The notes under the pieces were generated by a model that saw only the letters and a list, made by a program, of their open reading frames with translations, searched no databases and was not told where the DNA came from. Below, piece after piece: positions 1 through 64,000 of a DNA stretch of 64,000 bases. The translations under genes and the position numbers were made by a program. Position 1 is the stretch's first letter; every line of letters starts with the position of its first letter. This DNA comes from Aurantiochytrium sp. KH105 (lineage: Eukaryota > Sar > Bigyra > Thraustochytrida > Thraustochytriidae). The stretch is taken from contig BGKB01000115.1 of assembly GCA_003116975.1 (NCBI GenBank), positions 68,430 to 132,429 of the forward strand, given 5' to 3'.

Positions 1-3000
1 GTGGTGCGATGGAAGTGTAGCGGCAGCGGCCATGGCGGCAGCAGCAGCAGGAACGAGGAGAGGAAAAGAAAAGTATTTTCCAGGGAAAAAACCAGCAAGG
101 AGTTCTTGCTTGCTGCTTCAAGTTTGCTAGCTTGCTTGCTAGCTTGCTTGCTTGCTAGCTAATAAACGGTCTCACGAGGGCAAGCAAAGCAAAGCAAAGC
201 AAAGCAAAGCAAAGCAAAGCAAAGCAAAGCAAAGCAAAGCAAAGCAAAGCAAAGCAAAGCAAAGCAAAGCAAAGCAAAGCAAGCATGATAATACGCGAGG
301 TGCGAGCAGCCGTTCGTGGCGCACGTTCAAGAAGGCAAAGTTAACCCATTTTTCATCAGGCAGGTGAAGGCTGCAGCTGCAGTTGCAGGCAATCAGTCAC
401 TACAGCCGCAGCCGCAGCCCGCATCGTCGACGCAGTTGCGCCCCAAGGGCTTCCTTCTGCCACTCTGCATCCACCCCAGAAGCATCTCTCTCTCTCTCTC
501 GGAGCATCCTTTCGTCCACCAGACACGCACAGCATCAAGTTTTCACCTATATCTTCGTTCACGTTGAAAAGAAACCATCTTCTTGGCATCGTCGTCGTCG
601 TCGCTTATCTGTCGTCGTCGTCGTCGATCACTTATTCGGCCGCTCACTTGCAGTCGGCCGCTCGCTTGCCCACGCGCTCGCTCACTGTCATGTCAATCCA
701 ATCGATGATCGACCGATCTTTTTTTTTATTCGGTCATTCGCTCGATCGCTCGATCGCTCGCAGTCGCTCGATCGATCAATCGGCTGCGGATTCGGCAACG
801 ACGACGCGCCGGACCCGTAGCTGCCGCTCTTCTCCCTGCCGCTGATACCGCTGCGCGTGCGACCATGCCCCGACCGGGGCCCGACCGGGACGGGATCGAC
901 TGCGATCCGCGGCGCCTTTCTTGCACCGGCGTCAGCCTCTGTCTGTCTGTCTGTCAGTCAGTCAGTCGCCCCGCGGGACTCGCCGTCGCAGTCACTCACG
1001 CATCCAATTTACTACTACACGAAGGAGAATCAGTGACGATGCAACCCAGAGCAGAGCAGCAGCTGCAGCTGCAGGCAAATGGTCCGCGCCCTGCGGTCGA
1101 CGCGTCATGGCCTCGGTGCGCCGCCTGGACTCGCGGGGTGACGCGCGCTTCAGGGCCGCAAGCCTGCTGAGGAGAGGTCGCGCGTGCCTGCCGGGTTTTT
1201 CCCGACAGGCTGACTTTCATAAAGCAACGCTGCACCGCTAGAGCGGCGGCGTCGATACGATGAGGGCGATGTCGATGAGTCGCAGTTGGTTGATGGATCG
1301 ATCCATCGATGCGCATACCTGTTCAGAACCAGCCTCAGGCCAGTGCCGCGCGTCACCCCACACCGCACCTCCCCTCCCGCCGCGCATTGCGGCCCTTTCC
1401 CGCGCCGGATTCTCCACTTGCAGCCGCGGGTTCTCGACTTTCCCGCCGACCGCCCCGCCTCGCTCTGCGGGACTTTGCCGCCCTCGTCCCGGACTCTGTG
1501 GGACCGCTTTCCCCCGCACCCCCTCTCCCACACGCAGTGCCCGCCAGAGCTGCAGCTTCTCCTCCAGCCTTCGCGCGTCGCATACGCCTCGTCCCTCTCT
1601 CCGCTGCTGGCGCCATCACCGCCCCGTCCTCCTTCTGCCTGCCTATCTGTGCACTGCGTGTGCAGACGTGGCCGCTTGCGTCGTGCGGCGCGCGCCCTTC
1701 CCGCAACGGCGCCCGCAGCCGCGCCAACGACTCTCTCTCTCCTCTGCGCCTCGCCCTCCCTCTCTCGCTCCCTCCGCGACGAGTCCCTTTCCCGCCACCA
1801 GCCCCGGATCTACGAGGGAGAACGGGCCACAGAGGAGGAAAACGGGAGAAAACTGCACGCAGCTGACCCCCGGCTGCGCAGGCACCGGACCCGGCGGACG
1901 TCGTGTACTGACACCAAGTAAGCGACTAGCGTCTGGTAGGAGCGAAACCGGCGCGCGCGCCGGGCGGCCGGCCGACCGGCCGCGGGGGGGTTGTATGGCT
2001 TTGCTAGGGCTATTCCTAGGGGGTGCGCGTACGTACGCCGCGGGGCGCCTCGCGTCGTCTTTCTCGTGGGAACAATGCCAAAAAAAAATAAAAAGTAAAA
2101 AAATGCACAAGCCAGACTGGTCGCTCGGCTGGGACGGGTTTTTGGTTTTTCTCCTATTCCTGCCGCCTGCCGGCTGGAGACCGTGCCGACGGTGCGCCGC
2201 ACGCCTCGCGCGGCCCTGCGGTCGGTCGCCAGCCAGGTGCGGTGGGCAGCTCCTCGCAGCTGCACTGGCTGCGTAGCTGCAGCTGCAGCGCGGCGCTGCG
2301 CGGCGCGGCGCAGGCGGCTCGGGGCAGGGTTCGGAGGACGGCCAGGACGCGCACAATGATCATAGGACATAAAAACCCGCCCCGCCGAGGCGCCGAGTCC
2401 CGACCCGCCAGGGCGTACAGACAGCCAGCCAGAAGAAAAAGAAAAAAAAGGCGGGGAATAGGGAAGAACTCGGAAAAAAACAAAACAAAAAAAGACAGCT
2501 AGCCTAAAGGGAAAAAAGGAGAGAAAAAGGAGAAGAAAAAAGAAAAAAAAGAAGCAGAAAAGCCAGAAAGGAGGAAGCGCGGAGCAGGGCGGGTCGCGCA
2601 AACATCGAGTTCCGCGCGCACAAGAAGACGCAAGCGGCGCGCGCAAGTACCGACCGCCTCGCGCGCCGCCTCGCCTCCGCCTCGCGCGCTCCCGCCCGGC
2701 CCTCCGCCCGCCCGCCCGCGGCCGCGGCTCGCCCGGCCAGCCGCCGCGCAGAGGCAGGCCTGCACGCAGGCAGGCAGCGGCGCGACGGCGAGACAGACGC
2801 GGGGCCGTGCCTCGGCAACAGACGGCAACAGACAGACGGTGGAGAAAGAAAAAAAGAAAAAAGAAAAAGAAAAAGGGCAAAAGAATTCTTCCCCTCCCTC
2901 GAAAAGAGAGAAAAAGAAGTTCAAATTTGAATTCGAAAAGCGGAAGAGGGAGAAAGGGGGGCGAATTCGAGTCCTAAGCAGGCGCAAGCAGGCAGCGCTC

Positions 3001-3597
3001 CAGCGCGGCCGAGGCAGAGCGCGGCCAAACCCGCAACGCTTCGCTCAGAAACAGGCGAGGCCGCGCCGACTGGCCGTCTCCAGGCAGGCAGCAACAGCAG
3101 CGAAAGCAGAAGCAGCGGCAGGAACGGCAAGGAGGAGGAACACCGGCGGGGAAGAAGACAGACAGACAGACAGGCAGAAAGGCAGAAAGGCAGGCAGGCA
3201 GGCGGCCATCGCATGCGCGCCAGGCACGAGAGACCTGCTGCCAGCACCGAGCTCCCGAGCGCCGCAAAGTCGGCGCGAAGGGCGCGGCCGCGCGGCGAGG
3301 CGAGGCGGAGGTGTCGTTGAGGTGAGGTGAGCGCAGACTGGCGGCGTAACCGCAAGTGACGCGGCCAAGCAAAAAAAAAAAAAACTGGTCAAGGAAAAAA
3401 AAAAGAAAAAGAAAAAACTCTCTCGCGCGCACACGCACACACATCTCCGCGCGGAGACCCAATTTTTTTTCTTTTTTTCCTCTTGCCAGAACACCCAGCA
3501 CGGGCCCAAGTGTACGCGCTTGCACTCGTGCTCGCGCGTGTCAACTCGGGAGTCCGGCCTTAGCAAGCTGTCGAAGCAGAAAGAGCTCGCGGCGAAA
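1..3597. other. Repeat-rich leader without a convincing gene
   Basis: No open reading frame here looks like a protein: the translations are dominated by Arg, Ala, Ser and Pro and change character with each frame, as expected for GC-rich non-coding DNA. The stretch holds a pentanucleotide array near 185, a short CT run near 483-501, polypurine tracts (about 2430-2560 and 2835-2960) and A-rich tracts (about 3370-3420). The last several hundred bases probably include the promoter and 5' leader of the gene starting at 3598. Confidence 0.5.
185..284. repeat. (AAAGC)n pentanucleotide array
   Basis: About 19-20 nearly perfect copies of the five-base unit AAAGC lie in tandem. Just upstream, 118-160 contains a shorter TTGC/TAGC-rich stretch of similar composition. 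Confidence 0.95.
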
Positions 3598-4416
3598 ATG
3601 CGGCGCGCGCTCTTCGTGGCGGCCTCGTCCCAGCACACGGGCAAGACCTGCTCCAGCTCGGGACTCGTGCGCTCGCTCCAAGGTGTCTTTGACCGTGTGG
3701 GCTACATCAAGCCCGTCGGCCAAAAGTCTGTCCAGGTCCAGGCCAGGGAAGGCCTTCGCAGCGTCGATAAGGATGCCCCCATCTTCAAGGAGCTCTTTGG
3801 CTGCGACGCTGACTACGCCGACATGAGCCCTGTCCTCATCAAGAAGGGATACACCAAGGCTTCCCTCGAGGGCCGCATCTCGGCATCGCACGAGCTCCAG
3901 GCCATCGAGGAGTCCTTTGCCCGCGTCCACGACTCGCACGAGTTCACCGTCGTCGAGGGCACCGGCCATTGCGGCGTGGGCGCCAGCGTTGGCCTTAGCA
4001 ACGCCCGCGTCGCTCGCTCGCTCGGCCTCCCCATTGTTCTCGTGCTCAACGGCGGCATCGGCAACACTCTCGACCAGTTTTTCCTCAACAATGGCTTTTG
4101 CAACATGGAGGGAACCTCGGTCCGTGGTGTCATCATCAACAAGGTGCGCCCCGACAAGCTCGAGGAGGTCCAGCACTACACCCAGCGCACGCTCGAGGAG
4201 TACTGCGACGTCCAGGTGCTCGGCTGCATTCCGGATCTTCAGGATCTTGGCAAGCAAGTCCACAAGCTCCGCCCCGAGGACCGCGAGCGCACTGCGATCG
4301 TTGCTGACCATTATGCCCAGCACATCGACATTGAAAAGCTGCTCGACGTCGTCGACCAGCATAACTCGACCCTCCAGGTTACCAACCGCATGGGCTCGGC
4401 CGTTGCCTCCAAGTAA
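3598..4416 (+). CDS. BioD/Pta-N-like P-loop protein
   Basis: This 272-residue protein looks like a stand-alone member of the dethiobiotin-synthetase-like P-loop family (AAA_26), the fold that also forms the N-terminal domain of some bacterial phosphotransacetylases. A deviant Walker A motif SQHTGKT sits at residues 11-17, right at the N-terminus as usual for this fold. A later segment (about 120-150) reads VEGTGHCGVG and then NARVARSLG, which fits the conserved mid-domain region. The ATG at 3598 is the first in-frame methionine and has A at -3; the frame stays open upstream but without an ATG. There is no acetyltransferase catalytic domain, so it is probably not a functional phosphotransacetylase. 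The substrate is unknown; a ligase, regulatory or sensor role is possible. The family call is fairly firm, the function is not. Confidence 0.8.
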   Translation: MRRALFVAASSQHTGKTCSSSGLVRSLQGVFDRVGYIKPVGQKSVQVQAREGLRSVDKDAPIFKELFGCDADYADMSPVLIKKGYTKASLEGRISASHELQAIEESFARVHDSHEFTVVEGTGHCGVGASVGLSNARVARSLGLPIVLVLNGGIGNTLDQFFLNNGFCNMEGTSVRGVIINKVRPDKLEEVQHYTQRTLEEYCDVQVLGCIPDLQDLGKQVHKLRPEDRERTAIVADHYAQHIDIEKLLDVVDQHNSTLQVTNRMGSAVASK

Positions 4417-4972
4417 AGCTCTATTCCTTTTGCTTTGCTGCGAAACCCCTTTTCGCGCCCAACGGCGCTGCTTCTCTTACGTTCTACCCTTTTCCTCGTT
4501 CTCTTCCTTTGTTTCGCGGTCGCCCCTCTCGTCTCGTCTCGCCCGTCGTGAGATCTTCACACATCACACACCACTACTCACCAAGGCATTCGAGTCTGTA
4601 CGCGTGAACGCGCATATGACCTGCGCAAGGAGTAAAGGGATACCAGTCTCCCTTTTTTAGATATCCTCGCGCCAAACTCAGCTACCTGCTCAATCTGATT
4701 GAATCTGACTGAAGTTGTGTACAAAACTAATGAATTCTCTACAAGATGTCACACCATTGTTCTTTCGTCTTCCACATTCTCATCTTTCTTGACTCGCCAC
4801 AGCCAGCTGCCACTGAACTTTCTTGTCTTGCCTTATCTTGCTTTTGTGACTTTCCCACAATTTTTTCTTTGTTGAGCTCTTTGTCTCCCCAATGAATCTC
4901 TTTCATGGGGACTTTGTTTTCTTACATACCTTATTTCGAAGAGGAGAAGGGAGCGGGTGAGCCGCATTCGCG
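4417..4972. other. Convergent 3' intergenic region
   Basis: This pyrimidine-rich spacer lies between the 3' ends of the P-loop gene (+) and the SET-domain gene (-). I see no gene in it. It probably carries both 3' untranslated regions. Confidence 0.6.
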
Positions 4973-6436
4973 TCATGTCCTTTGCAATACTGAATTCAAA
5001 AGCTTGGTCTCTGCCACTGCCAATTGCTCCATGGCCACTTCTCCGGATCGTGCGCTCGCACTCGCCTCGATGCGCGCCATTCGTGTGCGCAGAACTTCTG
5101 TTGCATGTTGAACCGCCTTGCTGGCCAACACAGGGCGCAAGACATCCCACAACACTTCGTCCTCATCCTCATCCTCGTTGTCCTCATCATCCTCATCCTC
5201 ATCATCTTTGATTGCTTCACTCTTGCGCGCCGCACCCAGCATCGCCGCGTGCGACTTGGCAGTGCTTGGAGGCCACTCCCCGCGTTCAACCGCATCCAAA
5301 CACGCACACAAAAGCACAGCGACGCAGTCCATCTCGTCCAGCCGCTGCTTCTTTACGGAAAGCCCCGCGGCCTTGCCTGCACTCAGTGGCGATGCCTCCG
5401 CGCCGCTAAGACCGCAGTACTCGCAAAATTTAGCCAAAGTTGCGTCATCAAGGCCCCGCACCGCGCAAGCCACACGAAGCTCCGTCAGACCAGAATCCTT
5501 GCTCACCTCAATGGTCAGAACGTCTTCCAAGCCGTCCCAAGCGCAAGCCGCAATCACACCTGCGCGCTGAAGCAAATTGACCTCTTGTATCCGCTCCTTG
5601 CCTGCTTGCACTTCACTTGCGTACCCCACGTCCACCACATCGCGAAGCTCGGCTTGGGGCAGGGCAAAGCCGCACCGATACACAAGCTCTGCATTGGAAA
5701 TGTCATTGCCATAAGCCTGCGTAAGCTCCTCGCCGGCAGCAATATCGCAAACAGCACGACCCACCACGACTTCGTCCCCTTCCTCTGTTTCCTCAGACTC
5801 AAACTCCACATTCGGCTCATTCGTGTTACTGCAATTAAGCATGTACACAAAGGGCACGACGGCGCCCCCGAAAAAGGGATTCAGATGCGACAGAATAACG
5901 CCACACGCATGAGCGTACGATTCAAGATCCACACTCGTCTCGCCACGTGCTACCAAAGCTTTCCACTCCTCTTCAATGCGAGTCTTTTTGTTCGCAATAG
6001 GTAGCTCCAGGGCTGTGCCTTTGACCGCCTCGCCACGCTCCGCAGGCCACAGCCACGGCAAGTCCTCATACGTGGAGGGTTCCGGCAGCGTTGCCCAAAG
6101 CGGAGCCCACGGCGACGTCTCGCTGCCCTTGGCGCGCTCTGCAAGCAGTAGCAGAGCATGCGACATCTGAGAGTCACGGTGCTCCACCTCGTCTTCGTTC
6201 CCGTTCTCGTTGTTGTCATCGCGCTCGTTCTCGCTCGTCCCGGCTAAGAGCCCCGCACCAAAGGCAGCCTCGCGCGGAATACGGAAAATCTCCTCGCCTT
6301 CGGCGATCGTGGACTTGGCAACGACGCCAAATCCATGCAACACGCCTTCCGTCGTCATTTCCACTTTCCCGCGAGCCCAAGATGCGCCACGTTGCTCCAA
6401 GAACGCCTCGAGCGCCTTCACGCGCTGCGTCGTCAT
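4973..6436 (-). CDS. SETD6-like SET-domain lysine methyltransferase
   Basis: The 487-residue product resembles the Rubisco-LSMT/SETD6/Rkm class of SET methyltransferases, which use S-adenosylmethionine to methylate lysines on non-histone proteins such as ribosomal or signalling proteins. Visible motifs are the N-terminal SET glycine loop GFGV (35-38), the central NCSNTNEPNV (201-210) matching the family's asparagine-rich cofactor motif, and GEELTQAYG with its tyrosine (235-243) followed by LVYRCGF. A helical C-terminal part (about 270-450) would be the substrate-binding domain. An acidic Asp/Glu run is inserted near residue 410. The ATG at 6436 has a CACC context. The frame continues upstream to 6754, and an N-terminal extension with a targeting peptide cannot be excluded. 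It is divergent from PNO1, sharing a 462-bp spacer. Confidence 0.85.
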   Translation of the reverse strand: MTTQRVKALEAFLEQRGASWARGKVEMTTEGVLHGFGVVAKSTIAEGEEIFRIPREAAFGAGLLAGTSENERDDNNENGNEDEVEHRDSQMSHALLLLAERAKGSETSPWAPLWATLPEPSTYEDLPWLWPAERGEAVKGTALELPIANKKTRIEEEWKALVARGETSVDLESYAHACGVILSHLNPFFGGAVVPFVYMLNCSNTNEPNVEFESEETEEGDEVVVGRAVCDIAAGEELTQAYGNDISNAELVYRCGFALPQAELRDVVDVGYASEVQAGKERIQEVNLLQRAGVIAACAWDGLEDVLTIEVSKDSGLTELRVACAVRGLDDATLAKFCEYCGLSGAEASPLSAGKAAGLSVKKQRLDEMDCVAVLLCACLDAVERGEWPPSTAKSHAAMLGAARKSEAIKDDEDEDDEDNEDEDEDEVLWDVLRPVLASKAVQHATEVLRTRMARIEASASARSGEVAMEQLAVAETKLLNSVLQRT

Positions 6437-6898
6437 GGTGAACTCGGCCGTCCTCCGCTTTCCCACTTCCCGCTCGGCCCCGCCACGCCTTAAAAGCTTG
6501 ACTCTTGCAGCTTCTTCGCGTCCCGTCTTGCTCGCAGGGACGCGTGTACTGCAACAGCGCGACGTCCGGCGAGCAATCGGAGTGAGCGAGCAAATCTCGT
6601 TTGCCTCGTCGCTCGGCTCGCTCGCCAATGGCCTCGATGTCGAGGCGAAGAAATGTGAAGACAATTTGGGTTGCGCAGAGGAAACACGGGGAACATTTTG
6701 AGCAGCGAGTGGTTTTTGGGTGGCGGTGAGGACAGAACTCCTTTCTGGTCGCACGCGCTCGCGCTCGCTGCGGACGCGCTCGTCGACGCGCTAGCCTTCG
6801 CAAGTCGCGCTCAAGAGGAACTCGTCACCCAGCACTCTCCGCTGCCCGCTCGCTCGCTTTGCACCCTCGAACCGCACGAGAGAAAGGAAGAAGAGAAG
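6437..6898. promoter_or_regulatory. Shared divergent promoter region
   Basis: This 462-bp spacer separates the start codons of the SET-domain gene and PNO1, which face away from each other, so both promoters should lie within it. I see no clear TATA box. Confidence 0.5.
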
Positions 6899-7612
6899 AT
6901 GGAGATCGACTCGGGCCTTATCGCTCAGGAGAGCATGGCCCAGGAGGCCCTCGCCGCCAGCGCCGCTGGCAACGTTAGCAACAACAACAACTCCAACAAC
7001 AACGAGCTTGGGCCGGGCAACCGCATCAAGTTTGCGCCTCTCACCGCGGAGCAGGTCGCCGGCGGAGAGACACAGTACCGTCGCGTGCGCATTCCTCCGC
7101 ACCGATACACCCCCCTCCAAAAGCAATGGGAGAACATCCTCACCCCGCTTGTGCAGCACATGAAACTTCACGTCCGCTTCAATCCCAAGTCGCGTAGCGT
7201 CGAAATGAAAACTTCGCCAGAGACCGACGACCCCGGTGCCCTTGCCCGCGCCGCAGACTTTGTCCAGGCCTTTGCCATGGGTTTTGATGTTCAGGACGCT
7301 GTTGCCCTCCTGCGTCTTGAGGACCTCTTTGTCGACAGCTTCGAGGTCAAGGATGTCAAAATGCTCCACGGCGACCATCTTTCGCGCGCCATTGGTCGTA
7401 TTGCTGGCCAGGGCGGAAAGACCAAGTACGCGATTGAGAATGCTACTCGTACCCGTATCGTCGTTGCTGACCAGCGCATTCACATTCTCGGCTCCTTTCA
7501 GAACATTAAAATTGCGCGTGACGCCATCTGCAAACTCATCCTTGGTGCGCCTCCTGGCAAGGTTTACAACCAGATGCGGACCGTCGCGAGCCGCATGAAC
7601 GAGCGCTTCTGA
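6899..7612 (+). CDS. PNO1: RNA-binding protein PNO1 (Dim2), 40S assembly factor
   Basis: The 237-residue protein matches PNO1/Dim2, a KH-domain factor in nucleolar and cytoplasmic pre-40S particles needed for 18S rRNA maturation near the 3' cleavage site. Characteristic segments are RRVRIPPHRYTPLQKQWENI (residues about 60-80), FAMGFDVQDAVALLRLEDLF (about 122-142), and the KH region containing HLSRAIGRIAGQGGKTKYAIE (about 160-180). It ends MRTVASRMNERF, typical of the family. Length is close to the usual 240-280 residues; the N-terminus is a short Asn-rich tail. The ATG at 6899 follows a purine-rich leader and precedes the conserved core by about 40 residues. Confidence 0.97.
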   Translation: MEIDSGLIAQESMAQEALAASAAGNVSNNNNSNNNELGPGNRIKFAPLTAEQVAGGETQYRRVRIPPHRYTPLQKQWENILTPLVQHMKLHVRFNPKSRSVEMKTSPETDDPGALARAADFVQAFAMGFDVQDAVALLRLEDLFVDSFEVKDVKMLHGDHLSRAIGRIAGQGGKTKYAIENATRTRIVVADQRIHILGSFQNIKIARDAICKLILGAPPGKVYNQMRTVASRMNERF

Positions 7613-7973
7613 TCACTTTGTGCGGACGCACAGCAGACCTTTATTCTCTCTTTGTAAGTGTTACATATGTCTTTTTTCTCGCAGAGTCTGCTTGCTGCGA
7701 CGGCGCTTTCTCTTTTTCTTTTTTCTCGTTTTCCACAAAAAAATACGTGTCTACTCTCAGTACTTCAGAGAGGAACCTGTCGTACCGCTTGCGGTCATTC
7801 GCAGGGAGAGCATATTTGCCATCCTTCCTTGGTGGTAAGTCTTGATCACAACGACCCTTACACGTCACCCAAGGCGCCCTTGGAATGAAAAAGGAAGAAG
7901 AAAGAAACACCTTTTTCAGTGTTTTCGTCAGCTTTTCCGTCAGCCTTTTCTTTCACCTTTTTCACGGGGGAAA

Positions 7974-8019
7974 AGGGGGGGAGGGGGGGGGGGGGGGGGG
8001 GGGGGNGGGGGGGGGGGGC
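7974..8019. repeat. Poly-G tract with one undetermined base
   Basis: A nearly uninterrupted run of about 40 G residues contains a single N at 8006. Its length is probably unreliable, since such tracts sequence poorly. It directly abuts the CT-rich minisatellite. Confidence 0.9.
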
Positions 8020-8024
8020 GGAGA

Positions 8025-8212
8025 GCCTCTCTCATCTTATCCAACCCCCCCTCATCTTATCCAAGCCCCTCTCATCCTATCAAAGCCTCTCTTTCCAGTT
8101 TCAAGCCCCTCTCATTAGATCCAAGCCCCTCTCGTTGGATCCAAACCCCTCTCATTAATTCCAAACCCTTCTCATTTTAAGGTAATTAAAATTCCAAACC
8201 CCTCTCTTAAAT
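8025..8212. repeat. Degenerate ~19-bp minisatellite
   Basis: Nine or ten diverged tandem copies follow the consensus CCCCTCTCATNNNATCCAA. Copies differ mostly in the three bases after CTCAT (for example CTT, TAG, TGG, TAA). One copy near 8173-8190 is interrupted by an AT-rich insertion. Confidence 0.85.
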
Positions 8213-8346
8213 CCCTTCACCTCCCCAAACATACACGCGCAGGCAGCAAAAAATACACATCAACCAGACAGTATGCAATGCTCAATTCATGTATTATGTA
8301 TGTTCGGGATAAAGCAAGAGACAGACTCAAATAGACAGATCTTGGC

Positions 8347-10332
8347 TCAAGCAGGCACACTCTCTTTGATCATGTCGCGCAGGTCAATCTCTACGTCGCC
8401 CGAAAGCGCAATCTTGTAAAGATACTCCTCGTAGGAGATGGCGCACTGTTTCTTGATCCACTGCATCCACTCATGCATAGAAATGCCGTCCTTTTGGCAC
8501 CACCGGTAGAGATCCTCAACGTCAACACTCGAAAGGTACTCCACGTAGCCCTCCTGGTTCCTTGTCGAACTCTCTGCCTGGATCTTGACCGTCTTGAACA
8601 GCAGCGCAAAGTGAATGTACATGTCGTCATTCAAGGTGTTCGCCCGCTGCCGCAGCGCGCGCTTAGCCTTGCAATACGCGCACTGCTCATTCGGCGGCAC
8701 GAGCCTCTCGTCATGCTCCGCCTTCTCTGACGTTTCCGCTCCGGGCTTGCCAGCCGTCGGTCCGTCAACAATCTCTGCTGCTGCCACTGCCGCCTGCTCC
8801 GGAGAGAGATCGTCCGGATTCTCAATATCGTCCTCTCCGTCAACGCGCTGGCTCTGTGAAATGTACGCGTCCAAATACTGCATCCGAATCCACGTCGGCC
8901 AATCAGGAAACTGGATCTCCTCCGCATTGACACGCTTGTACAGCGTGGGCATGTGCAGCGAGCTCAGCTCAAAGGCTGGATGCTTGCTTGGGTCCGTCGC
9001 TTCAGAGAGCGTGGCCTCGTGGTCAAGCAGAATCTGGATTTGCGACGACTTGCACAGCATCACAAAGTGAAAGTACATTGGATCCGTGTTCGACAGCGCG
9101 CTCTCCTGCATCGAAACGTTTCCGCACTCACACTCTGTCATCACGTTCTGCTCGCCTTCCTCCTCCGCGTCCTCATCTTCGGGCGTCGCAGTCGTTGCCG
9201 ATTCTCCGTGCAACGCCTCGGGCTCGCCTTCGCTTTCGCTCATTCCTGCCAGCGATCCAGTCTCCGACATGCCAGACGCCACAGAAGGAGGGACTGCAAC
9301 GGGCTCAGCATCCGCTCCTCCTTGTGCTGCAGGTGCTGGTGCTGCCGCTGTTGATGACGACTTGGACTGGGATCGTCGCCGCCGCCGAGCACGCGCAGGA
9401 TCATCGGCAGGGTTGCGTCGCTCGTAAAGCTTACGAAAGGTAATTGCCACGGGGCGCTTCTGCTTTTGCACCAACATGCCGATTTGGTGCATGCTCATGC
9501 CCTCGCACTCGGACTGCCCGACCTTGACAACCTGGTATCCGAAGTGCACCATGCCCGACTTTTCGGCTTGGCCCATTGATCCGTCTGGATTGTTTTCAAA
9601 AGAAGTCACCAAGACACGCTTGCCCACATCCGAAATTTGCAGACCAAGCGGTCCGCTGCGAAAAACCACGCATACCGTATCGTCCTTCCTTCGCGGGTTC
9701 TGCGCGCGATCCAGCGCTTCTTTGGAGAGCTCTTGGGACTTGCCATGCGCATCCGACTCTGTAAAGTTGCGCAGCCGCGTAGAGACCGACCGCTTCACGG
9801 GCTCGAGTCGCACCTGCGTCTGTCCTGGCGGCGTCGAGGGCGACACGGGTTCTGTCTTGCTTGAGGGTTTGGAAGCCGACGTCGACGATGAAGAGGCCGA
9901 CGAGGGCGTGGACGCTCTCGAGGTGTCCACAGCAGGGACGGGCGCGTCCCTGGGCGTGTTCGGCCGCGACGCCATGGGCAGCCGAAAGGTGATCTCAAGA
10001 GGACGAGGGTTCTTCTTGACAAGTTCGAAGACGTCCTCGAGGTCCTTGTTCTCGCAAGACACACCGGCCACCGCCTCGACGCGCGATCCGACGCGGAGCG
10101 CCCCGTTTCCCAGCGCGGCCGCCTGCCCGCTGAGGTGCCACACGAGCACGCCCTTGCGCGGCACGTCCAGGATCTGCAGCCCGAGCGGGCCCTCCTCGAA
10201 CGCGAGCGAGACCGTCTCCGAAGGAGACAGCTCGATCTCGTGCAGCTTCTCAATCGCCGACGCCGAGAGCCGCTCCTTGCGCGCGGCCCCGGGCCGCCTC
10301 TTCTTCGGCACGGCCTCCGCCGGCGACGCCAT
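8347..10332 (-). CDS. Tandem PDZ-domain protein with duplicated C-terminal module
   Basis: The 661-residue product holds two PDZ-like domains, at about 40-118 (with GPLGLQI, 48-54) and 218-301 (with GPLGLQI again, 227-233). PDZ domains bind C-terminal peptides and scaffold signalling complexes. A Ser-rich linker follows PDZ1, and a basic stretch (ARARRRRRS, about 313-321) follows PDZ2. The C-terminal half carries two related modules of about 80 residues (about 417-495 and 569-645). Both open with Y-x-H-F-x-x-L-x-K, continue with I-Q and L-S-S, and end in W-x-x-W-I and a tyrosine-rich helix; each is preceded by a Cys pair (CEC at 401-403, CAYC at 551-554). I do not recognise this module. Start: the ATG at 10332 has A at -3 and G at +4; an in-frame ATG at 10482 would add 50 basic residues. 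Confidence 0.8.
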   Translation of the reverse strand: MASPAEAVPKKRRPGAARKERLSASAIEKLHEIELSPSETVSLAFEEGPLGLQILDVPRKGVLVWHLSGQAAALGNGALRVGSRVEAVAGVSCENKDLEDVFELVKKNPRPLEITFRLPMASRPNTPRDAPVPAVDTSRASTPSSASSSSTSASKPSSKTEPVSPSTPPGQTQVRLEPVKRSVSTRLRNFTESDAHGKSQELSKEALDRAQNPRRKDDTVCVVFRSGPLGLQISDVGKRVLVTSFENNPDGSMGQAEKSGMVHFGYQVVKVGQSECEGMSMHQIGMLVQKQKRPVAITFRKLYERRNPADDPARARRRRRSQSKSSSTAAAPAPAAQGGADAEPVAVPPSVASGMSETGSLAGMSESEGEPEALHGESATTATPEDEDAEEEGEQNVMTECECGNVSMQESALSNTDPMYFHFVMLCKSSQIQILLDHEATLSEATDPSKHPAFELSSLHMPTLYKRVNAEEIQFPDWPTWIRMQYLDAYISQSQRVDGEDDIENPDDLSPEQAAVAAAEIVDGPTAGKPGAETSEKAEHDERLVPPNEQCAYCKAKRALRQRANTLNDDMYIHFALLFKTVKIQAESSTRNQEGYVEYLSSVDVEDLYRWCQKDGISMHEWMQWIKKQCAISYEEYLYKIALSGDVEIDLRDMIKESVPA

Positions 10333-11367
10333 CCTCGCCCGCCCTCGCTCGCTCTCTCCCTCGCTGCGCGGGCCCGGACGCGCGCTCGAAGACCTCGCTC
10401 GCGCTGCCAGCCTCGCTCGACGCGCGCACGATTCGAGTTTGCTTGTCGTGGACTCGGCGCGTGCAAGGGCTGCCTGCGCCATTCCCCACTTGCGGCCGCC
10501 ACGATAGGCCCTTCCCCGCGGCCCATTCTGCACTTGCGCGCGACTGGACACAGCCGGGGACACGGGCCCGCGAGCCGCACTTGCGCCGCCGCCCTCCACA
10601 GTGGCCTATCCCCCCCGCGCAAGTGCGGAATGCGCGCTCGTGACTGCGACTTTCGCGCCGCCTTCTTCCTTCCCGTTCGCCCGCCGCGCAGGCAGCCGGC
10701 CGGAGAGCGGCGGAAAAGCGTTGCGCAAAAGTGCGTTACGCCGCGTTAGCCGGCCGGCCAGCTCCGGCGGGGAGGCCAGGCGCCGCCGCGGCGCTTGCGC
10801 GAGGTCCCGGCGCCGAGAGGCACGGCGCGCGGGGACATGCCATGCTGCTGTTTTTTGCGCGCGCGGAGAGACCGAACCGAACTCGGGCCGAATTCGGTCG
10901 AAGCGCGACGAAAGCAGAAAGAACCAGGAAAGGCCAGACGAGACGGCGCGAGTTGAGTTGAGGCGCGGGGAGAAGAGCAAAGGAAAGAATAAGGAAGTAG
11001 CCAGCTGCAGCGCCGCGCGCGCTCACAGTCAGGCCCGCTACCCTTTTTCTTACGATTCGTAAAGTATGCTCCGCTGTCTCCTTTGAGAACTTTCGAGGCG
11101 ATTTTCAGAGAAAGAAAGTGCGTGCATCGTCTCCCTACTTGGTTGGTTTAGGCCAAGGCCTACTATACGTAGAGTAACAATTTTAATGATAAAGAGTCAG
11201 CCAGCTGGTCAAAATCGAAAGCTCCCCGGTAGGTCCGAGCAGGATCGAGTCGGCCGTGCTGGCTTCTCTATTTCCGAGCCAAAGAGCGGGACCGCGTCGC
11301 CACGCTGGCTTGGCCAGCCAGCCAGCCTCGCCAGCCCGCCGAAACGCTTCGCCCAGGCTGGCCCGCC
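10333..11367. other. Divergent intergenic region (PDZ gene / F-box gene)
   Basis: This is about 1 kb of GC-rich DNA between two outward-facing genes. It should contain both promoters. The reading frames across it are Arg/Ala-rich and do not look coding. The part nearest the F-box gene (11050-11220) is AT-richer. Confidence 0.5.
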
Positions 11368-12450
11368 ATGGCTGCGCGAAGAGTTGGTGTCACGGCAGAC
11401 GCGCTGACGCAAAGTCCCGTGAATGAACGCCTGCCATCGGAAACCTTGCACGCCGTTCTCGAGTGGCTCTCGCCTCTGCAGCTCATCGCATCCGCCAATC
11501 TCGTCTGCAAAAGGTGGGAAAAGGCATCCAATGCAGTGCTCGCGGCGACTGCGCCAAAAGTGCGTGCCGAAATTGACCACGGAAACGCGCGACGCTTGTG
11601 CCTTCGGTGTTCTCGATCTTTGACAGTGCTTGACGAGTGCCCCATTCCGGTACACATCAACAAGACACTTGCTGCCAAACATGGCCAACAGACAAAATAC
11701 GGTGCCATCTGCTGGGGCAAGACGCGCGGTTCCATCGCCGCTGTTATCCAAGGCGAGTCATGCATACATCTCTTGCGTGTGAATAAGCGTGGTAAACTCC
11801 AATACAGTCGCATGATACCACTAAAGGCTGTCAACCCTGTTGGCATTGCCTTTTTGCGCAAACGTGATCGCTTCGCCGTTGCCGACGCTGCTACACCAGC
11901 CCTGCTCGTTATGAGCCCAGACGGCCGTGAAGACGCGCGTATCATGCTGTCGTCCCCGTGCACATCCTTGGCCCTCGATGAACGTGGCGCTAACTTGAGC
12001 GTCTACCTCACCTGTGACGCTGAGCCCTGGGCTCGCGAACCACAACTTGATCTTGCATCCGTCAATCTCGCAGCTCTCGCGCGCGACGCCTCCGCAGAAC
12101 TCTACGCCTTGCGTCCAACTGGTTCTCTCGTGCGCGTCAATCTCCTCTCAGGCGTCGTGGAAACCATTCAAACCGACTTGTGCCGACCTGTCAGCTGCGC
12201 GCTTAGCGCAACGGACTCGGGTCTGTACCTGACACATTTTGTTGGCCGTGAGAAGCGAGCGCTTGTACACATTGAGACCGACGCTCGGGTAGACTCCACG
12301 CCTCTTTCTATCGTTGCCACGGACGACACAAAGCCATGGCACGTGCTCGATACAAGCCAAGATCATCCCGAGACCTTTCCGCTAAATATTTTCTCAGCGT
12401 TGGCGCACCTTCCTCTCTCAAGAGAGAGAGAGGCCGAAAGGCCGCGGTAG
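11368..12450 (+). CDS. F-box protein with beta-propeller-like C-terminus
   Basis: The 360-residue protein begins with an F-box at about 20-54 (LPSETLHAVLEWLSPLQLIA, then VCKRW). This motif normally docks a protein on Skp1 within an SCF ubiquitin ligase. The remainder has short beta-strand-like repeats with VAD, VMSPDG and LYALRPTGSLVRVNLLSG, suggesting an NHL- or WD-like propeller as the substrate-binding part. The ATG at 11368 sits in a GCCATGG context. The last residues (LSREREAERPR) derive from a GA microsatellite, so the exact C-terminus may vary. The gene is convergent with the exostosin gene and its stop is only 57 bp away. The substrate cannot be deduced. Confidence 0.75.
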   Translation: MAARRVGVTADALTQSPVNERLPSETLHAVLEWLSPLQLIASANLVCKRWEKASNAVLAATAPKVRAEIDHGNARRLCLRCSRSLTVLDECPIPVHINKTLAAKHGQQTKYGAICWGKTRGSIAAVIQGESCIHLLRVNKRGKLQYSRMIPLKAVNPVGIAFLRKRDRFAVADAATPALLVMSPDGREDARIMLSSPCTSLALDERGANLSVYLTCDAEPWAREPQLDLASVNLAALARDASAELYALRPTGSLVRVNLLSGVVETIQTDLCRPVSCALSATDSGLYLTHFVGREKRALVHIETDARVDSTPLSIVATDDTKPWHVLDTSQDHPETFPLNIFSALAHLPLSREREAERPR

Positions 12451-12507
12451 ACCCATCAACATTCTAGACACACAAGCTCAGATCATTGTCATTATAGTTC
12501 TTCTTGT

Positions 12508-14304
12508 TCACGTGGCAGGTTTTTGCAAAGGCGCGCTATACGCGGCGTCGTCGAGATAGGTGCGAATGCTAGGAATCGACCGCGTCGAAGTAAATTTGCC
12601 TGACTCGCTGCGATCCGAAAAACGCAAGGTCATCACCGTCTCGAATTGGGTCGCCACCTTGGTCATAAACTTGCTGTACCACTCCATAGTGTCCATTTGC
12701 ATTTGCTGTATCCTCTCGGGGTGCTGCAAAATGTATTCCAGATACGCCGGCAGCTCGGTCCACGAATTGAGAAATACAAAGGGAGCACCTTGCGTAATCA
12801 ATGGCAAAAAGGCCCCTTCACACTCGTGCGAGCGATAATACTCGTCGAGGACGACAATGGGGATCGATCCAGCCTCGCACGCCTCGTAGATGCGGTACGC
12901 CTCCGGATTGTGGCCCTGTGGGCACAACGTAAAGACCGAGTCAACCAAAATCTGCTTGTACTCCACCGGGGTAATGTACCCGTTGGCTCGCGTGAGTTGC
13001 TTCTTCCACTTGGACACTACCCAAACAAAAGACGGGTACTTTTCACTCGAAGGACCAAGCTCCTTGACGAGCACCTTGCGCGAGAGCGACGTCAGACTGC
13101 CCATAAAGTTGAACTTGTACTTGCGCTCCCTCACCAGACGCACGTCGTTGGCGTACACGCGTTTGAACTCCTCGCGAGGACCCAAAGGCAGGTAGATGGG
13201 CGAGCCTTGCGAAGCATTCACCACCTTCGGACCCGCATACATGCGAAAATGCGCACGGTCGTAGGTGTGTAGCGCGCGGCAAAACTCATCGCCTGTAGCA
13301 ACGAGAACGTCATAATTTTCCACGCCATTGGAAAGAACTTGCTCAAAACGCTCATGCTGGAAATTCTTGATTCGCTCCAGCAAATGCACTGTTGGGCTCA
13401 AATCCGGGTCGCAGCGCGCATGGCTTCGCGCCTCCTCGGGTGACGAGCACTTTCCCTCGTGCTGACAGTCCGTCGAACGCATGATCACATAGTTGTAGTC
13501 GCCCGAGGCAAACATGGACATAAAGTTTGTGCGAAAGAGCGAGTCTTGTCGAGGCGTACGGGTGTACACGCAGACAGTCTTGCGTTTATGCACATTCTTG
13601 TAAAAGACCGCTACATCTCGCGGGAACACGCGCGGCAGATCCTGTCGCGTTTGCGGTACCCTGTCGCGAAGAACTGACTTGTAAGCGTTCGTCAAGGTTC
13701 CATTGACGAGAAAGATGGCGTCCTTTACCGGGTCCACGCCCGGAATATCGTATGTAGAGAACGGCGACGAGACCTTCTGACTTGCTAGCGCGAGGATCGC
13801 GGATGACACCATCTCGTCAGCCTCAATATCCGGCGTCTCTTCTAGCAGCGCTGCGAGGGCTTCCGGCGACAGCTGCGACTGGGGCACAACTTCGTCGTCA
13901 TCCTCACTGGCGAGATCGTTGCCATCAATGTTCGAATCAGAATCCCCAACGGCGTTGCTTGATGACTCCTTGGCATCCCAGTCGTCCGGCAAAAGGTCCT
14001 TATTCTCCTGCGCCGGGTGCGGCTGAGTTTGCGCATCTGCGAGCACCTCCGTCTGGCCCGGATACTGGCCTGTACGCTGCCATTCCTCGAGAGGGGCCGT
14101 CTCGGAGCCACGTTGCGCCATGACAAAGGAGAGCACGTACAAAATGAGCAAGAGTGACATCAAGATGCCAATGACCTTGACTTTGGTCACCCAGTCATCC
14201 TTTTGGTCTTTCCCTTCCGCGCGTTGTTTCCGCCTGCCGCCCAGCACGCCTTCTGCGAAAAAGTCGCGCGCTCCTGCCGCGGCACGGTTGACGCCCGCCT
14301 TCAT
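12508..14304 (-). CDS. Exostosin-family (GT47) glycosyltransferase, type II membrane protein
   Basis: The 598-residue protein has a short basic cytosolic tail, one transmembrane helix (about 44-64), an acidic stem (about 70-175) and a C-terminal exostosin-like catalytic region. This is the standard design of a Golgi GT47 enzyme. Diagnostic features in the C-terminal third are VDSVFTLCPQGHNPEAYRIY, then EACEAGSIPIVVLDEYY, matching the exostosin signature of a Cys-Pro-x-G loop followed by an acidic residue and a G-x-I-P-V segment. GT47 members transfer sugars such as GlcA, Gal, Xyl or Ara in polysaccharide or glycoprotein synthesis; donor and acceptor cannot be told here. The ATG at 14304 is the first methionine. 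It is unlikely to be a true EXT heparan synthase because the second (GT64) domain is absent. Confidence 0.88.
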   Translation of the reverse strand: MKAGVNRAAAGARDFFAEGVLGGRRKQRAEGKDQKDDWVTKVKVIGILMSLLLILYVLSFVMAQRGSETAPLEEWQRTGQYPGQTEVLADAQTQPHPAQENKDLLPDDWDAKESSSNAVGDSDSNIDGNDLASEDDDEVVPQSQLSPEALAALLEETPDIEADEMVSSAILALASQKVSSPFSTYDIPGVDPVKDAIFLVNGTLTNAYKSVLRDRVPQTRQDLPRVFPRDVAVFYKNVHKRKTVCVYTRTPRQDSLFRTNFMSMFASGDYNYVIMRSTDCQHEGKCSSPEEARSHARCDPDLSPTVHLLERIKNFQHERFEQVLSNGVENYDVLVATGDEFCRALHTYDRAHFRMYAGPKVVNASQGSPIYLPLGPREEFKRVYANDVRLVRERKYKFNFMGSLTSLSRKVLVKELGPSSEKYPSFVWVVSKWKKQLTRANGYITPVEYKQILVDSVFTLCPQGHNPEAYRIYEACEAGSIPIVVLDEYYRSHECEGAFLPLITQGAPFVFLNSWTELPAYLEYILQHPERIQQMQMDTMEWYSKFMTKVATQFETVMTLRFSDRSESGKFTSTRSIPSIRTYLDDAAYSAPLQKPAT

Positions 14305-14858
14305 TCTTGCCGGCTCTCTTCCAGCGCGTTGTCAAGACGCAAAGACTTGACCTCGCGTGGACCGGGAGTAAGGGGGCACGGCTTGATGGCGCTGCCGAGG
14401 GCACCCCGCGTGCCGTCGCAGCCACGAAGAAACCCCCGCCAGAGAGAAGAAAGAAACTCCGTTCAAGCTTTGGCGTCTCGCTTGGGATCGAATTCATCTT
14501 TTCCTGTTAGTGTTAGTAGGATCTGGCTGAGCAAACTAGATAGAGGAGAGGGAGATAGAGATGGAAAGCACATCTGTGGCCAACCGAAAGGAGACTCAGC
14601 ATCAATCACTTTGGCAATCGATCAACGTCGATCGGCGCTCGATAGTGCATCAAAACGAAAGAGCTAAAAAGATCAACAAAAGGATAAAATAAAAGTCTCA
14701 TACAAGAGTTGGTAGGCCTTTGCGACTTGGATTAGCGGGCGAGCTTTCATTCGCCTGCCAGTCTGCCTGCCTGCTAGTCTGCCTGCCACAAGAACATGTT
14801 TTGTACTCATCTTGACGTAACAGCAGCGACGACACCGTCAGTATTTACTCCAGCAGAG
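14305..14858. other. Intergenic region upstream of the GT47 gene
   Basis: No gene is seen. The spacer should hold the promoter of the GT47 gene and the 3' end of the amidase gene. It becomes AT-richer after about 14,500 and contains a short CTGCCTGC-type repeat near 14755-14790. Confidence 0.5.
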
Positions 14859-17795
14859 CTACGGCGAGCACAGCTCACGATCGCTGGCAAGACAGGATTC
14901 GCGCACAGGCCCATTGGCCGTCGCATTTTTTAGAGACATGGCAAAATACTCGCCTAGAGACCAGGGCTGCACCATGTTGTCGTAATGGCGCGAGAACGGA
15001 GAACCACTTTGACCAAGGGCATTGACAATGACGGATGCGCCGTCGTCGCCGCTAGCGTCTTTGCCCATGGACATGACTGCTCGAAATGAAGAACCCGCGC
15101 GCTGCTCAAAACTCGGATACGACGACGAGCCGACATTGACAGTCACGTCATCTCCGCCATGCGGCACACGTCGCGAAAAGAGGCAGTCCAAAGGCGTCCC
15201 GGCAAAAAGTTGCGACGCAAAGCAGGTCTCGTGCATTCCAACCGTGCCCCAGGGCTTGACCTTGCCCTCGGCGAGGAGCAAGGCGACGCGCTCCAGCGCA
15301 GCTGTTGCATAGGAGAGACAATCCGCGTCGCTCATGTTTTGCGCGCAAACACTTCCAACGTCTTTAGTGCCATTCGCTGCAGCACGACGAAAGGCAAATG
15401 AGGTGAACAAGGGCACGGTCCAGTACTTGACGCCAGTCTCAGCCTGTGTACTTTGTACAAGCTCCTCGTTCCAAAGGTTGAAAAGACTCGCCTCCACCGA
15501 GCTCACCTTCATCCGATGAGACTTCCAGTCCTCATTCGATGCATGGACGAGAAGATCACACAAATCAACGGCTTCTGGGGCGTTTGACTGACGGCAGGCC
15601 TCGGCCAACACCTCTTGCAATTCTGCCGCGTAAAGACTTGACACATCTTGCTGCACTGCCTGCATGCTTGCAACAGAATGTTTGCCTTGAGGATGAGCGA
15701 GAAGCTCGGTAATACGTTTGGCCCGGTACCCATCCGTCGAATCAAAGTCGCAAGTGGGCGTCAGGGGAAAGCATGGGGGCTGGACGCGATTGTTTGCCGT
15801 CGCCACAAAGCCCTGCTTTGGATTTTTAACCCAAGGCAGGTCCTCAAAGGCAAAATAGTGTTGAGCGCCCCAGTCGTACGAGCCGTTTCCAGGTACAGGA
15901 AAGACGCCAGTGTGGCCCTTTACACGCATAGGAAATCGACCCGTCATCTGGTACGCAATATCCTTGTGTGTAGCCATGACAAAATTCTGGCCTGGAGCCA
16001 CAAGGTACTTGAGCGCATCCGTGCGAGCCTCGTCGATTGTGCGGGCACGACACATGCGCATGAAAGCCACAAGAGTGGTGTCAAAATGCTCTGGCTCGTC
16101 GGCCAAAAGCGAGGTCCACCGCAGCGCAACCGTATTATTGCCCAGTCGCGTCGCAGCGTCTCCCACTCGCGTTCTCAAAATCGTGTCGGGGAGGTTGTGA
16201 TCGGAAATAACAGGGCCGTAGTGCGGTGCGGTGCGAATGGCCACACGACGAAGGGCTGACTCGCCTGCAACGCCAAGGCTCTCTGTACGGGTTTGTAAGA
16301 GCACCTTTGAACCATTGTGCATGTAGGCGGATCCGGAGTCTACGGTTTGCAAGACAAAAAGATCCTGAACATCGGCTCCGGTGTTGGTGACGCCCCAAGC
16401 CAGATGGGCATTGCGACCCAATACGACAAAGGGAACTCCAAGAAAGCATGCGCCAATCACATTGACATCTTGGGCTGGGTCTTTGAGATGCATGAGTAGC
16501 CAGACATTTGGGGCCGTCAACTCAAGGTGCGGGTCATTGGCCAACAAAGGCGCTCCGCTTTGCGAAAGGTCACCGCTCACGACCCAATTGTTGGAAGCGC
16601 CCGAAATGCCAAGGGCGTTTCCCGGGCGAAAATCCCACACTGACCTCGAGGATTTCGCCAGGTCCCTCTTGGAGCCGGCCTGCGTGGCGCGAAGGGAATT
16701 GAGCCAAGCCTTCATTTCTGGGTCTTCCATGCAAGTGGCATTGTCGTGGCTCGTGTGAGGATCCTGACAAACGTCTTCGGGCTGCAAAATGGTCGGGAAG
16801 TCGGTGAGGTCAAAGGCGGGAAGCAGCTCGTTCACACGGTCCACAGAGAGGCCCTGATCGGCAATGAGCTTGAAGCGCATCATCTCGCGTTGCAAGTTGC
16901 CCGACAGCCCATAGGACATGACCAAGACCCAAGCGATCGAATCTGCAGGAGTCCACGGTTCCAACTGCCAAGGAAAGGGAGTCTGAAAGAGAAAGGAGAG
17001 CAAGATGAGCTCGAGTGGCGCAGAGAATCGCTGCTGAGACGTAAAAAAGTGATTGACGCCGTCACAGAATCGCCCAAGATTTAGAATCTCTTCCTCAAAG
17101 CGCGGGTCTTCTCGCATGCGCGCATACGTTTGCTCTGCAACTCGCCCAAAACCGAGCGTGCGAAAGAGAGTGTCTTGAGGCACAGCTGCAGCGCCCGCAA
17201 CCTCTGCGAGCTGTCCGCGTGCCAAGCGGCGCTGGAACTCCATTTGAAAGGTGCGCGTTTGAGCCATGACGAGGCCCTGCGCGAAAAAAAGATCCCCTGC
17301 GTCATCGGAGCTTGACTCAATGTGGACAATTCCGGTCCCGTCTTCTATATATACCTTGACAACGCCCGAAATGTCGGCGTCAGGACCAAGAGAGAAGGCT
17401 TCCGAGATCAACGCGCGCTTGTAGATCCAAATGGATAGGGTTACAGTGAGCAGCGCGCACAAGGTCCCAAAGAAGAGCGCAAATCGTTGACAACAGGTGC
17501 GTGGTCCCCCTTTTCTCAAGATAACAACAACGAAACTTGCATCCCCGATCGCAAGGATACTTAGCGCAACGCCGAACGCGCGAGGGCAGAGTAACGCCAA
17601 ATGTAGCGTATGACCCGCAAGATAGAACCACGCCACGGCGCAAAGCGTCGCTGCTACCTTGGCAATCGTGACATGTTTCCCATTTCTGCGCGGCTCCTCC
17701 ACGGCCGTAAGGCCTGCGAACTTGCGCTCTTTGCTTCCCTCTGGATCGAGCAGGCGCGCGTACACCGCGACGTCCGCGCTGCTGTTTGACAGCAT
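14859..17795 (-). CDS. Membrane-anchored penicillin-amidase (S45) family N-terminal-nucleophile hydrolase
   Basis: The 978-residue protein belongs to the penicillin acylase family, whose members cleave amide bonds (penicillins, acyl-homoserine lactones, N-acyl amino compounds) after self-processing into two chains. The sequence shows GASNNWVVSG with the predicted nucleophile Ser401 after Gly399-Ala400, followed by LLANDPHLEL (417-426), the classic S45 pair. An alpha-chain-like segment lies upstream, including GIVHIESSSDDAGDLFFAQG (about 155-174) and MEFQRRLARGQLAEVAG (185-201). The N-terminal 130 residues contain about three hydrophobic helices (roughly 47-70, 73-94, 106-126), so the catalytic part is probably held at a membrane, facing the lumen or outside. 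Bacterial relatives usually have only a signal peptide. The real substrate is unknown. Confidence 0.9.
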   Translation of the reverse strand: MLSNSSADVAVYARLLDPEGSKERKFAGLTAVEEPRRNGKHVTIAKVAATLCAVAWFYLAGHTLHLALLCPRAFGVALSILAIGDASFVVVILRKGGPRTCCQRFALFFGTLCALLTVTLSIWIYKRALISEAFSLGPDADISGVVKVYIEDGTGIVHIESSSDDAGDLFFAQGLVMAQTRTFQMEFQRRLARGQLAEVAGAAAVPQDTLFRTLGFGRVAEQTYARMREDPRFEEEILNLGRFCDGVNHFFTSQQRFSAPLELILLSFLFQTPFPWQLEPWTPADSIAWVLVMSYGLSGNLQREMMRFKLIADQGLSVDRVNELLPAFDLTDFPTILQPEDVCQDPHTSHDNATCMEDPEMKAWLNSLRATQAGSKRDLAKSSRSVWDFRPGNALGISGASNNWVVSGDLSQSGAPLLANDPHLELTAPNVWLLMHLKDPAQDVNVIGACFLGVPFVVLGRNAHLAWGVTNTGADVQDLFVLQTVDSGSAYMHNGSKVLLQTRTESLGVAGESALRRVAIRTAPHYGPVISDHNLPDTILRTRVGDAATRLGNNTVALRWTSLLADEPEHFDTTLVAFMRMCRARTIDEARTDALKYLVAPGQNFVMATHKDIAYQMTGRFPMRVKGHTGVFPVPGNGSYDWGAQHYFAFEDLPWVKNPKQGFVATANNRVQPPCFPLTPTCDFDSTDGYRAKRITELLAHPQGKHSVASMQAVQQDVSSLYAAELQEVLAEACRQSNAPEAVDLCDLLVHASNEDWKSHRMKVSSVEASLFNLWNEELVQSTQAETGVKYWTVPLFTSFAFRRAAANGTKDVGSVCAQNMSDADCLSYATAALERVALLLAEGKVKPWGTVGMHETCFASQLFAGTPLDCLFSRRVPHGGDDVTVNVGSSSYPSFEQRAGSSFRAVMSMGKDASGDDGASVIVNALGQSGSPFSRHYDNMVQPWSLGEYFAMSLKNATANGPVRESCLASDRELCSP

Positions 17796-18021
17796 GATCT
17801 CACAGACGCGAACCTTCTTCCAGCGACGCTAGCGTATCTAGCGCTTGATTGTTCATTCGTTCGTTTGAGCTTTGCAGGGACTCCAAAAAAAAAAAAAATG
17901 ACCGTGAAAAATCTGTCATTTTCTGGTCGCTTGCATGTCGGAAAGAGAAGAACAAAAGGGATGCAATGCCGTCCACTGACATGAAAACAAATCGATACGC
18001 TCTGAGCTTATGCTAGACGTT

Positions 18022-19194
18022 TTATGTGTGCCCTGTGAGGCGGAGTCTTTCGTTCTCCTCCTCAAGCTCGTGGACCTTTTCCAAGGCTTCGCAGAGATCC
18101 TTGTACAGAGCCTTGCTACGGAGATGCTCGTCAGGATTAAGACTAAGCGTAGACTGAGTTGACTGGTCCGGAAGCTCTGATTCGAGGTCGAGAAAAAATC
18201 GCTCAAAAATTGGGAGAATGCTGCTCTTACGACGCGAATCATGTGGACCCGCGGTGCTCGCCCGAGTTGGTTCGTTTGTTTTCTTTTTGGCGTCAAAGGA
18301 CTGTATCTTTGGAGCATCAATCTCCGAGAATCGTTGCATGTCGACGCGGGCAATTGTTGCATGATCAAAAACCGATACACGATGAGAGGGTCGAAAGCTT
18401 TTCCGCGTTGAAGCTGGACGCTGCGATGTTCCCGTCTTGCTCTCTTTCGAGAGGGCCCCCTGCCGCAATTTTGCTTCAAGGGCAGAAATCTTTTTCTTGA
18501 GATCTTGCTTTTCGAGGTCGTCAAGCTCTGTCTTCATACGCCAAAGCTCGAGAAGTGCCTCCCCCCGCTCGAAATTAGATACCATGACTTGCCGAACAAG
18601 TTCATGAAAGCCCATGTATTGAATACTCTGTAGATCCTCGACGGCATCTTCTGGAAGGACGCGGCCAGAGCCTTGCTCGACCCGCGTATTCATAAAGTGA
18701 ACCCATCGCTTGACGCTTTCGACGTCAACGTGACCTTGCGGGGCTGCATTGTATCCCGGCTGTTCTAAAATGCTTGCAAGTGGCCATACAGAGCTACCTG
18801 GTGCATTTGCGCGAACCAGCGACTCAGGAGGAATGAGCGATTCTGGAATGTTACGCTCATCGAATAAGACAGGAAGTACACTACCCAGTGACGAGGATGA
18901 GGACGATAATAATGAATGCGAGCCACGCGAATTTTGGTTTTTCCTTTTGGCACGACCGACACTCCTTGCATTGTCTCGAGGGGGCGCGGCGAATGACAGC
19001 GAGGACAAAGATCCTTTCATTGTAGGAGAAGGTAGCAGTCTATGATTTCCCGAACTTGGACCCAGACCTTCCCTCTGGACTTCGCCGTCAGAGACGTCAT
19101 CTGAAGCTGGTAAAGCGCGTTTGCGACGGCGTCTTCGTTCTTCCTTTACCACGTTTGTATTCTTGTAGAACGGGTATGGCTCGCGCTGCCGCAT
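18022..19194 (-). CDS. Coiled-coil protein of unknown function
   Basis: I do not recognise this 390-residue protein. It starts with a very basic cluster (EERRRRRKRAL, about 18-28) that could be a nuclear localisation signal, followed by a Ser-rich low-complexity region. A helical section near residues 205-255 contains LLELWRMKTELDDLEKQDLK and further heptads, and a second coil lies at the extreme C-terminus (LCEALEKVHELEEENERLRL). This suggests a dimerising scaffold or regulatory protein. The ATG at 19194 is the first in frame. The gene is divergent from the next gene, with 357 bp between starts. Confidence 0.65.
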   Translation of the reverse strand: MRQREPYPFYKNTNVVKEERRRRRKRALPASDDVSDGEVQREGLGPSSGNHRLLPSPTMKGSLSSLSFAAPPRDNARSVGRAKRKNQNSRGSHSLLSSSSSSLGSVLPVLFDERNIPESLIPPESLVRANAPGSSVWPLASILEQPGYNAAPQGHVDVESVKRWVHFMNTRVEQGSGRVLPEDAVEDLQSIQYMGFHELVRQVMVSNFERGEALLELWRMKTELDDLEKQDLKKKISALEAKLRQGALSKESKTGTSQRPASTRKSFRPSHRVSVFDHATIARVDMQRFSEIDAPKIQSFDAKKKTNEPTRASTAGPHDSRRKSSILPIFERFFLDLESELPDQSTQSTLSLNPDEHLRSKALYKDLCEALEKVHELEEENERLRLTGHT

Positions 19195-19551
19195 CTTTTG
19201 TTTTCCAACGCACAGTCGACGTTCTGACTGAATGACTGTCTGTCGGTTTGTCTGTCTGCCCGGCGGTCCGTCCGCGCTCGCTCGCTCGCTCGCTCGCGAT
19301 CGATCGATTGGCTTACTTCGGGACCCACCAATGATCTGCCTTTGATCCTTCTCCTCTGTCTGGCTGGCCTTGCGGTCCTGCGAGGGTCCCTCATCCGAAG
19401 AATGGATGGGGATTGAAAGGGCTGCGCTGGGGACTCGGATTCATCTTTTGCAACGGATCGTTCGGTCCCAGGCCAGAATATAGTACCATTTCGAAGAAAA
19501 GGAGAGGCCCAGGCAAACTCGACCAGGCGGCAGAGCAGCCGTGCGAGGGAG
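19195..19551. promoter_or_regulatory. Short divergent promoter region
   Basis: This 357-bp spacer separates two outward-facing start codons, so it should hold both promoters. It contains a GCTC/GATC tetranucleotide run near 19275-19310. Confidence 0.45.
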
Positions 19552-20298
19552 ATGCAGACGCCAAGCGGAAGCGCCCGCAAGGGCAAAGGCAAGGCTAAGA
19601 GCAAAGGCAGGAGCACCGGCAAGGCGAGCTCGAACAAAAAGGGCAGACCAAACTCGGCGGCGGCGGCGGCGGCATCGTCGTCGAGATCTGCGTCGTCATC
19701 AGCACAGGCGAGCAGGCGGCCTCCGCCAACCAGCAGCAAAAAGAGTTTAGCAGCTCGTCTGCAGCAGCAAGTCACGAGATTTGACGAGATTCATGCGCGT
19801 CTCGCTGACGCTCTTGAAGACTTTCTGCGTGTTGCTGGCGATGGGCAATCTTATGGCACGGAGACGACGTTGATGGCAATGCACGACTTACCTGCCAAGT
19901 TTTCCGCACAGCTTGGCGGAGTGGATCGCCTCGACGCCAAGGCTGAGAAGCGCCGCGTCTTCGAGCTCACCAAGGGAGGATCTGAAACCCAAGATCAGCC
20001 CTTGGTGCGCGCGTCAGTCATGGAAGCCGAGAATCTGCTTTTTGAAATCAAAGGAGTCCTGCTCGCCGAACTTGAGCGCACTGTGAATTCCATGGCGCAG
20101 ATCTCAGTTGATAGCCAGGAGGCCGAAGGCAAACCACCTGCCCAATCATGGTCTGAGCAGCGTGAGATTGTGGAACGCTATTGTAGCGAGTACGAGCTTG
20201 CTGAGAGTGTCTGCGCGCCTCTGAACCGCGAGACCAACACGGATGTTTTGCGAACCCATATTCTGGCCCTTCGGAGCAGACCTTTTCTCAAAGCATGA
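19552..20298 (+). CDS. Hypothetical basic-tailed protein
   Basis: The 248-residue product is not recognised. Residues 1-65 are a low-complexity Lys/Ser/Ala-rich tail with an alanine run, likely disordered and possibly nuclear. Residues 66-248 look folded and mostly helical, including ARLQQQVTRFDEIHARLADA and VMEAENLLFEIKGVLLAELE. A small helical subunit of a nuclear complex is conceivable, but no family motif is visible. The ATG at 19552 is supported only by being the first suitable methionine before the folded part. Confidence 0.6.
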   Translation: MQTPSGSARKGKGKAKSKGRSTGKASSNKKGRPNSAAAAAASSSRSASSSAQASRRPPPTSSKKSLAARLQQQVTRFDEIHARLADALEDFLRVAGDGQSYGTETTLMAMHDLPAKFSAQLGGVDRLDAKAEKRRVFELTKGGSETQDQPLVRASVMEAENLLFEIKGVLLAELERTVNSMAQISVDSQEAEGKPPAQSWSEQREIVERYCSEYELAESVCAPLNRETNTDVLRTHILALRSRPFLKA

Positions 20299-20938
20299 GA
20301 AGCGCTCGCGCTTGGTGAGAACAAGGATGGTTGGTAAAGGGATAAGGATGGGGCTAACTGCGCGATTGTGAATTTTCAAAAACGTCAATGCTTCAGCCGA
20401 GGACAGAGGAGCTGTAGTTTCGCAGAAGATGGCGTTACCTCGTCAATGAATTCCATGACTGCGGTCTCTTTCTTCGGCTGAGGGCAAACGCGTGGCTGAT
20501 CAACAAGATATACCACTGCGTTTTAAGAACAATCATCGTGTCTTGGCGCTTCGGGACAGGTTCTTTCCTGAGGTATGGAGATCAATCGCGAAAACAGAAA
20601 AGTTCTCTGCATCGTCGTGATTTTAGCATCAAGGCGCTGCTATTCTCCGTACCTTCGAGAATGAGTAACGTCAAGCCCATGGAAAAGGGGTTCCCTCCCT
20701 TCCATTATCCTCCTACCTGCCCCCTCGTTCCGCGCGCGTGACTTTAAGAACGTGAACTGAAAGGCGCTTCCCACCATCTATCTGCCTGGCGTATTCAAAA
20801 GGAATGCGTTTCGAAAGAAATATCATGACGCTTCCTACTTCGCAAAGCAAGCTTGCATCAAACTCTTTTGATGGAGTGGCTTTACGGTGCAAGGTGGTAA
20901 TCGTATAGAGTATACCTTTTACATTATTTATTGTAAAT
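20299..20938. other. Convergent 3' intergenic region
   Basis: This spacer between two convergent genes is relatively AT-rich. No gene or repeat of note is visible. Confidence 0.6.
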
Positions 20939-22942
20939 CTAGTCGTGTTCTGCAACGTGATTGGGGAAAGCAGGATGAAGGTCAGTGTGACGATCAATGT
21001 CGGTCTTGTCAACAATGGGGAGAACCAGTTGGGTGTCATGAAAGATGCGATGCTCTGCAGAGCAAGTCTCAACAGCCTCGGCAATCTCGTGATCGGTACC
21101 AAAGTTGCGCATGTACAGTGGGTGCGCGCCTCCGGACACCTGCAATCGGATGCGCGTCCCCTCAGCGTAGCGTGTGGCGATAGGCCCGAGCTTGATGCGG
21201 CGGCCCTTGAGCTCGTACCAGACGACACCGTTGGCGTCGGTGCTCGTCTCATCCCAGTCGTCTGGACCAAATCTCGCAAGGTCTTCGGCGAGATTGTAAC
21301 TCTTTGGGCTGACGAACCATTGCGAAGGAACGACCTCGCACAGCTTGAAGAAAAAGTCTGTATGGGGATTGCTTGAGCGCGCATGAAGCTCGACAAAGAC
21401 GTCGCCGCAGACGTACATGTCTTGACGAAGTGGCCGCGAAGAAAAGACGAGCACATCGTCTCGCGCCTCGAGGCTCGATTGCTCTACGCGGCCCGAGTTG
21501 AGCGGGTCAAAGGAGGGCCCACCGCAGTACGGCGTGGGGTTCTCTGGGTCATAAATGTGGTGCGAGTAGGCAGCAGTTTCGCTTGATCCTTTTTGGGCCT
21601 CCACAACTGGGGCGCGCGTGGTCATACGGCTAAGCGGCCAGGCCGATTCGTTAGCCACCTGGGGCGGCCATGAGGCAAACGAGCACCAGCGCGTGGGACT
21701 CGTCCCGAGAATGGCAACGTGAATGGCACTTTCGGTCTTCTCATCCTCCTGCTTCTCAGCATCGTCCTCCATGTGGCGCTGAAACATGTCCAGGGCCACA
21801 TTGAGCGAAACGCTGCCGTAGTTGGCAAAGTGCCAATGCTTCCAAGTGCCTACGGTCATTCGGCAGACGCGTTCGCCCTTGCTTGCTCCGCGCTCAAAGT
21901 CCTCAAAGGATTGCTTGAGGAAAAAATCGTACCAGCCACCAATAATGTGCGTAGGCGGGCGCTCTGGATGGCTCATGTCGCAGAGCATATCCTTGTCGGA
22001 CCAGAACTCGTGCTCGATATCGGTGGCGCGAATGGCGTCCTGAAGAAAACCAAGACGCATGCCAATGAGCTTTTCGTCTTGCGAGGCAAGCGGAGCATCC
22101 ATAAAGGAACGGTTGAGCTCTCCCTGGAGAGGCGGGAACCAAAATTGAATAACTCTGGGCGTGTCCATGAGCTTGACGGCGAGCCAGAGCCAGCGCAGAA
22201 CGAGATCGAGGGCAAGACTGCCCGAGTTGCGATGGAAAATGATGGAAAAGGCCCGCGCTCCCGTCATGATGGGAACGATGCAAGAAATGTGGCGGCCCGC
22301 TTTGCTGCCGGCTGCCGCATATGCAGTAAGGCCCAAGTACGAGATACCCCAGAGTGAAACCTTGCCGTTGGACCAGGGCTGCTCGCGGATCCAGTCGATG
22401 GTATCGCCTCCGTCCTGAATTTCGTGCTTGACGGGGAAGAAGTCTCCGCCGCTCCCGAAGCGACCGCGCGTGTCCTGTACAAGAACGACGAATCCACGCT
22501 CTGCAAAGACTTTGGCCCATTCTGGCCCGAGGTTAAATCGTCCGTACGGCGTGCGGACCAAGATGGTGGAAAAGGTCTTGCCGCTTGAAAAGTCAGGTCG
22601 AGCCTCCCGATCGTCATCCCGTGCAGGCAAAGGCGTGTAGATCGTTCCGTAGAGCTTGACGCCGTCGGAGGCCTCCGTGACCACATCCATGGAGGAGACA
22701 GTGGCATGTTTCGCGGGCGGTAAATTCCTGAACTTGGTGCCAGCGTGCGCGGAAACGTGCTGCAGCGGCTTGACGAGGCCCCGACGGATTTCCTTGCGCA
22801 GGAAGCTGATATACTTGGTAAAGAGTGAAAGCGAGTCTACCCCTGCCTTGCTCGCAAAGAAGACGAGCATCCACAAGAAGCGTGTCACTCTGCGCGTCAA
22901 CGCGCGTGCAGTCGCACCGGAAATCAGTCCCTGCTCCGCCAT
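20939..22942 (-). CDS. CocE/NonD (peptidase S15) family alpha/beta hydrolase
   Basis: The 667-residue protein fits the CocE/NonD hydrolase family, serine esterases and acyl-peptidases related to X-Pro dipeptidyl-peptidase. Visible catalytic features are LWGISYLG with Ser201, GGWYDFF with Asp337, and GTWKHWHF with a candidate histidine at 367 or 369. RTPYGR (130-135) and VLVQDTRGRFGSGG (153-166) are family hallmarks. The C-terminal 140 residues form the usual jelly-roll domain (DMYVCGDVFVELHARSSNPH, and later GTRIRLQVSGGAHP). A hydrophobic segment (about 22-32) near the N-terminus may act as a membrane anchor. The ATG at 22942 has A at -3 and G at +4; the frame runs on upstream to 23263 but that part is Cys/Arg-rich and probably leader. 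The natural substrate is unknown. Confidence 0.9.
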   Translation of the reverse strand: MAEQGLISGATARALTRRVTRFLWMLVFFASKAGVDSLSLFTKYISFLRKEIRRGLVKPLQHVSAHAGTKFRNLPPAKHATVSSMDVVTEASDGVKLYGTIYTPLPARDDDREARPDFSSGKTFSTILVRTPYGRFNLGPEWAKVFAERGFVVLVQDTRGRFGSGGDFFPVKHEIQDGGDTIDWIREQPWSNGKVSLWGISYLGLTAYAAAGSKAGRHISCIVPIMTGARAFSIIFHRNSGSLALDLVLRWLWLAVKLMDTPRVIQFWFPPLQGELNRSFMDAPLASQDEKLIGMRLGFLQDAIRATDIEHEFWSDKDMLCDMSHPERPPTHIIGGWYDFFLKQSFEDFERGASKGERVCRMTVGTWKHWHFANYGSVSLNVALDMFQRHMEDDAEKQEDEKTESAIHVAILGTSPTRWCSFASWPPQVANESAWPLSRMTTRAPVVEAQKGSSETAAYSHHIYDPENPTPYCGGPSFDPLNSGRVEQSSLEARDDVLVFSSRPLRQDMYVCGDVFVELHARSSNPHTDFFFKLCEVVPSQWFVSPKSYNLAEDLARFGPDDWDETSTDANGVVWYELKGRRIKLGPIATRYAEGTRIRLQVSGGAHPLYMRNFGTDHEIAEAVETCSAEHRIFHDTQLVLPIVDKTDIDRHTDLHPAFPNHVAEHD

Positions 22943-23540
22943 CGTGGCCTGGTCTCTTGGTTGCTCGTTCGCTCGCTCCTCGCGTCGACGATCCCTTTTG
23001 TCCTGAGTCGGCGCAGTTCGCCTCGCCCAGCAGGTTCTCCTTCGCGCGCACGCCGTCGAGCACGCTGCCGCGAAGCCCGCTCTGCGATGCGCTCTGAGCC
23101 CTAGTCTTGGATTCCTGTTTGCGCGTACGTTCGTCACAGCGGCGACTTGGACCCTCCATGCTTGGCTTTGACTGTGCGTTGAGCTTGCTTCTTCTGTGCA
23201 GTGCAGTGCAGTGCAATGGACCAAGCAAGGGAAAAAGTGTGTGTAGAATGCATGCGTGCACAACTGACAGTAATAAGTGCTGCCTTGCTTGCATTTTCTC
23301 TCTCGCGCGACGAGCAGTATAGTAACTCACTGAGCCAGCCAGTAGTACTTATGCCCCTATGGTTTTTGCGAAAGCTCCCCGCAAAATGAAGATCAAGACC
23401 AAGACGGAGGAAGGTATCTGATCATTTAGTCGAGCAGGGCTAGTCCTGCTCTTTTCAACATGTATTTCTTTTCTTGGAAGAGTAAAGCAAGTAAGGAAGA
23501 AGAAGAAGAAGAAGAAGAAGAAGGAGGAGGAAAAGGAAAA
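22943..23540. other. Intergenic region between hydrolase and fumarase genes
   Basis: The spacer should hold the promoter of the hydrolase gene and the 3' end of the fumarase gene. A GAA trinucleotide run lies at about 23498-23530. No separate gene is seen. Confidence 0.55.
23498..23530. repeat. (GAA)n microsatellite
   Basis: About eight GAA units are followed by GGAGGAGG, just beyond the stop codon of the fumarase gene. Confidence 0.9.
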
Positions 23541-25115
23541 CTACTCGGGTAGGGTGGGCGAGGTCATCTTGGAAGGGTCGACGATGCTGTCAAACTCCTC
23601 GCCACTGAGAAAATCGAGATTAATGGCCTCTTCGCGGAGCGTCGAGCCATTCTTGTATGCGGTCTTGGCGATCTTGGAAGCCTTGTCGTAGCCAATATGC
23701 GGGTTCAAGGCGGTGACCAGCATGAGTGAATTGCGAAGATGCTCGTCGATGCGATCGAAGTTAGGCTCGAGGCCCTCGATGCATCGCTCCGAGAAGGAAG
23801 CCGCAGCATCGCCGAGAAGACGCGCAGATTCGATGAGCGTTGCAGCCATGACGGGCTTGAAGGTGTTGAGCTCGAACTGACCCTGCGAGCCAGCCATGGA
23901 GATGGTCGTGTTGTTGCCCATGACGCGGACGCAAGCCATGGTCAGAGCCTCGCACTGCGTCGGGTTGACCTTGCCGGGCATGATGGAGCTGCCAGGTTCG
24001 TTTGCCGGAAGGTTGAGCTCGCCAATGCCGCAGCGCGGACCGCTTGCAAGAAGACGAATGTCGTTGGCAATCTTGTAGAGAGACGCTGCGACGGTGTTGA
24101 GGGCACCACTAGCCTCCACGATGGCGTCGTGGGCCGCCAGGGCCTCGAACTTGTTCGGCGCAGTCTGAAAGGGAAAGCCAGAATCTTCGGCGATGATTTC
24201 GGCGATGCGCACGTCGTAGCCCATGGTGGTGTTCAGGCCCGTGCCAACGGCAGTGCCGCCGAGTGCAAGATTGTACAAGCTATCAAGCGACTTTTGCACG
24301 CGGGAAATGCCGTACTCGACCTGGGTCATGTATCCAGAGAGCTCCTGGCCAAGGGACAGCGGGGTGGCGTCCTGCGTGTGCGTGCGCCCGGTCTTGATCA
24401 CGTCCGCATACTTGATGGCCTTTTCCTCGAGGGCGTCGCGCAACATGGCGAGGCCCGTCAGCGTGGACGCATCGATTACTTGAACACAGGCAATGTGCAT
24501 GGCCGTGGGGAAACTGTCGTTGCTGCTTTGGCCCATGTTGACATGGTCGTTCGGGTGAACGGGAACCTTCGTGCCAACCTCGCCGCCAAGAAGCTGGATG
24601 GCGCGGTTCGCTACAACCTCGTTCACGTTCATGTTCGTTTGCGTACCGGACCCCGTCTGGTAAATAACCAGGGGAAAGTGGTCGTCGAGTTTTCCCTCCA
24701 TGACCTCCTTTGCGGCTGCCATGATGGCACTGCCGACGCGCTCATCGATAAGGCTCTCGGCAATGTTGTACCTCGCGCAGGATCGCTTCACCAGCGCCAT
24801 GGCGTGGACGATTTCGATGGGCATGCGCGAGTTGTCGAGGTCAATGGGGAAGTTGTCGTGCGACCGCTGCGTCTGCGCGCCCCAGAGCTTGTCCGCGGGG
24901 ACCTCAATCTCGCCCATGGCGTCGGACTCCGTCCTCGTCTCGCCGTGCTTGGCCTTGTGCTTGTACCCATGGTGCTTGCGGTCTCCGCGCCGGTGGCTGC
25001 TGCTCAGGTGTCGCAGCATCGTCTTCGCGTTCTCCGCGCCTCCCGCCCCGGCCACCGCTCGCGAGAGCCTCTCCGCCGCCGCCGCCCGCGTCGCAGCTCT
25101 GCCCGCGCCCAGCAT
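23541..25115 (-). CDS. FUM1: Fumarate hydratase, class II, mitochondrial
   Basis: The 524-residue protein is a class II (FumC-type) fumarase, converting fumarate and malate in the TCA cycle as a homotetramer. All key elements are present: [13 protein letters not shown] (155-167), [12 protein letters not shown] (193-204), [11 protein letters not shown] with the catalytic histidine (242-252), and the lyase signature [10 protein letters not shown] (375-384) whose serine loop closes over the substrate. About 65 residues precede the conserved [13 protein letters not shown] start; they are rich in Ala, Arg and Ser with few acidic residues early on, as expected for a mitochondrial presequence. A His/Lys-rich patch (41-57) within it is unusual. 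The ATG at 25115 is the first one in frame. Confidence 0.98.
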
Positions 25116-26370
25116 GCTGCGCTGCGCTGCCGCGGCGTGCCGGCCGTGCGCTTCTTCCGGGCTGCCTCCCCTTCCTTCTCACTTCACTTCGTCGCTTCAC
25201 TTCGCTCGCTCCTCTTCGACCGCGGCGCCCGCGACGAACCGCCTCCTCGTCTCGTCTCGCGCGCGACGCGAGCCGCGGTCTCCCGGCGATTCGGGTCTGC
25301 CTGCGGAGCTGCGGCGGCGACGGCGCGGCGGAGTGGAGCGAGACGCGCCGAGCGGGCGAGGAGGAGGAGCAGGGCTCAGACTCGCTGCGTCCCAACGCGC
25401 GAGCTGAGCTCGAGGACAGCGCCCAGCGCGACTGCGACGGCGGCCAGGAGGACCGTGCGGCGTGTACGTGGAGAGGAGAGCGCGGATAGCGGATGAACGA
25501 ATCAGCAGCAGGGCGGCGTCGAATCCGCGAGAATGAGGATGATGATGATGATGACGCAGGGCGTGATTTGCGGCCGGGTCAGCTCGTGCCGGCGCGAGGT
25601 CGGGAGAATGGAAAATGCTCACAGCAGCTGCCACAGAGCACGTGCCCGCTCGCGCAGTCGCGAGCTGTGTGCGTGTGCGTGCGCGTGTGAATGATCGTGG
25701 CTCGCAGCCGTGCCGACTGACGTGGTTCGCAGGGCGCGGAAGTCACAGGCAGTCCCTGTCGATCCGACGACGTTTTCCTCGAGTCCCACACCCTGCGGAC
25801 TCCGTGAATCGGCACGGCTACGAAAGCAGAACGCAAGGAAAGTAGATGAACTTCTGAAGCAGGGTCGAGGGCTGCTGTGCAGCGTCTCCTGCAATGAGTC
25901 TCCTGCAATGAGTCGTCCTCGAATGCCTGTTGCAAACCCCTGAACTCTTGAAGCTGGCGCGATTAGCCAGGTGTAATCGGGGGCTGTGCGACATTCATTG
26001 AGTACTTGCACGAGCTCTGGTAAAAGCATACAGGAAAGGCGCCAAAGCCAACGCTCGAGGCCTCTGCAATCTTCGAGGATCTTCTTTGGAGCAAATTTGC
26101 GTTCATTCACTTTTTGCAAGGCAAGGAAAGGCATACTTTTGTCATAGAAATGAGTCTCCCATCGTTCAATGTATAAGAAAAGAAACGTAACCAATTGCGA
26201 AGCGTATGGTCGCTCGGGATAATCTACCTATCCTCACCTCATGTTTCTTGTCTCTCGCGTTTCTTGTTCAAGCTGATGCTCTGCTGCTGGCAGTGACTGG
26301 TCGAACCCGTGACGTCTCTGGCCCAATTCTGCGCAACCCAAATCCTCAGGCGGATGGAATGTGATAAATA
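25116..26370. other. Divergent intergenic region (fumarase / NAF1)
   Basis: This 1.26-kb spacer is GC-rich on the fumarase side and AT-richer after about 25,950. It should contain both promoters. Short GATGAT and GTGCGT repeats occur (about 25535-25555 and 25665-25690). No gene is visible. Confidence 0.5.
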
Positions 26371-28197
26371 ATGACAGGCTCCGCGCCAGACCTCGAAACA
26401 GGGTCCAGCCAACCGAGCGAGCAAGCGAGGGCAAGCGAGCACGAGGGCAAGAGGGTCCCGATGGAGACGCAAGGGGGAGAGGCGGCGAGCGCCGCGATGA
26501 CAATGCCGGAATCTTCTTCTTCTACGACGACGACGACGATGGAGACCACACCGAGCTTGGCAAAGTCTGAAGACGCGACCATGGACCTGGCTGCCGGGAC
26601 CACCGAGACGACGGCGCAGACCACCGAGACCACCGAGACCACCGAGACTGCGACGGAAGCCACGCCCATGACCACCGAGAAGGAGCAGAGCACAGAAGCT
26701 CAAGTACCATCAGCACCAGGGATCACAGCAGACGCGGAGCCAAGCGCCGAGCCAATGGCCGTGGAGGACAATAGCGAAGCCATGACCTCGCAGCCTCGCG
26801 AACGTGCCGCGAGCGAGGCTTCATCCTCCTCCTCCTCCTCGTCGTCGTCGTCCGAGGACAGCGACGATGACGACAAACGTATGCCGGGCGCTAATGATTC
26901 ACTTGAAACTGCCAAAGACAAGGTGACTCGCTTTGAGGCAGGGGAGGGTGAAGAGGCCATTTCAAAACATGGACCGCGCACCGCAAACGAAAAAGTGCCG
27001 GAAGAGGTTTCGATGGATCCTCTTCCCGTGGACGATATCAAACAAGACGACGAAATCGAGCTCTTTGGCAAAGTCATCAATAAACCTGATGGGCGAGACG
27101 CACTCGTTGTTGTTTCCATGCCGCCCGAGGAAGATGCAGAGGTGCGCCCCGTGGACCTGGACAGTGTGATTTGCACAAAGGAACGAAAACTCGTGGGCCG
27201 CATTGAAGAAGTTTTCGGACCTGTGATCAAGCCATTCTATTTGGTGCGTCACATGGAAGTCGTTGGCGCGGCCACGGCTGAAAATGCGAATGTTGCTGCG
27301 TCGTCATACCGTGTACCCGTGGAGGACAATGAGCTTTTGTTTGTGCTAAAGCGACATGGAAAATATGTAAACGTGGCCGCTCTCGATAAGCGCGGATCTG
27401 ACGCATCCAATGTGCACGACGAGGAGCCGGACGAGGATGAGATTGAGTACAGTGACGACGAAGAAGAAATGCGCGCCAAGCAGCGGCAGCGTGCGGCTCG
27501 AAAGGCGCAAAGTGGAAATGGGCAGCAATCATCTCCTGCTGATGGAACGTTTGTCATCCCGTCGTCTGCCCCGGCAAGGGGAGGCTCGGGACGTCGTCGC
27601 GGTCGTGACCGTCGTCGTGATGGCCCGGGTGAGCACCGGTCGGGTGAACGCCGCTCGGGTGCTCCTCATGGCAGAGGCGGCAGCATGCCACAGGGTCATT
27701 ACCAGCATTACAATGCCCATGCGCACAATCAGTACAACTATCAGCACCACCCGCAAGCGGGGTCGTATGGCGCTGGCGCTGCTGCATATGGCGCGGGCGC
27801 AGGTTTTGCTTATGGAAACGGCCCGGCCTATGGCAATAATCCTTCAATGGGTCACCCTATGCAACCATACGCACAGCCGGCGCAGGCTCCCTTTTACGCG
27901 CAGCAGCAACAGCAGCATCACCACCAACAACAACAAGGCGCTGGATTCGGCGCTGCATTTGGTCAGCCACAGATGCACGCTCCATCCACCGGAGGCGCTT
28001 TTGCATCGGTTCCAGACATGATGTCACCCCAGCAGCACAATCGTCAATTTGGTGCAGCGCAAATGCAGACCCAGGGTGCGCCCTTTTACGCGCAGCAAAC
28101 TCCATACTGGCAGCAGCAGCAACAGCAAGGTCAACAGCAAAGTCAGCAGCAGCAGCAAGGTCAGCAGCAGCAGGGGCCGCCGTCGTCAAGGAGCTAG
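26371..28197 (+). CDS. NAF1: H/ACA RNP assembly factor NAF1
   Basis: The 608-residue product matches NAF1, a nuclear factor that escorts dyskerin/Cbf5 during H/ACA snoRNP assembly and is later replaced by Gar1. The Gar1/Naf1 beta-barrel lies at about residues 210-295, including DEIELFGKVINKPDGRDALV, then VDLDSVICTKERKLVGRIEEVFGPVIKPFYLVR. A conserved C-terminal extension of the domain (ELLFVLKRHGKYVNV, about 325-340) is present. The N-terminal 200 residues are Thr/Glu/Ser-rich and acidic. After the domain comes an acidic, Arg/Gly-rich and then Gln/Tyr/Gly-rich tail with polyQ runs, typical of low-complexity NAF1 tails. The ATG at 26371 is chosen as the first in frame; 26461 is an alternative. 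Confidence 0.93.
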   Translation: MTGSAPDLETGSSQPSEQARASEHEGKRVPMETQGGEAASAAMTMPESSSSTTTTTMETTPSLAKSEDATMDLAAGTTETTAQTTETTETTETATEATPMTTEKEQSTEAQVPSAPGITADAEPSAEPMAVEDNSEAMTSQPRERAASEASSSSSSSSSSSEDSDDDDKRMPGANDSLETAKDKVTRFEAGEGEEAISKHGPRTANEKVPEEVSMDPLPVDDIKQDDEIELFGKVINKPDGRDALVVVSMPPEEDAEVRPVDLDSVICTKERKLVGRIEEVFGPVIKPFYLVRHMEVVGAATAENANVAASSYRVPVEDNELLFVLKRHGKYVNVAALDKRGSDASNVHDEEPDEDEIEYSDDEEEMRAKQRQRAARKAQSGNGQQSSPADGTFVIPSSAPARGGSGRRRGRDRRRDGPGEHRSGERRSGAPHGRGGSMPQGHYQHYNAHAHNQYNYQHHPQAGSYGAGAAAYGAGAGFAYGNGPAYGNNPSMGHPMQPYAQPAQAPFYAQQQQQHHHQQQQGAGFGAAFGQPQMHAPSTGGAFASVPDMMSPQQHNRQFGAAQMQTQGAPFYAQQTPYWQQQQQQGQQQSQQQQQGQQQQGPPSSRS

Positions 28198-28398
28198 ACA
28201 CTATCAGAAAGCAAATGTTTTTGTGTTGTATCAAAGGGTTGCGTCCGCCAAGACACCATAAAGAAGGGAAACGAAATTGTGAAGAAGAAATCTCGGCAGA
28301 ACCGATCTCGCGAAAGTTCGTACAAGGCTTGCGAGTGAGCGGAGGTCATGGCAATGATGACATGACGCGTGCGTTCAAGTGGCGTGGCCCGGTACTTG

Positions 28399-30387
28399 TT
28401 ACGCTTGAGCGACCTGGTTGTCCGCTGTTGCAGGGGCAGCGCCCGGACTCGAAGGCGCAGACGTGGGCGGGCTCTTGTTCGGAGGCATGGACTTGGCGTC
28501 TTCCATGTCGTCAATATTCTTGGACATCTTGGCGTCGCCCCCGACACTGTTCTTGCGCTGGTACGCTTTTGTGCCCACAGCACCCAAGAGGCAGGCATCG
28601 AGAACGGCGAGAATGCTCACAACCGCAATTGCTGACGTTGGCCAGCCGTTGTCCTTGTCCTCGCCCTCGTCGTCACCATCGTTGCCTCCGACCTCCTTGG
28701 ATGGCGTCGGGCTGGCAGTCGCCTTTGTAGGGCTAGACGTGGGCACAGGGGGGGCGGGAGGCGGAAGGTTTGTCGGGGCCGCGGTTGCAACAGCAAGAGC
28801 CTCGGCACCAGTGAGAGCGAGAGCACTGTCCTCCGTTGCGGCCAATACCGTGCCCTGGGCAATCGATGGCGAGGCGAGCACGGAAGCTCCAACGTCGACC
28901 CTCGAGACCTCTTGCAGAGAGCTGTCGAGAACCACAATTTCGGAACCGAGGGCAATAACAATATTGCCAGACGCGTCGATCGCGGGCGCGAGGCCGCTGT
29001 TCACATTCTGCGCGGTGTCCGAGAAATTGAGCTGTTGCGCAATCGACCCGTCATCGAGGCTGAAGCTGTAGAGGACACCGGTATTACCGAGCGCATAGCC
29101 CATCCCTGCGTCGCTGTTGAGTGCCAAGGCGCCCTCGACGTCATCCGCAAATGCACCTGCGACAGAAAAGTCAGACGAGCCGTCCGAAGCCAGCTTGTAG
29201 ATGTCGCCACCAGGAGCAGTCACATAGATGCCATCATCGGCGTCAACGAGGGCCGGGCCATAGAGAGCCGGAGTGGACACGCTGTCACTGCCAGAGGTGT
29301 CGGCAATAAGCGTAGATGATCGTAGGTCGCCCGCGTCCGCTTCGATAATATCGACGTAGCCCGTCCAGGCACAGACGACGACAATGCCAGCGTCGTTGGT
29401 GAGTGCAAGCGCCGTGTCGGGCCAGTCGAGTCGCGTGTCAACGTGGTCGCAGACGGGGCGACGCCAGATCTCGAGTCCAGCGTCTGTTTCCTCGTCGCTG
29501 ACAATGGAGATTTTGTGCAGGACAGAGGGAATCGAGACGCCAGGGGTGCCGCGCGAAGATACAAAGACGTAGTCACGGGAGGCCACAGGCGTTGCGGTGA
29601 TGGCTCCGCCGAGATTGTGCATCGAGACGACTTCACCCGAGGTCTCGTCGAGGCGGTAGAGCATGCCAGCATCATCGCCAACGATCACGTCCCCGCGCGA
29701 AGTGATCACCGGCTGGCCCACGAAAGAGACGCCTTCGTCGTTGTAATCGAGGGGCGAAAAGTCCCACACGGTGTCACCGGCGGCGTTGACGCAGACAAGG
29801 ATGCCGTCTGCAGTGTTGAAGACAAACTCGCCGGCAGTGGTTTCGACGGGTGCGCTGCCGGCGACACCTTCGGCGTCATCATAGGTAAAGAGGGACTTGA
29901 AGTCCTCGCCGGGGCTGCCGCCGTTCGCAGGCGTCTGCAGGGCATCCGTGGACTGGCGTCCATTGTAGGTGGCCGAAGGAAAGATGCCAAGCGTTCCGTT
30001 TCCATATTCGGGGTAGGAAAAGGCTTCCTCATCATCGGTGTCGCTCACGGCGCTGAGGCTATTTGCGATGGCACTGCAGTCAACGAGGCAGTCTGACTCG
30101 GTGACATTGAGATCCAAGCAGAACGCCTTGTTGTCGGAGAGGTCCGCATCGTCGCATCCCGTTGCGCCAACGCAGGACGCAAGCTGGGCGTAAGCGTCCG
30201 TGAAATCGAGGCAAACAGCGCCTTCCCGGTCGCTTGCATCCGCCGCAATAGCATCAAGCGCTTCCTGCGCAGAGCTCACGCACGCGAGCTGTTCCTCGGT
30301 GCACGCCTCGCCCGTGGCGTAGGCGATGGCTGCGAGAGCCGCCACGCCAATGACGGCGATTCTGCGACGGCGGTCCTCGCCTTGCAT
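28399..30387 (-). CDS. Secreted or type I membrane protein with PQQ-like beta-propeller
   Basis: The 662-residue protein begins with a basic stretch and a hydrophobic Ala-rich segment (about 9-25), a likely signal peptide. A Cys-rich region (about 29-125, roughly nine cysteines) follows. The middle (about 165-530) is a propeller of PQQ/quinoprotein-like repeats: FVFNTADGILVCVNAAGDTV, VIVGDDAGMLYRLDETSGEV, GIYVTAPGGDIYKLASDGSS and others, each with the D-G-x-L/I-Y-x-L pattern. A Pro/Thr/Ser-rich stalk, one transmembrane helix (about 584-606) and a short Lys/Pro/Ser-rich tail end the chain. It is therefore probably a surface receptor or adhesion-type protein; no enzymatic residues are visible. 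The 3' end converges with NAF1, 201 bp apart. Confidence 0.8.
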   Translation of the reverse strand: MQGEDRRRRIAVIGVAALAAIAYATGEACTEEQLACVSSAQEALDAIAADASDREGAVCLDFTDAYAQLASCVGATGCDDADLSDNKAFCLDLNVTESDCLVDCSAIANSLSAVSDTDDEEAFSYPEYGNGTLGIFPSATYNGRQSTDALQTPANGGSPGEDFKSLFTYDDAEGVAGSAPVETTAGEFVFNTADGILVCVNAAGDTVWDFSPLDYNDEGVSFVGQPVITSRGDVIVGDDAGMLYRLDETSGEVVSMHNLGGAITATPVASRDYVFVSSRGTPGVSIPSVLHKISIVSDEETDAGLEIWRRPVCDHVDTRLDWPDTALALTNDAGIVVVCAWTGYVDIIEADAGDLRSSTLIADTSGSDSVSTPALYGPALVDADDGIYVTAPGGDIYKLASDGSSDFSVAGAFADDVEGALALNSDAGMGYALGNTGVLYSFSLDDGSIAQQLNFSDTAQNVNSGLAPAIDASGNIVIALGSEIVVLDSSLQEVSRVDVGASVLASPSIAQGTVLAATEDSALALTGAEALAVATAAPTNLPPPAPPVPTSSPTKATASPTPSKEVGGNDGDDEGEDKDNGWPTSAIAVVSILAVLDACLLGAVGTKAYQRKNSVGGDAKMSKNIDDMEDAKSMPPNKSPPTSAPSSPGAAPATADNQVAQA

Positions 30388-30423
30388 TCTCCTTCTCCTT
30401 TCTCCTCTTTCTGCCCAGGCCGT

Positions 30424-30435
30424 GCGCGCGTGCGC

Positions 30436-30466
<31 letters not shown>

Positions 30467-30468
30467 AC
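30424..30468. repeat. (GCGT)n microsatellite
   Basis: Imperfect then regular GCGT/GCGC units lie directly upstream of the propeller gene. Confidence 0.85.
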
Positions 30469-30783
30469 GGGAGCAAGGCAACCCGAGCGCTTTCGCCGCT
30501 CCTGTCCTCTCTGCGCGCGTTGCTGTTGCTGATCTGCTTTTCCCGCCTTTTCGTCCCGGCTCGCGCCAGCTCTTCCGCCTCAACAGCGTCTCTCCAGGAC
30601 GCCTCCGGAAGCAAAAGTCAAGTCAATTCCAGGGTGGGATCGCGCGCCGAGCTCCGGCCCAGCCAGCCCAGCCCAGCCCGCGCCGTTTTAGGATTGGAGA
30701 TCTGCTTTGTCTCCGCGTCTTGGGTCTCCGCGATCTCCGATGCCGCCGCGCCCGATCGAGCCGCCGCGAGTTTGCTCTCGCCG

Positions 30784-30822
30784 CGCTCGCTCGCTCGCTC
30801 GCTCGCTCGCTCGCTGGCTGGC
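30784..30822. repeat. (CGCT)n microsatellite
   Basis: About nine CGCT units pass into GGCTGGCT. Confidence 0.85.
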
Positions 30823-32068
30823 TGCCGCGGCACGGTCCGGAGGGCGCGTGCGGCTCGGAACTGGACTCGGCAGGGCCAGGCGCCGCGGCGCGAGGCGGCT
30901 CGAGGCGGCTCGAGGCGTGGAGCGGGTCTGGGAGCGCGCCCGCGCCTGGGACCTCCTAGCGCCGCGCTAGCGGAAACCGCGGGCCCGGCCAAGAATCCAC
31001 ATTTGCCAGCGTTGACACTAACGTAGACACCCCGGGCGCCATCTTGCGGCACGCGCGGGGGCTGCGGGGGGCATGCTGCGCGGGGGGCACGGGGAGAGTC
31101 TGGCGTGGTTTGGCCGAGGGTATGTTGGGTTTGGCCGAGGTCGGGGAAATGGAAGGGTCGGGCTGTCGAGACTTGGTAGAGTGCGCCTGGAGAGACTAAG
31201 TTGGGAGTCAGCCTGCGAGAGACTAGGGGACTTTTCGTGGAGACCCGGTGGGCGCGTGGCGGCAAGAGGGGGTACGAAGGGAGATTGAGCGAGAGAGGGC
31301 GATGGGCCACTTGCAGAGGGCGCAGGCGCAAGTGGAGAATGGGCCCATTGTTGACTTTGTGTCGAGGCGGCTGCAAGTACAGGTGCAGCTTGCACCTAGT
31401 TGACGTGAGTTGCCACGCGGATTGTGCAACGGGCAACGGCGCGATCCTGTTGGTCACGGCGCGATGCGACGCTTGGCGGCGTCGCAGGAGGCAGACAAAA
31501 ACGGGCAGGTCTTCGCGAAAGCTCTTGCGTGCAGTACAGCGCCACTCGCTAGCGTCCCCGCGCGGGATTTACGCGCGAGACGCCGCGACGAAGCGGTCGC
31601 TGGGACCTAACTGTAGTGGCCCCGACGAGCACGCACGCCGCAAGGGCACCTGCAAGTACCTTATAGCGGCGCGCAAGTAGACTATAGCCGGCGGCAAGTC
31701 CGGCAAAGGCGAGCGGCAAGCGCCCACGTGCGGCTGCGCCAGCGCCTCGGCATTGTCGATTGACCGCCGGGTTTGATCGACTTGCGCGGCGCGGGCGAAA
31801 GCGCGAATCGGCCGAGAGATCGACTTGCGCGGATGCGAACGAAGTGAGTGAGTGAGCGAGCGCCGTGCACGAGCAGCAGCTCGGGCTGCGCCGCAGAGGC
31901 GACCAAAGCGGGTTCGAGCGGCGCGCGCGAGGGGCGTGGGACGCGCGCGACGGGCGGGGCGGAGCGAGCGACCGCCTCGCGCCTGGCCTCCGGGCGGGCG
32001 ACTGGCCGGCCGAGCGATCGAGCGGCCCGGCGGTAGACTCGGGGTTTGTTTTGACCTCGTCCGCAAGG

Positions 32069-34726
32069 ATGGGCGACGATGGCGACGAGGTGGAGCAGCT
32101 GGCGACGCAGCTCGCGCAGCAGGTGGACTTCTCAAACGAGCTCCTGGAACAGCTGCACGAACATGAACAGGCGCAGCTCCAGGCGCAGCGGGACATTCAG
32201 GCGAAACAGCAGGCCCTGAGGCAGGCCATGGCCGTGTGTGACTCGGTGCGCGCGGATCAGGCCGACCTGCGGCGCAAGCTCGCGAGCGCTCAAGAGGTGG
32301 CCCAGCGCGCAGCGCAAGAGACAAAACGGCTGCAGGTCGAGTACGATGTCAAGGCCAAAGAGGCCACCGCCTTGGAAAAGTATACCGAAGAGGCCAACAG
32401 CGCAATCCAGGAATTGCGCGAAGACAACGAGACCAAGGAGCGCCATCTCGCCGAGGTCGAGGAGGAGCGCCAACGCCTCGAGGAGCGCCTCAAGCAGTAT
32501 GGACGCGAGGAGGAGGAGCGTCTTCGCCAACATCGACAGTCGTACGAGGACCTCAGTCGCGAAATGGCCGAGCTCAAGGCCGCTCATGGTCCCCTAAAGC
32601 GCGAGCTGGGCGTGCACAAGGCTCGCGGCGAGGAGCGCGAGCGCATGCTGGCCGAACGCGATGCCGAAGTCAAGCGTCTACGCGAGGACGTTGAGCGCTC
32701 TCGACGGCGCGTAGCCGAGCTTGAGGATGCCGAGCGGCAACGCGGTCTCGCCGAGGCGCAGTTCAAGTCAGACCTTCACAACGAGCAGAGCAAGGCGCTG
32801 CGCACGCAGCAGCAGGCCGAGGCCGTCAAGGCCCATGCCGACTCGCAGCGACGCGAACTTGAAGCGGCGCGGCGCGAGGTCGGCGACCTGACGCAGTCGA
32901 ATCGTGCTCTCCAGGACGAGGTGCGCTCGCTCAACGGCGAGCTCGAGACGCTGGGCAATGACCTTTTGGCGCAGGCTCAAGCTCGCGCCGCCGACAAGGA
33001 GCGCCTCGAGGGCCGCATTCGGGAGATGCAAGAAGAGCTGGGGCAATTGGCTCGCGATGCCCGTGAGCGCGAGCGCCAGGCTTCCGAAGCGGCACGCGGG
33101 CGTGCCGCCGAGGCCGCGGATCAGCGCAAGGCCGCAGAGCAGCAACAGGCGCGCATGCAGGACGAGAACAAGCAGCTGCACGGTCTTTTGCAGCGTGCGC
33201 AGGATGACAACGAGGCCCAGATGCAGCAAGCAGCCCAGGAGCGCGAAGAGCTCGAGCAGCGTCTGAGCAGCGCGCAGGATAAACTGCGCGGCGCCGAGGC
33301 GACCCTGGCGAGGCGCGAGGCCGAAATGAAGCGCGAGATGAGCAAGCTGCTCACCGAGATGCAAGACATGCAAAACAGCATGGCTGGGCGCTCGAGCGCC
33401 CAGGTGGAAGCGCTCGGCAAGCTGCACGCCGCCGTTCAGCAATTGGCGGCCGAGTGCCGGGACACGCAGGAGCGCTATCGCGAGGCTGCCGCCGAGCTCG
33501 AGCAGCTGCGAGCGGATTCGAGCAACATGCGACGACTCGGTGCAGCGCCCATTCGCGACTGGCATGCCGAGACGAAGCGCGTGCTCGCCGACCTCGCCGA
33601 GTCGAACAATCAGGCCCGCATGGACCACGAAAAGGCTCGCGATGCCCAGCTCGCAGCCGAGGTGGAGCGCGACGAGGAGCGCGCCAAGAACCTTATGCTC
33701 GAGGAAGAGCGTTTGCGTCTCGAGGATGAGGTCGCTTACCTCAAGGAAGCTGTCAAGAACCTCGAGGAGGCGAGCCGCGAGCGCCTCGAAAACGCCCGTC
33801 TCGAGTTCGAGTCGGCTGCGACGGAACACAGCGACCTTTCGCGACAGGTGCAGGCTCTGCAGCACCAGCAAGAGGAGCTGACGGCGCAGAATCGGCGCTT
33901 GCAGGAAGAGCGGCAGCGCGCCAATGCGAGTCTGGCAGACAGCCAGGCCCGAAGCGCGTCGCGCGTGTCGGATTTGGAGAAGCGGCTCGAGGACACCGAG
34001 GCACAGCTGCGCAAGGCCGTCACGGAGCGCGACGCGCTCGAGGCGGACAGCGATTTGATTCGTCGCTCGCTCGAGCAGTCGCAGCTCACCATCAAGAGTC
34101 TCCAGGAGCAAATCAGCACGCTCGAGTCGCAGACGCGCGATGTTTCGGACCGCGAGAAGCAGCACTCGCGCAAGAACGAGTCGCAGCTGGCTTCCTTGCG
34201 CGAGAGCAACCGCAAGTACCAGTCTCAGCTTGCGCAGACCAAGAGTTTGCTCAAAATGGTGCAGGACCAGCGCAAGCACCTCAAGGAGGACAATATGGCG
34301 CTGCGCAGCGAGCTGGACGAAGTCCTGCGTTCGTCTCTAAAGCAGCAGGGCGCGCCGCAAGACGGGATGGGTCTCGGTGGCGAGAGCGGGGGTTATGCGG
34401 CCAACGGGGGTTCTTCCTTTGGTGGCGCTCCACCTTCTGCTGCCGCCGCAAATATGTATTCGCCATCTCCGGCCGCAGCTCGGCGACAACACCCATCGGC
34501 CTCGCCCGCGGCGGCTGCTTCGCCGGCGCGCCGCGAAATCCACCATCACTACTCGCACGAGGCACCTGACGAGGATGGTATGGGACCAGAACAATTGCCG
34601 AATGGCGCCGCGGGAGGGGCCGCGCCTGCCTCGCCATCGGCAGGAAGTCCACTGAATTTTGATCTTGATCAGCTGCGTCGTGAGGTTGAGGAGCTCGAGC
34701 AGAACAGGACGGATTCGGGCCGCTGA
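32069..34726 (+). CDS. Long coiled-coil protein
   Basis: The 885-residue protein is almost entirely heptad-patterned helix from about residue 10 to 780, rich in Glu, Gln, Arg, Leu and Ala with no prolines for long stretches. This predicts a rod-like parallel dimer of the centrosomal, ciliary, golgin or myosin-tail-like class. The C-terminal 110 residues are Gly/Ser/Pro/Ala-rich and end with a short coil (LDQLRREVEELEQNRTDSGR). No motor, kinase or lipid-binding domain is seen, so function is undetermined; a basal-body or Golgi tether is plausible. The ATG at 32069 is the only methionine before the coil begins; the frame is open further upstream but without an ATG. Confidence 0.8.
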   Translation: MGDDGDEVEQLATQLAQQVDFSNELLEQLHEHEQAQLQAQRDIQAKQQALRQAMAVCDSVRADQADLRRKLASAQEVAQRAAQETKRLQVEYDVKAKEATALEKYTEEANSAIQELREDNETKERHLAEVEEERQRLEERLKQYGREEEERLRQHRQSYEDLSREMAELKAAHGPLKRELGVHKARGEERERMLAERDAEVKRLREDVERSRRRVAELEDAERQRGLAEAQFKSDLHNEQSKALRTQQQAEAVKAHADSQRRELEAARREVGDLTQSNRALQDEVRSLNGELETLGNDLLAQAQARAADKERLEGRIREMQEELGQLARDARERERQASEAARGRAAEAADQRKAAEQQQARMQDENKQLHGLLQRAQDDNEAQMQQAAQEREELEQRLSSAQDKLRGAEATLARREAEMKREMSKLLTEMQDMQNSMAGRSSAQVEALGKLHAAVQQLAAECRDTQERYREAAAELEQLRADSSNMRRLGAAPIRDWHAETKRVLADLAESNNQARMDHEKARDAQLAAEVERDEERAKNLMLEEERLRLEDEVAYLKEAVKNLEEASRERLENARLEFESAATEHSDLSRQVQALQHQQEELTAQNRRLQEERQRANASLADSQARSASRVSDLEKRLEDTEAQLRKAVTERDALEADSDLIRRSLEQSQLTIKSLQEQISTLESQTRDVSDREKQHSRKNESQLASLRESNRKYQSQLAQTKSLLKMVQDQRKHLKEDNMALRSELDEVLRSSLKQQGAPQDGMGLGGESGGYAANGGSSFGGAPPSAAAANMYSPSPAAARRQHPSASPAAAASPARREIHHHYSHEAPDEDGMGPEQLPNGAAGGAAPASPSAGSPLNFDLDQLRREVEELEQNRTDSGR

Positions 34727-35585
34727 ATAAACGGGTTTTGATCTGCCATTTGGGACTTTAAAGTTGAAAAGCTGGGCCAAGCTCGCCCGCGATAGTTTTT
34801 AGGTGTGTTTCAATAACGAGAGCCCCCTCAATTGATTGGGATCTTTTTCTTTTCTCCTCCCCTTCCTTTGGTCGTATACATACATGCTAAAGTGGTGGCA
34901 ACTTTTAGTTTTTTTTAGAGAATCAAGTATCCATGAAAATGGTTGGACATTCGAGTACGTTGATCGAAAGATCGCAAAGTAGCATGAATCAAATCATCGA
35001 AGCATTCCAAAAAACAGCTCGATCGAGTCATCAAGTCATTCGAGCAAGTGCGTGCGGGGACGTAGGGCCGTTCCTCCTCGAACTCGCAGCGCAGCTGGCA
35101 AAAGAGCTTGTAGCAACAGTCAGAAAGCTGCAATCTCTCAACGTGTGTGTGTATGTTTACTTTGGATTCACGTCAAGGCATTGCGAGAAACACACGGTAA
35201 GGAAGAGCAAATGGAAGAAGAGCAACGACATTGAAGTACAGAGAGGCAAAATAGGATACGTATATTCGAGTATGGACAGGTATACTTGATTTGCTGTCCG
35301 CTTCGAGCAGAAAGTCGACAACTAGAAAACGAACCAGCGCTGTGCCTTGACTTTTATCGCGAAAAGACAGGGGACGCTGGCTGCGGAATATGCGTCACAT
35401 AGGGGGAGGTCGAGAGGCTTGTGTGTGCGTGCACACATGGGGGAATCAAAGCGTGGGCGTTTGATTTTGTTTGTGTGCATGTGTTTCGTGTGCATGTGCG
35501 GCAAGAGAGAATTGGCGTTTTGCCGCCCCAATGCCTCGACCTCGCACGGAAGGAGCAAAGTATTCCGCTCCTCTAACCTTTACTT
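34727..35585. other. Convergent 3' intergenic region, AT-richer
   Basis: This 859-bp spacer between two 3' ends has noticeably lower GC than its neighbours. It shows no gene-like frame and no clear repeat. Confidence 0.6.
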
Positions 35586-37166
35586 TTAGAATGAGCCAGT
35601 GGCCGCAGGAACTTGCTTGGCTGGGGCAAACGAGAGAGCCTGCACGGCAGCAGCAGCGGCGGCAGTGGCACTGTCCATGTTCATGGCGGCAGTGGCCATG
35701 GGAAGGGCAGTGTGCACGGTGCGCATGTGCGCCTGAAGGTGGTCCTTGCGAGAAAAGTCCTTGGCGCAAACAGTGCAGGGGTAGCGTCGGCGCTCGTGAA
35801 AGCTCTTGACGTGGGTGCGCAAGTGCGAGTTTTGAGTGAACTGCTTGCCGCAAATGTCGCACGCGTAGCGCTGGCGCTCGTGGATGGACTTGATGTGCTT
35901 GCGAAGATTTGATGGGTCCGTAAAGGACTTTTTGCAGACAGGGCACATGTAAGTGCGTCCATTATGCGCTGCGTTGATGTGCTTGTGAAGGTTGCACTTT
36001 GTGCTGAATGCCTTTTCGCAGAGCTCACAGGGAAACTTGATGCCCTCGTGCACACCCTCGATGTGGCGCTTGAGCTCGTTGGGAAAGCGAAAGGACTTGT
36101 TGCACAAGTGACAGACTTGCTTCTTGAGCACTGGCCCCTTGCGGCGCTGGTTGGCTTTTGCGGCAGCGTCAGAGGCGATGCTGGGCTGGTCGGCCGTGGT
36201 GGTCATGACCTGGACCACAGCCGGGAAGAGCAGGGCTCCGGGCTCGGATTTGCACAAGTTGTCTCTGCTGCCGTTGCCAGAGTCTGCGCGCGGGGATAAC
36301 CTTGGGGTGGCGTCCGAGGCGCGAATGCAGTCACCGTCGACGCTGCTGCTGCCCGAGGCTGGGGTTGAGCTTCCGCTGCCGCTGCGCGCGAGAAGCTCCT
36401 TGAGGAGGCGCGAGGACTGCAGGCCGTCGGGGACGCCGTTGGCCGCAACAAAGGTAGCGAAGTCCACGCCGGGTGCCGGGCCGGAGATGGGGATGCCGGC
36501 GCCGTTACTGCCGAAGTTAGCTGATGCGAGTGCATGTGCTACTTGCTGGTGGTGCTGAAGCGCCTGCTGTTGCGCGAGAAGGGCCTGATGCTGGGCCATT
36601 TGCTGTTGCTGCTGCTGGAGGATCTGCTGCTGTTGTTCGCAGAGTTGGCGCAGCTGCTGCTGTTGTTGCTGCTGCTGCTGTTGCTGGTGGTGGCTGGCCA
36701 AGAGCGCCATGATGTCTAGCGTCCGCGAGGGCGCTTGTGCCTGTTGCTGCACATGTTGCGCATCATTCATCTGTTTCATCCATCCGAACATGGATGCGTG
36801 TTCGTGCTCGGGATTCGCTACGAGTGTGCTCGCACTGATCATGCTCTTCAGGTCTTGGGCTTGGTTGTCTTTGTTTGCCGGCAGGACCTGCGAGACCTGC
36901 TGCTGTTGCTGCTGCTGCGGCTGCTGTTGCTGCGTTGGGAAGACGAATTGGAATTGCTGCGGTTGCGGCGGCAATGTCTGCTGCTGTTGTTGTTGGTGCT
37001 GCTGCTGCTGTTGCTGTTGCTGCTGCTGCTGCTGCTGCATCTGCATCTGCTGCTGCTGCAGCGCCAGCAGCTGCTGCATGTGCAGGCCCGCTTCGTACTG
37101 CCCGCTCTTTTGCGCCTGTCCTGCCAGCAGCTGCGCCTGTTGCTGCGCCACGCTGAAGGGCAGCAT
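35586..37166 (-). CDS. PolyQ C2H2 zinc-finger protein, probable transcription factor
   Basis: The 526-residue protein has an N-terminal half dominated by polyglutamine runs (longest near 40-65, more near 85-92 and 160-200). A Ser/Gly-rich linker follows, and then five consecutive C2H2 zinc fingers at about residues 345-485. Each finger has C-x2-C, a phenylalanine, a leucine and H-x4-H or similar: CHLCNKSF, CELCEKAF, CPVCKKSF, CDICGKQF, CTVCAKDF. Linkers are mostly of six residues with two basic ones rather than canonical TGEKP, so DNA binding is likely but specificity cannot be read. An Ala-rich tail closes the chain. The ATG at 37166 is first in frame. PolyQ length may vary between strains. 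Confidence 0.88.
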   Translation of the reverse strand: MLPFSVAQQQAQLLAGQAQKSGQYEAGLHMQQLLALQQQQMQMQQQQQQQQQQQQQHQQQQQQTLPPQPQQFQFVFPTQQQQPQQQQQQQVSQVLPANKDNQAQDLKSMISASTLVANPEHEHASMFGWMKQMNDAQHVQQQAQAPSRTLDIMALLASHHQQQQQQQQQQQLRQLCEQQQQILQQQQQQMAQHQALLAQQQALQHHQQVAHALASANFGSNGAGIPISGPAPGVDFATFVAANGVPDGLQSSRLLKELLARSGSGSSTPASGSSSVDGDCIRASDATPRLSPRADSGNGSRDNLCKSEPGALLFPAVVQVMTTTADQPSIASDAAAKANQRRKGPVLKKQVCHLCNKSFRFPNELKRHIEGVHEGIKFPCELCEKAFSTKCNLHKHINAAHNGRTYMCPVCKKSFTDPSNLRKHIKSIHERQRYACDICGKQFTQNSHLRTHVKSFHERRRYPCTVCAKDFSRKDHLQAHMRTVHTALPMATAAMNMDSATAAAAAAVQALSFAPAKQVPAATGSF

Positions 37167-38705
37167 CTCGCCTCCGCCGGCTCCTGCGCTGCCCGCGCGC
37201 CCGCTGCTCGCGCGCGCCTCCGGCTCTCGCCGCGCGCTGGCCGTCTGTCTGGCCGCCCTCGCGCGCGCTCCCGCTCTCTCCCGCTCTCTCCCGCTCCAGC
37301 TCCGGCTGCAGCTCTCGCTCGCACGGGGCGCGGCGCGCCTCGGCGCGGGGCCCGGCGCCCGAGCGATTGGTGACTGTCTGTCTGTTTCTCTGTCTGTTCT
37401 GTCTCTCCGTCTCTGCGTCCGTCTCTCGGTCAGTCGGTCAGGCAGTCAGCCGCAGCCGTCTGCCTCCTGCTTCCGCCTTGTCTCTCCCGTTCCCCGCCGG
37501 CCCTTCACAGACAGACAGAGAGACAAACCGCGGGAGAACCAGGGAGAGGAGAGACGCCGCGAGACGGTCAGAGGGAGACCGCGGCCGCCAGCGCGCGCCG
37601 CCGGCCGGCCCTCTGACAGAACTGCTCTGTCCCGCGGGTCGCTCCGCAGCTGGCCAGCTAGCTGGCTTGCCCCTCCTCCCGCAGAGCTTGCGATTTCTTC
37701 CCCCTCCCTTCCTCCTTCTTCCCACTGCGTGGTTGACGCGGGCAGATTTGCAAGGACCAGTCTGGCACGGCGGCGGTGCGGCGAGACGAACCGACGGACG
37801 CTCTGCGGGCCACAGCGGCGAGACTGGCGAGACGAGAGCAGCCACCCATGGCCACGAGAGCGGCATGGAAGCAAGAAAGGAGATCGCCGCGGAGAAGCGG
37901 TCGCACGCTGCTCGCATGGCGGCTGCGCTTGGCGACTCGGCCGAGTCTGGTCTGGCCGACCCCGGCGGGCTGCCTTACCTCCCTCGCTCCCTCCGTGGCC
38001 ACGCTCTGCGGGGTCAGGGCGCTGCCTCCGCGTCTCTCATTCGTCACTTACCGCAGACGTGCCTCCGCTCGCAACCCCGGCTCTTGTCTTTCCTGATACA
38101 GCAGCGCCAGGACCCGCAGCCGCGTCCTGCCCTACCTCAGAAACGACACCCAAATCCCGCATCCGCGCTGAACGCGCGGCGGATGGCCCCCGTGCGCCGC
38201 CGCTAACTTCCTGGCCACCCGCAGCCAGCTTTACCCAGGCCCCCCTGCTTCCTGCGAACCCGCACCCAACGGTCGTGACCCAGACTACGCCGCCGGCCGG
38301 CCACCGTGCGAGCGCCCCAAGGTCGCGCTCGCTTCGTCCTCGCGCGCACCGCTTCTGCTCGCCGGCCCTCGCGCCCTTTCCGCCACCTACCGCCGCTGCT
38401 GCTGACCGACTGGCTGGCCGCCGGCCACTCGCCCCGCCTGGCTCTTCGCAGCGCGCGATCGCGCCTCGACTCGACTGCGACTCGACTCGACTCGCTCTTT
38501 TCACTCGTCACCCGTGCACGTGTACCTACGCGTACGTGCGTTGTCATCGCATCATGCCGCGCGCCGCGTATCTCCGCACCCGCGCCCTGCTCCTGCGCCT
38601 ACCGCCGCCGCGCTGCGCAGCCAAATACCGCGCAGGCGCGCCGCGCCCCGGCGTCCCTCGCGCCGCCCGCGCCAGCCTCGTCTCCGGCGCCCCGCCTCAC
38701 GGAGA

Positions 38706-38791
38706 CCACGACACGACACGAGACGAGACAACTCGACACGAGACGAGACGAGACGAGACGAGACGAGACGAAACGAGACGAGACGGGACGA
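38706..38791. repeat. (GAGAC)n pentanucleotide array
   Basis: About 16 copies of ACGAG/ACGAC-type pentamers lie in tandem, with a few point differences. Confidence 0.9.
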
Positions 38792-40855
38792 GACCGGCGG
38801 TTTCGCGCGCGCGGGAAAGCAAGCTGCCTGGCGCTTACAGTTAGTATCTACTGGTATGGAGAGGGATAAATAAACAGAGCGTAGGGGGGAAGCGGCTGCG
38901 GCTGCGGCTCCCGAGATGCCGGTGGGGCGGCCACGGCTCCTGGAGAAGCCGTCCGGCTTTGCGGTCAACGGGACGGATGGTCGCGCCGGCGACACGAGCT
39001 GCTGCGAGCGGCGTCCGACGCTGCGCTGCGCTGCGCTGTGCCGCCTCTGCGAGCTTGGACGCGCAGCCATTCACCGCGCGGCGCACACCCCTCCCGAGGC
39101 GTCTTTCTTCCTCCCCCCACACCGGCCGCGCGGCAGGCCCGCACGCACCCACGCACACCCTTCCACACCTCTGACCGTGTGCGCGCCGTCCGTCCGCCCG
39201 CTGCCGCCCCATGAAAGGACCTAGTCTGCTACAGCTACAGACATGCGGCTGCGGGGCGAAGAAGAGGGGGAGCCCTTTCCCCCCGCGACCCCTGTCCCCT
39301 CTGGGTCGGTGCGTGGCCCCGCCGCGCTGCCCGCGTGCGTCGATATTGCCCGTCTGTCAGTCTAGTCTTTCCCTCTCCAGGCATCACTCGCACCCCGTCC
39401 GCCGCCGCCAGCCCAGCATCCTTCCAGCCACCCACTGGCCAGCCAGTTCCCGTTCCCGACCGTCCCTGCCCGGCCTCGCCGCCGCATCCGCCGGAAGCGC
39501 CGCCCGCTGCCGCGTCCTCACAGACGGCCTCGCAGGTGCTGCTGTGCGGGCGGCTCGGAGACCATGCTGCCCGCCTCGTCTCGGCCCCTCTTCCCTCGCG
39601 CTTCCGTCTTTTCGGCGACTTCGCGTCCCGCCTCTTTCCCCGCCTACCGCCGCTGCGACGCGGCCGTTCCCCGCGCGTCGGGCGCCGCATCGCGACGCCG
39701 GGCCGCGCGTCGCAGGCCGGCGTGGCGCCACGGCCGCTCGTCGTGCTCCGTAACCTTGCGCCGCCGCGACCCGATTTGAGACGGCACGAGCCTCGTGGCG
39801 CCGCGGCGACTTCCGCGCGAACGAGCCGCCGTGGCCGCGCGAGGGGACGGAGACCGGGAGGGAGGCGCGGTCACGGGCCGCCACAGTGGTCCTCTCAGTG
39901 AGACCGTCGGCAGGCTGCCGGGAGGGAGGGAGGGAGGGCGCCGGAGCGGGCTGTGGGTCACAAGAGTACGCAGGCCTCGCCGCAGGGACGAGAGCCAGGC
40001 AGGGGAAATGGACAGGCGAGAGGCAAACAGACGCAGCTGGAGACGCCTGGGCCGGCTGAGGAGCGCGAGGACAGACGGAGCAGAGAGACAAACGGACAGA
40101 CTGTGAGAAAAGGAGAGACTGACGCCGGACACCTCGGGCCCGCAGCTTCCCGCACCCAAAGCGCCAGGGCCTGTTTGGCAAAGGTGTAACGAGCCGGGGA
40201 AAGGTTGACGCAAAGGTGCTGGCAGAGGCAGGATGGATAAGATAAGACAAGACACGCCAACAAGACGCACGTCCGAGGCCACCCCGCTTGCCATGAGCCA
40301 GGCAACCGGGGCTAGCTCCTCGAGATGCGCGCAGCTATCGACCACACGGCCGATTTGTCCAACCTTGCCACGCACGGGGGGTCGTTGCCTGCCACTGGCA
40401 GTGGCGGCCGCTGTCCGAGATCGAAACTCTCCTCAGCCAGCCCTGGTCATGGTGCCAGGTGGGGCGATCGTAGGGCCGAGCACAGATCTTGCGTCGCACC
40501 GACCACTGGCCAGATAGCCAGGCCTGGATGGACGTGTCCTTGCTCGTCCTGGCCGGGGCCAACAGACCTGGCCAATGGCCGGCGGCGGCTTCGCATCGGC
40601 CTCTGGACGGTGCGGCCAGTCAAGCATCCAACCAAGGCGATCTCGGATCGTCCGACTGGCGGTCTATTTCGCCTCCTCGACCTCGAACTTGCTCGCCAAT
40701 GTATGTGCGGGTTCCCAACCGTGACCGTAGCCGGACGAACGATTCCGAGGTCGGACGCCAAAGCTGCGCTTGTTTGTTGCGCGAGTCGCTGCTACTTCTC
40801 GCCAAAATCTCGCAAGACACGGCATCTGTGTACACAGCGCGGCCTTACTTATAAG

Positions 40856-40915
40856 CTGCTTGCTTTCAAGCTGCTTGCTTTCAAGTTGCTTGCTTTCAAG
40901 TTGCTTGCTTTCAAG
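40856..40915. repeat. 15-bp tandem repeat, four copies
   Basis: Four exact-length copies of YTGCTTGCTTTCAAG stand in tandem (the first two begin CTGC, the last two TTGC). They run directly into the TTGC array, which seems to have grown from the TTGCTTGC part of this unit. Confidence 0.95.
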
Positions 40916-41447
<532 letters not shown>

Positions 41448-42764
41448 TCTCCGATCCCAATCTCGCGCCGCCAAACCGCCAGAGGGCCAAGCTAACTTTC
41501 GTGGTTGACCCCCGCCCCCCGCCAACTGTCAGGATTCGGACATGATCCGCCAGGCCAGCGAGCAGGTGCTCTATTCTGCTGCTGCTGTTGCTGCTGTTGC
41601 TGCTGCGCGGCGTGGCCGATGTCACTCTTATGACTTTTCCCACTGGCTCCGCAAACAATTTGCGCGAATTATTCACGGTGATCACTACTTCGCTTGCATG
41701 GAGGCTCGTCATCGCACCGCGTGTCCCAAACGCACGTTGAAGTGTCCACAGACGCGGACGCGACGCGATGGAAACGAGCGTCTTCGGGGAGTCGATCGAC
41801 TCTTGTGTCACGAGGTTCGGAAAAGGGAGCAGCGTCTACCGATGGGGGTTGCGGCTCCGACCGAAGATGATCCTGGCATCTTCCCCTGAAATGGCGGTTG
41901 CGCTTTGAGCGTCAGACGATGTCTCTTTTCCTGATTTCTTACTCTCGCGGATCATGCTCTTTGATTTCACACAGACCCTGCAAAGCTCGCTCGCTCACCC
42001 ACTCACGCACTGGATTGCAAAGTCAGTTCTGGATGTATATACTTCGCTTCACAGCCTTTAGAATTTTCAAACGATGGTTCGATCTTACCCTTGCGCTGTA
42101 CGTGACACTCCCAAGCCTTTTCACAAGCCTAGGCCAGCAATTTGCCAAAAACGTGGTCACTGTTGATTCCACTCATTCTGCAGTGCTTGCTTATGTCCTA
42201 AGACGACGCCAGTGCGCAGAAAAAATGAACAAAACCTCGGTCGTGAGAAATGGAATTGACGTGAGTAGATAGCGTTTGATCTCATCATGGCAGGTGTTCC
42301 ATTGCAAAAAGACTTTTGATGGAAGCCAAGAAATGGCGGCTCTCAATTCCATGGCCAAGTACCTTTTGATTTTTGTCGAACTCTCTCGTCTACCTGGTCA
42401 ACAATGAGATATGTTGGTAGCTGCAATGAGAAAGGCTGGGTTCTAAGGCTTTCGATTCGAGCTGTCTTTTGCGGCGGTAACATTCGACCGTTTTTCCAGG
42501 AAGTGCCTCTTCACGGCCAGCCGAGACGTCGCGTTTAGCTAACTTATGCCGTCCACCTCAAAATTCTGCTCACGAGGTAAAATGTTGGTGCCGACACAAT
42601 TCTTTCATCCATCGTCTTCTCGGTCGCCTTGACAGCAATTGAAGGTTCCGTCTGCGTTCTTCAATCGATCCGCGCAGCAAAAGACTAGAAACAAAAAAAA
42701 ATAATGGTCTGGCAAGTGGCGAGCGGAAAAAGTCAAAGGAGAAGAAGAAAAGACCACGCCGACG

Positions 42765-44657
42765 ATGGCAAGCGGCGGCCTGCGTGCCGACCGTGAGGTG
42801 CTGCTCCGGCAGCAGCGGCTCAGGGAGATCGAGGCTCGCAGGGAACATCTAGACCCCTCCTTGGCGCCCACGCCGCTCTTTTGTGCAGGCTGCGACCTGG
42901 AAATCCTGCGATCTCAGCCCTGGTTCACCTGCGTCACGTGCTCTTCGCGCAAAGAGGCCAAAGACGTGCCCGACAGTGAACAGAGCAACGAGTCTGCTCA
43001 CGATGCGCACGTCTACTTTTGTCCCATTTGTTTTGCCAAAGGCGTCGAGACAATAACGCACACGACTGACCACGCGTATCGTGTCAATGCGTCGCCAGCA
43101 CAGCCTTTGCTCTGCGTCGAGTGGTCTACCGAGGAGGAGATACGTCTTGTGGAAGGAGTCGAGCTCAATGGCGTCGGGAATTGGAAGGCGATTGCAGAAT
43201 ATATTGGCTCCCCAGACAAAACCGTCGACACCATCAAAGCACATTATCAACGCTACTATATCTGCAATTCCGCCATTGCGGGTCACCCACGCGAAAACCC
43301 CGAAGTGATTTATCGCTACAAAATGAATACGGCGTACAGTGATGCACTTGACGCGGCTCTTGCCGAAAGGCGTGCCGCTTCAGAGGCAAGAAATTTTGAC
43401 CTTACCGGCTACCTGCCTCTTCGCGACGCATTTGATGTCGAGTACGAGCAAACCGCCGAGATTCTGCTTTGCGACTTGGTTTTTACCGAAAAGGAGACGC
43501 AGGCAATGCTCGAACGTTTGTCTCGCTCGAGAATTGCCCGCGCTACCAGCAATGGCAATATCAAAACGAGCACCAGCAAAACTAGCACCAGCACCAGCAG
43601 CAGCAATCTCAACAGGAGCACCAGCAATAGCAGCAGCTGTAGCAGCACCAGCAGCACCAGCAACACGGCCAAGGGTAAGAAGCGCAAAACTCCCTCGTGT
43701 GACGAAACAACGAGTGATGGAGAAGTCCACGATGAGGCCTGGGAGGCCGGGTTCACACGCTTCCGACTCAACGCCAAACTCAAAATTTTGCGCAGCTACA
43801 ACGAAAAGCTTCTCGAGCGAGAACGACGAAGGAGTCTTGCGATGATCCGCAACTACATTGAGTGGCGCGAGAGACATCGCATGTGGTTGCGCGCCAGTCG
43901 CACTGAGCGCGTGGTGCGCGCCCAGTTGCGCCCGCTTGAGCTATTTAGCCGACCGCAACAACACGAAGCGCTCGTGCAAGCGCTCACGCGCGAGATGACC
44001 CTTGGGCAACGTCTGCCAAGCAGCGATCGCAAATCCTCATTTGCTCAAGCTGCGCCGGACACTTCGCATCCACTGGCCCGGGCGCGTCGCGTGAGTTCGC
44101 GTCGCGCGAGTGCTAGCGCAAGACGCCGCATCGCCTCCGAGGCCGGTGACAGCAACGCAAGTGCCAAGAAGGGTGATGATGATGATGATGATGATGATGC
44201 TGATGATGATTATCAGAATGCCCCTGTTGGCGAAGACGAGAATCAAGTCGAAGATGATGGCGACTATGACGACGAGGACAACGACGACGCCAACGAAGGG
44301 TCTTCCGGGAATGCTGATCGGCACGGCTCTCGCAGGTCCTCAAAGCGAAGACGATCGAGCGGCCCTACAGTGCCGATAAACCCCGCCAAGAATCTCGTCC
44401 TGGGCCAAAATCATGGCGAGCGCATGGCCACCCCACCAGAGGTCGCTTCTTCTATGTTTATGGCGACTGGACCAGCGGGCCAACTCTTCCACCCGGTGTA
44501 TCTTGCGCCCATGCTGGGCCTCTCACAAACAGCGCTTGAAGATATTATACGCCAGGCTACCGAATTGGTCAACCAAGAGCGCGCAAGTACATCAGGGTAT
44601 TATCATTTTCGCATTGAGCGCAATGGCAACATGATCGACGTATCTCTTCTCCAATAA
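42765..44657 (+). CDS. ADA2: Transcriptional adaptor ADA2 (SAGA/ADA complex)
   Basis: The 630-residue protein matches ADA2, the adaptor that links the GCN5 acetyltransferase to chromatin within SAGA-type complexes. A ZZ-type zinc finger spans about 30-110: CAGCDLEI, CVTC, then CPIC and the H-x3-H-like TTDHAYRV. It carries an insertion of about 20 residues between Cys pairs. A SANT/Myb domain follows (about 119-170), with WSTEEEIRLVEGVELNGVGN and then HYQRYY. A helical middle domain (around residues 325-380; FRLNAKLKILRSYNEKLLER, RNYIEWRERHRMWL) corresponds to the conserved ADA2 central region. Between these lie Ser/Thr/Asn-rich and Asp-rich low-complexity segments. A SWIRM domain is not obvious at the C-terminus. 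The ATG at 42765 is the first in frame, after an A-rich leader. Confidence 0.92.
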   Translation: MASGGLRADREVLLRQQRLREIEARREHLDPSLAPTPLFCAGCDLEILRSQPWFTCVTCSSRKEAKDVPDSEQSNESAHDAHVYFCPICFAKGVETITHTTDHAYRVNASPAQPLLCVEWSTEEEIRLVEGVELNGVGNWKAIAEYIGSPDKTVDTIKAHYQRYYICNSAIAGHPRENPEVIYRYKMNTAYSDALDAALAERRAASEARNFDLTGYLPLRDAFDVEYEQTAEILLCDLVFTEKETQAMLERLSRSRIARATSNGNIKTSTSKTSTSTSSSNLNRSTSNSSSCSSTSSTSNTAKGKKRKTPSCDETTSDGEVHDEAWEAGFTRFRLNAKLKILRSYNEKLLERERRRSLAMIRNYIEWRERHRMWLRASRTERVVRAQLRPLELFSRPQQHEALVQALTREMTLGQRLPSSDRKSSFAQAAPDTSHPLARARRVSSRRASASARRRIASEAGDSNASAKKGDDDDDDDDADDDYQNAPVGEDENQVEDDGDYDDEDNDDANEGSSGNADRHGSRRSSKRRRSSGPTVPINPAKNLVLGQNHGERMATPPEVASSMFMATGPAGQLFHPVYLAPMLGLSQTALEDIIRQATELVNQERASTSGYYHFRIERNGNMIDVSLLQ

Positions 44658-45729
44658 AAGACCAAATGATTGTGTTGCTGCTGTCTTTTCTCCTTTTTCA
44701 CCCCGCAGGCTGCGATACCGCAAGCCGCGATCGATCATCCCTATCCCACCTCTTTTCATCACTCGCCTTGTTCGTCCCTCACATTCTCCATACTCGCCAC
44801 TGCCTTCTCGCCACTGTCTGCCAAGCTTCGCGAAGCGGAGGTGCTTCACTTGTTCCTCGGTCTCAGCAGCAACGCAGCACTTCCTTTTGCGTTTGCGTCA
44901 GCCCGGGCCGCTCCCGGCAAAAAGCATTTCCACGATCTTTCTTTCTCCCAGCGCAAGCTCTCGAATTGGCCGAGCGAGGCGTGCCCTGCATCTTCGCTCA
45001 GCCCGAGCTCCTTGTGCCCGAGGTCCTCGCCTTCGACCTCCTCGAGCACGCGCACATAAACTCCACGCCTGCCGGCCTGGCTCGGCGCCCGCACAGCGCC
45101 CCGCCACGTCAGACCTCGGCTTTCCTCGCCGCGCCGTCCGTTCTCGCCTGCGTCGCAGCTTCCGTCGGTTATTTTTGTTCCGGGAAGACGCCGCTGCGCG
45201 CGATGATGATGACCCTGCCGGAGCTCCGGCCGCGCACGGCGTGCTAGTCGCTGTCGTCGCCCGCCATGCTGCGCCTTACGCATGATGCGATGCCCCATAC
45301 TGTACTACACACTAGGCCTTCATCCGCGCCTTGCGGCCGCCTCGATCATCCTGCCGCGACCTCGCCGCCGCCGAGCCCGCGCTCGCGCCCAGCCCGGCCG
45401 CCCGCGCGCGAGGCCTCGCGCGCACGAGGCCTCGCGCCGCGCCTCCGGGGCCGCCGCGCGCGAGACGGAGCGGAGCGGAGCGGAGCAGGGCGCGAAAGAG
45501 CAGCGCAGAAGAGCAGAGCGAGCGACTGCGAGCAAGCGCGGAAGCAAACCCGAAAGGGAGAGACGCGCGGAGGCAGCGGCGGCGGCGGAGACGCGGCGGC
45601 GCGCGGCGGGCTCGGCCCGGCTTGGATTGGCTTGGATTGGATTGGAGCGGGCGGCGGCGGCGGCGAACCCGTTTCTGCGGCGGCCGAGGTCGGCGGGATC
45701 GATCTCGGCGATCGGCCTCGGACGGCGAC
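44658..45729. other. Intergenic region upstream of the P-loop NTPase gene
   Basis: This 1.07-kb spacer between two co-directional genes is pyrimidine-rich, then very GC-rich. Several frames are open but none looks coding. It should include the promoter and leader of the NTPase gene. Confidence 0.5.
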
Positions 45730-47511
45730 ATGGACGAGAGCAAGAACAACATGCAGCAGCAGCAGCAGCAGCAGGGGCGCGACGAGGAGGCACGCGCGGC
45801 CGCGGAGAAGAGCTTTCCCGGGTCGCGACCCACGCCCGGCGCGAGGCACGTGGACTCGGACGATGAGGAGGATGATGGCAACGACGCCTCGCGGCAAGTT
45901 GTCGCTGGGACGAGCAAGATGCTCGGAAAGCTCGGGCTGAGCCATAACCCGTATGTGGACCGGACGGCCGAAAAGTCGATCCTGCAGAGCGGCGCCTTTT
46001 ACCTGCTCTCGGATCTCCAGGGCTTCCGCCCGTCGGAGATGACCTACATCTTTTTTGGGAAGCGCGGGTCCGGTAAGACGACCATCCGCCTCATGATGAT
46101 GCAGAGGTACAAGGAGTACAACGAGCGACGCGTGTCGCAGGGCAAAAACCCCGTATTCGTGGTCAACCTGTGCCGACCCGGCCACATGAACGACTGCCTC
46201 AAACAGTACAGGAAATCCATTGGCGCCGACAAGGACAACTGGGACGCCAGCTTTGCCGACAACTGGTCCAGCAGCGATCTGGCCGACTGCGTCATCTCGT
46301 TTGCCATCAATGACATGATGCGCCTCGTGGTGACGGGCTCGCCCGAGGGCCGCATGATCCTCTCCGCGCTCTCCAATAACCCGCGCAGCGCCACGCAGTT
46401 CCTCATTCTCGCGCACCTGTACACCCGCGAGGATTCCGCAACTCTCAACACCTTGCGAGCCAAGCTCTTGCCCATTGCCTTTTCGTCCGTAACCCTTGTC
46501 AAAACGATTGTGGCCGCTGGTGTGCTGGCGACCACCCTTGGCGCGGCGGCCATGGGCGTGCGGCGCATGATGAGCGACAATGGCACCGCCACCGACAGCG
46601 ACGGCGTCGGGGCCTCGAGGACGAACACCTCGTACTCGTCATCGCACTCTTTTGACGACAACACCTCGTCGATCCTCGACTCGCTCCGGCAGATTTTGCC
46701 CGAGATCTCCCAGACCCAGCTCACCTGGGCCGGCGTGGGCGCAAGCAGCCTCTTGGCCGGCGTTGCGCTGCAGACACGCTCGCGGTCACAGGAGCAGGCG
46801 CGCGCCAAGGAACTCTGCGCGCCGCTGCGCATCGGCGACCCGCGGGCCGACCTGGTCGAGCCGCTGCTCAACAGCCTCTTTACGGTGGATGACACCTCGG
46901 AGCGCATCCGCGCCCTTCACATTGGTCACTCGGCGCAGCAAAAGCTCGAGCTCATCGACGAGCTTACCAAGTCGTGTGGCTTTCAGGGCATGGCTGTCTT
47001 TGGCGACTGCTTTGACGAGGTCGGCCTCTTGGACCCGCTCCTCTACCCGAGCGCGCTCAAGGTCTTTGCGCGCGAGGTCTGCAAGAACGAGGTGCTCAAC
47101 CAGGGCCGCTTGCACTTTTTCTTTCCGGACGCGCGAGCCTCGCTCGACCTCTCTACGGACCGCATTGTGCGCGAAGCGCGCTTCGATCGCCACTTTGTGC
47201 GCGACCTTACGTGGAGTCGTTTTCAGCTCGAAGAGTTGGCGGAACGCCGCTTCCTTGCGGCGCAAAAGCGTCGCATGCGCGCTCAGGGCGGCTCGAACCA
47301 GAATGTCCAGCCGCGTTTTCAGGACCTCTTCAAGCACGTGTCCAAGGAAGACTTTTCCGGCGCGATTTCCAAGCTCTCTACCCCGCGCGAGCTCATGGTT
47401 TTCATGACCGAGCTCCTCGGTCGCGTTGAGGCTCATTCCGAGGATGGCGCCATGGTTGCTGCTCAGGACATGGAAATCGCTGTCAACAAGGCTCAGGAGC
47501 AGAGCGTTTAA
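45730..47511 (+). CDS. P-loop NTPase with inserted membrane segments (KAP-like)
   Basis: The 593-residue protein begins with a Gln run and an acidic disordered region. A Walker A motif GKRGSGKT lies at 110-117 after a hydrophobic strand (YIFFG). A candidate Walker B is MAVFGDCFDE at 421-430. The roughly 300 residues between them include two hydrophobic segments (about 250-277 and 333-348) that could be membrane helices, separated by a Ser/Thr/Asp-rich loop. A P-loop domain interrupted by transmembrane segments is the design of KAP-family NTPases, so I place it near them, but the match is by architecture, not by diagnostic motifs. STAND or Sll1717-type ATPases are alternatives. The ATG at 45730 is the first methionine near the conserved part. 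Function is unknown; membrane-associated signalling or assembly is possible. Confidence 0.75.
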   Translation: MDESKNNMQQQQQQQGRDEEARAAAEKSFPGSRPTPGARHVDSDDEEDDGNDASRQVVAGTSKMLGKLGLSHNPYVDRTAEKSILQSGAFYLLSDLQGFRPSEMTYIFFGKRGSGKTTIRLMMMQRYKEYNERRVSQGKNPVFVVNLCRPGHMNDCLKQYRKSIGADKDNWDASFADNWSSSDLADCVISFAINDMMRLVVTGSPEGRMILSALSNNPRSATQFLILAHLYTREDSATLNTLRAKLLPIAFSSVTLVKTIVAAGVLATTLGAAAMGVRRMMSDNGTATDSDGVGASRTNTSYSSSHSFDDNTSSILDSLRQILPEISQTQLTWAGVGASSLLAGVALQTRSRSQEQARAKELCAPLRIGDPRADLVEPLLNSLFTVDDTSERIRALHIGHSAQQKLELIDELTKSCGFQGMAVFGDCFDEVGLLDPLLYPSALKVFAREVCKNEVLNQGRLHFFFPDARASLDLSTDRIVREARFDRHFVRDLTWSRFQLEELAERRFLAAQKRRMRAQGGSNQNVQPRFQDLFKHVSKEDFSGAISKLSTPRELMVFMTELLGRVEAHSEDGAMVAAQDMEIAVNKAQEQSV

Positions 47512-50351
47512 GTATCAAAGTGAAGTTTGGTTAGGTACGGTATACGTTTACCGCCAGCAGCACTTTCCCAAAAAGATAAAGAAAAAGATGCGGTCGCACG
47601 GCTGGAGCGTTCTTCCGTCTAATCTCAGTGCGGTGTGCCGCTCACATCCTATCGGGTGGGAAAAGATAAATATAAGAAAAGATGATTCAACCCTGGCTAA
47701 ATTTCGTCCCGTTTTTCGGGACGAAATCATCGGCGAAATAGTTTTGCCGAAACGGGGTGTAGTCTCGGCCCGAAAAACGGGACGAAATATCTAAAAATCA
47801 GAAAAGTCATTGAAAGAAATACCCCAGATCAAATTTAAATCTCGCGCGTTGGCATGGTTATTCCCACGATACCCCTCCGTCGCCATGCAAGTTTTCGGGG
47901 AGATTCATCCGGTAGACATGATCAAACATGATCTGCAAAGTGGGTACTTGTTGGCATTGTAGCGGGAGCCTAACCACCGCTCTTCGTTGATAGCTGCGAC
48001 GGCTGCATAGCCTTACCTTGGCGTCGCGTTGCGACGCGCAACGACGAGATCACCCAGCAGACGTGCCGCAGCTGTTCTCGCATCATCCTTCTTCGCGCTG
48101 TGGTCGGCAGCGCAAGTTCGTCCACGCCATGACGCACGCCTTTGAGGATGGTGACGTGCGAGCGCCGCAGCAATAAATTCTCCGAGCGCAACGCAATTCT
48201 TAAATTTACTACACGAAACTCCAGTAAGAGGGTCTTAGTCATATTAGCCTTAATTAATTTCGTCCCGTTTTTCGGGACGAGACCTATTCTGACCAAATAG
48301 ACCACTTTATACTCGCAGCCGCCAAGTCAGTCTTTCATCTAAATCTCAATCAAAAACACTTTTCAGAATCTCAAACTTTAGTATAGTAATCTAGACATGG
48401 AAACCTAGCTTTGCGCTCAATTTCATAACACGCGGTGTAGATCTGATCATGCCCAGACGGATAACGTGAGCAGAGATTTCGTCCCAATTTCGTCCCGTTT
48501 TATGTGGCTAGCCAGGGTTAGCTGAAATGGTCGTCCTTGAACGAAATGTTGAGGCGAAGGTTGACCCATTTTTTCCCTACGATGTCTGCAAAAGTATAGA
48601 GAGACTTATCTCTTCTTCTTCTTTCGTATTTAGGACTTTATGATTGCTTCGAGAGTCTTTTCTTGTTTTTGATATGTCTACCTATCTTTTTGGTCCTTTG
48701 TGAAGTACAATTAGAAATCAAACGCTGGCTGTTTCAAATGTCAATTCTTTCCTTCATCTTCGCGACCTTTCCAGTCTTTCTTTTTTACTCCTTTTGCTCC
48801 GTCCAGCGTACGCCGTCGGCGAAAATCGATAATTACTTATACCTCCTCTGCTGCTTTTCCTGATGGGATTTATTGGTGGCTTTTCCGGGTTTTCATCTTC
48901 CCTTCCCTCACAACTACAACACACCCATCACCGCCAGTCCGACAACCTCGTCCGCCGTCCAATGCTTGATCCTCTTGCCGCCAGGTCCCTGTCTCCTTCG
49001 TCGCGCAATCTCCTGCCCTCCCCCGCATAATCGACGCCATTTCCCCCCGATGCCTCTGTGGTTCCGGCGCAAAGATTTTCCGTGTCCTTGCTGCTACTCC
49101 GAGTCGACACAGTCACTTTCCACCGCCACAGAGCACTGTCTTGTGGCTACCGTGGGGGGCGGCGCCTCGATCTTGCGCCTCTGCCTTGTATGCAAAACGG
49201 TAGCAAGTCCCAGCGTATCCTACGTAGTGGGACAATGCAGCTTGGTCTCCAGATATTGCTTATAATAAGCGACGGTGTTCCTGTGTGTTTGTGCAGAAAA
49301 GAGAGAAGATGCAGTATGCTTGATGAAACGCCGGGTCCGTAAGATTTGCGGCTCAAACAGAAACGAGGAGGGAGAGTGGAGATAAAGCGGACCTTGCATC
49401 TGCATCTTTTGGAATGAGATTGCGTTGGCTCCTCTGAGCTCGAAGGCTCCGGCCAAAACAGTGTTAAGTTTGTTTCGCTTCGACAGATGCCTTCCTCGTT
49501 TTTTGGCCGACTTTGCTCAAATCAAAGTCCAGTCTAATCACCAAAATTCACTTAGAGGGGCGACTGAATGAACCAAACTTGAAGCTCATTTCCTTGTTCG
49601 TAACATTTTGACTGCTCTGGTTCGTACACGTGCGAACAGCGAAACGACCGATCGGCCATTTTTAAGTGGAAGGAAGAACTAAGGTCTTGGCTTTCACATC
49701 GTCGCAGGTCTGGTCGCGATAAGGAATGCTTCTTGCGTAGTTGAGATGCTTGACTTCTCAAATCCGCATTCTGACAATGACGCATTCAGACAAATCATTC
49801 TTTTCCAAGGGTTGCAAGAGAAAAGAATGACTAAGCCAGTCAATTGGAGTGTTGGATCACCTTCCCTAAAGACCTGACGTCAGGCGGAAAGCTGCTCGAA
49901 GAGAGACAGGATTCCGATGATAAACATCGAAGGGGCATGCCGCAGGAACAACGCATCGATCACGGCGCGGAGTTGGGGATCAGCACAATACCGCGGCAAG
50001 AGTCCGCGCCAAGCCTAGACCCGCGCCCGAAATAGACCAGCACAATCATAGACCTACTCAGTGTTCGTAAAGATGGACCAGGGTCGCGACATGGGACCAC
50101 TGAGCCGAATAGACTTGGCGGCGACCAGAGTCGATATCAGAAGCCGGCAAAACCCAAACATACACAACTACACCAAAACATTAAAGCCAAGTCCGAGCAG
50201 CAGCGTGAGAAGCTTTCAATCTACTTTTCCGTTTCGTGCTGGCCATGAAGTGGAATTTCTTTTAGCGTAAAGTGAAATCAAGTTCATCTTTTCATTCTTT
50301 CGTTCTCTGAGAAAATTCCCGTCAAGTTTGGAAACAACAAATCTATCGTGC
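47512..50351. other. AT-richer convergent intergenic region with a transposon-like element
   Basis: This 2.8-kb spacer between two 3' ends has clearly lower GC than the coding DNA around it. It contains the inverted-repeat element at 47689-48519. The rest (48.5-50.35 kb) shows only short frames without motifs. It may be transposon-derived or simply neutral sequence. Confidence 0.6.
47689..48519. mobile_element. MITE-like element with inverted ends and internal hairpins
   Basis: The ends are an 11-bp perfect inverted repeat: AACCCTGGCTA at 47689-47699 and TAGCCAGGGTT at 48509-48519. Next to the left end is a hairpin with 11-bp arms, ATTTCGTCCCG and its complement (47701-47711 and 47717-47727) around a T5 loop. 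Copies of the same TTTCGTCCCG unit recur inverted at about 47766-47788, as a near-perfect hairpin at about 48257-48280, and as a direct pair at about 48476-48500. No transposase frame is present, so it would be a non-autonomous element of 831 bp. I could not identify a target-site duplication with confidence, and the superfamily is unknown. Confidence 0.65.
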
Positions 50352-53300
50352 TTAGTTGCAGCCAGCACGCTCGATTCGCGCAGTAAGCTCATCGTAAAAA
50401 CCCTTGGCCAGATAAAGACGACGCTGGAAAGGCATGGACTCGACGGTAGCAAAAAGATCCGCAGCATTTGGAGGCGCCGAGTCAATGTAGGTTTTGAAAT
50501 TGGCAAAGCCAGGACGATCCGTCTCGCTCTCATGCACGAGCAAGATTGGCTTCTCCATTTCGAGCGCCGTAGAGAGCTCCATGCGCACCGCAGCCGACGT
50601 AAAGACGGTCTTGGAAAGGAACAAAAGATAGCACCTGGAGTCCTGGATCCCACGCCGCATCTCCGCCTCGGCAAGGTTGCCCTCGCTCTCCTGATCAACC
50701 CAGACACGCACACCACGGTACTTTAGCTTCTCTGCCATGAGGTTGCACGCGTCACCGGCTTCGATCTGTCGATGGCTCAGGAAGACGTGATATTTGAAAG
50801 CAGAATCGAGCGCCATGGCCAATTGCGGCGCGCCATTGTCATGCACATCCTCAGTAAGCGAACCGTCGACAAAGAAGGGCTCAAAGTCCGCCACCTGTGC
50901 ATTTGCTGTCCCCGTGGACATGACTTTGTCACGATTCGCATCTCGCGCTTTTGTCAGGTCATCGAAAGACACGAATATAGAGGGATCTCTGGGGCACTGC
51001 AAAAGCAGCTCCCAGGGAAGGTCTTGGAAGACCGCATCGCGCGCACCCTGAAACATGCTGATCAGCATTTTGAGCGTACTGGCTGGCTGCTCCGTACCGC
51101 CTGCTGCGCGAAGCCAAATTTGATCGTCCTCCACTTGGAGCGCAAAGACAGAGAGCCCAAAACGAACAATGGCTTCTGTGGCGGCAAGCTGCGGCTCTCG
51201 GGTGCCCTCGCTCATCTTGCTACTATGTTCAGCGCAGAGGGACAGGATGCGTGCGAAGACGCCATCGGGAAGAAAAAAGCGCGAAAAGTCGAGGACGCAC
51301 GTCAGGCCCAGTGGCATGCCGGCGATTTCGGAACGAAGCGCATCATCTTCAGCATGGTTGAGAAGGCTGCTCACAAGAAAGGTCTGCTCGGCACCTTCTT
51401 GCGCCGCGCTGCCATCCTCAGAGAAGGACCATATGGAGAGAAGCATGGTGGCGCGCATAAAATCCAATAGATATTCGACTTCTTCGCCATTCCAGAGAAA
51501 ATGAAAGAGCCGACGCGAGCCAATGCCTCGAAGCCGCAAATGATCAAAATCGTCCTCAAGGTCGAGATCAGAAAGCCTCTCGTCGTAGTAAATGTCCTTG
51601 ACGTGGATCTCGTCCGCAATGACTCGGGCCAGCTTGTCCAAGAGCCACTGTGGGTTTAGCACGACCTTGTCGTGCAGCGTATCGGTGGCACGCAGATGCA
51701 CAAGCATGCCAAGCTCGTGGAAAAATTTGAGTAGCTCATCTGACTGGTCGCCGGCGTGGTACTTGGTCGCCAACTCCTGCACTTTGGCAAAGGGAACGTG
51801 GTCGCGGTTCAATTTCATGAGATCATCCAAGACCTTGAGCCAGCGCAGCGAGATCTTTTGCGACACAGCCTCAAGTTTGGATGCCGCTTTCTCCACAGCA
51901 GCGCGCAGATCCGCAGCGCGGTTCGCTGCGGGACTCATGTTATCAATGGGGGAAAAACTCAACCGAGCCCCACTGTTTTTCACCAGCTTGATTCCGCGCA
52001 GCTTACGAAAGAGGGACTGGAGAATTCTCTCGACGGCTTGCAGGCTGCTGGAAGCTTGATCGTAATGCGTTGCGACCAAAAGAACAGGAGCTTTGGTCGC
52101 GTGCAGCTTGATTGAGTTGAGCCAAAAATGCAGATACTCTAAAGCTTTGTCTTGCTCGGTGAGGAGTTCCTGCATGTCAAAGACGAGCATGAAGACGCCG
52201 CCCTCGCGCGTGAGGAAAATGTGGTGCAGCGCGTAAAAGACGTCCTGACCTGCATAGTCCCAGATTGTAAACTTGATCTTCTGGCCCGACTGCGTCTTGC
52301 CGGCCATGTCCTCGATCTCCGCATATTCGAACCGCTGCGCCATCTCGGCCTCGGGCACCAGCTCCACCTGCTCCGCTGCAACGAAGGGCCGCGCCGCAGA
52401 GGAACGTCGACGAACGGCATTTGCAATGCCGCGAGACACGCGCCTGGGCAGCGATTGCCGCTTCTTGCTCGCCGCTTGCTCCTGCGCGGCCATGCGAAGC
52501 GCCGCCACGCGGTAGGCCTGGCTTTCAAATCCGCTGTCGAATTCCTCTTCCCGCCACGATTCTGCATCGGTGCGCTTGAGCTCGACGCCCACCGTCGAGA
52601 TGTGCTCCGCCACAGGCGGCATGCCCAGCAGCGAGCGCACCGTGGACGTCTTGCCGGCGGCGCCCTGGCCGACGACCATGAGCTTGCAGCGGCCCAGTTC
52701 TGCGGGGTCCCCGTTCGCCAGCGCCGCCTTGAGCGCCTCCTCCGCCGCCGCAGTGGTCGCGGGGCCGCCGAGCACTTCCTCGATGGGCCGCATGGCCTCC
52801 CAGCCGAACAGCACGCGCGCCGAGGCGCCCGCCTCCGCGTCCCAGATGCGCACGCTCCTGTCGTCAGATCCGCTCACGATCTCCGACCCCAGGAGAGAGA
52901 CCGAAAAGACCGTCTTCGAGTGTCCTCGCAAGACGTGCAGCGCGTCTCCGCTGCGCGCGTCCCAGACTCTGACCGTGTTGTCGAAGGACCCGCTCACGAC
53001 GAGGCCCTCCTCGAGCGCGACAGAGCGCACCGTGTTGGTGTGCCCTTCGAGGACGTGGACGAGGTCGAAGGAGGGCACGGCGTAGACCCTCACCTTGTTG
53101 TCGTCGGACCCGCTCACCATGTGCTGCGCGTCGATCGCGACCGCCCAGACCGTGCCTGTCGCCTCCGTGAGGACGTGGCGTGGGCCGCCGCTGGCCCGGT
53201 CGAAGACGCGCACGGTCTTGTCGTCCAACGCGGCCACGAGCAGGTTCTCGTGGGCGGCAACGCCCCAGACCTTCGCCCGGCGTCGACCTTCAAGGTCTCT

Positions 53301-53656
53301 CGGCCGCTGATCTTGTCCCAGACGCGGACGGTGTGGTCGCCGTACCCGCCGCCGGAGATGATCTCGTTGCCGTCGAAGACGACGCTCAAGACGGCATTGG
53401 TGTGGCCCTGGAGGGCGTGCAGGACGGAGGCGGTGGCCAGGTCGATCAGGAAGAGGCCGCCGTAGCCAGTTCCCACGGCGGCGAGGTTGCTCTGCACGGC
53501 CACAGCGTTGGCCCTCTTGTTGTTGGGAATCTTCATCTCCAGGACGAGGGCGCCGTCCTCCTTGCTCCACGCGCGCAGGTATACGTCGAAGCTGGCAGCC
53601 AGCACGAGGTCGGCGGACTGCGCGACGCTCACCACGGCGCCTTCGATGCGGCCCAT
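50352..53656 (-). CDS. WD40-ROC-COR-TIR protein (Roco family), frameshifted in this assembly
   Basis: The gene encodes about 1,101 residues if one base is added to a three-G run at 53276-53278; as written, residues 1-126 and the rest are in different frames. Residues 1-285 form a WD40 propeller (HTVRVWD, KTVRVFD, NTVRVWD, RSVRIWD). A ROC GTPase follows: P-loop VGQGAAGKT (329-337), a long basic insertion (about 365-445), DYAGQ for the DxxG switch (467-471), and ATHYDQ in place of TKxD (529-534). A COR-like region spans about 600-860 (VVLNPQWLLDKLARVI). A TIR domain ends the chain (about 955-1045: YHVFLSHRQ, VRVWVDQE, SRCYLLFLSK). Glu997 aligns by eye with the catalytic glutamate of SARM1-type TIR NADases. 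The ATG at 53656 directly precedes the first propeller strand. A signalling or cell-death/immune switch is inferred from the architecture. Confidence 0.88.
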
Positions 53657-53682
53657 GGCGGCAATGGCGGCGAGGGGAGCGA

Positions 53683-53710
53683 GGGCGGGCGGGCGGGCGG
53701 GCGGGCGGGC
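53683..53710. repeat. (GGGC)n microsatellite
   Basis: About six GGGC units lie just upstream of the start codon of the Roco-TIR gene, within its probable 5' leader. Confidence 0.85.
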
Positions 53711-55119
53711 GTGCAAGCGACACGCAGAAGCGCCGCGAGCAAGCGGCTGCGGCGAGAAGGGACGAGAAAGCCTGGCTGGGTTGGCTGCTGATGCGATGCG
53801 GCCTTGGCACGTGCCGCGCGGGGGTCCGCGCGCGGACGAGCGGAGTGTACCGCAGCGGCGTCCGCGCGCCCGCGCGCGAGGAAGGGGCCAGAGAGAAAGG
53901 GGGTTGCCGGCTTGCGCCTTACCTGCCGCGCAGCCGCGCGGTCGCGCCGCGGCGCGAGGGCCAAGAGGGCGTGTTAGGTATTTGGGCGAAGGCCGCGCGT
54001 GTGCACACACACTTCGCTGACTGGCCCGGAGAACTCTGCACTGGCTGGCCGGGAGAACGCTGCACTGCAATGCATTCACCACTGTCACCGCTCTTGTTGT
54101 CCAACGAAGCGGCCCAGGAAGAGAGGTGCGTGCAACGAAAACGATAAGCTCTGATTCGACTCGAGCGACGGCATGTTGTCAGGAAACTGTTTCAGGTTGC
54201 TCTTTAACATGACTCGGAGACATGCGTCTGGCTGTTTTAGTTTTGCAAGTACGAGAAGACCATCGGTTTTCCTATAAAGTTGCCAAAGCTTGCAATGCAC
54301 GAAACGCTCATTTTCAGTTTCATCATCCATTCTCGCAAGTAAGCGAAAGCTGACTCCAAGCATATCAGCGATCAAGAGGTCGTATAGATATGAGTCGTCA
54401 TCTTCTCGCGCACGATGGTTTATTTGTCAGAGGTAGTTCTGCCGTAAACAAGATTATGACTCCCAACGCAGACGCGTCGATCCAGACATGCAAACATGTG
54501 AAGTGAATCAAAAGTTCAGTCGCGCAGTTGCCTCGTCGACTCGTGCAGTCACGAATTTGCAGTCATCATATTCTGCCACATTAGGGACAACGCAACAGCA
54601 AAGCCCGCACTCAGCGCCACACTCACGGCGTCCAAAAAAAAACAAGCGTATTCTCCTCGAACCCTGGACCGCGACTCGCACTCGGCTTGCATCCTCTTGC
54701 GTCCTCCTGCGTCGGCCCTGTGCCTCGTGATCGCCCCTTGGACCGTTAGCAGCTGCAGCTGCACCAAGAACCTTGCTGCGCCTTTGAAGCGGCCGATGCC
54801 GGTCGCGGCCTTGTCTGTGTCTGTGGCGGCGTCGCCCTTTCCATCAAACGCGTCACCGTCTGATCCAATTCTTTCTCCAACCAGAGATTCCCGGTCCGAG
54901 GTCAAGAGCGCAACGAGCTTCTCGCCGCGCAACTCAACGATTGCAATCGCGACGTTTTCTTTTCTCCCAGACACGGCGCGAGGGCTTCCCGAGGTCGCGT
55001 CACGTGAATGGACCTCGGCCTCGTTTCAAGCCTGCCGGCGTCTTTACCTAGCGCGGAGCCGCTCCCAGACGGCTGCTTGATGCCGACTTTTGCAACTCGC
55101 AGTCGCACGTAGCCTGGGC

Positions 55120-55165
55120 AGCCTGAGCAGCCTGAGCAGCCTGAGCAGCCTGAGCAGCAGCTGCT
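55120..55165. repeat. 9-bp tandem repeat
   Basis: Five copies of GCCTGAGCA stand in tandem, followed by CTG/CAG-rich sequence. On the minus strand the unit reads as Ala-Gln-Ala. Confidence 0.9.
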
Positions 55166-56138
55166 GCTGCAGCAGCAACATCAGACATGGCAGAGCGTCC
55201 ATGAAGGTCGCGCGTCGGGCTTCCGGCTCCGTTCGCGGATACGCCCAAAGTATTCGCGGCTTCGGCCGCTTCTTCCGCGCCGCTTCCGCCCCGACGTCGC
55301 GGTCAAGTCCGAGGCCGAGGTCGGTATCTCGCCCCGCTTTTCCGCCTCGCCTCCGCCGGCCCTCGCGCGTCGGTGCTGCCTCGCGCGGCGCAGGTTTCCC
55401 TCGCGGCCTCGAGTTCTCGCTGCGTCAGCACCATCCATGCCCTCTCCTGCCATCTCCGCGCTGCGCCATCCCTCCCAGCCCTGGCTCGTCTCGAGGTGAC
55501 TCCTGGCAGCTGCCGCTTCCCGAGCGCGCCGAATCCGCCTCGCCTGCGGGCGCCGCGCAGCTGTCCTCTCGCGCGTACGCCGCAGCGCGCGCGGCCTGCC
55601 TGCCTGCCTGCCGCTGCTGCAGCCGCGCCGCCGGGGCGCTCTCAGCGCGTGCAGGCGCTCGAGGCCGGGCCCGAGCGGCTCCAAGTTTCCCTGCCTGCGC
55701 GCGCGGAATTCCGGGCCCCGGGGCCCGATTTCCGGGCCTCGCTCGGCCTGCTTGCGCGCGGAGGCGGCCAAGAACTAGGACCAGAACCAGTACGCGCGCG
55801 CGCCGGAGGCTCGAGAAGGCGGGCGGGAGAGCGCGGCGCAGAGCGGGCGGGCGAGCGCAGAGCGGCGCGGGCGCTGGGCTGCGCCGGGCCGGGCCGAGCT
55901 GAGCAGCGGCCCTCCCTCGCCGGCGTGCCAACCCGGGGCTGGCTGAGCCCGAGTCCATTTTCGGCGCCGAAGGCGCTGGCGGTGCAGGGACCCTTTGCAA
56001 AAGTTGCACAAGCGAGCAAGCCAGCCAAGGCAAGCCGAGCCAGAACGCAAGCCCGCGACGCGCGCGGAAAAGAGCGCGGGGGGAGATCGTCACGACGAGC
56101 TGTGCGGCGACAGCACAGCGGCAGCGCAGCGGCTCGGG

Positions 56139-58115
56139 ATGAGCGTGAACATGAGGACCACGAGGGCGCCGTCTCTCCTGGCAGACGTGCAGGAAGAGCG
56201 GGAACAAAGCGCTCTGGACGACGAGCACGACGTCTACGAAGACATGACCTCGGGCGGGACGGGCGCGTCGGCGAGGAGACCGTCGGCGCCATTGCGAGCG
56301 CAACATGGGGCCTTTGACGGCAACCTCGACGTAGAACGCACCAGAGCCGCGACGACGACGAATCGCCGCGAGCAACGTGCAAGGCCTCGTACCGTGTCCG
56401 AGGCGCCAGAGACCTCACGCTTGCGCGCCCATACCGACTACCTCGAGACCGTGCGGTTTGCGACCGTGCAAAAAGCTCAGACTGCAGACCCACGCCGCCC
56501 CGCGCGCGAGCGAACCTCGAGCATCACAATCGGCCTACTCTCGCGGAGTCGTACAACAAGTGGCCGCTTTTACCAACGACGAGGCAGTAACAGCGCAGAA
56601 GGCAATGCAAGCGGCAATGCCATGACACGCATGCGCGGCAGACGAGACAGCAGCGTTCACGCGGTGGACCTCAATGTGCTCGAGAGCATGCACATGCCCG
56701 AAGCCAGCCCCACGGATGCAAACTCTGCTGCCAAGATTGCAGATCCGGAGGGCCCGCAGCAGCCGCATGTCGAGCAAAAGCAACAAGAGGTGCTTTCCAA
56801 GGAGGAGATTGAAGAGGACACATGCCTCATTTGCCTCGGCCGGTTCACAGCCAAACGCCCCGCAGTCCCCATCCCCTGCGTTCAACAATGCAATCTCGCA
56901 CCAGTACATGCCAAGTGCATTTACGAGTGGAAGGAGCAGAAGCAGGGCGCCGGGAGCTGCCCGCTGTGTCGCTCGGACCTCGGTCATGTCGACTACCAGC
57001 CCCGCGACATCTTGCAGCTCAATTCACTCGTCCTGTTCGGCTACCGCAAACAATTTGCCATGTCTCCTCTTCCACAGTCGACGGGGACGCTCCGCTGCTA
57101 CGTCAAGGTGCGCAATGGCGTCTTTGGCTCGCCGGTGCGATACGAGCTGTGGGTTCAAGCCCCCACTACCTTGGCTTACCCTTTGGGTGCACTTCCCGAC
57201 GAACAAAGCCCGCGCAAGGGGGACAAGTTTGTCATGGCCGGCTCAAAACGCCTTACAAAGTGGGGCACCTCGGTCATTGACCTCTCCGTCGATCCAGAGT
57301 GCAAAGACTTTTCACCCAACAGCCACAACTACCTTGGCAGTGTCAATGGCAACGTGTCCGGTACCGAGTTCACGGTATCAGCCCCGGTGACTTGCGCGAG
57401 CGATGGACGGAAGCGTTTTTCCGGCACGGCGCAGCGCGAGGTCGCTGCTGTGGCGTACACGCAAAACCGCTTCGGAAACGGGTCAGGGCCGCGCAGCCTT
57501 TCGGTCGCGCTGGCACGCGCCAAGGCTTGTAATGGCGCAGAAGCTGCGAGTCTCGCCTTGGGCCTGCCTGCGCAGGATCAAAAAGACCTGTACGAAGAAA
57601 AGGATAACGCAGGAGATGCGAGCACCCTTTCAAGTACCTCCATCGTTCCCAATACTGCACCTGAAGCGCCCTTCTCCACGCCAGTGGACGAAAATTCAGA
57701 AGACGATGACGATGATGATGATGCAGACGCTGGTCAGGTGTTCGTGTCCGAGACGATTGTACCCAAGAGACGTAGCGAGCACCTTGTCTCTCATCTGCGC
57801 AAGGGTGCCGAGGCTGTAAACGGCCACAGCCAGTTGCTGTATGGGCAAAACAAGGAGCCGTACTGGCTAGACTCGATCCAGGCGTACTCTTTGGACTTTC
57901 ACGGTCGCGTGCAGCTTCCGTCGAACAAGAACTTCAAGCTTCAAGTTCACGGTCTCTCGGCCGAGACGGATGCCCTTCAATTTGGCAAAGTTGTGGCCAT
58001 CTCTGAGGATGTTCCCTTTGCCATTTACACGTGCGATTTCCGCTGGCCGATGTCACCGATTCAAGCCTTTGGTGTCGTCCTTACTGCGTGCGATCGCAAA
58101 ATGCTTGTGGCCTGA
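56139..58115 (+). CDS. RING-finger protein with C-terminal Tubby domain
   Basis: The 658-residue protein starts with a disordered Arg/Ser/Thr-rich region (1-220). A RING-like zinc domain follows at 229-277: Cys229 and Cys232, a Cys247/Cys251 pair, His257, Cys260, then Cys274-Pro-Leu-Cys277. RING domains recruit E2 enzymes for ubiquitination. From about 316 to the end it reads as a Tubby-like domain, a phosphoinositide-binding barrel around a central helix: LRCYVKVRNG, FVMAGSKRLTKWGTSVIDLS, NYLGSVNGNVSGTEFTV, then NFKLQVHG, LQFGKV and DFRWPMSPIQAFGVVLTACD. An insertion of about 100 residues with an Asp run splits the domain. Start: the ATG at 56139 is used; 56151 also has a good context. Likely membrane-associated ubiquitin ligase, by inference. 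Confidence 0.82.
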   Translation: MSVNMRTTRAPSLLADVQEEREQSALDDEHDVYEDMTSGGTGASARRPSAPLRAQHGAFDGNLDVERTRAATTTNRREQRARPRTVSEAPETSRLRAHTDYLETVRFATVQKAQTADPRRPARERTSSITIGLLSRSRTTSGRFYQRRGSNSAEGNASGNAMTRMRGRRDSSVHAVDLNVLESMHMPEASPTDANSAAKIADPEGPQQPHVEQKQQEVLSKEEIEEDTCLICLGRFTAKRPAVPIPCVQQCNLAPVHAKCIYEWKEQKQGAGSCPLCRSDLGHVDYQPRDILQLNSLVLFGYRKQFAMSPLPQSTGTLRCYVKVRNGVFGSPVRYELWVQAPTTLAYPLGALPDEQSPRKGDKFVMAGSKRLTKWGTSVIDLSVDPECKDFSPNSHNYLGSVNGNVSGTEFTVSAPVTCASDGRKRFSGTAQREVAAVAYTQNRFGNGSGPRSLSVALARAKACNGAEAASLALGLPAQDQKDLYEEKDNAGDASTLSSTSIVPNTAPEAPFSTPVDENSEDDDDDDDADAGQVFVSETIVPKRRSEHLVSHLRKGAEAVNGHSQLLYGQNKEPYWLDSIQAYSLDFHGRVQLPSNKNFKLQVHGLSAETDALQFGKVVAISEDVPFAIYTCDFRWPMSPIQAFGVVLTACDRKMLVA

Positions 58116-58712
58116 TAACGTAATCTACTATTTTTTACCATTTTTTTTTCTTTCTTCCTTCCACTCACTGTCGAGCAAGCAAGCGAGCGTGATCGCGGAA
58201 AAGTTAAAATATAATCGAGACAATTCACAAAAAAGATAAAGGTTGTATCTATCTATACTCAATTTGGACCTGGCGTTGCAGGTATATTCAGGCTCTACAG
58301 CTATGTTGTCTTGGGTTCGTTCGTCCACGTCCATCCCGGTGTCCTGCTCTTTTTGGTATTATTATTTTTTTTCGATGCTACTGGCTGCAAGAAGACAGCC
58401 AGCGAGAACGAGAGCAATGGGCACGGGCGCGGGACAAACAAACAATGAAACAATGAATGTGTGCGCAATTCGGCGTGCGAGTGATACGCGCTTGGGGCAG
58501 TATCCTCGATTTGGTCAATAAGTGATTGATCCATTTCTTCCGCGGGTATGACTGGTCCGCGATTTTTGTAGAGGATCAACCAATCTTGGGGGGTTGAAGG
58601 GGGTGGGGTTGAAAAGAAAGGCAAAGCGCGCCCTCCTTTTGATTCTTGGATGTCGAATCGTCATGGCGAGGCGAGCAAACTTGACTCACTCTCTCGCATT
58701 CGCCTCAGCTTC
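58116..58712. other. Convergent 3' intergenic region
   Basis: This AT-richer spacer of about 600 bp between two 3' ends contains no gene-like frame. Confidence 0.6.
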
Positions 58713-60296
58713 CTATTGCTGTTGATGTTGCTGGTGAAGCTGCTGGTGGTACAGCTGCGACTGGTCAGCGAGGTTGTTGGAGGAAGCCAGAGCGGGCTTG
58801 GAGCCGCTGCGGCGCATAAAGGAAAAGAGTCGGGGTTTGGACGAAGACCGCGGCATTTGCGTGGACTTGGATCTGCGCATATGCGAAGGCAACGAGCTGA
58901 GCGAGTTGAGCGAGTGCGACTTGGGCATGGGCTTGGGCGGCGTCGCGGCGGCGCCGCCCATAGCATCGAGACCCATGATGCTCGCGGAACGGCCTTGCAA
59001 AAGCAGACAGCGCTCCGGGCGCGTCGTCTCGGAAACGGCCAGCACGTCATAGGACGAGGACAGCTTGACCTTGCGAAGCTCGAGCGAGGCCTTGGAAAGC
59101 GTGTGTTTGCAGGACGAGACGACCTGGACACGGAGCTCCATGGGCTGCGAGACGCAGTCCTTGCTGCCAATGACAAAGTCAAACTCGAGCTCGGGGCAGG
59201 TGGCGTCGACGCGCTCGGTGCGACGCACGACGCTGTGTCCGAGCTCCTTGTTGACAATCCAGAACTTGACGAGCAGACCGCGCGCGTCGCCGATCCAACT
59301 CGCGGAGCGCGACATCGAGTTGTGTAGCACGAAGCGGTAGTGTCCACCCGTGAGTCCGAGGCTAAAAATGCGAGACTCATCGGGCTTGAACTTGCGGTCC
59401 ACGTGCCAGAGGCTGCGCTGGTCGACGGGCATGTCGCCGGCGTTGCCGAACTCGTACGAGATGTCCTTGTTTTCCAGATCAATGTCGTTGAGGTCCACAG
59501 CCTGTGCGTCGTCAATGTCGTCCAGATCGAGGCTGCCGTGGCCGCGGGAGCGGACGCGCTTGCGGAGCATGCGTGGTTTGTACTCTTCGAGCTCGGCCTC
59601 GGACGGTTCCCTGCTGTCGTCCTCGTGGTCCTCGTCGGCACCATCGTCAATGTCGCCCAAGACGTCTTCATTGACGAGACGGAGGTCATCGTTTTCGAGA
59701 TCATCCTCGAAGTCGTCGCCGCTCTCGGACCCGCTGCACTCGTTCGCCGTGGGCATGAGCAGGCCGTTTGCCGGCATGATCATTTGCTGCATGAAGTCAT
59801 CGTCGGCTTCGGCTGCGTCCTGGGGGGCGAGCGAAGTCGGGATGGTCTTGCCCTGCTGGGACATGTGGGGCATATGCTGGCGTTCCGTCGCGCGAAAGTC
59901 GTCCTCGCTGGTGCTGCCATTGCTGCTGTGGCTGCCGCAGCTGCGGCCGCTGCTATGGGCGTCCGGGCCGATGTGGTCCTTTTCCTCGTTGTCTTCGCGT
60001 TCGCTGTCGGTATCAGCGTCGGCCTCCATCTCTGTTTCCGTCTCCTCGGGTAGCCTTTCGAGCTGCTGCTGCTGCTGCTGCTGCTTCTGCTGCTGCGTTC
60101 TTTCCTGCTCCTCGTCAATCTGCTGCATGCGCATCATCTTCTGCACGCGCATCTTTTCCTGTCGCAGCTGCTCCTGCTTCTCGAGCGCGCGGAGCTGCGT
60201 GTCCAGTTGCTCCTGCATCATCCGCGCTCGCCGCTCCTGCTCCTGCCGTCTCCGCTGCTGGTGCTTGGCCGGCGCCTTGTGCGACACTCTGATCAT
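58713..60296 (-). CDS. Acidic polyQ coiled-coil protein of unknown function
   Basis: The 527-residue protein is not recognised. Residues 5-85 form a Gln/Arg/Met-rich helix that ends in a polyQ run. Residues 85-265 are strongly acidic and disordered. A basic patch (RMLRKRVRSRGHG, about 250-262) may be a nuclear signal. Residues about 290-425 look like a folded beta-rich domain (SLGLTGGHYRFVLHNSMSRS, LLVKFWIVNKEL, LEFDFVIGSKDC, PMELRVQVVSSC). The tail is Ser/Lys-rich and ends in His/Gln repeats. The ATG at 60296 is the first in frame. The folded part might be a C2- or Ig-like sandwich, but I cannot name a family. Confidence 0.7.
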   Translation of the reverse strand: MIRVSHKAPAKHQQRRRQEQERRARMMQEQLDTQLRALEKQEQLRQEKMRVQKMMRMQQIDEEQERTQQQKQQQQQQQLERLPEETETEMEADADTDSEREDNEEKDHIGPDAHSSGRSCGSHSSNGSTSEDDFRATERQHMPHMSQQGKTIPTSLAPQDAAEADDDFMQQMIMPANGLLMPTANECSGSESGDDFEDDLENDDLRLVNEDVLGDIDDGADEDHEDDSREPSEAELEEYKPRMLRKRVRSRGHGSLDLDDIDDAQAVDLNDIDLENKDISYEFGNAGDMPVDQRSLWHVDRKFKPDESRIFSLGLTGGHYRFVLHNSMSRSASWIGDARGLLVKFWIVNKELGHSVVRRTERVDATCPELEFDFVIGSKDCVSQPMELRVQVVSSCKHTLSKASLELRKVKLSSSYDVLAVSETTRPERCLLLQGRSASIMGLDAMGGAAATPPKPMPKSHSLNSLSSLPSHMRRSKSTQMPRSSSKPRLFSFMRRSGSKPALASSNNLADQSQLYHQQLHQQHQQQ

Positions 60297-60714
60297 GTTC
60301 TGCCGCCCGCTTCGCTTCGCGGCTCGCCCTCCGTCCCTCGCCGTCTCTCTCTACCTGCAGCTGGCTGCTCGCCGCTCGCGGGTGCGCGCTCGCTGCGGCC
60401 GCTTCTGCGCGAGTGCCGCGCCCTGCCTTTGCGTTTTGCCCGCCTGCTTCTTGCCCCGGCGCCGCAGCACGCCCGCCTGCGCCGCCGCTTTCGCCGCGCG
60501 CTTCTTCTTCCTGCCTCGGCGCCTCCTCCTCCCCGCCTTCCTTTCTTTTCCCTTTCTTTTCCCTTTCTTCCTTTCTTCTTCCTCCCCCCGCGCCCCGTCA
60601 CTGCGCTGAGAACACCGAGAGAACGCCGACCCTTTCAAAAGTAAGTTTCAAATTCGGCGCCGCCGCGTCACCTGCCTGGCCGGCCGACCGCCCTCGCTCG
60701 CCCGCCCCGGGCGC

Positions 60715-60882
60715 GACGCGACGCGACGCGACGCGAGGCGAGGCCAGGCGAGGCGAGGCGAGGCGAGGCGAGGCGAGGCGAGGCGAGGCGAGGCGAGGCG
60801 AGGCGAGGCGAGGCGAGGCGTCGCGCAGCGCGCAGCGTGCAGCTGCAGCTGCGGCAAGGCGAGGCGAGGCGAGGCGAGGCGA
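60715..60882. repeat. (GGCGA)n pentanucleotide array
   Basis: About 20 units of GCGAC then GGCGA run to about 60816, followed by an interruption containing CAGCTGCAGCTGC. A second short block of five units lies at about 60855-60882. Confidence 0.92.
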
Positions 60883-61517
60883 TTTGAATTTTTTTGAAAA
60901 CGGGCTGGAGACGCCGCGGCTGCGCGGGAGCTGCGCGCGCGCGCGCGCTGCAGCTGCCGGCCGGCGGTGCGGGCAGCGCACGAGCCCGCCGAAGAGCCCG
61001 CTCGCCGCCCCTGCACTGCTGGCGCCGCCGGCCAGCGTCTGCGTCTGCGTTCCGGCCTTCCTAGGTTCAACCACGGCGACGCCCCGGTTGCAAGCGCGCA
61101 CGAGCGCGCGCGCTCGTGCGGGGGCGAGGGGGAGGGGAGGGGAGGGAGGCAGGACGGCAGGCAGCGCCGCTGCACCTGCAGCTGCGCGCGGGCTCGAGAT
61201 GCGGCGCGGACCGGGGCGAGCGGCGGCCGGGGCCTGGCGGCACGGCGCGCAGGAGCGGCAGACGGCGGCTGCTCTCGCTTTGTCTCTCTTTCCTTTTCTT
61301 TGTTTCTTTCTTTGTTTGTGTGCCATGGTTGAATGAACTGCGCGTTTCCTTTTTCTTTCTTCCTGAAAATCTCATTTTCTTTCTTTCAACCTTTTTTTTT
61401 CTCCGTGGCGCCGCCTCACTCGCTCTTTCTCCCCTACAGCAGTGTCAGTGAGGGAGGGAGTCAATTTTTTTCTGTTCTTTTCGTTCTATTCCGCGCTTTT
61501 TACTTTTTACTTTTCTT

Positions 61518-61547
61518 TTCTTCTTCTTCTTCTTCTTCTTCTTCTCG
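61518..61547. repeat. (TTC)n microsatellite
   Basis: About nine TTC units lie within a longer polypyrimidine tract. Confidence 0.85.
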
Positions 61548-62800
61548 ACACACACACGCAACCTCGCGCGAGTCGCTCTCAACTCGCGCTCGCAGTCGCG
61601 TTCACTTCGTCTTTCTTCGCGGTGCGGCTCTTCGCCTGCCTCCCGCTCGCTCCCTTCGCGATTCGCCGAAGACCTCGCCTACCTCGCCTTGCCTTGCCTT
61701 GCCTTGTTGTGTCTTGCGGCGGCCGTGCCTGGTCGAAGCGCAGCGCGAGCTAACAAACAACGCTAAACTAACGACCTCCCGCGCCAGCCTTTTCCACCAT
61801 AAGCTAGATGCACGCGGGGGCAGCTCGCTCCGAGGCGCCGCCCCGAGTCCCGAGTCCAGGCCCGCGCTTCCTCGTCCACCCGGGCGGCAGAAGAGCTCAC
61901 ACGAGGCAACGCGCAGAGAACGCGCGCGTCTGAAACCAACACCTCGCAGCGAGGCCTGGCAGATGCAGTGGTCAGTGCTCCTGCTGACGTGCGGCGCCTC
62001 GCAGGTCGCACTGCGAGTGGTCGCGGTGTTCATACCAATCAATGCGTCCCACTTCTCCAAAACTAGCGTCCAATAAATGTCAACGCGCCGCAACGAGCAC
62101 CGCCTCAATCGCAAAGAGCTTCGCCTTGATCGCAACAAGCTTCGCCTAGACAGCAAGACGCAGTGCACGCGGCCGTCATGCGTCGTCTCTTCCGCCCCTC
62201 GTCCCCTGTCCTATCAGGCCTACCTTTGCTCACGGTGCAGCGGCTGCTGCTGCTTGCGTCACCCGAGGACTCGGCCTGGCAGGGCCTGGACGCAAGATGA
62301 TCTCATCTCGGTCACCGTCGCGACGTATTCTACCCGCTGCCGCTGGCGGGCGGGCGACTGCCGCCACCGCTGTACGCTGCCGACGGCGAGGACGGCGACG
62401 GCGTCTGTGAGAGCACGTGATGTAGAGCATAGCTTGCATTGGTTTCCCGGTATTCTATCAAACTATTGCGGCGCCATCTCTTCCCGCATGGACGGACCGT
62501 GCGTGCGAGAGCCGAATGCCGCAGGCGCGCCGCTGAATGGAGCGCGGCGTTCACTCGCCCGCCGTCGCTGCGAGCGTCACTGTCAGCAGCATTGCAGACG
62601 GAGATCGATTTCGCGCGGCAGCGACGGCGGCGGTCGAAGCCGGGCGACCACTCGGGAAGCCCTGCCCTGGAGGCGGCGTGTCGGCGAATCGGCGACAGAC
62701 CGGGAAAAGTGTTCCATTCGTCAAGCAAGTTTCCAAGCAAAAGGGGGCTGGCGGATGGACGAGTGGAAGGAGGGCTGGTTGAACAGACGGATGGATTGAA

Positions 62801-62802
62801 GG

Positions 62803-62838
<36 letters not shown>

Positions 62839-62840
62839 AT
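62801..62840. repeat. (GGAT)n microsatellite
   Basis: About ten GGAT units, with one ACGGAT interruption, extend to 62840. Confidence 0.9.
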
Positions 62841-64000
62841 ATCGGGCGGGCTCTGCCTCTCGGGTTCGTTGCCGAAAGCATGCATGCCGGGATGCTGCGA
62901 CAGCGACAGCGATATACGAGATCGAAGAGCCAGGAGATCAGGGCTGACTGATTGACTGACCGAAACAGGGAGGTCGCGAAAAAAAAGAAAAGAAAAGAAT
63001 GAACAACCCACCCAAAAACGTCGCAGAGGCTGCGGCCGTGATCAAACGGTCACTCGCGGCAGAGAAATGTCTGCACGAAGACGCCAGACCGAACGAATGA
63101 GCGCTTCCTAGGTTTTCGTGGCCATGGTGGTTGCTGAGCAGCCTGGTCGCTTGAATAGCAGCTGTTTTCGAAAAAAGAAAAAAAGAAAAAGCGATTCACT
63201 GGTGGCCAGGATTTTTTTTACTACTTTTTTCTTACCATGGGGCCGCACGTGCGGGTGCCCCCCACCGGGCCGCACTGCGGGTTAGAACAGGTCAGGCGTC
63301 ACCATTTTTACGCGCTGGCAACCGCCATAAGCGGCATCGTCATTGTGCCAAGCCATCAAGAGCTTCCACGCGCGAAGCAAGTGGCAGTTTTTCCCCACGC
63401 GCGCGATTTTCTTCCGAGGACCGTGCCTCGATCGACGCTCCGCGACGACCGACCTCGCGTCCCGGTCGCCGTGCCGCGTCCCCACGCCCGCGCCGCACCG
63501 TCTGCTGCGCCGTCCTGTCGCCCGCCGCGGAAGCGTCCGTCCCAAGCCTCGAATTGCACTATCCGTTGCACTCATCTTGAGCTTTTCTTGAACATGCAAA
63601 TGAACGGCCCAAATACCAATAATAATGAATATTGGCATCAAAACTCATCTTCTTCGAGGCGAGGCGTTGCAGGTGCCCATCCAGGTGCGACGCACCGTTC
63701 CCACGGACCTCCGAGCTGCAGTCGGCCCGTTCTTCGTGCACCTGTGATGCGCAGGTCTACGCGCTACCGCACCGTGGCCGCAACGGCTGGCCGACTAGAT
63801 GGCCGACCGCCTTCCTCTGGAGCCTGCGAAGCTTCGCTGGCTCGCAGCTGCGGCTGCACCTGCAGCTGCGCATCCTCGCCGTTCTCATTCCCCTTCGCTC
63901 GGCCTTGCCGTTTCGCCCCACCAGCGGTACACGCATACGTACGTCGCAGCTGCCAGCCTGCCTGCGTCGATGTTTCCGAAGAATCTCGCTTTCCTTTTTG

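Follow-up and report, generated by a model that had tools for sequence, protein, structure and literature searches.

The gene at positions 50352..53656 of the window (the whole 64,000-nucleotide stretch of Aurantiochytrium sp. KH105 DNA that was analysed) is probably an inactivated or mis-assembled copy belonging to a large family of diversifying cytosolic receptors, built from a propeller, a GTPase switch and a TIR response domain. It lies on the minus strand, like all features of the gene given below, and runs from an ATG at 53654-53656 to a TAA at 50352-50354; the domains found there with Pfam bear out the limits first proposed for it. WD40, Roc, COR and TIR, which had been read from the sequence by eye, were all recovered by profile search in the order WD40-ROC-COR-TIR. 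The long frame piece matches Roc (E-value 3e-19), COR-A (4e-13) and TIR_2 (9e-13) as well as WD40 (3e-22), which the short piece shows too (1e-6). The original prediction also placed the four domains in one chain. They do belong to one gene, but no single open frame joins them: the frame that starts at the ATG departs from the repeats near 53276, and what follows is read in another frame. This one-base break (53276..53279) falls where the fourth WD40 blade begins: the relatives L002 and L004 carry a run of GGGG there, and the window has GGG. Judged from the sequence, the break may be either a true frameshift or an assembly error, so that the named copy is either broken or mis-assembled. Elsewhere in the window (14862-17795, minus strand) lies a 978-aa open frame of the penicillin-amidase family (Pfam 4e-166), in what is apparently a eukaryote.

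The succession of Roc and COR-A, at the E-values given above, is that of Roco proteins. The P-loop GQGAAGKT (52647..52670) is followed by the switch II motif DYAGQ (52245..52259), the G4-like motif VATHYDQ (52056..52076) and the COR-A region (51597..51845). The nucleotide-binding motifs are kept in almost every copy compared (Walker A in 35/36, DYAGQ in 36/36, [TS]HYD in 36/36). Positions 298-637 of profile A2, including the COR-A region, match residues 192-519 of the chain of 3dpu, a bacterial Roco that we take to be that of Chlorobium tepidum, and the ROC-COR profile also matches LRRK2. The Pfam model for COR-B was absent among the best 25 of 37 window matches and from the lists for four further genes (L021, L022, L024, L025), and it was matched in all five bacterial Rocos (L065-L069). 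The long basic insertion between the P-loop and the switch motif, already remarked on in the original prediction, is real (52296..52580, approximate limits) and mostly has pLDDT <50 (residues 398-460 of the L002 model). In a structure search with the full model, the matches listed were propellers, spanning residues 2-277. By analogy with Roco proteins, the ROC-COR part would bind or hydrolyse GTP and may dimerise in a GTP-dependent manner.

The TIR domain (50478..50786, Pfam match) contains a predicted catalytic Glu, although not the one first named. Glu997 had been aligned with the catalytic Glu of SARM1; this was wrong, as its column holds Glu in only 26/36 copies and is not the one aligned to the TIR-1 Glu. 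The equivalent residue sits 30 residues further on, at Glu1027 in the same numbering (50577..50579, in VRMELSTAL). Its column is Glu in 36/36 copies, is invariant in the 47-row alignment A1, and is aligned by profile to the catalytic Glu of C. elegans TIR-1; the same Glu is invariant in 12 TIRs of several architectures from the genome. The domain has the TIR fold of TIR-domain NADases, and in the model this Glu lies in helix 76-87, corresponding to their helix C. A conserved Glu is necessary yet insufficient for NADase activity. A role as a scaffold for recruiting partners, with no NADase activity, is possible for the TIR domain, if not the reading we favour; both the invariant Glu at the catalytic position and the lead of SARM1 and TIR-1 among structural matches, and of TIR-1 among profile matches, argue against this. 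From its fold and conserved Glu, the domain may cleave NAD or make an NAD-derived signal.

The gene belongs to a large family. A search of one assembly (76.0 Mb, 367 contigs) with the 974-residue piece gave 48 matches, two of which are parts of one gene, leaving at least 47 copies on 39 contigs, the window's included; the others are at 64-94 percent identity to the window copy, and as these are 47 scored out of 731 candidates, the count is a minimum. Small GTPases of the ordinary kind are found paired on two contigs with equal or nearly equal scores, and contig C106 carries the stretch beside the window gene at 98 percent identity. The assembly therefore contains both haplotypes, and the family count is not one per haploid set. 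COR-A matches were found at 124 places in the genome (116 above the cut-off) and TIR_2 matches at at least 150, all above the cut-off (150 of 258 candidates scored). Forty of the 47 copies were compared (20 from the search and 20 fetched, with 7 left out), and 36 of these are open from WD40 to TIR. The four broken copies are the window's (L001), L005 with one TAG, L008 with two TAG and its 5' part missing, and L049 with a frame change in the second blade. Three copies start (L047, L053, L058) and two stop (L057, L061) beyond the sequence examined.

Variation in this family is concentrated at four positions per blade of the seven-bladed propeller, or sensor cassette (52806..53656, in two frames in the window). 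In an alignment of 36 sequences the propeller is nearly constant, with a median entropy of 0.31 bits, but 32 positions exceed 2 bits. Landmark positions on either side of a conserved Val (V-1 and V+1, seven blades) and of a conserved Asp (D-1 and D+1, five blades; no Asp landmark was set in blades 1 and 2) make up a hot-spot set of 24. In the window copy, pairs around the Val lie at 53630..53638 (blade 1), 53387..53395 (blade 3), 53265..53273 (blade 4, where the same rule was applied to the sequence), 53145..53153 (blade 5), 53025..53033 (blade 6) and 52905..52913 (blade 7), and pairs around the Asp at 53333..53341, 53217..53225, 53097..53105, 52977..52985 and 52857..52865 (blades 3 to 7). Mean entropy is 2.58 bits at the 24 hot positions and 0.41 elsewhere in the propeller (Mann-Whitney p 1e-14), in a test that is not blind, as the rule was written after 17 sequences had been inspected. 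The hot set includes 9/10, 12/20 and 16/30 of the most variable positions of the whole protein. Among the top 60, 26 are in the propeller, 18 of them in the hot set and the remaining eight (23, 27, 49, 65, 66, 106, 209, 249) beside it or in blades 1 and 2. The 34 of the top 60 that fall elsewhere in the protein include clusters near 816-828 and 901-922 (L002 numbering). Over 22 hot residues, the 36 copies show 34 different sets.

The rates of change follow the same division. By pooled pairwise counting over 630 pairs, as distinct from a likelihood site test, dN/dS is 2.47 at the 24 hot codons (2.69 over 48 close pairs), 0.72 in the rest of the propeller and 0.66 in the linker. It is 0.33 for the ROC insert and 0.25 for ROC otherwise, and lowest for COR (0.19) and the TIR domain (0.12). 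A 40-codon window at the P-loop gives 1.16, and 1.88 for close pairs, on very few changes. Three of the landmarks (V-1, V+1, D-1) correspond to the hot spots for binding on the top face called R1-2, R1 and D-1 (PMC3419727). All four landmarks agree with codons 7, 9, 25 and 27 of the Podospora NWD genes, which are under positive selection around constrained codons 8 and 26 (PMC1805685), so that the HNWD/HET-E type and the present family share four diversifying positions per WD40 unit. In our reading, codons 8 and 26 correspond to the Val and the Asp by their place between strands d-a and b-c; given a spacing of 18 in Podospora and 16 in most blades here, the match is one of place in the fold and not of counting. 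The location of the variation supports a propeller that bears a diversifying ligand face.

The 5' half of the gene, near the end of which the P-loop lies, shows low silent divergence: it is 0.07-0.18 for codons 1-360, rises to 0.25-0.36 for codons 361-520 and reaches 0.49-0.69 in the codons after these. A special constraint on silent sites in that half is unsupported, as three pairs with the same sensor show about equal four-fold divergence in 5' and 3' parts. Pairwise distances in the two gene halves are uncorrelated (Spearman 0.07), and 7/36 copies have the same nearest neighbour in both. L016 and L061 have a common sensor and different bodies, and their clade is rejected by the 3' data (p 1e-5); for L015 and L051 the rejection is borderline (3' data, p 0.051). 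Shuffling of single blades has weak support: 5 four-residue sets are held in common, where 1.9 would be expected and shuffled data give up to 10. The window locus carries one gene, whereas the haplotype on C106 carries two in tandem (L004 and L002). The window's 5' flank and propeller best match L004 (84 percent over 1105 bases and 95-99 percent, respectively), and the part between the propeller and COR is close to both genes. From inside COR to the TIR domain, the identity of the window gene is 95-100 percent with L002 and about 50-76 percent with L004. Its 3' flank first follows L002 (91 percent over 882 bases) and further on resembles neither. Such a mosaic is the pattern that unequal crossing-over within the gene would leave.

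Seven pairs were taken as allelic, five by their distance to a shared small GTPase and two (L063/L064 and L009/L010) by likeness of sequence or flank. Four of them differ at 16-20 of 22 hot residues with 3' parts only 3-5 percent apart, and the other three show 0, 0 and 3 hot-residue differences. In none of the four differing pairs were sister scaffolds rejected by the AU test on the 5' part (p 0.148 to 0.596; L045 was included in the group tested for L050/L055). Sensor swaps are therefore not claimed there, and change in place is possible.

A close parallel is with het-d and het-e, the Podospora NWD/HNWD genes for NACHT-WD40 NLRs. According to two reports (PMC1805685, PMC2873952), these too form a multi-gene family with broken copies, have WD40 repeats homogenised through recombination, and are diversified at pairs flanking constrained sites before strand a and in the b-c turn. 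However, here the sensor is N-terminal and seven-bladed, ROC-COR takes the place of NACHT as the switch, and a C-terminal TIR replaces HET as the effector; the order WD40-ROC-COR-TIR has no NACHT upstream of WD40, as HNWD/HET-E proteins do. HET-D and HET-E are allorecognition genes, and the diversification of the same four WD40 positions in their family raises the alternative that the present proteins distinguish self from non-self between cells of one species and are not pathogen receptors, the mechanism being otherwise the same. The large hot-residue differences in four of the seven pairs taken as allelic and the unequal copy number at the window locus would fit this, but both haplotypes are present in one cell, which makes simple allele-against-allele toxicity unlikely. 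We consider this alternative rather unlikely; as to role, immunity or allorecognition, we go by inference.

Other Roco and TIR proteins share parts of the design. The brown-algal LRR-ROCO proteins, candidate immune receptors, also belong to the ROCO family and have four positions under positive selection on the ligand face of their repeats (PMC11378527). Their LRRs are shuffled as exons and they have no TIR, whereas in the present family the WD40 repeats lie in one open frame together with a TIR. The same paper gives at most 4 ROCOs per species for several SAR genomes, including Schizochytrium aggregatum, and a TPR-ROCO-TIR in Chondrus crispus (PMC11378527). LRRK2 and the bacterial Roco 3dpu have the same ROC-COR tandem, as profile matches to both show, but differ in sensor and output domains. 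Compared with SARM1, TIR-1 and the plant TIR NADases, activation here would, if it occurs, pass through the ROC-COR GTPase and not through ARM-SAM or STAND modules. The literature covered (titles, abstracts and open-licence papers) yielded no WD40-ROC-COR-TIR protein, which leaves its absence unproven; among the compound names searched, only the ROCO-TIR of Chondrus was found (PMC11378527). A bacterial origin of the whole architecture was rejected, since TIR or WD40 accompanied 0/5 bacterial Roco loci in one shallow contig scan. A plasmid search, also shallow, turned up 8 records that match part of the query (27-43 percent).

How the hot codons came to vary was addressed with 31 sensors (5 near-duplicates dropped) and star-tree simulations, which ignore the tree. 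Pairs with the same residue use different codons in 9.1 percent of cases at hot codons (1609 pairs), compared with 6.4 percent for the scaffold and 41.8 percent for COR-TIR; simulations at matched diversity give 13-16 percent under selection alone, with a nonsynonymous rate 12-20 times the silent one, and 34-45 percent under codon-wide hypermutation. Silent changes at hot codons are thus not raised, which argues against a targeted mutation mechanism, as opposed to selection on ordinary mutation. By the diversity of their third bases, on the other hand, the hot codons (0.39) fall close to the hypermutation runs (0.38-0.49) and above the selection runs at matched diversity (0.25-0.30), and selection runs reach the observed ratio of third-base to first-two-base diversity (0.71) only above the observed diversity. 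Targeting would also fit the GTG codons at positions 8 and 211, identical in 36/36 beside hypervariable codons, and sites that retain one third base, such as T in 35/36 at position 89. However, C (0.45) and G (0.41) make up most of the third bases at these codons, and since a C/G exchange there usually changes the residue, selection is still favoured and targeted mutation is improbable. Most doubtful is an ordinary expanded signalling family whose WD40 loops vary through lack of constraint: propeller loops often tolerate change and 4/40 copies are broken, but drift alone keeps dN/dS at or below 1, against 2.5 at hot codons and 0.72 around them, and in the simulations the observed diversity needs nonsynonymous rates 12-20 times the local silent rate, so that drift or relaxed constraint is rejected as the cause of the variable sites.

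The same genome holds related architectures. Four genes (L021, L022, L024, L025) are ROC-COR-TIR without WD40 by Pfam, L042 is LRR-ROC-COR-TIR with COR-A below its cut-off, L035 is ANK-TIR, as is L038 judged from the frame start only, and L031 is a frame with TIR as its sole recognised domain. Several TIR places with frames of 1300-1900 aa are also among the WD40 search matches. NB-ARC was found at 2 places, neither of them the window gene. In L070 (G000:C68:7900-12500, 1-4098; 1365 residues of a 1512-residue frame) the order is TIR, a NACHT-like P-loop NTPase (Pfam NPHP3_N) and WD40; among its 12 units starting GHS or GHT (one starting GHF was left out), positions 7, 5, 23 and 21 are most variable, flanking Val-type and Asp-type sites. 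The propeller cassette also occurs in shorter frames. Five sensor-only genes in four loci (L071, L072, two in L073, L074) are whole frames consisting of the seven-bladed cassette and a short tail, and their hot-spot sets differ, save that L072 and one L073 gene are nearly the same. The tails end in CSIL (three), CSIQ or CLIL, which are CaaX-like. A CaaX-like ending is a motif tied to membrane location, so the sensor-only proteins may be at membranes. A search with the tail found 13 places in the genome, and three of the matches lie about 1 kb upstream of WD40-ROC genes (C26:766458-766568, C137:195056-195175 and C148:38840-38956), as tandem exchange would leave them. We tentatively suggest that one kind of hypervariable WD40 sensor is common to the ROC-COR-TIR, TIR-NACHT-like-WD40 and sensor-only CaaX-like proteins, that its cassettes move between genes by unequal crossing-over and conversion, and that the sensor-only genes serve as donors, decoys or partners. 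If so, a receptor system diversified at the population level would be built on two unrelated nucleotide switches.

The idea of an NLR-like sensor, switch and effector stands in its logic: the paralogous family, the diversifying propeller face, and the conserved switch motifs and TIR domain are all present, and the pattern of variation makes receptor logic well supported. The window gene is NLR-like in design and is not an NLR, because its NTPase is Roc; among the best 25 of 37 matches, the P-loop domain is matched by Roc and not by NACHT or NB-ARC. In the receptor reading that we prefer, the top face of the propeller would, from where it varies, bind a varying ligand, most likely a non-self protein, and binding would be relayed to the ROC-COR GTPase, altering its GTP or oligomeric state as in Roco proteins. 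This change would cluster the TIR domains, which, to go by their fold and conserved Glu, would then cleave NAD, or produce a signal derived from it, and so set off a defence or death response. If true, large repertoires of diversifying intracellular receptors extend to a probably single-celled protist, and the ROC-COR switch, best known from LRRK2, can replace the NTPase of NLRs. The four WD40 places diversified in common with the fungal HET genes point to convergence on one recognition surface, and the many natural Roco-TIR proteins of about 1100 residues would allow sensor, switch and effector to be tested together.
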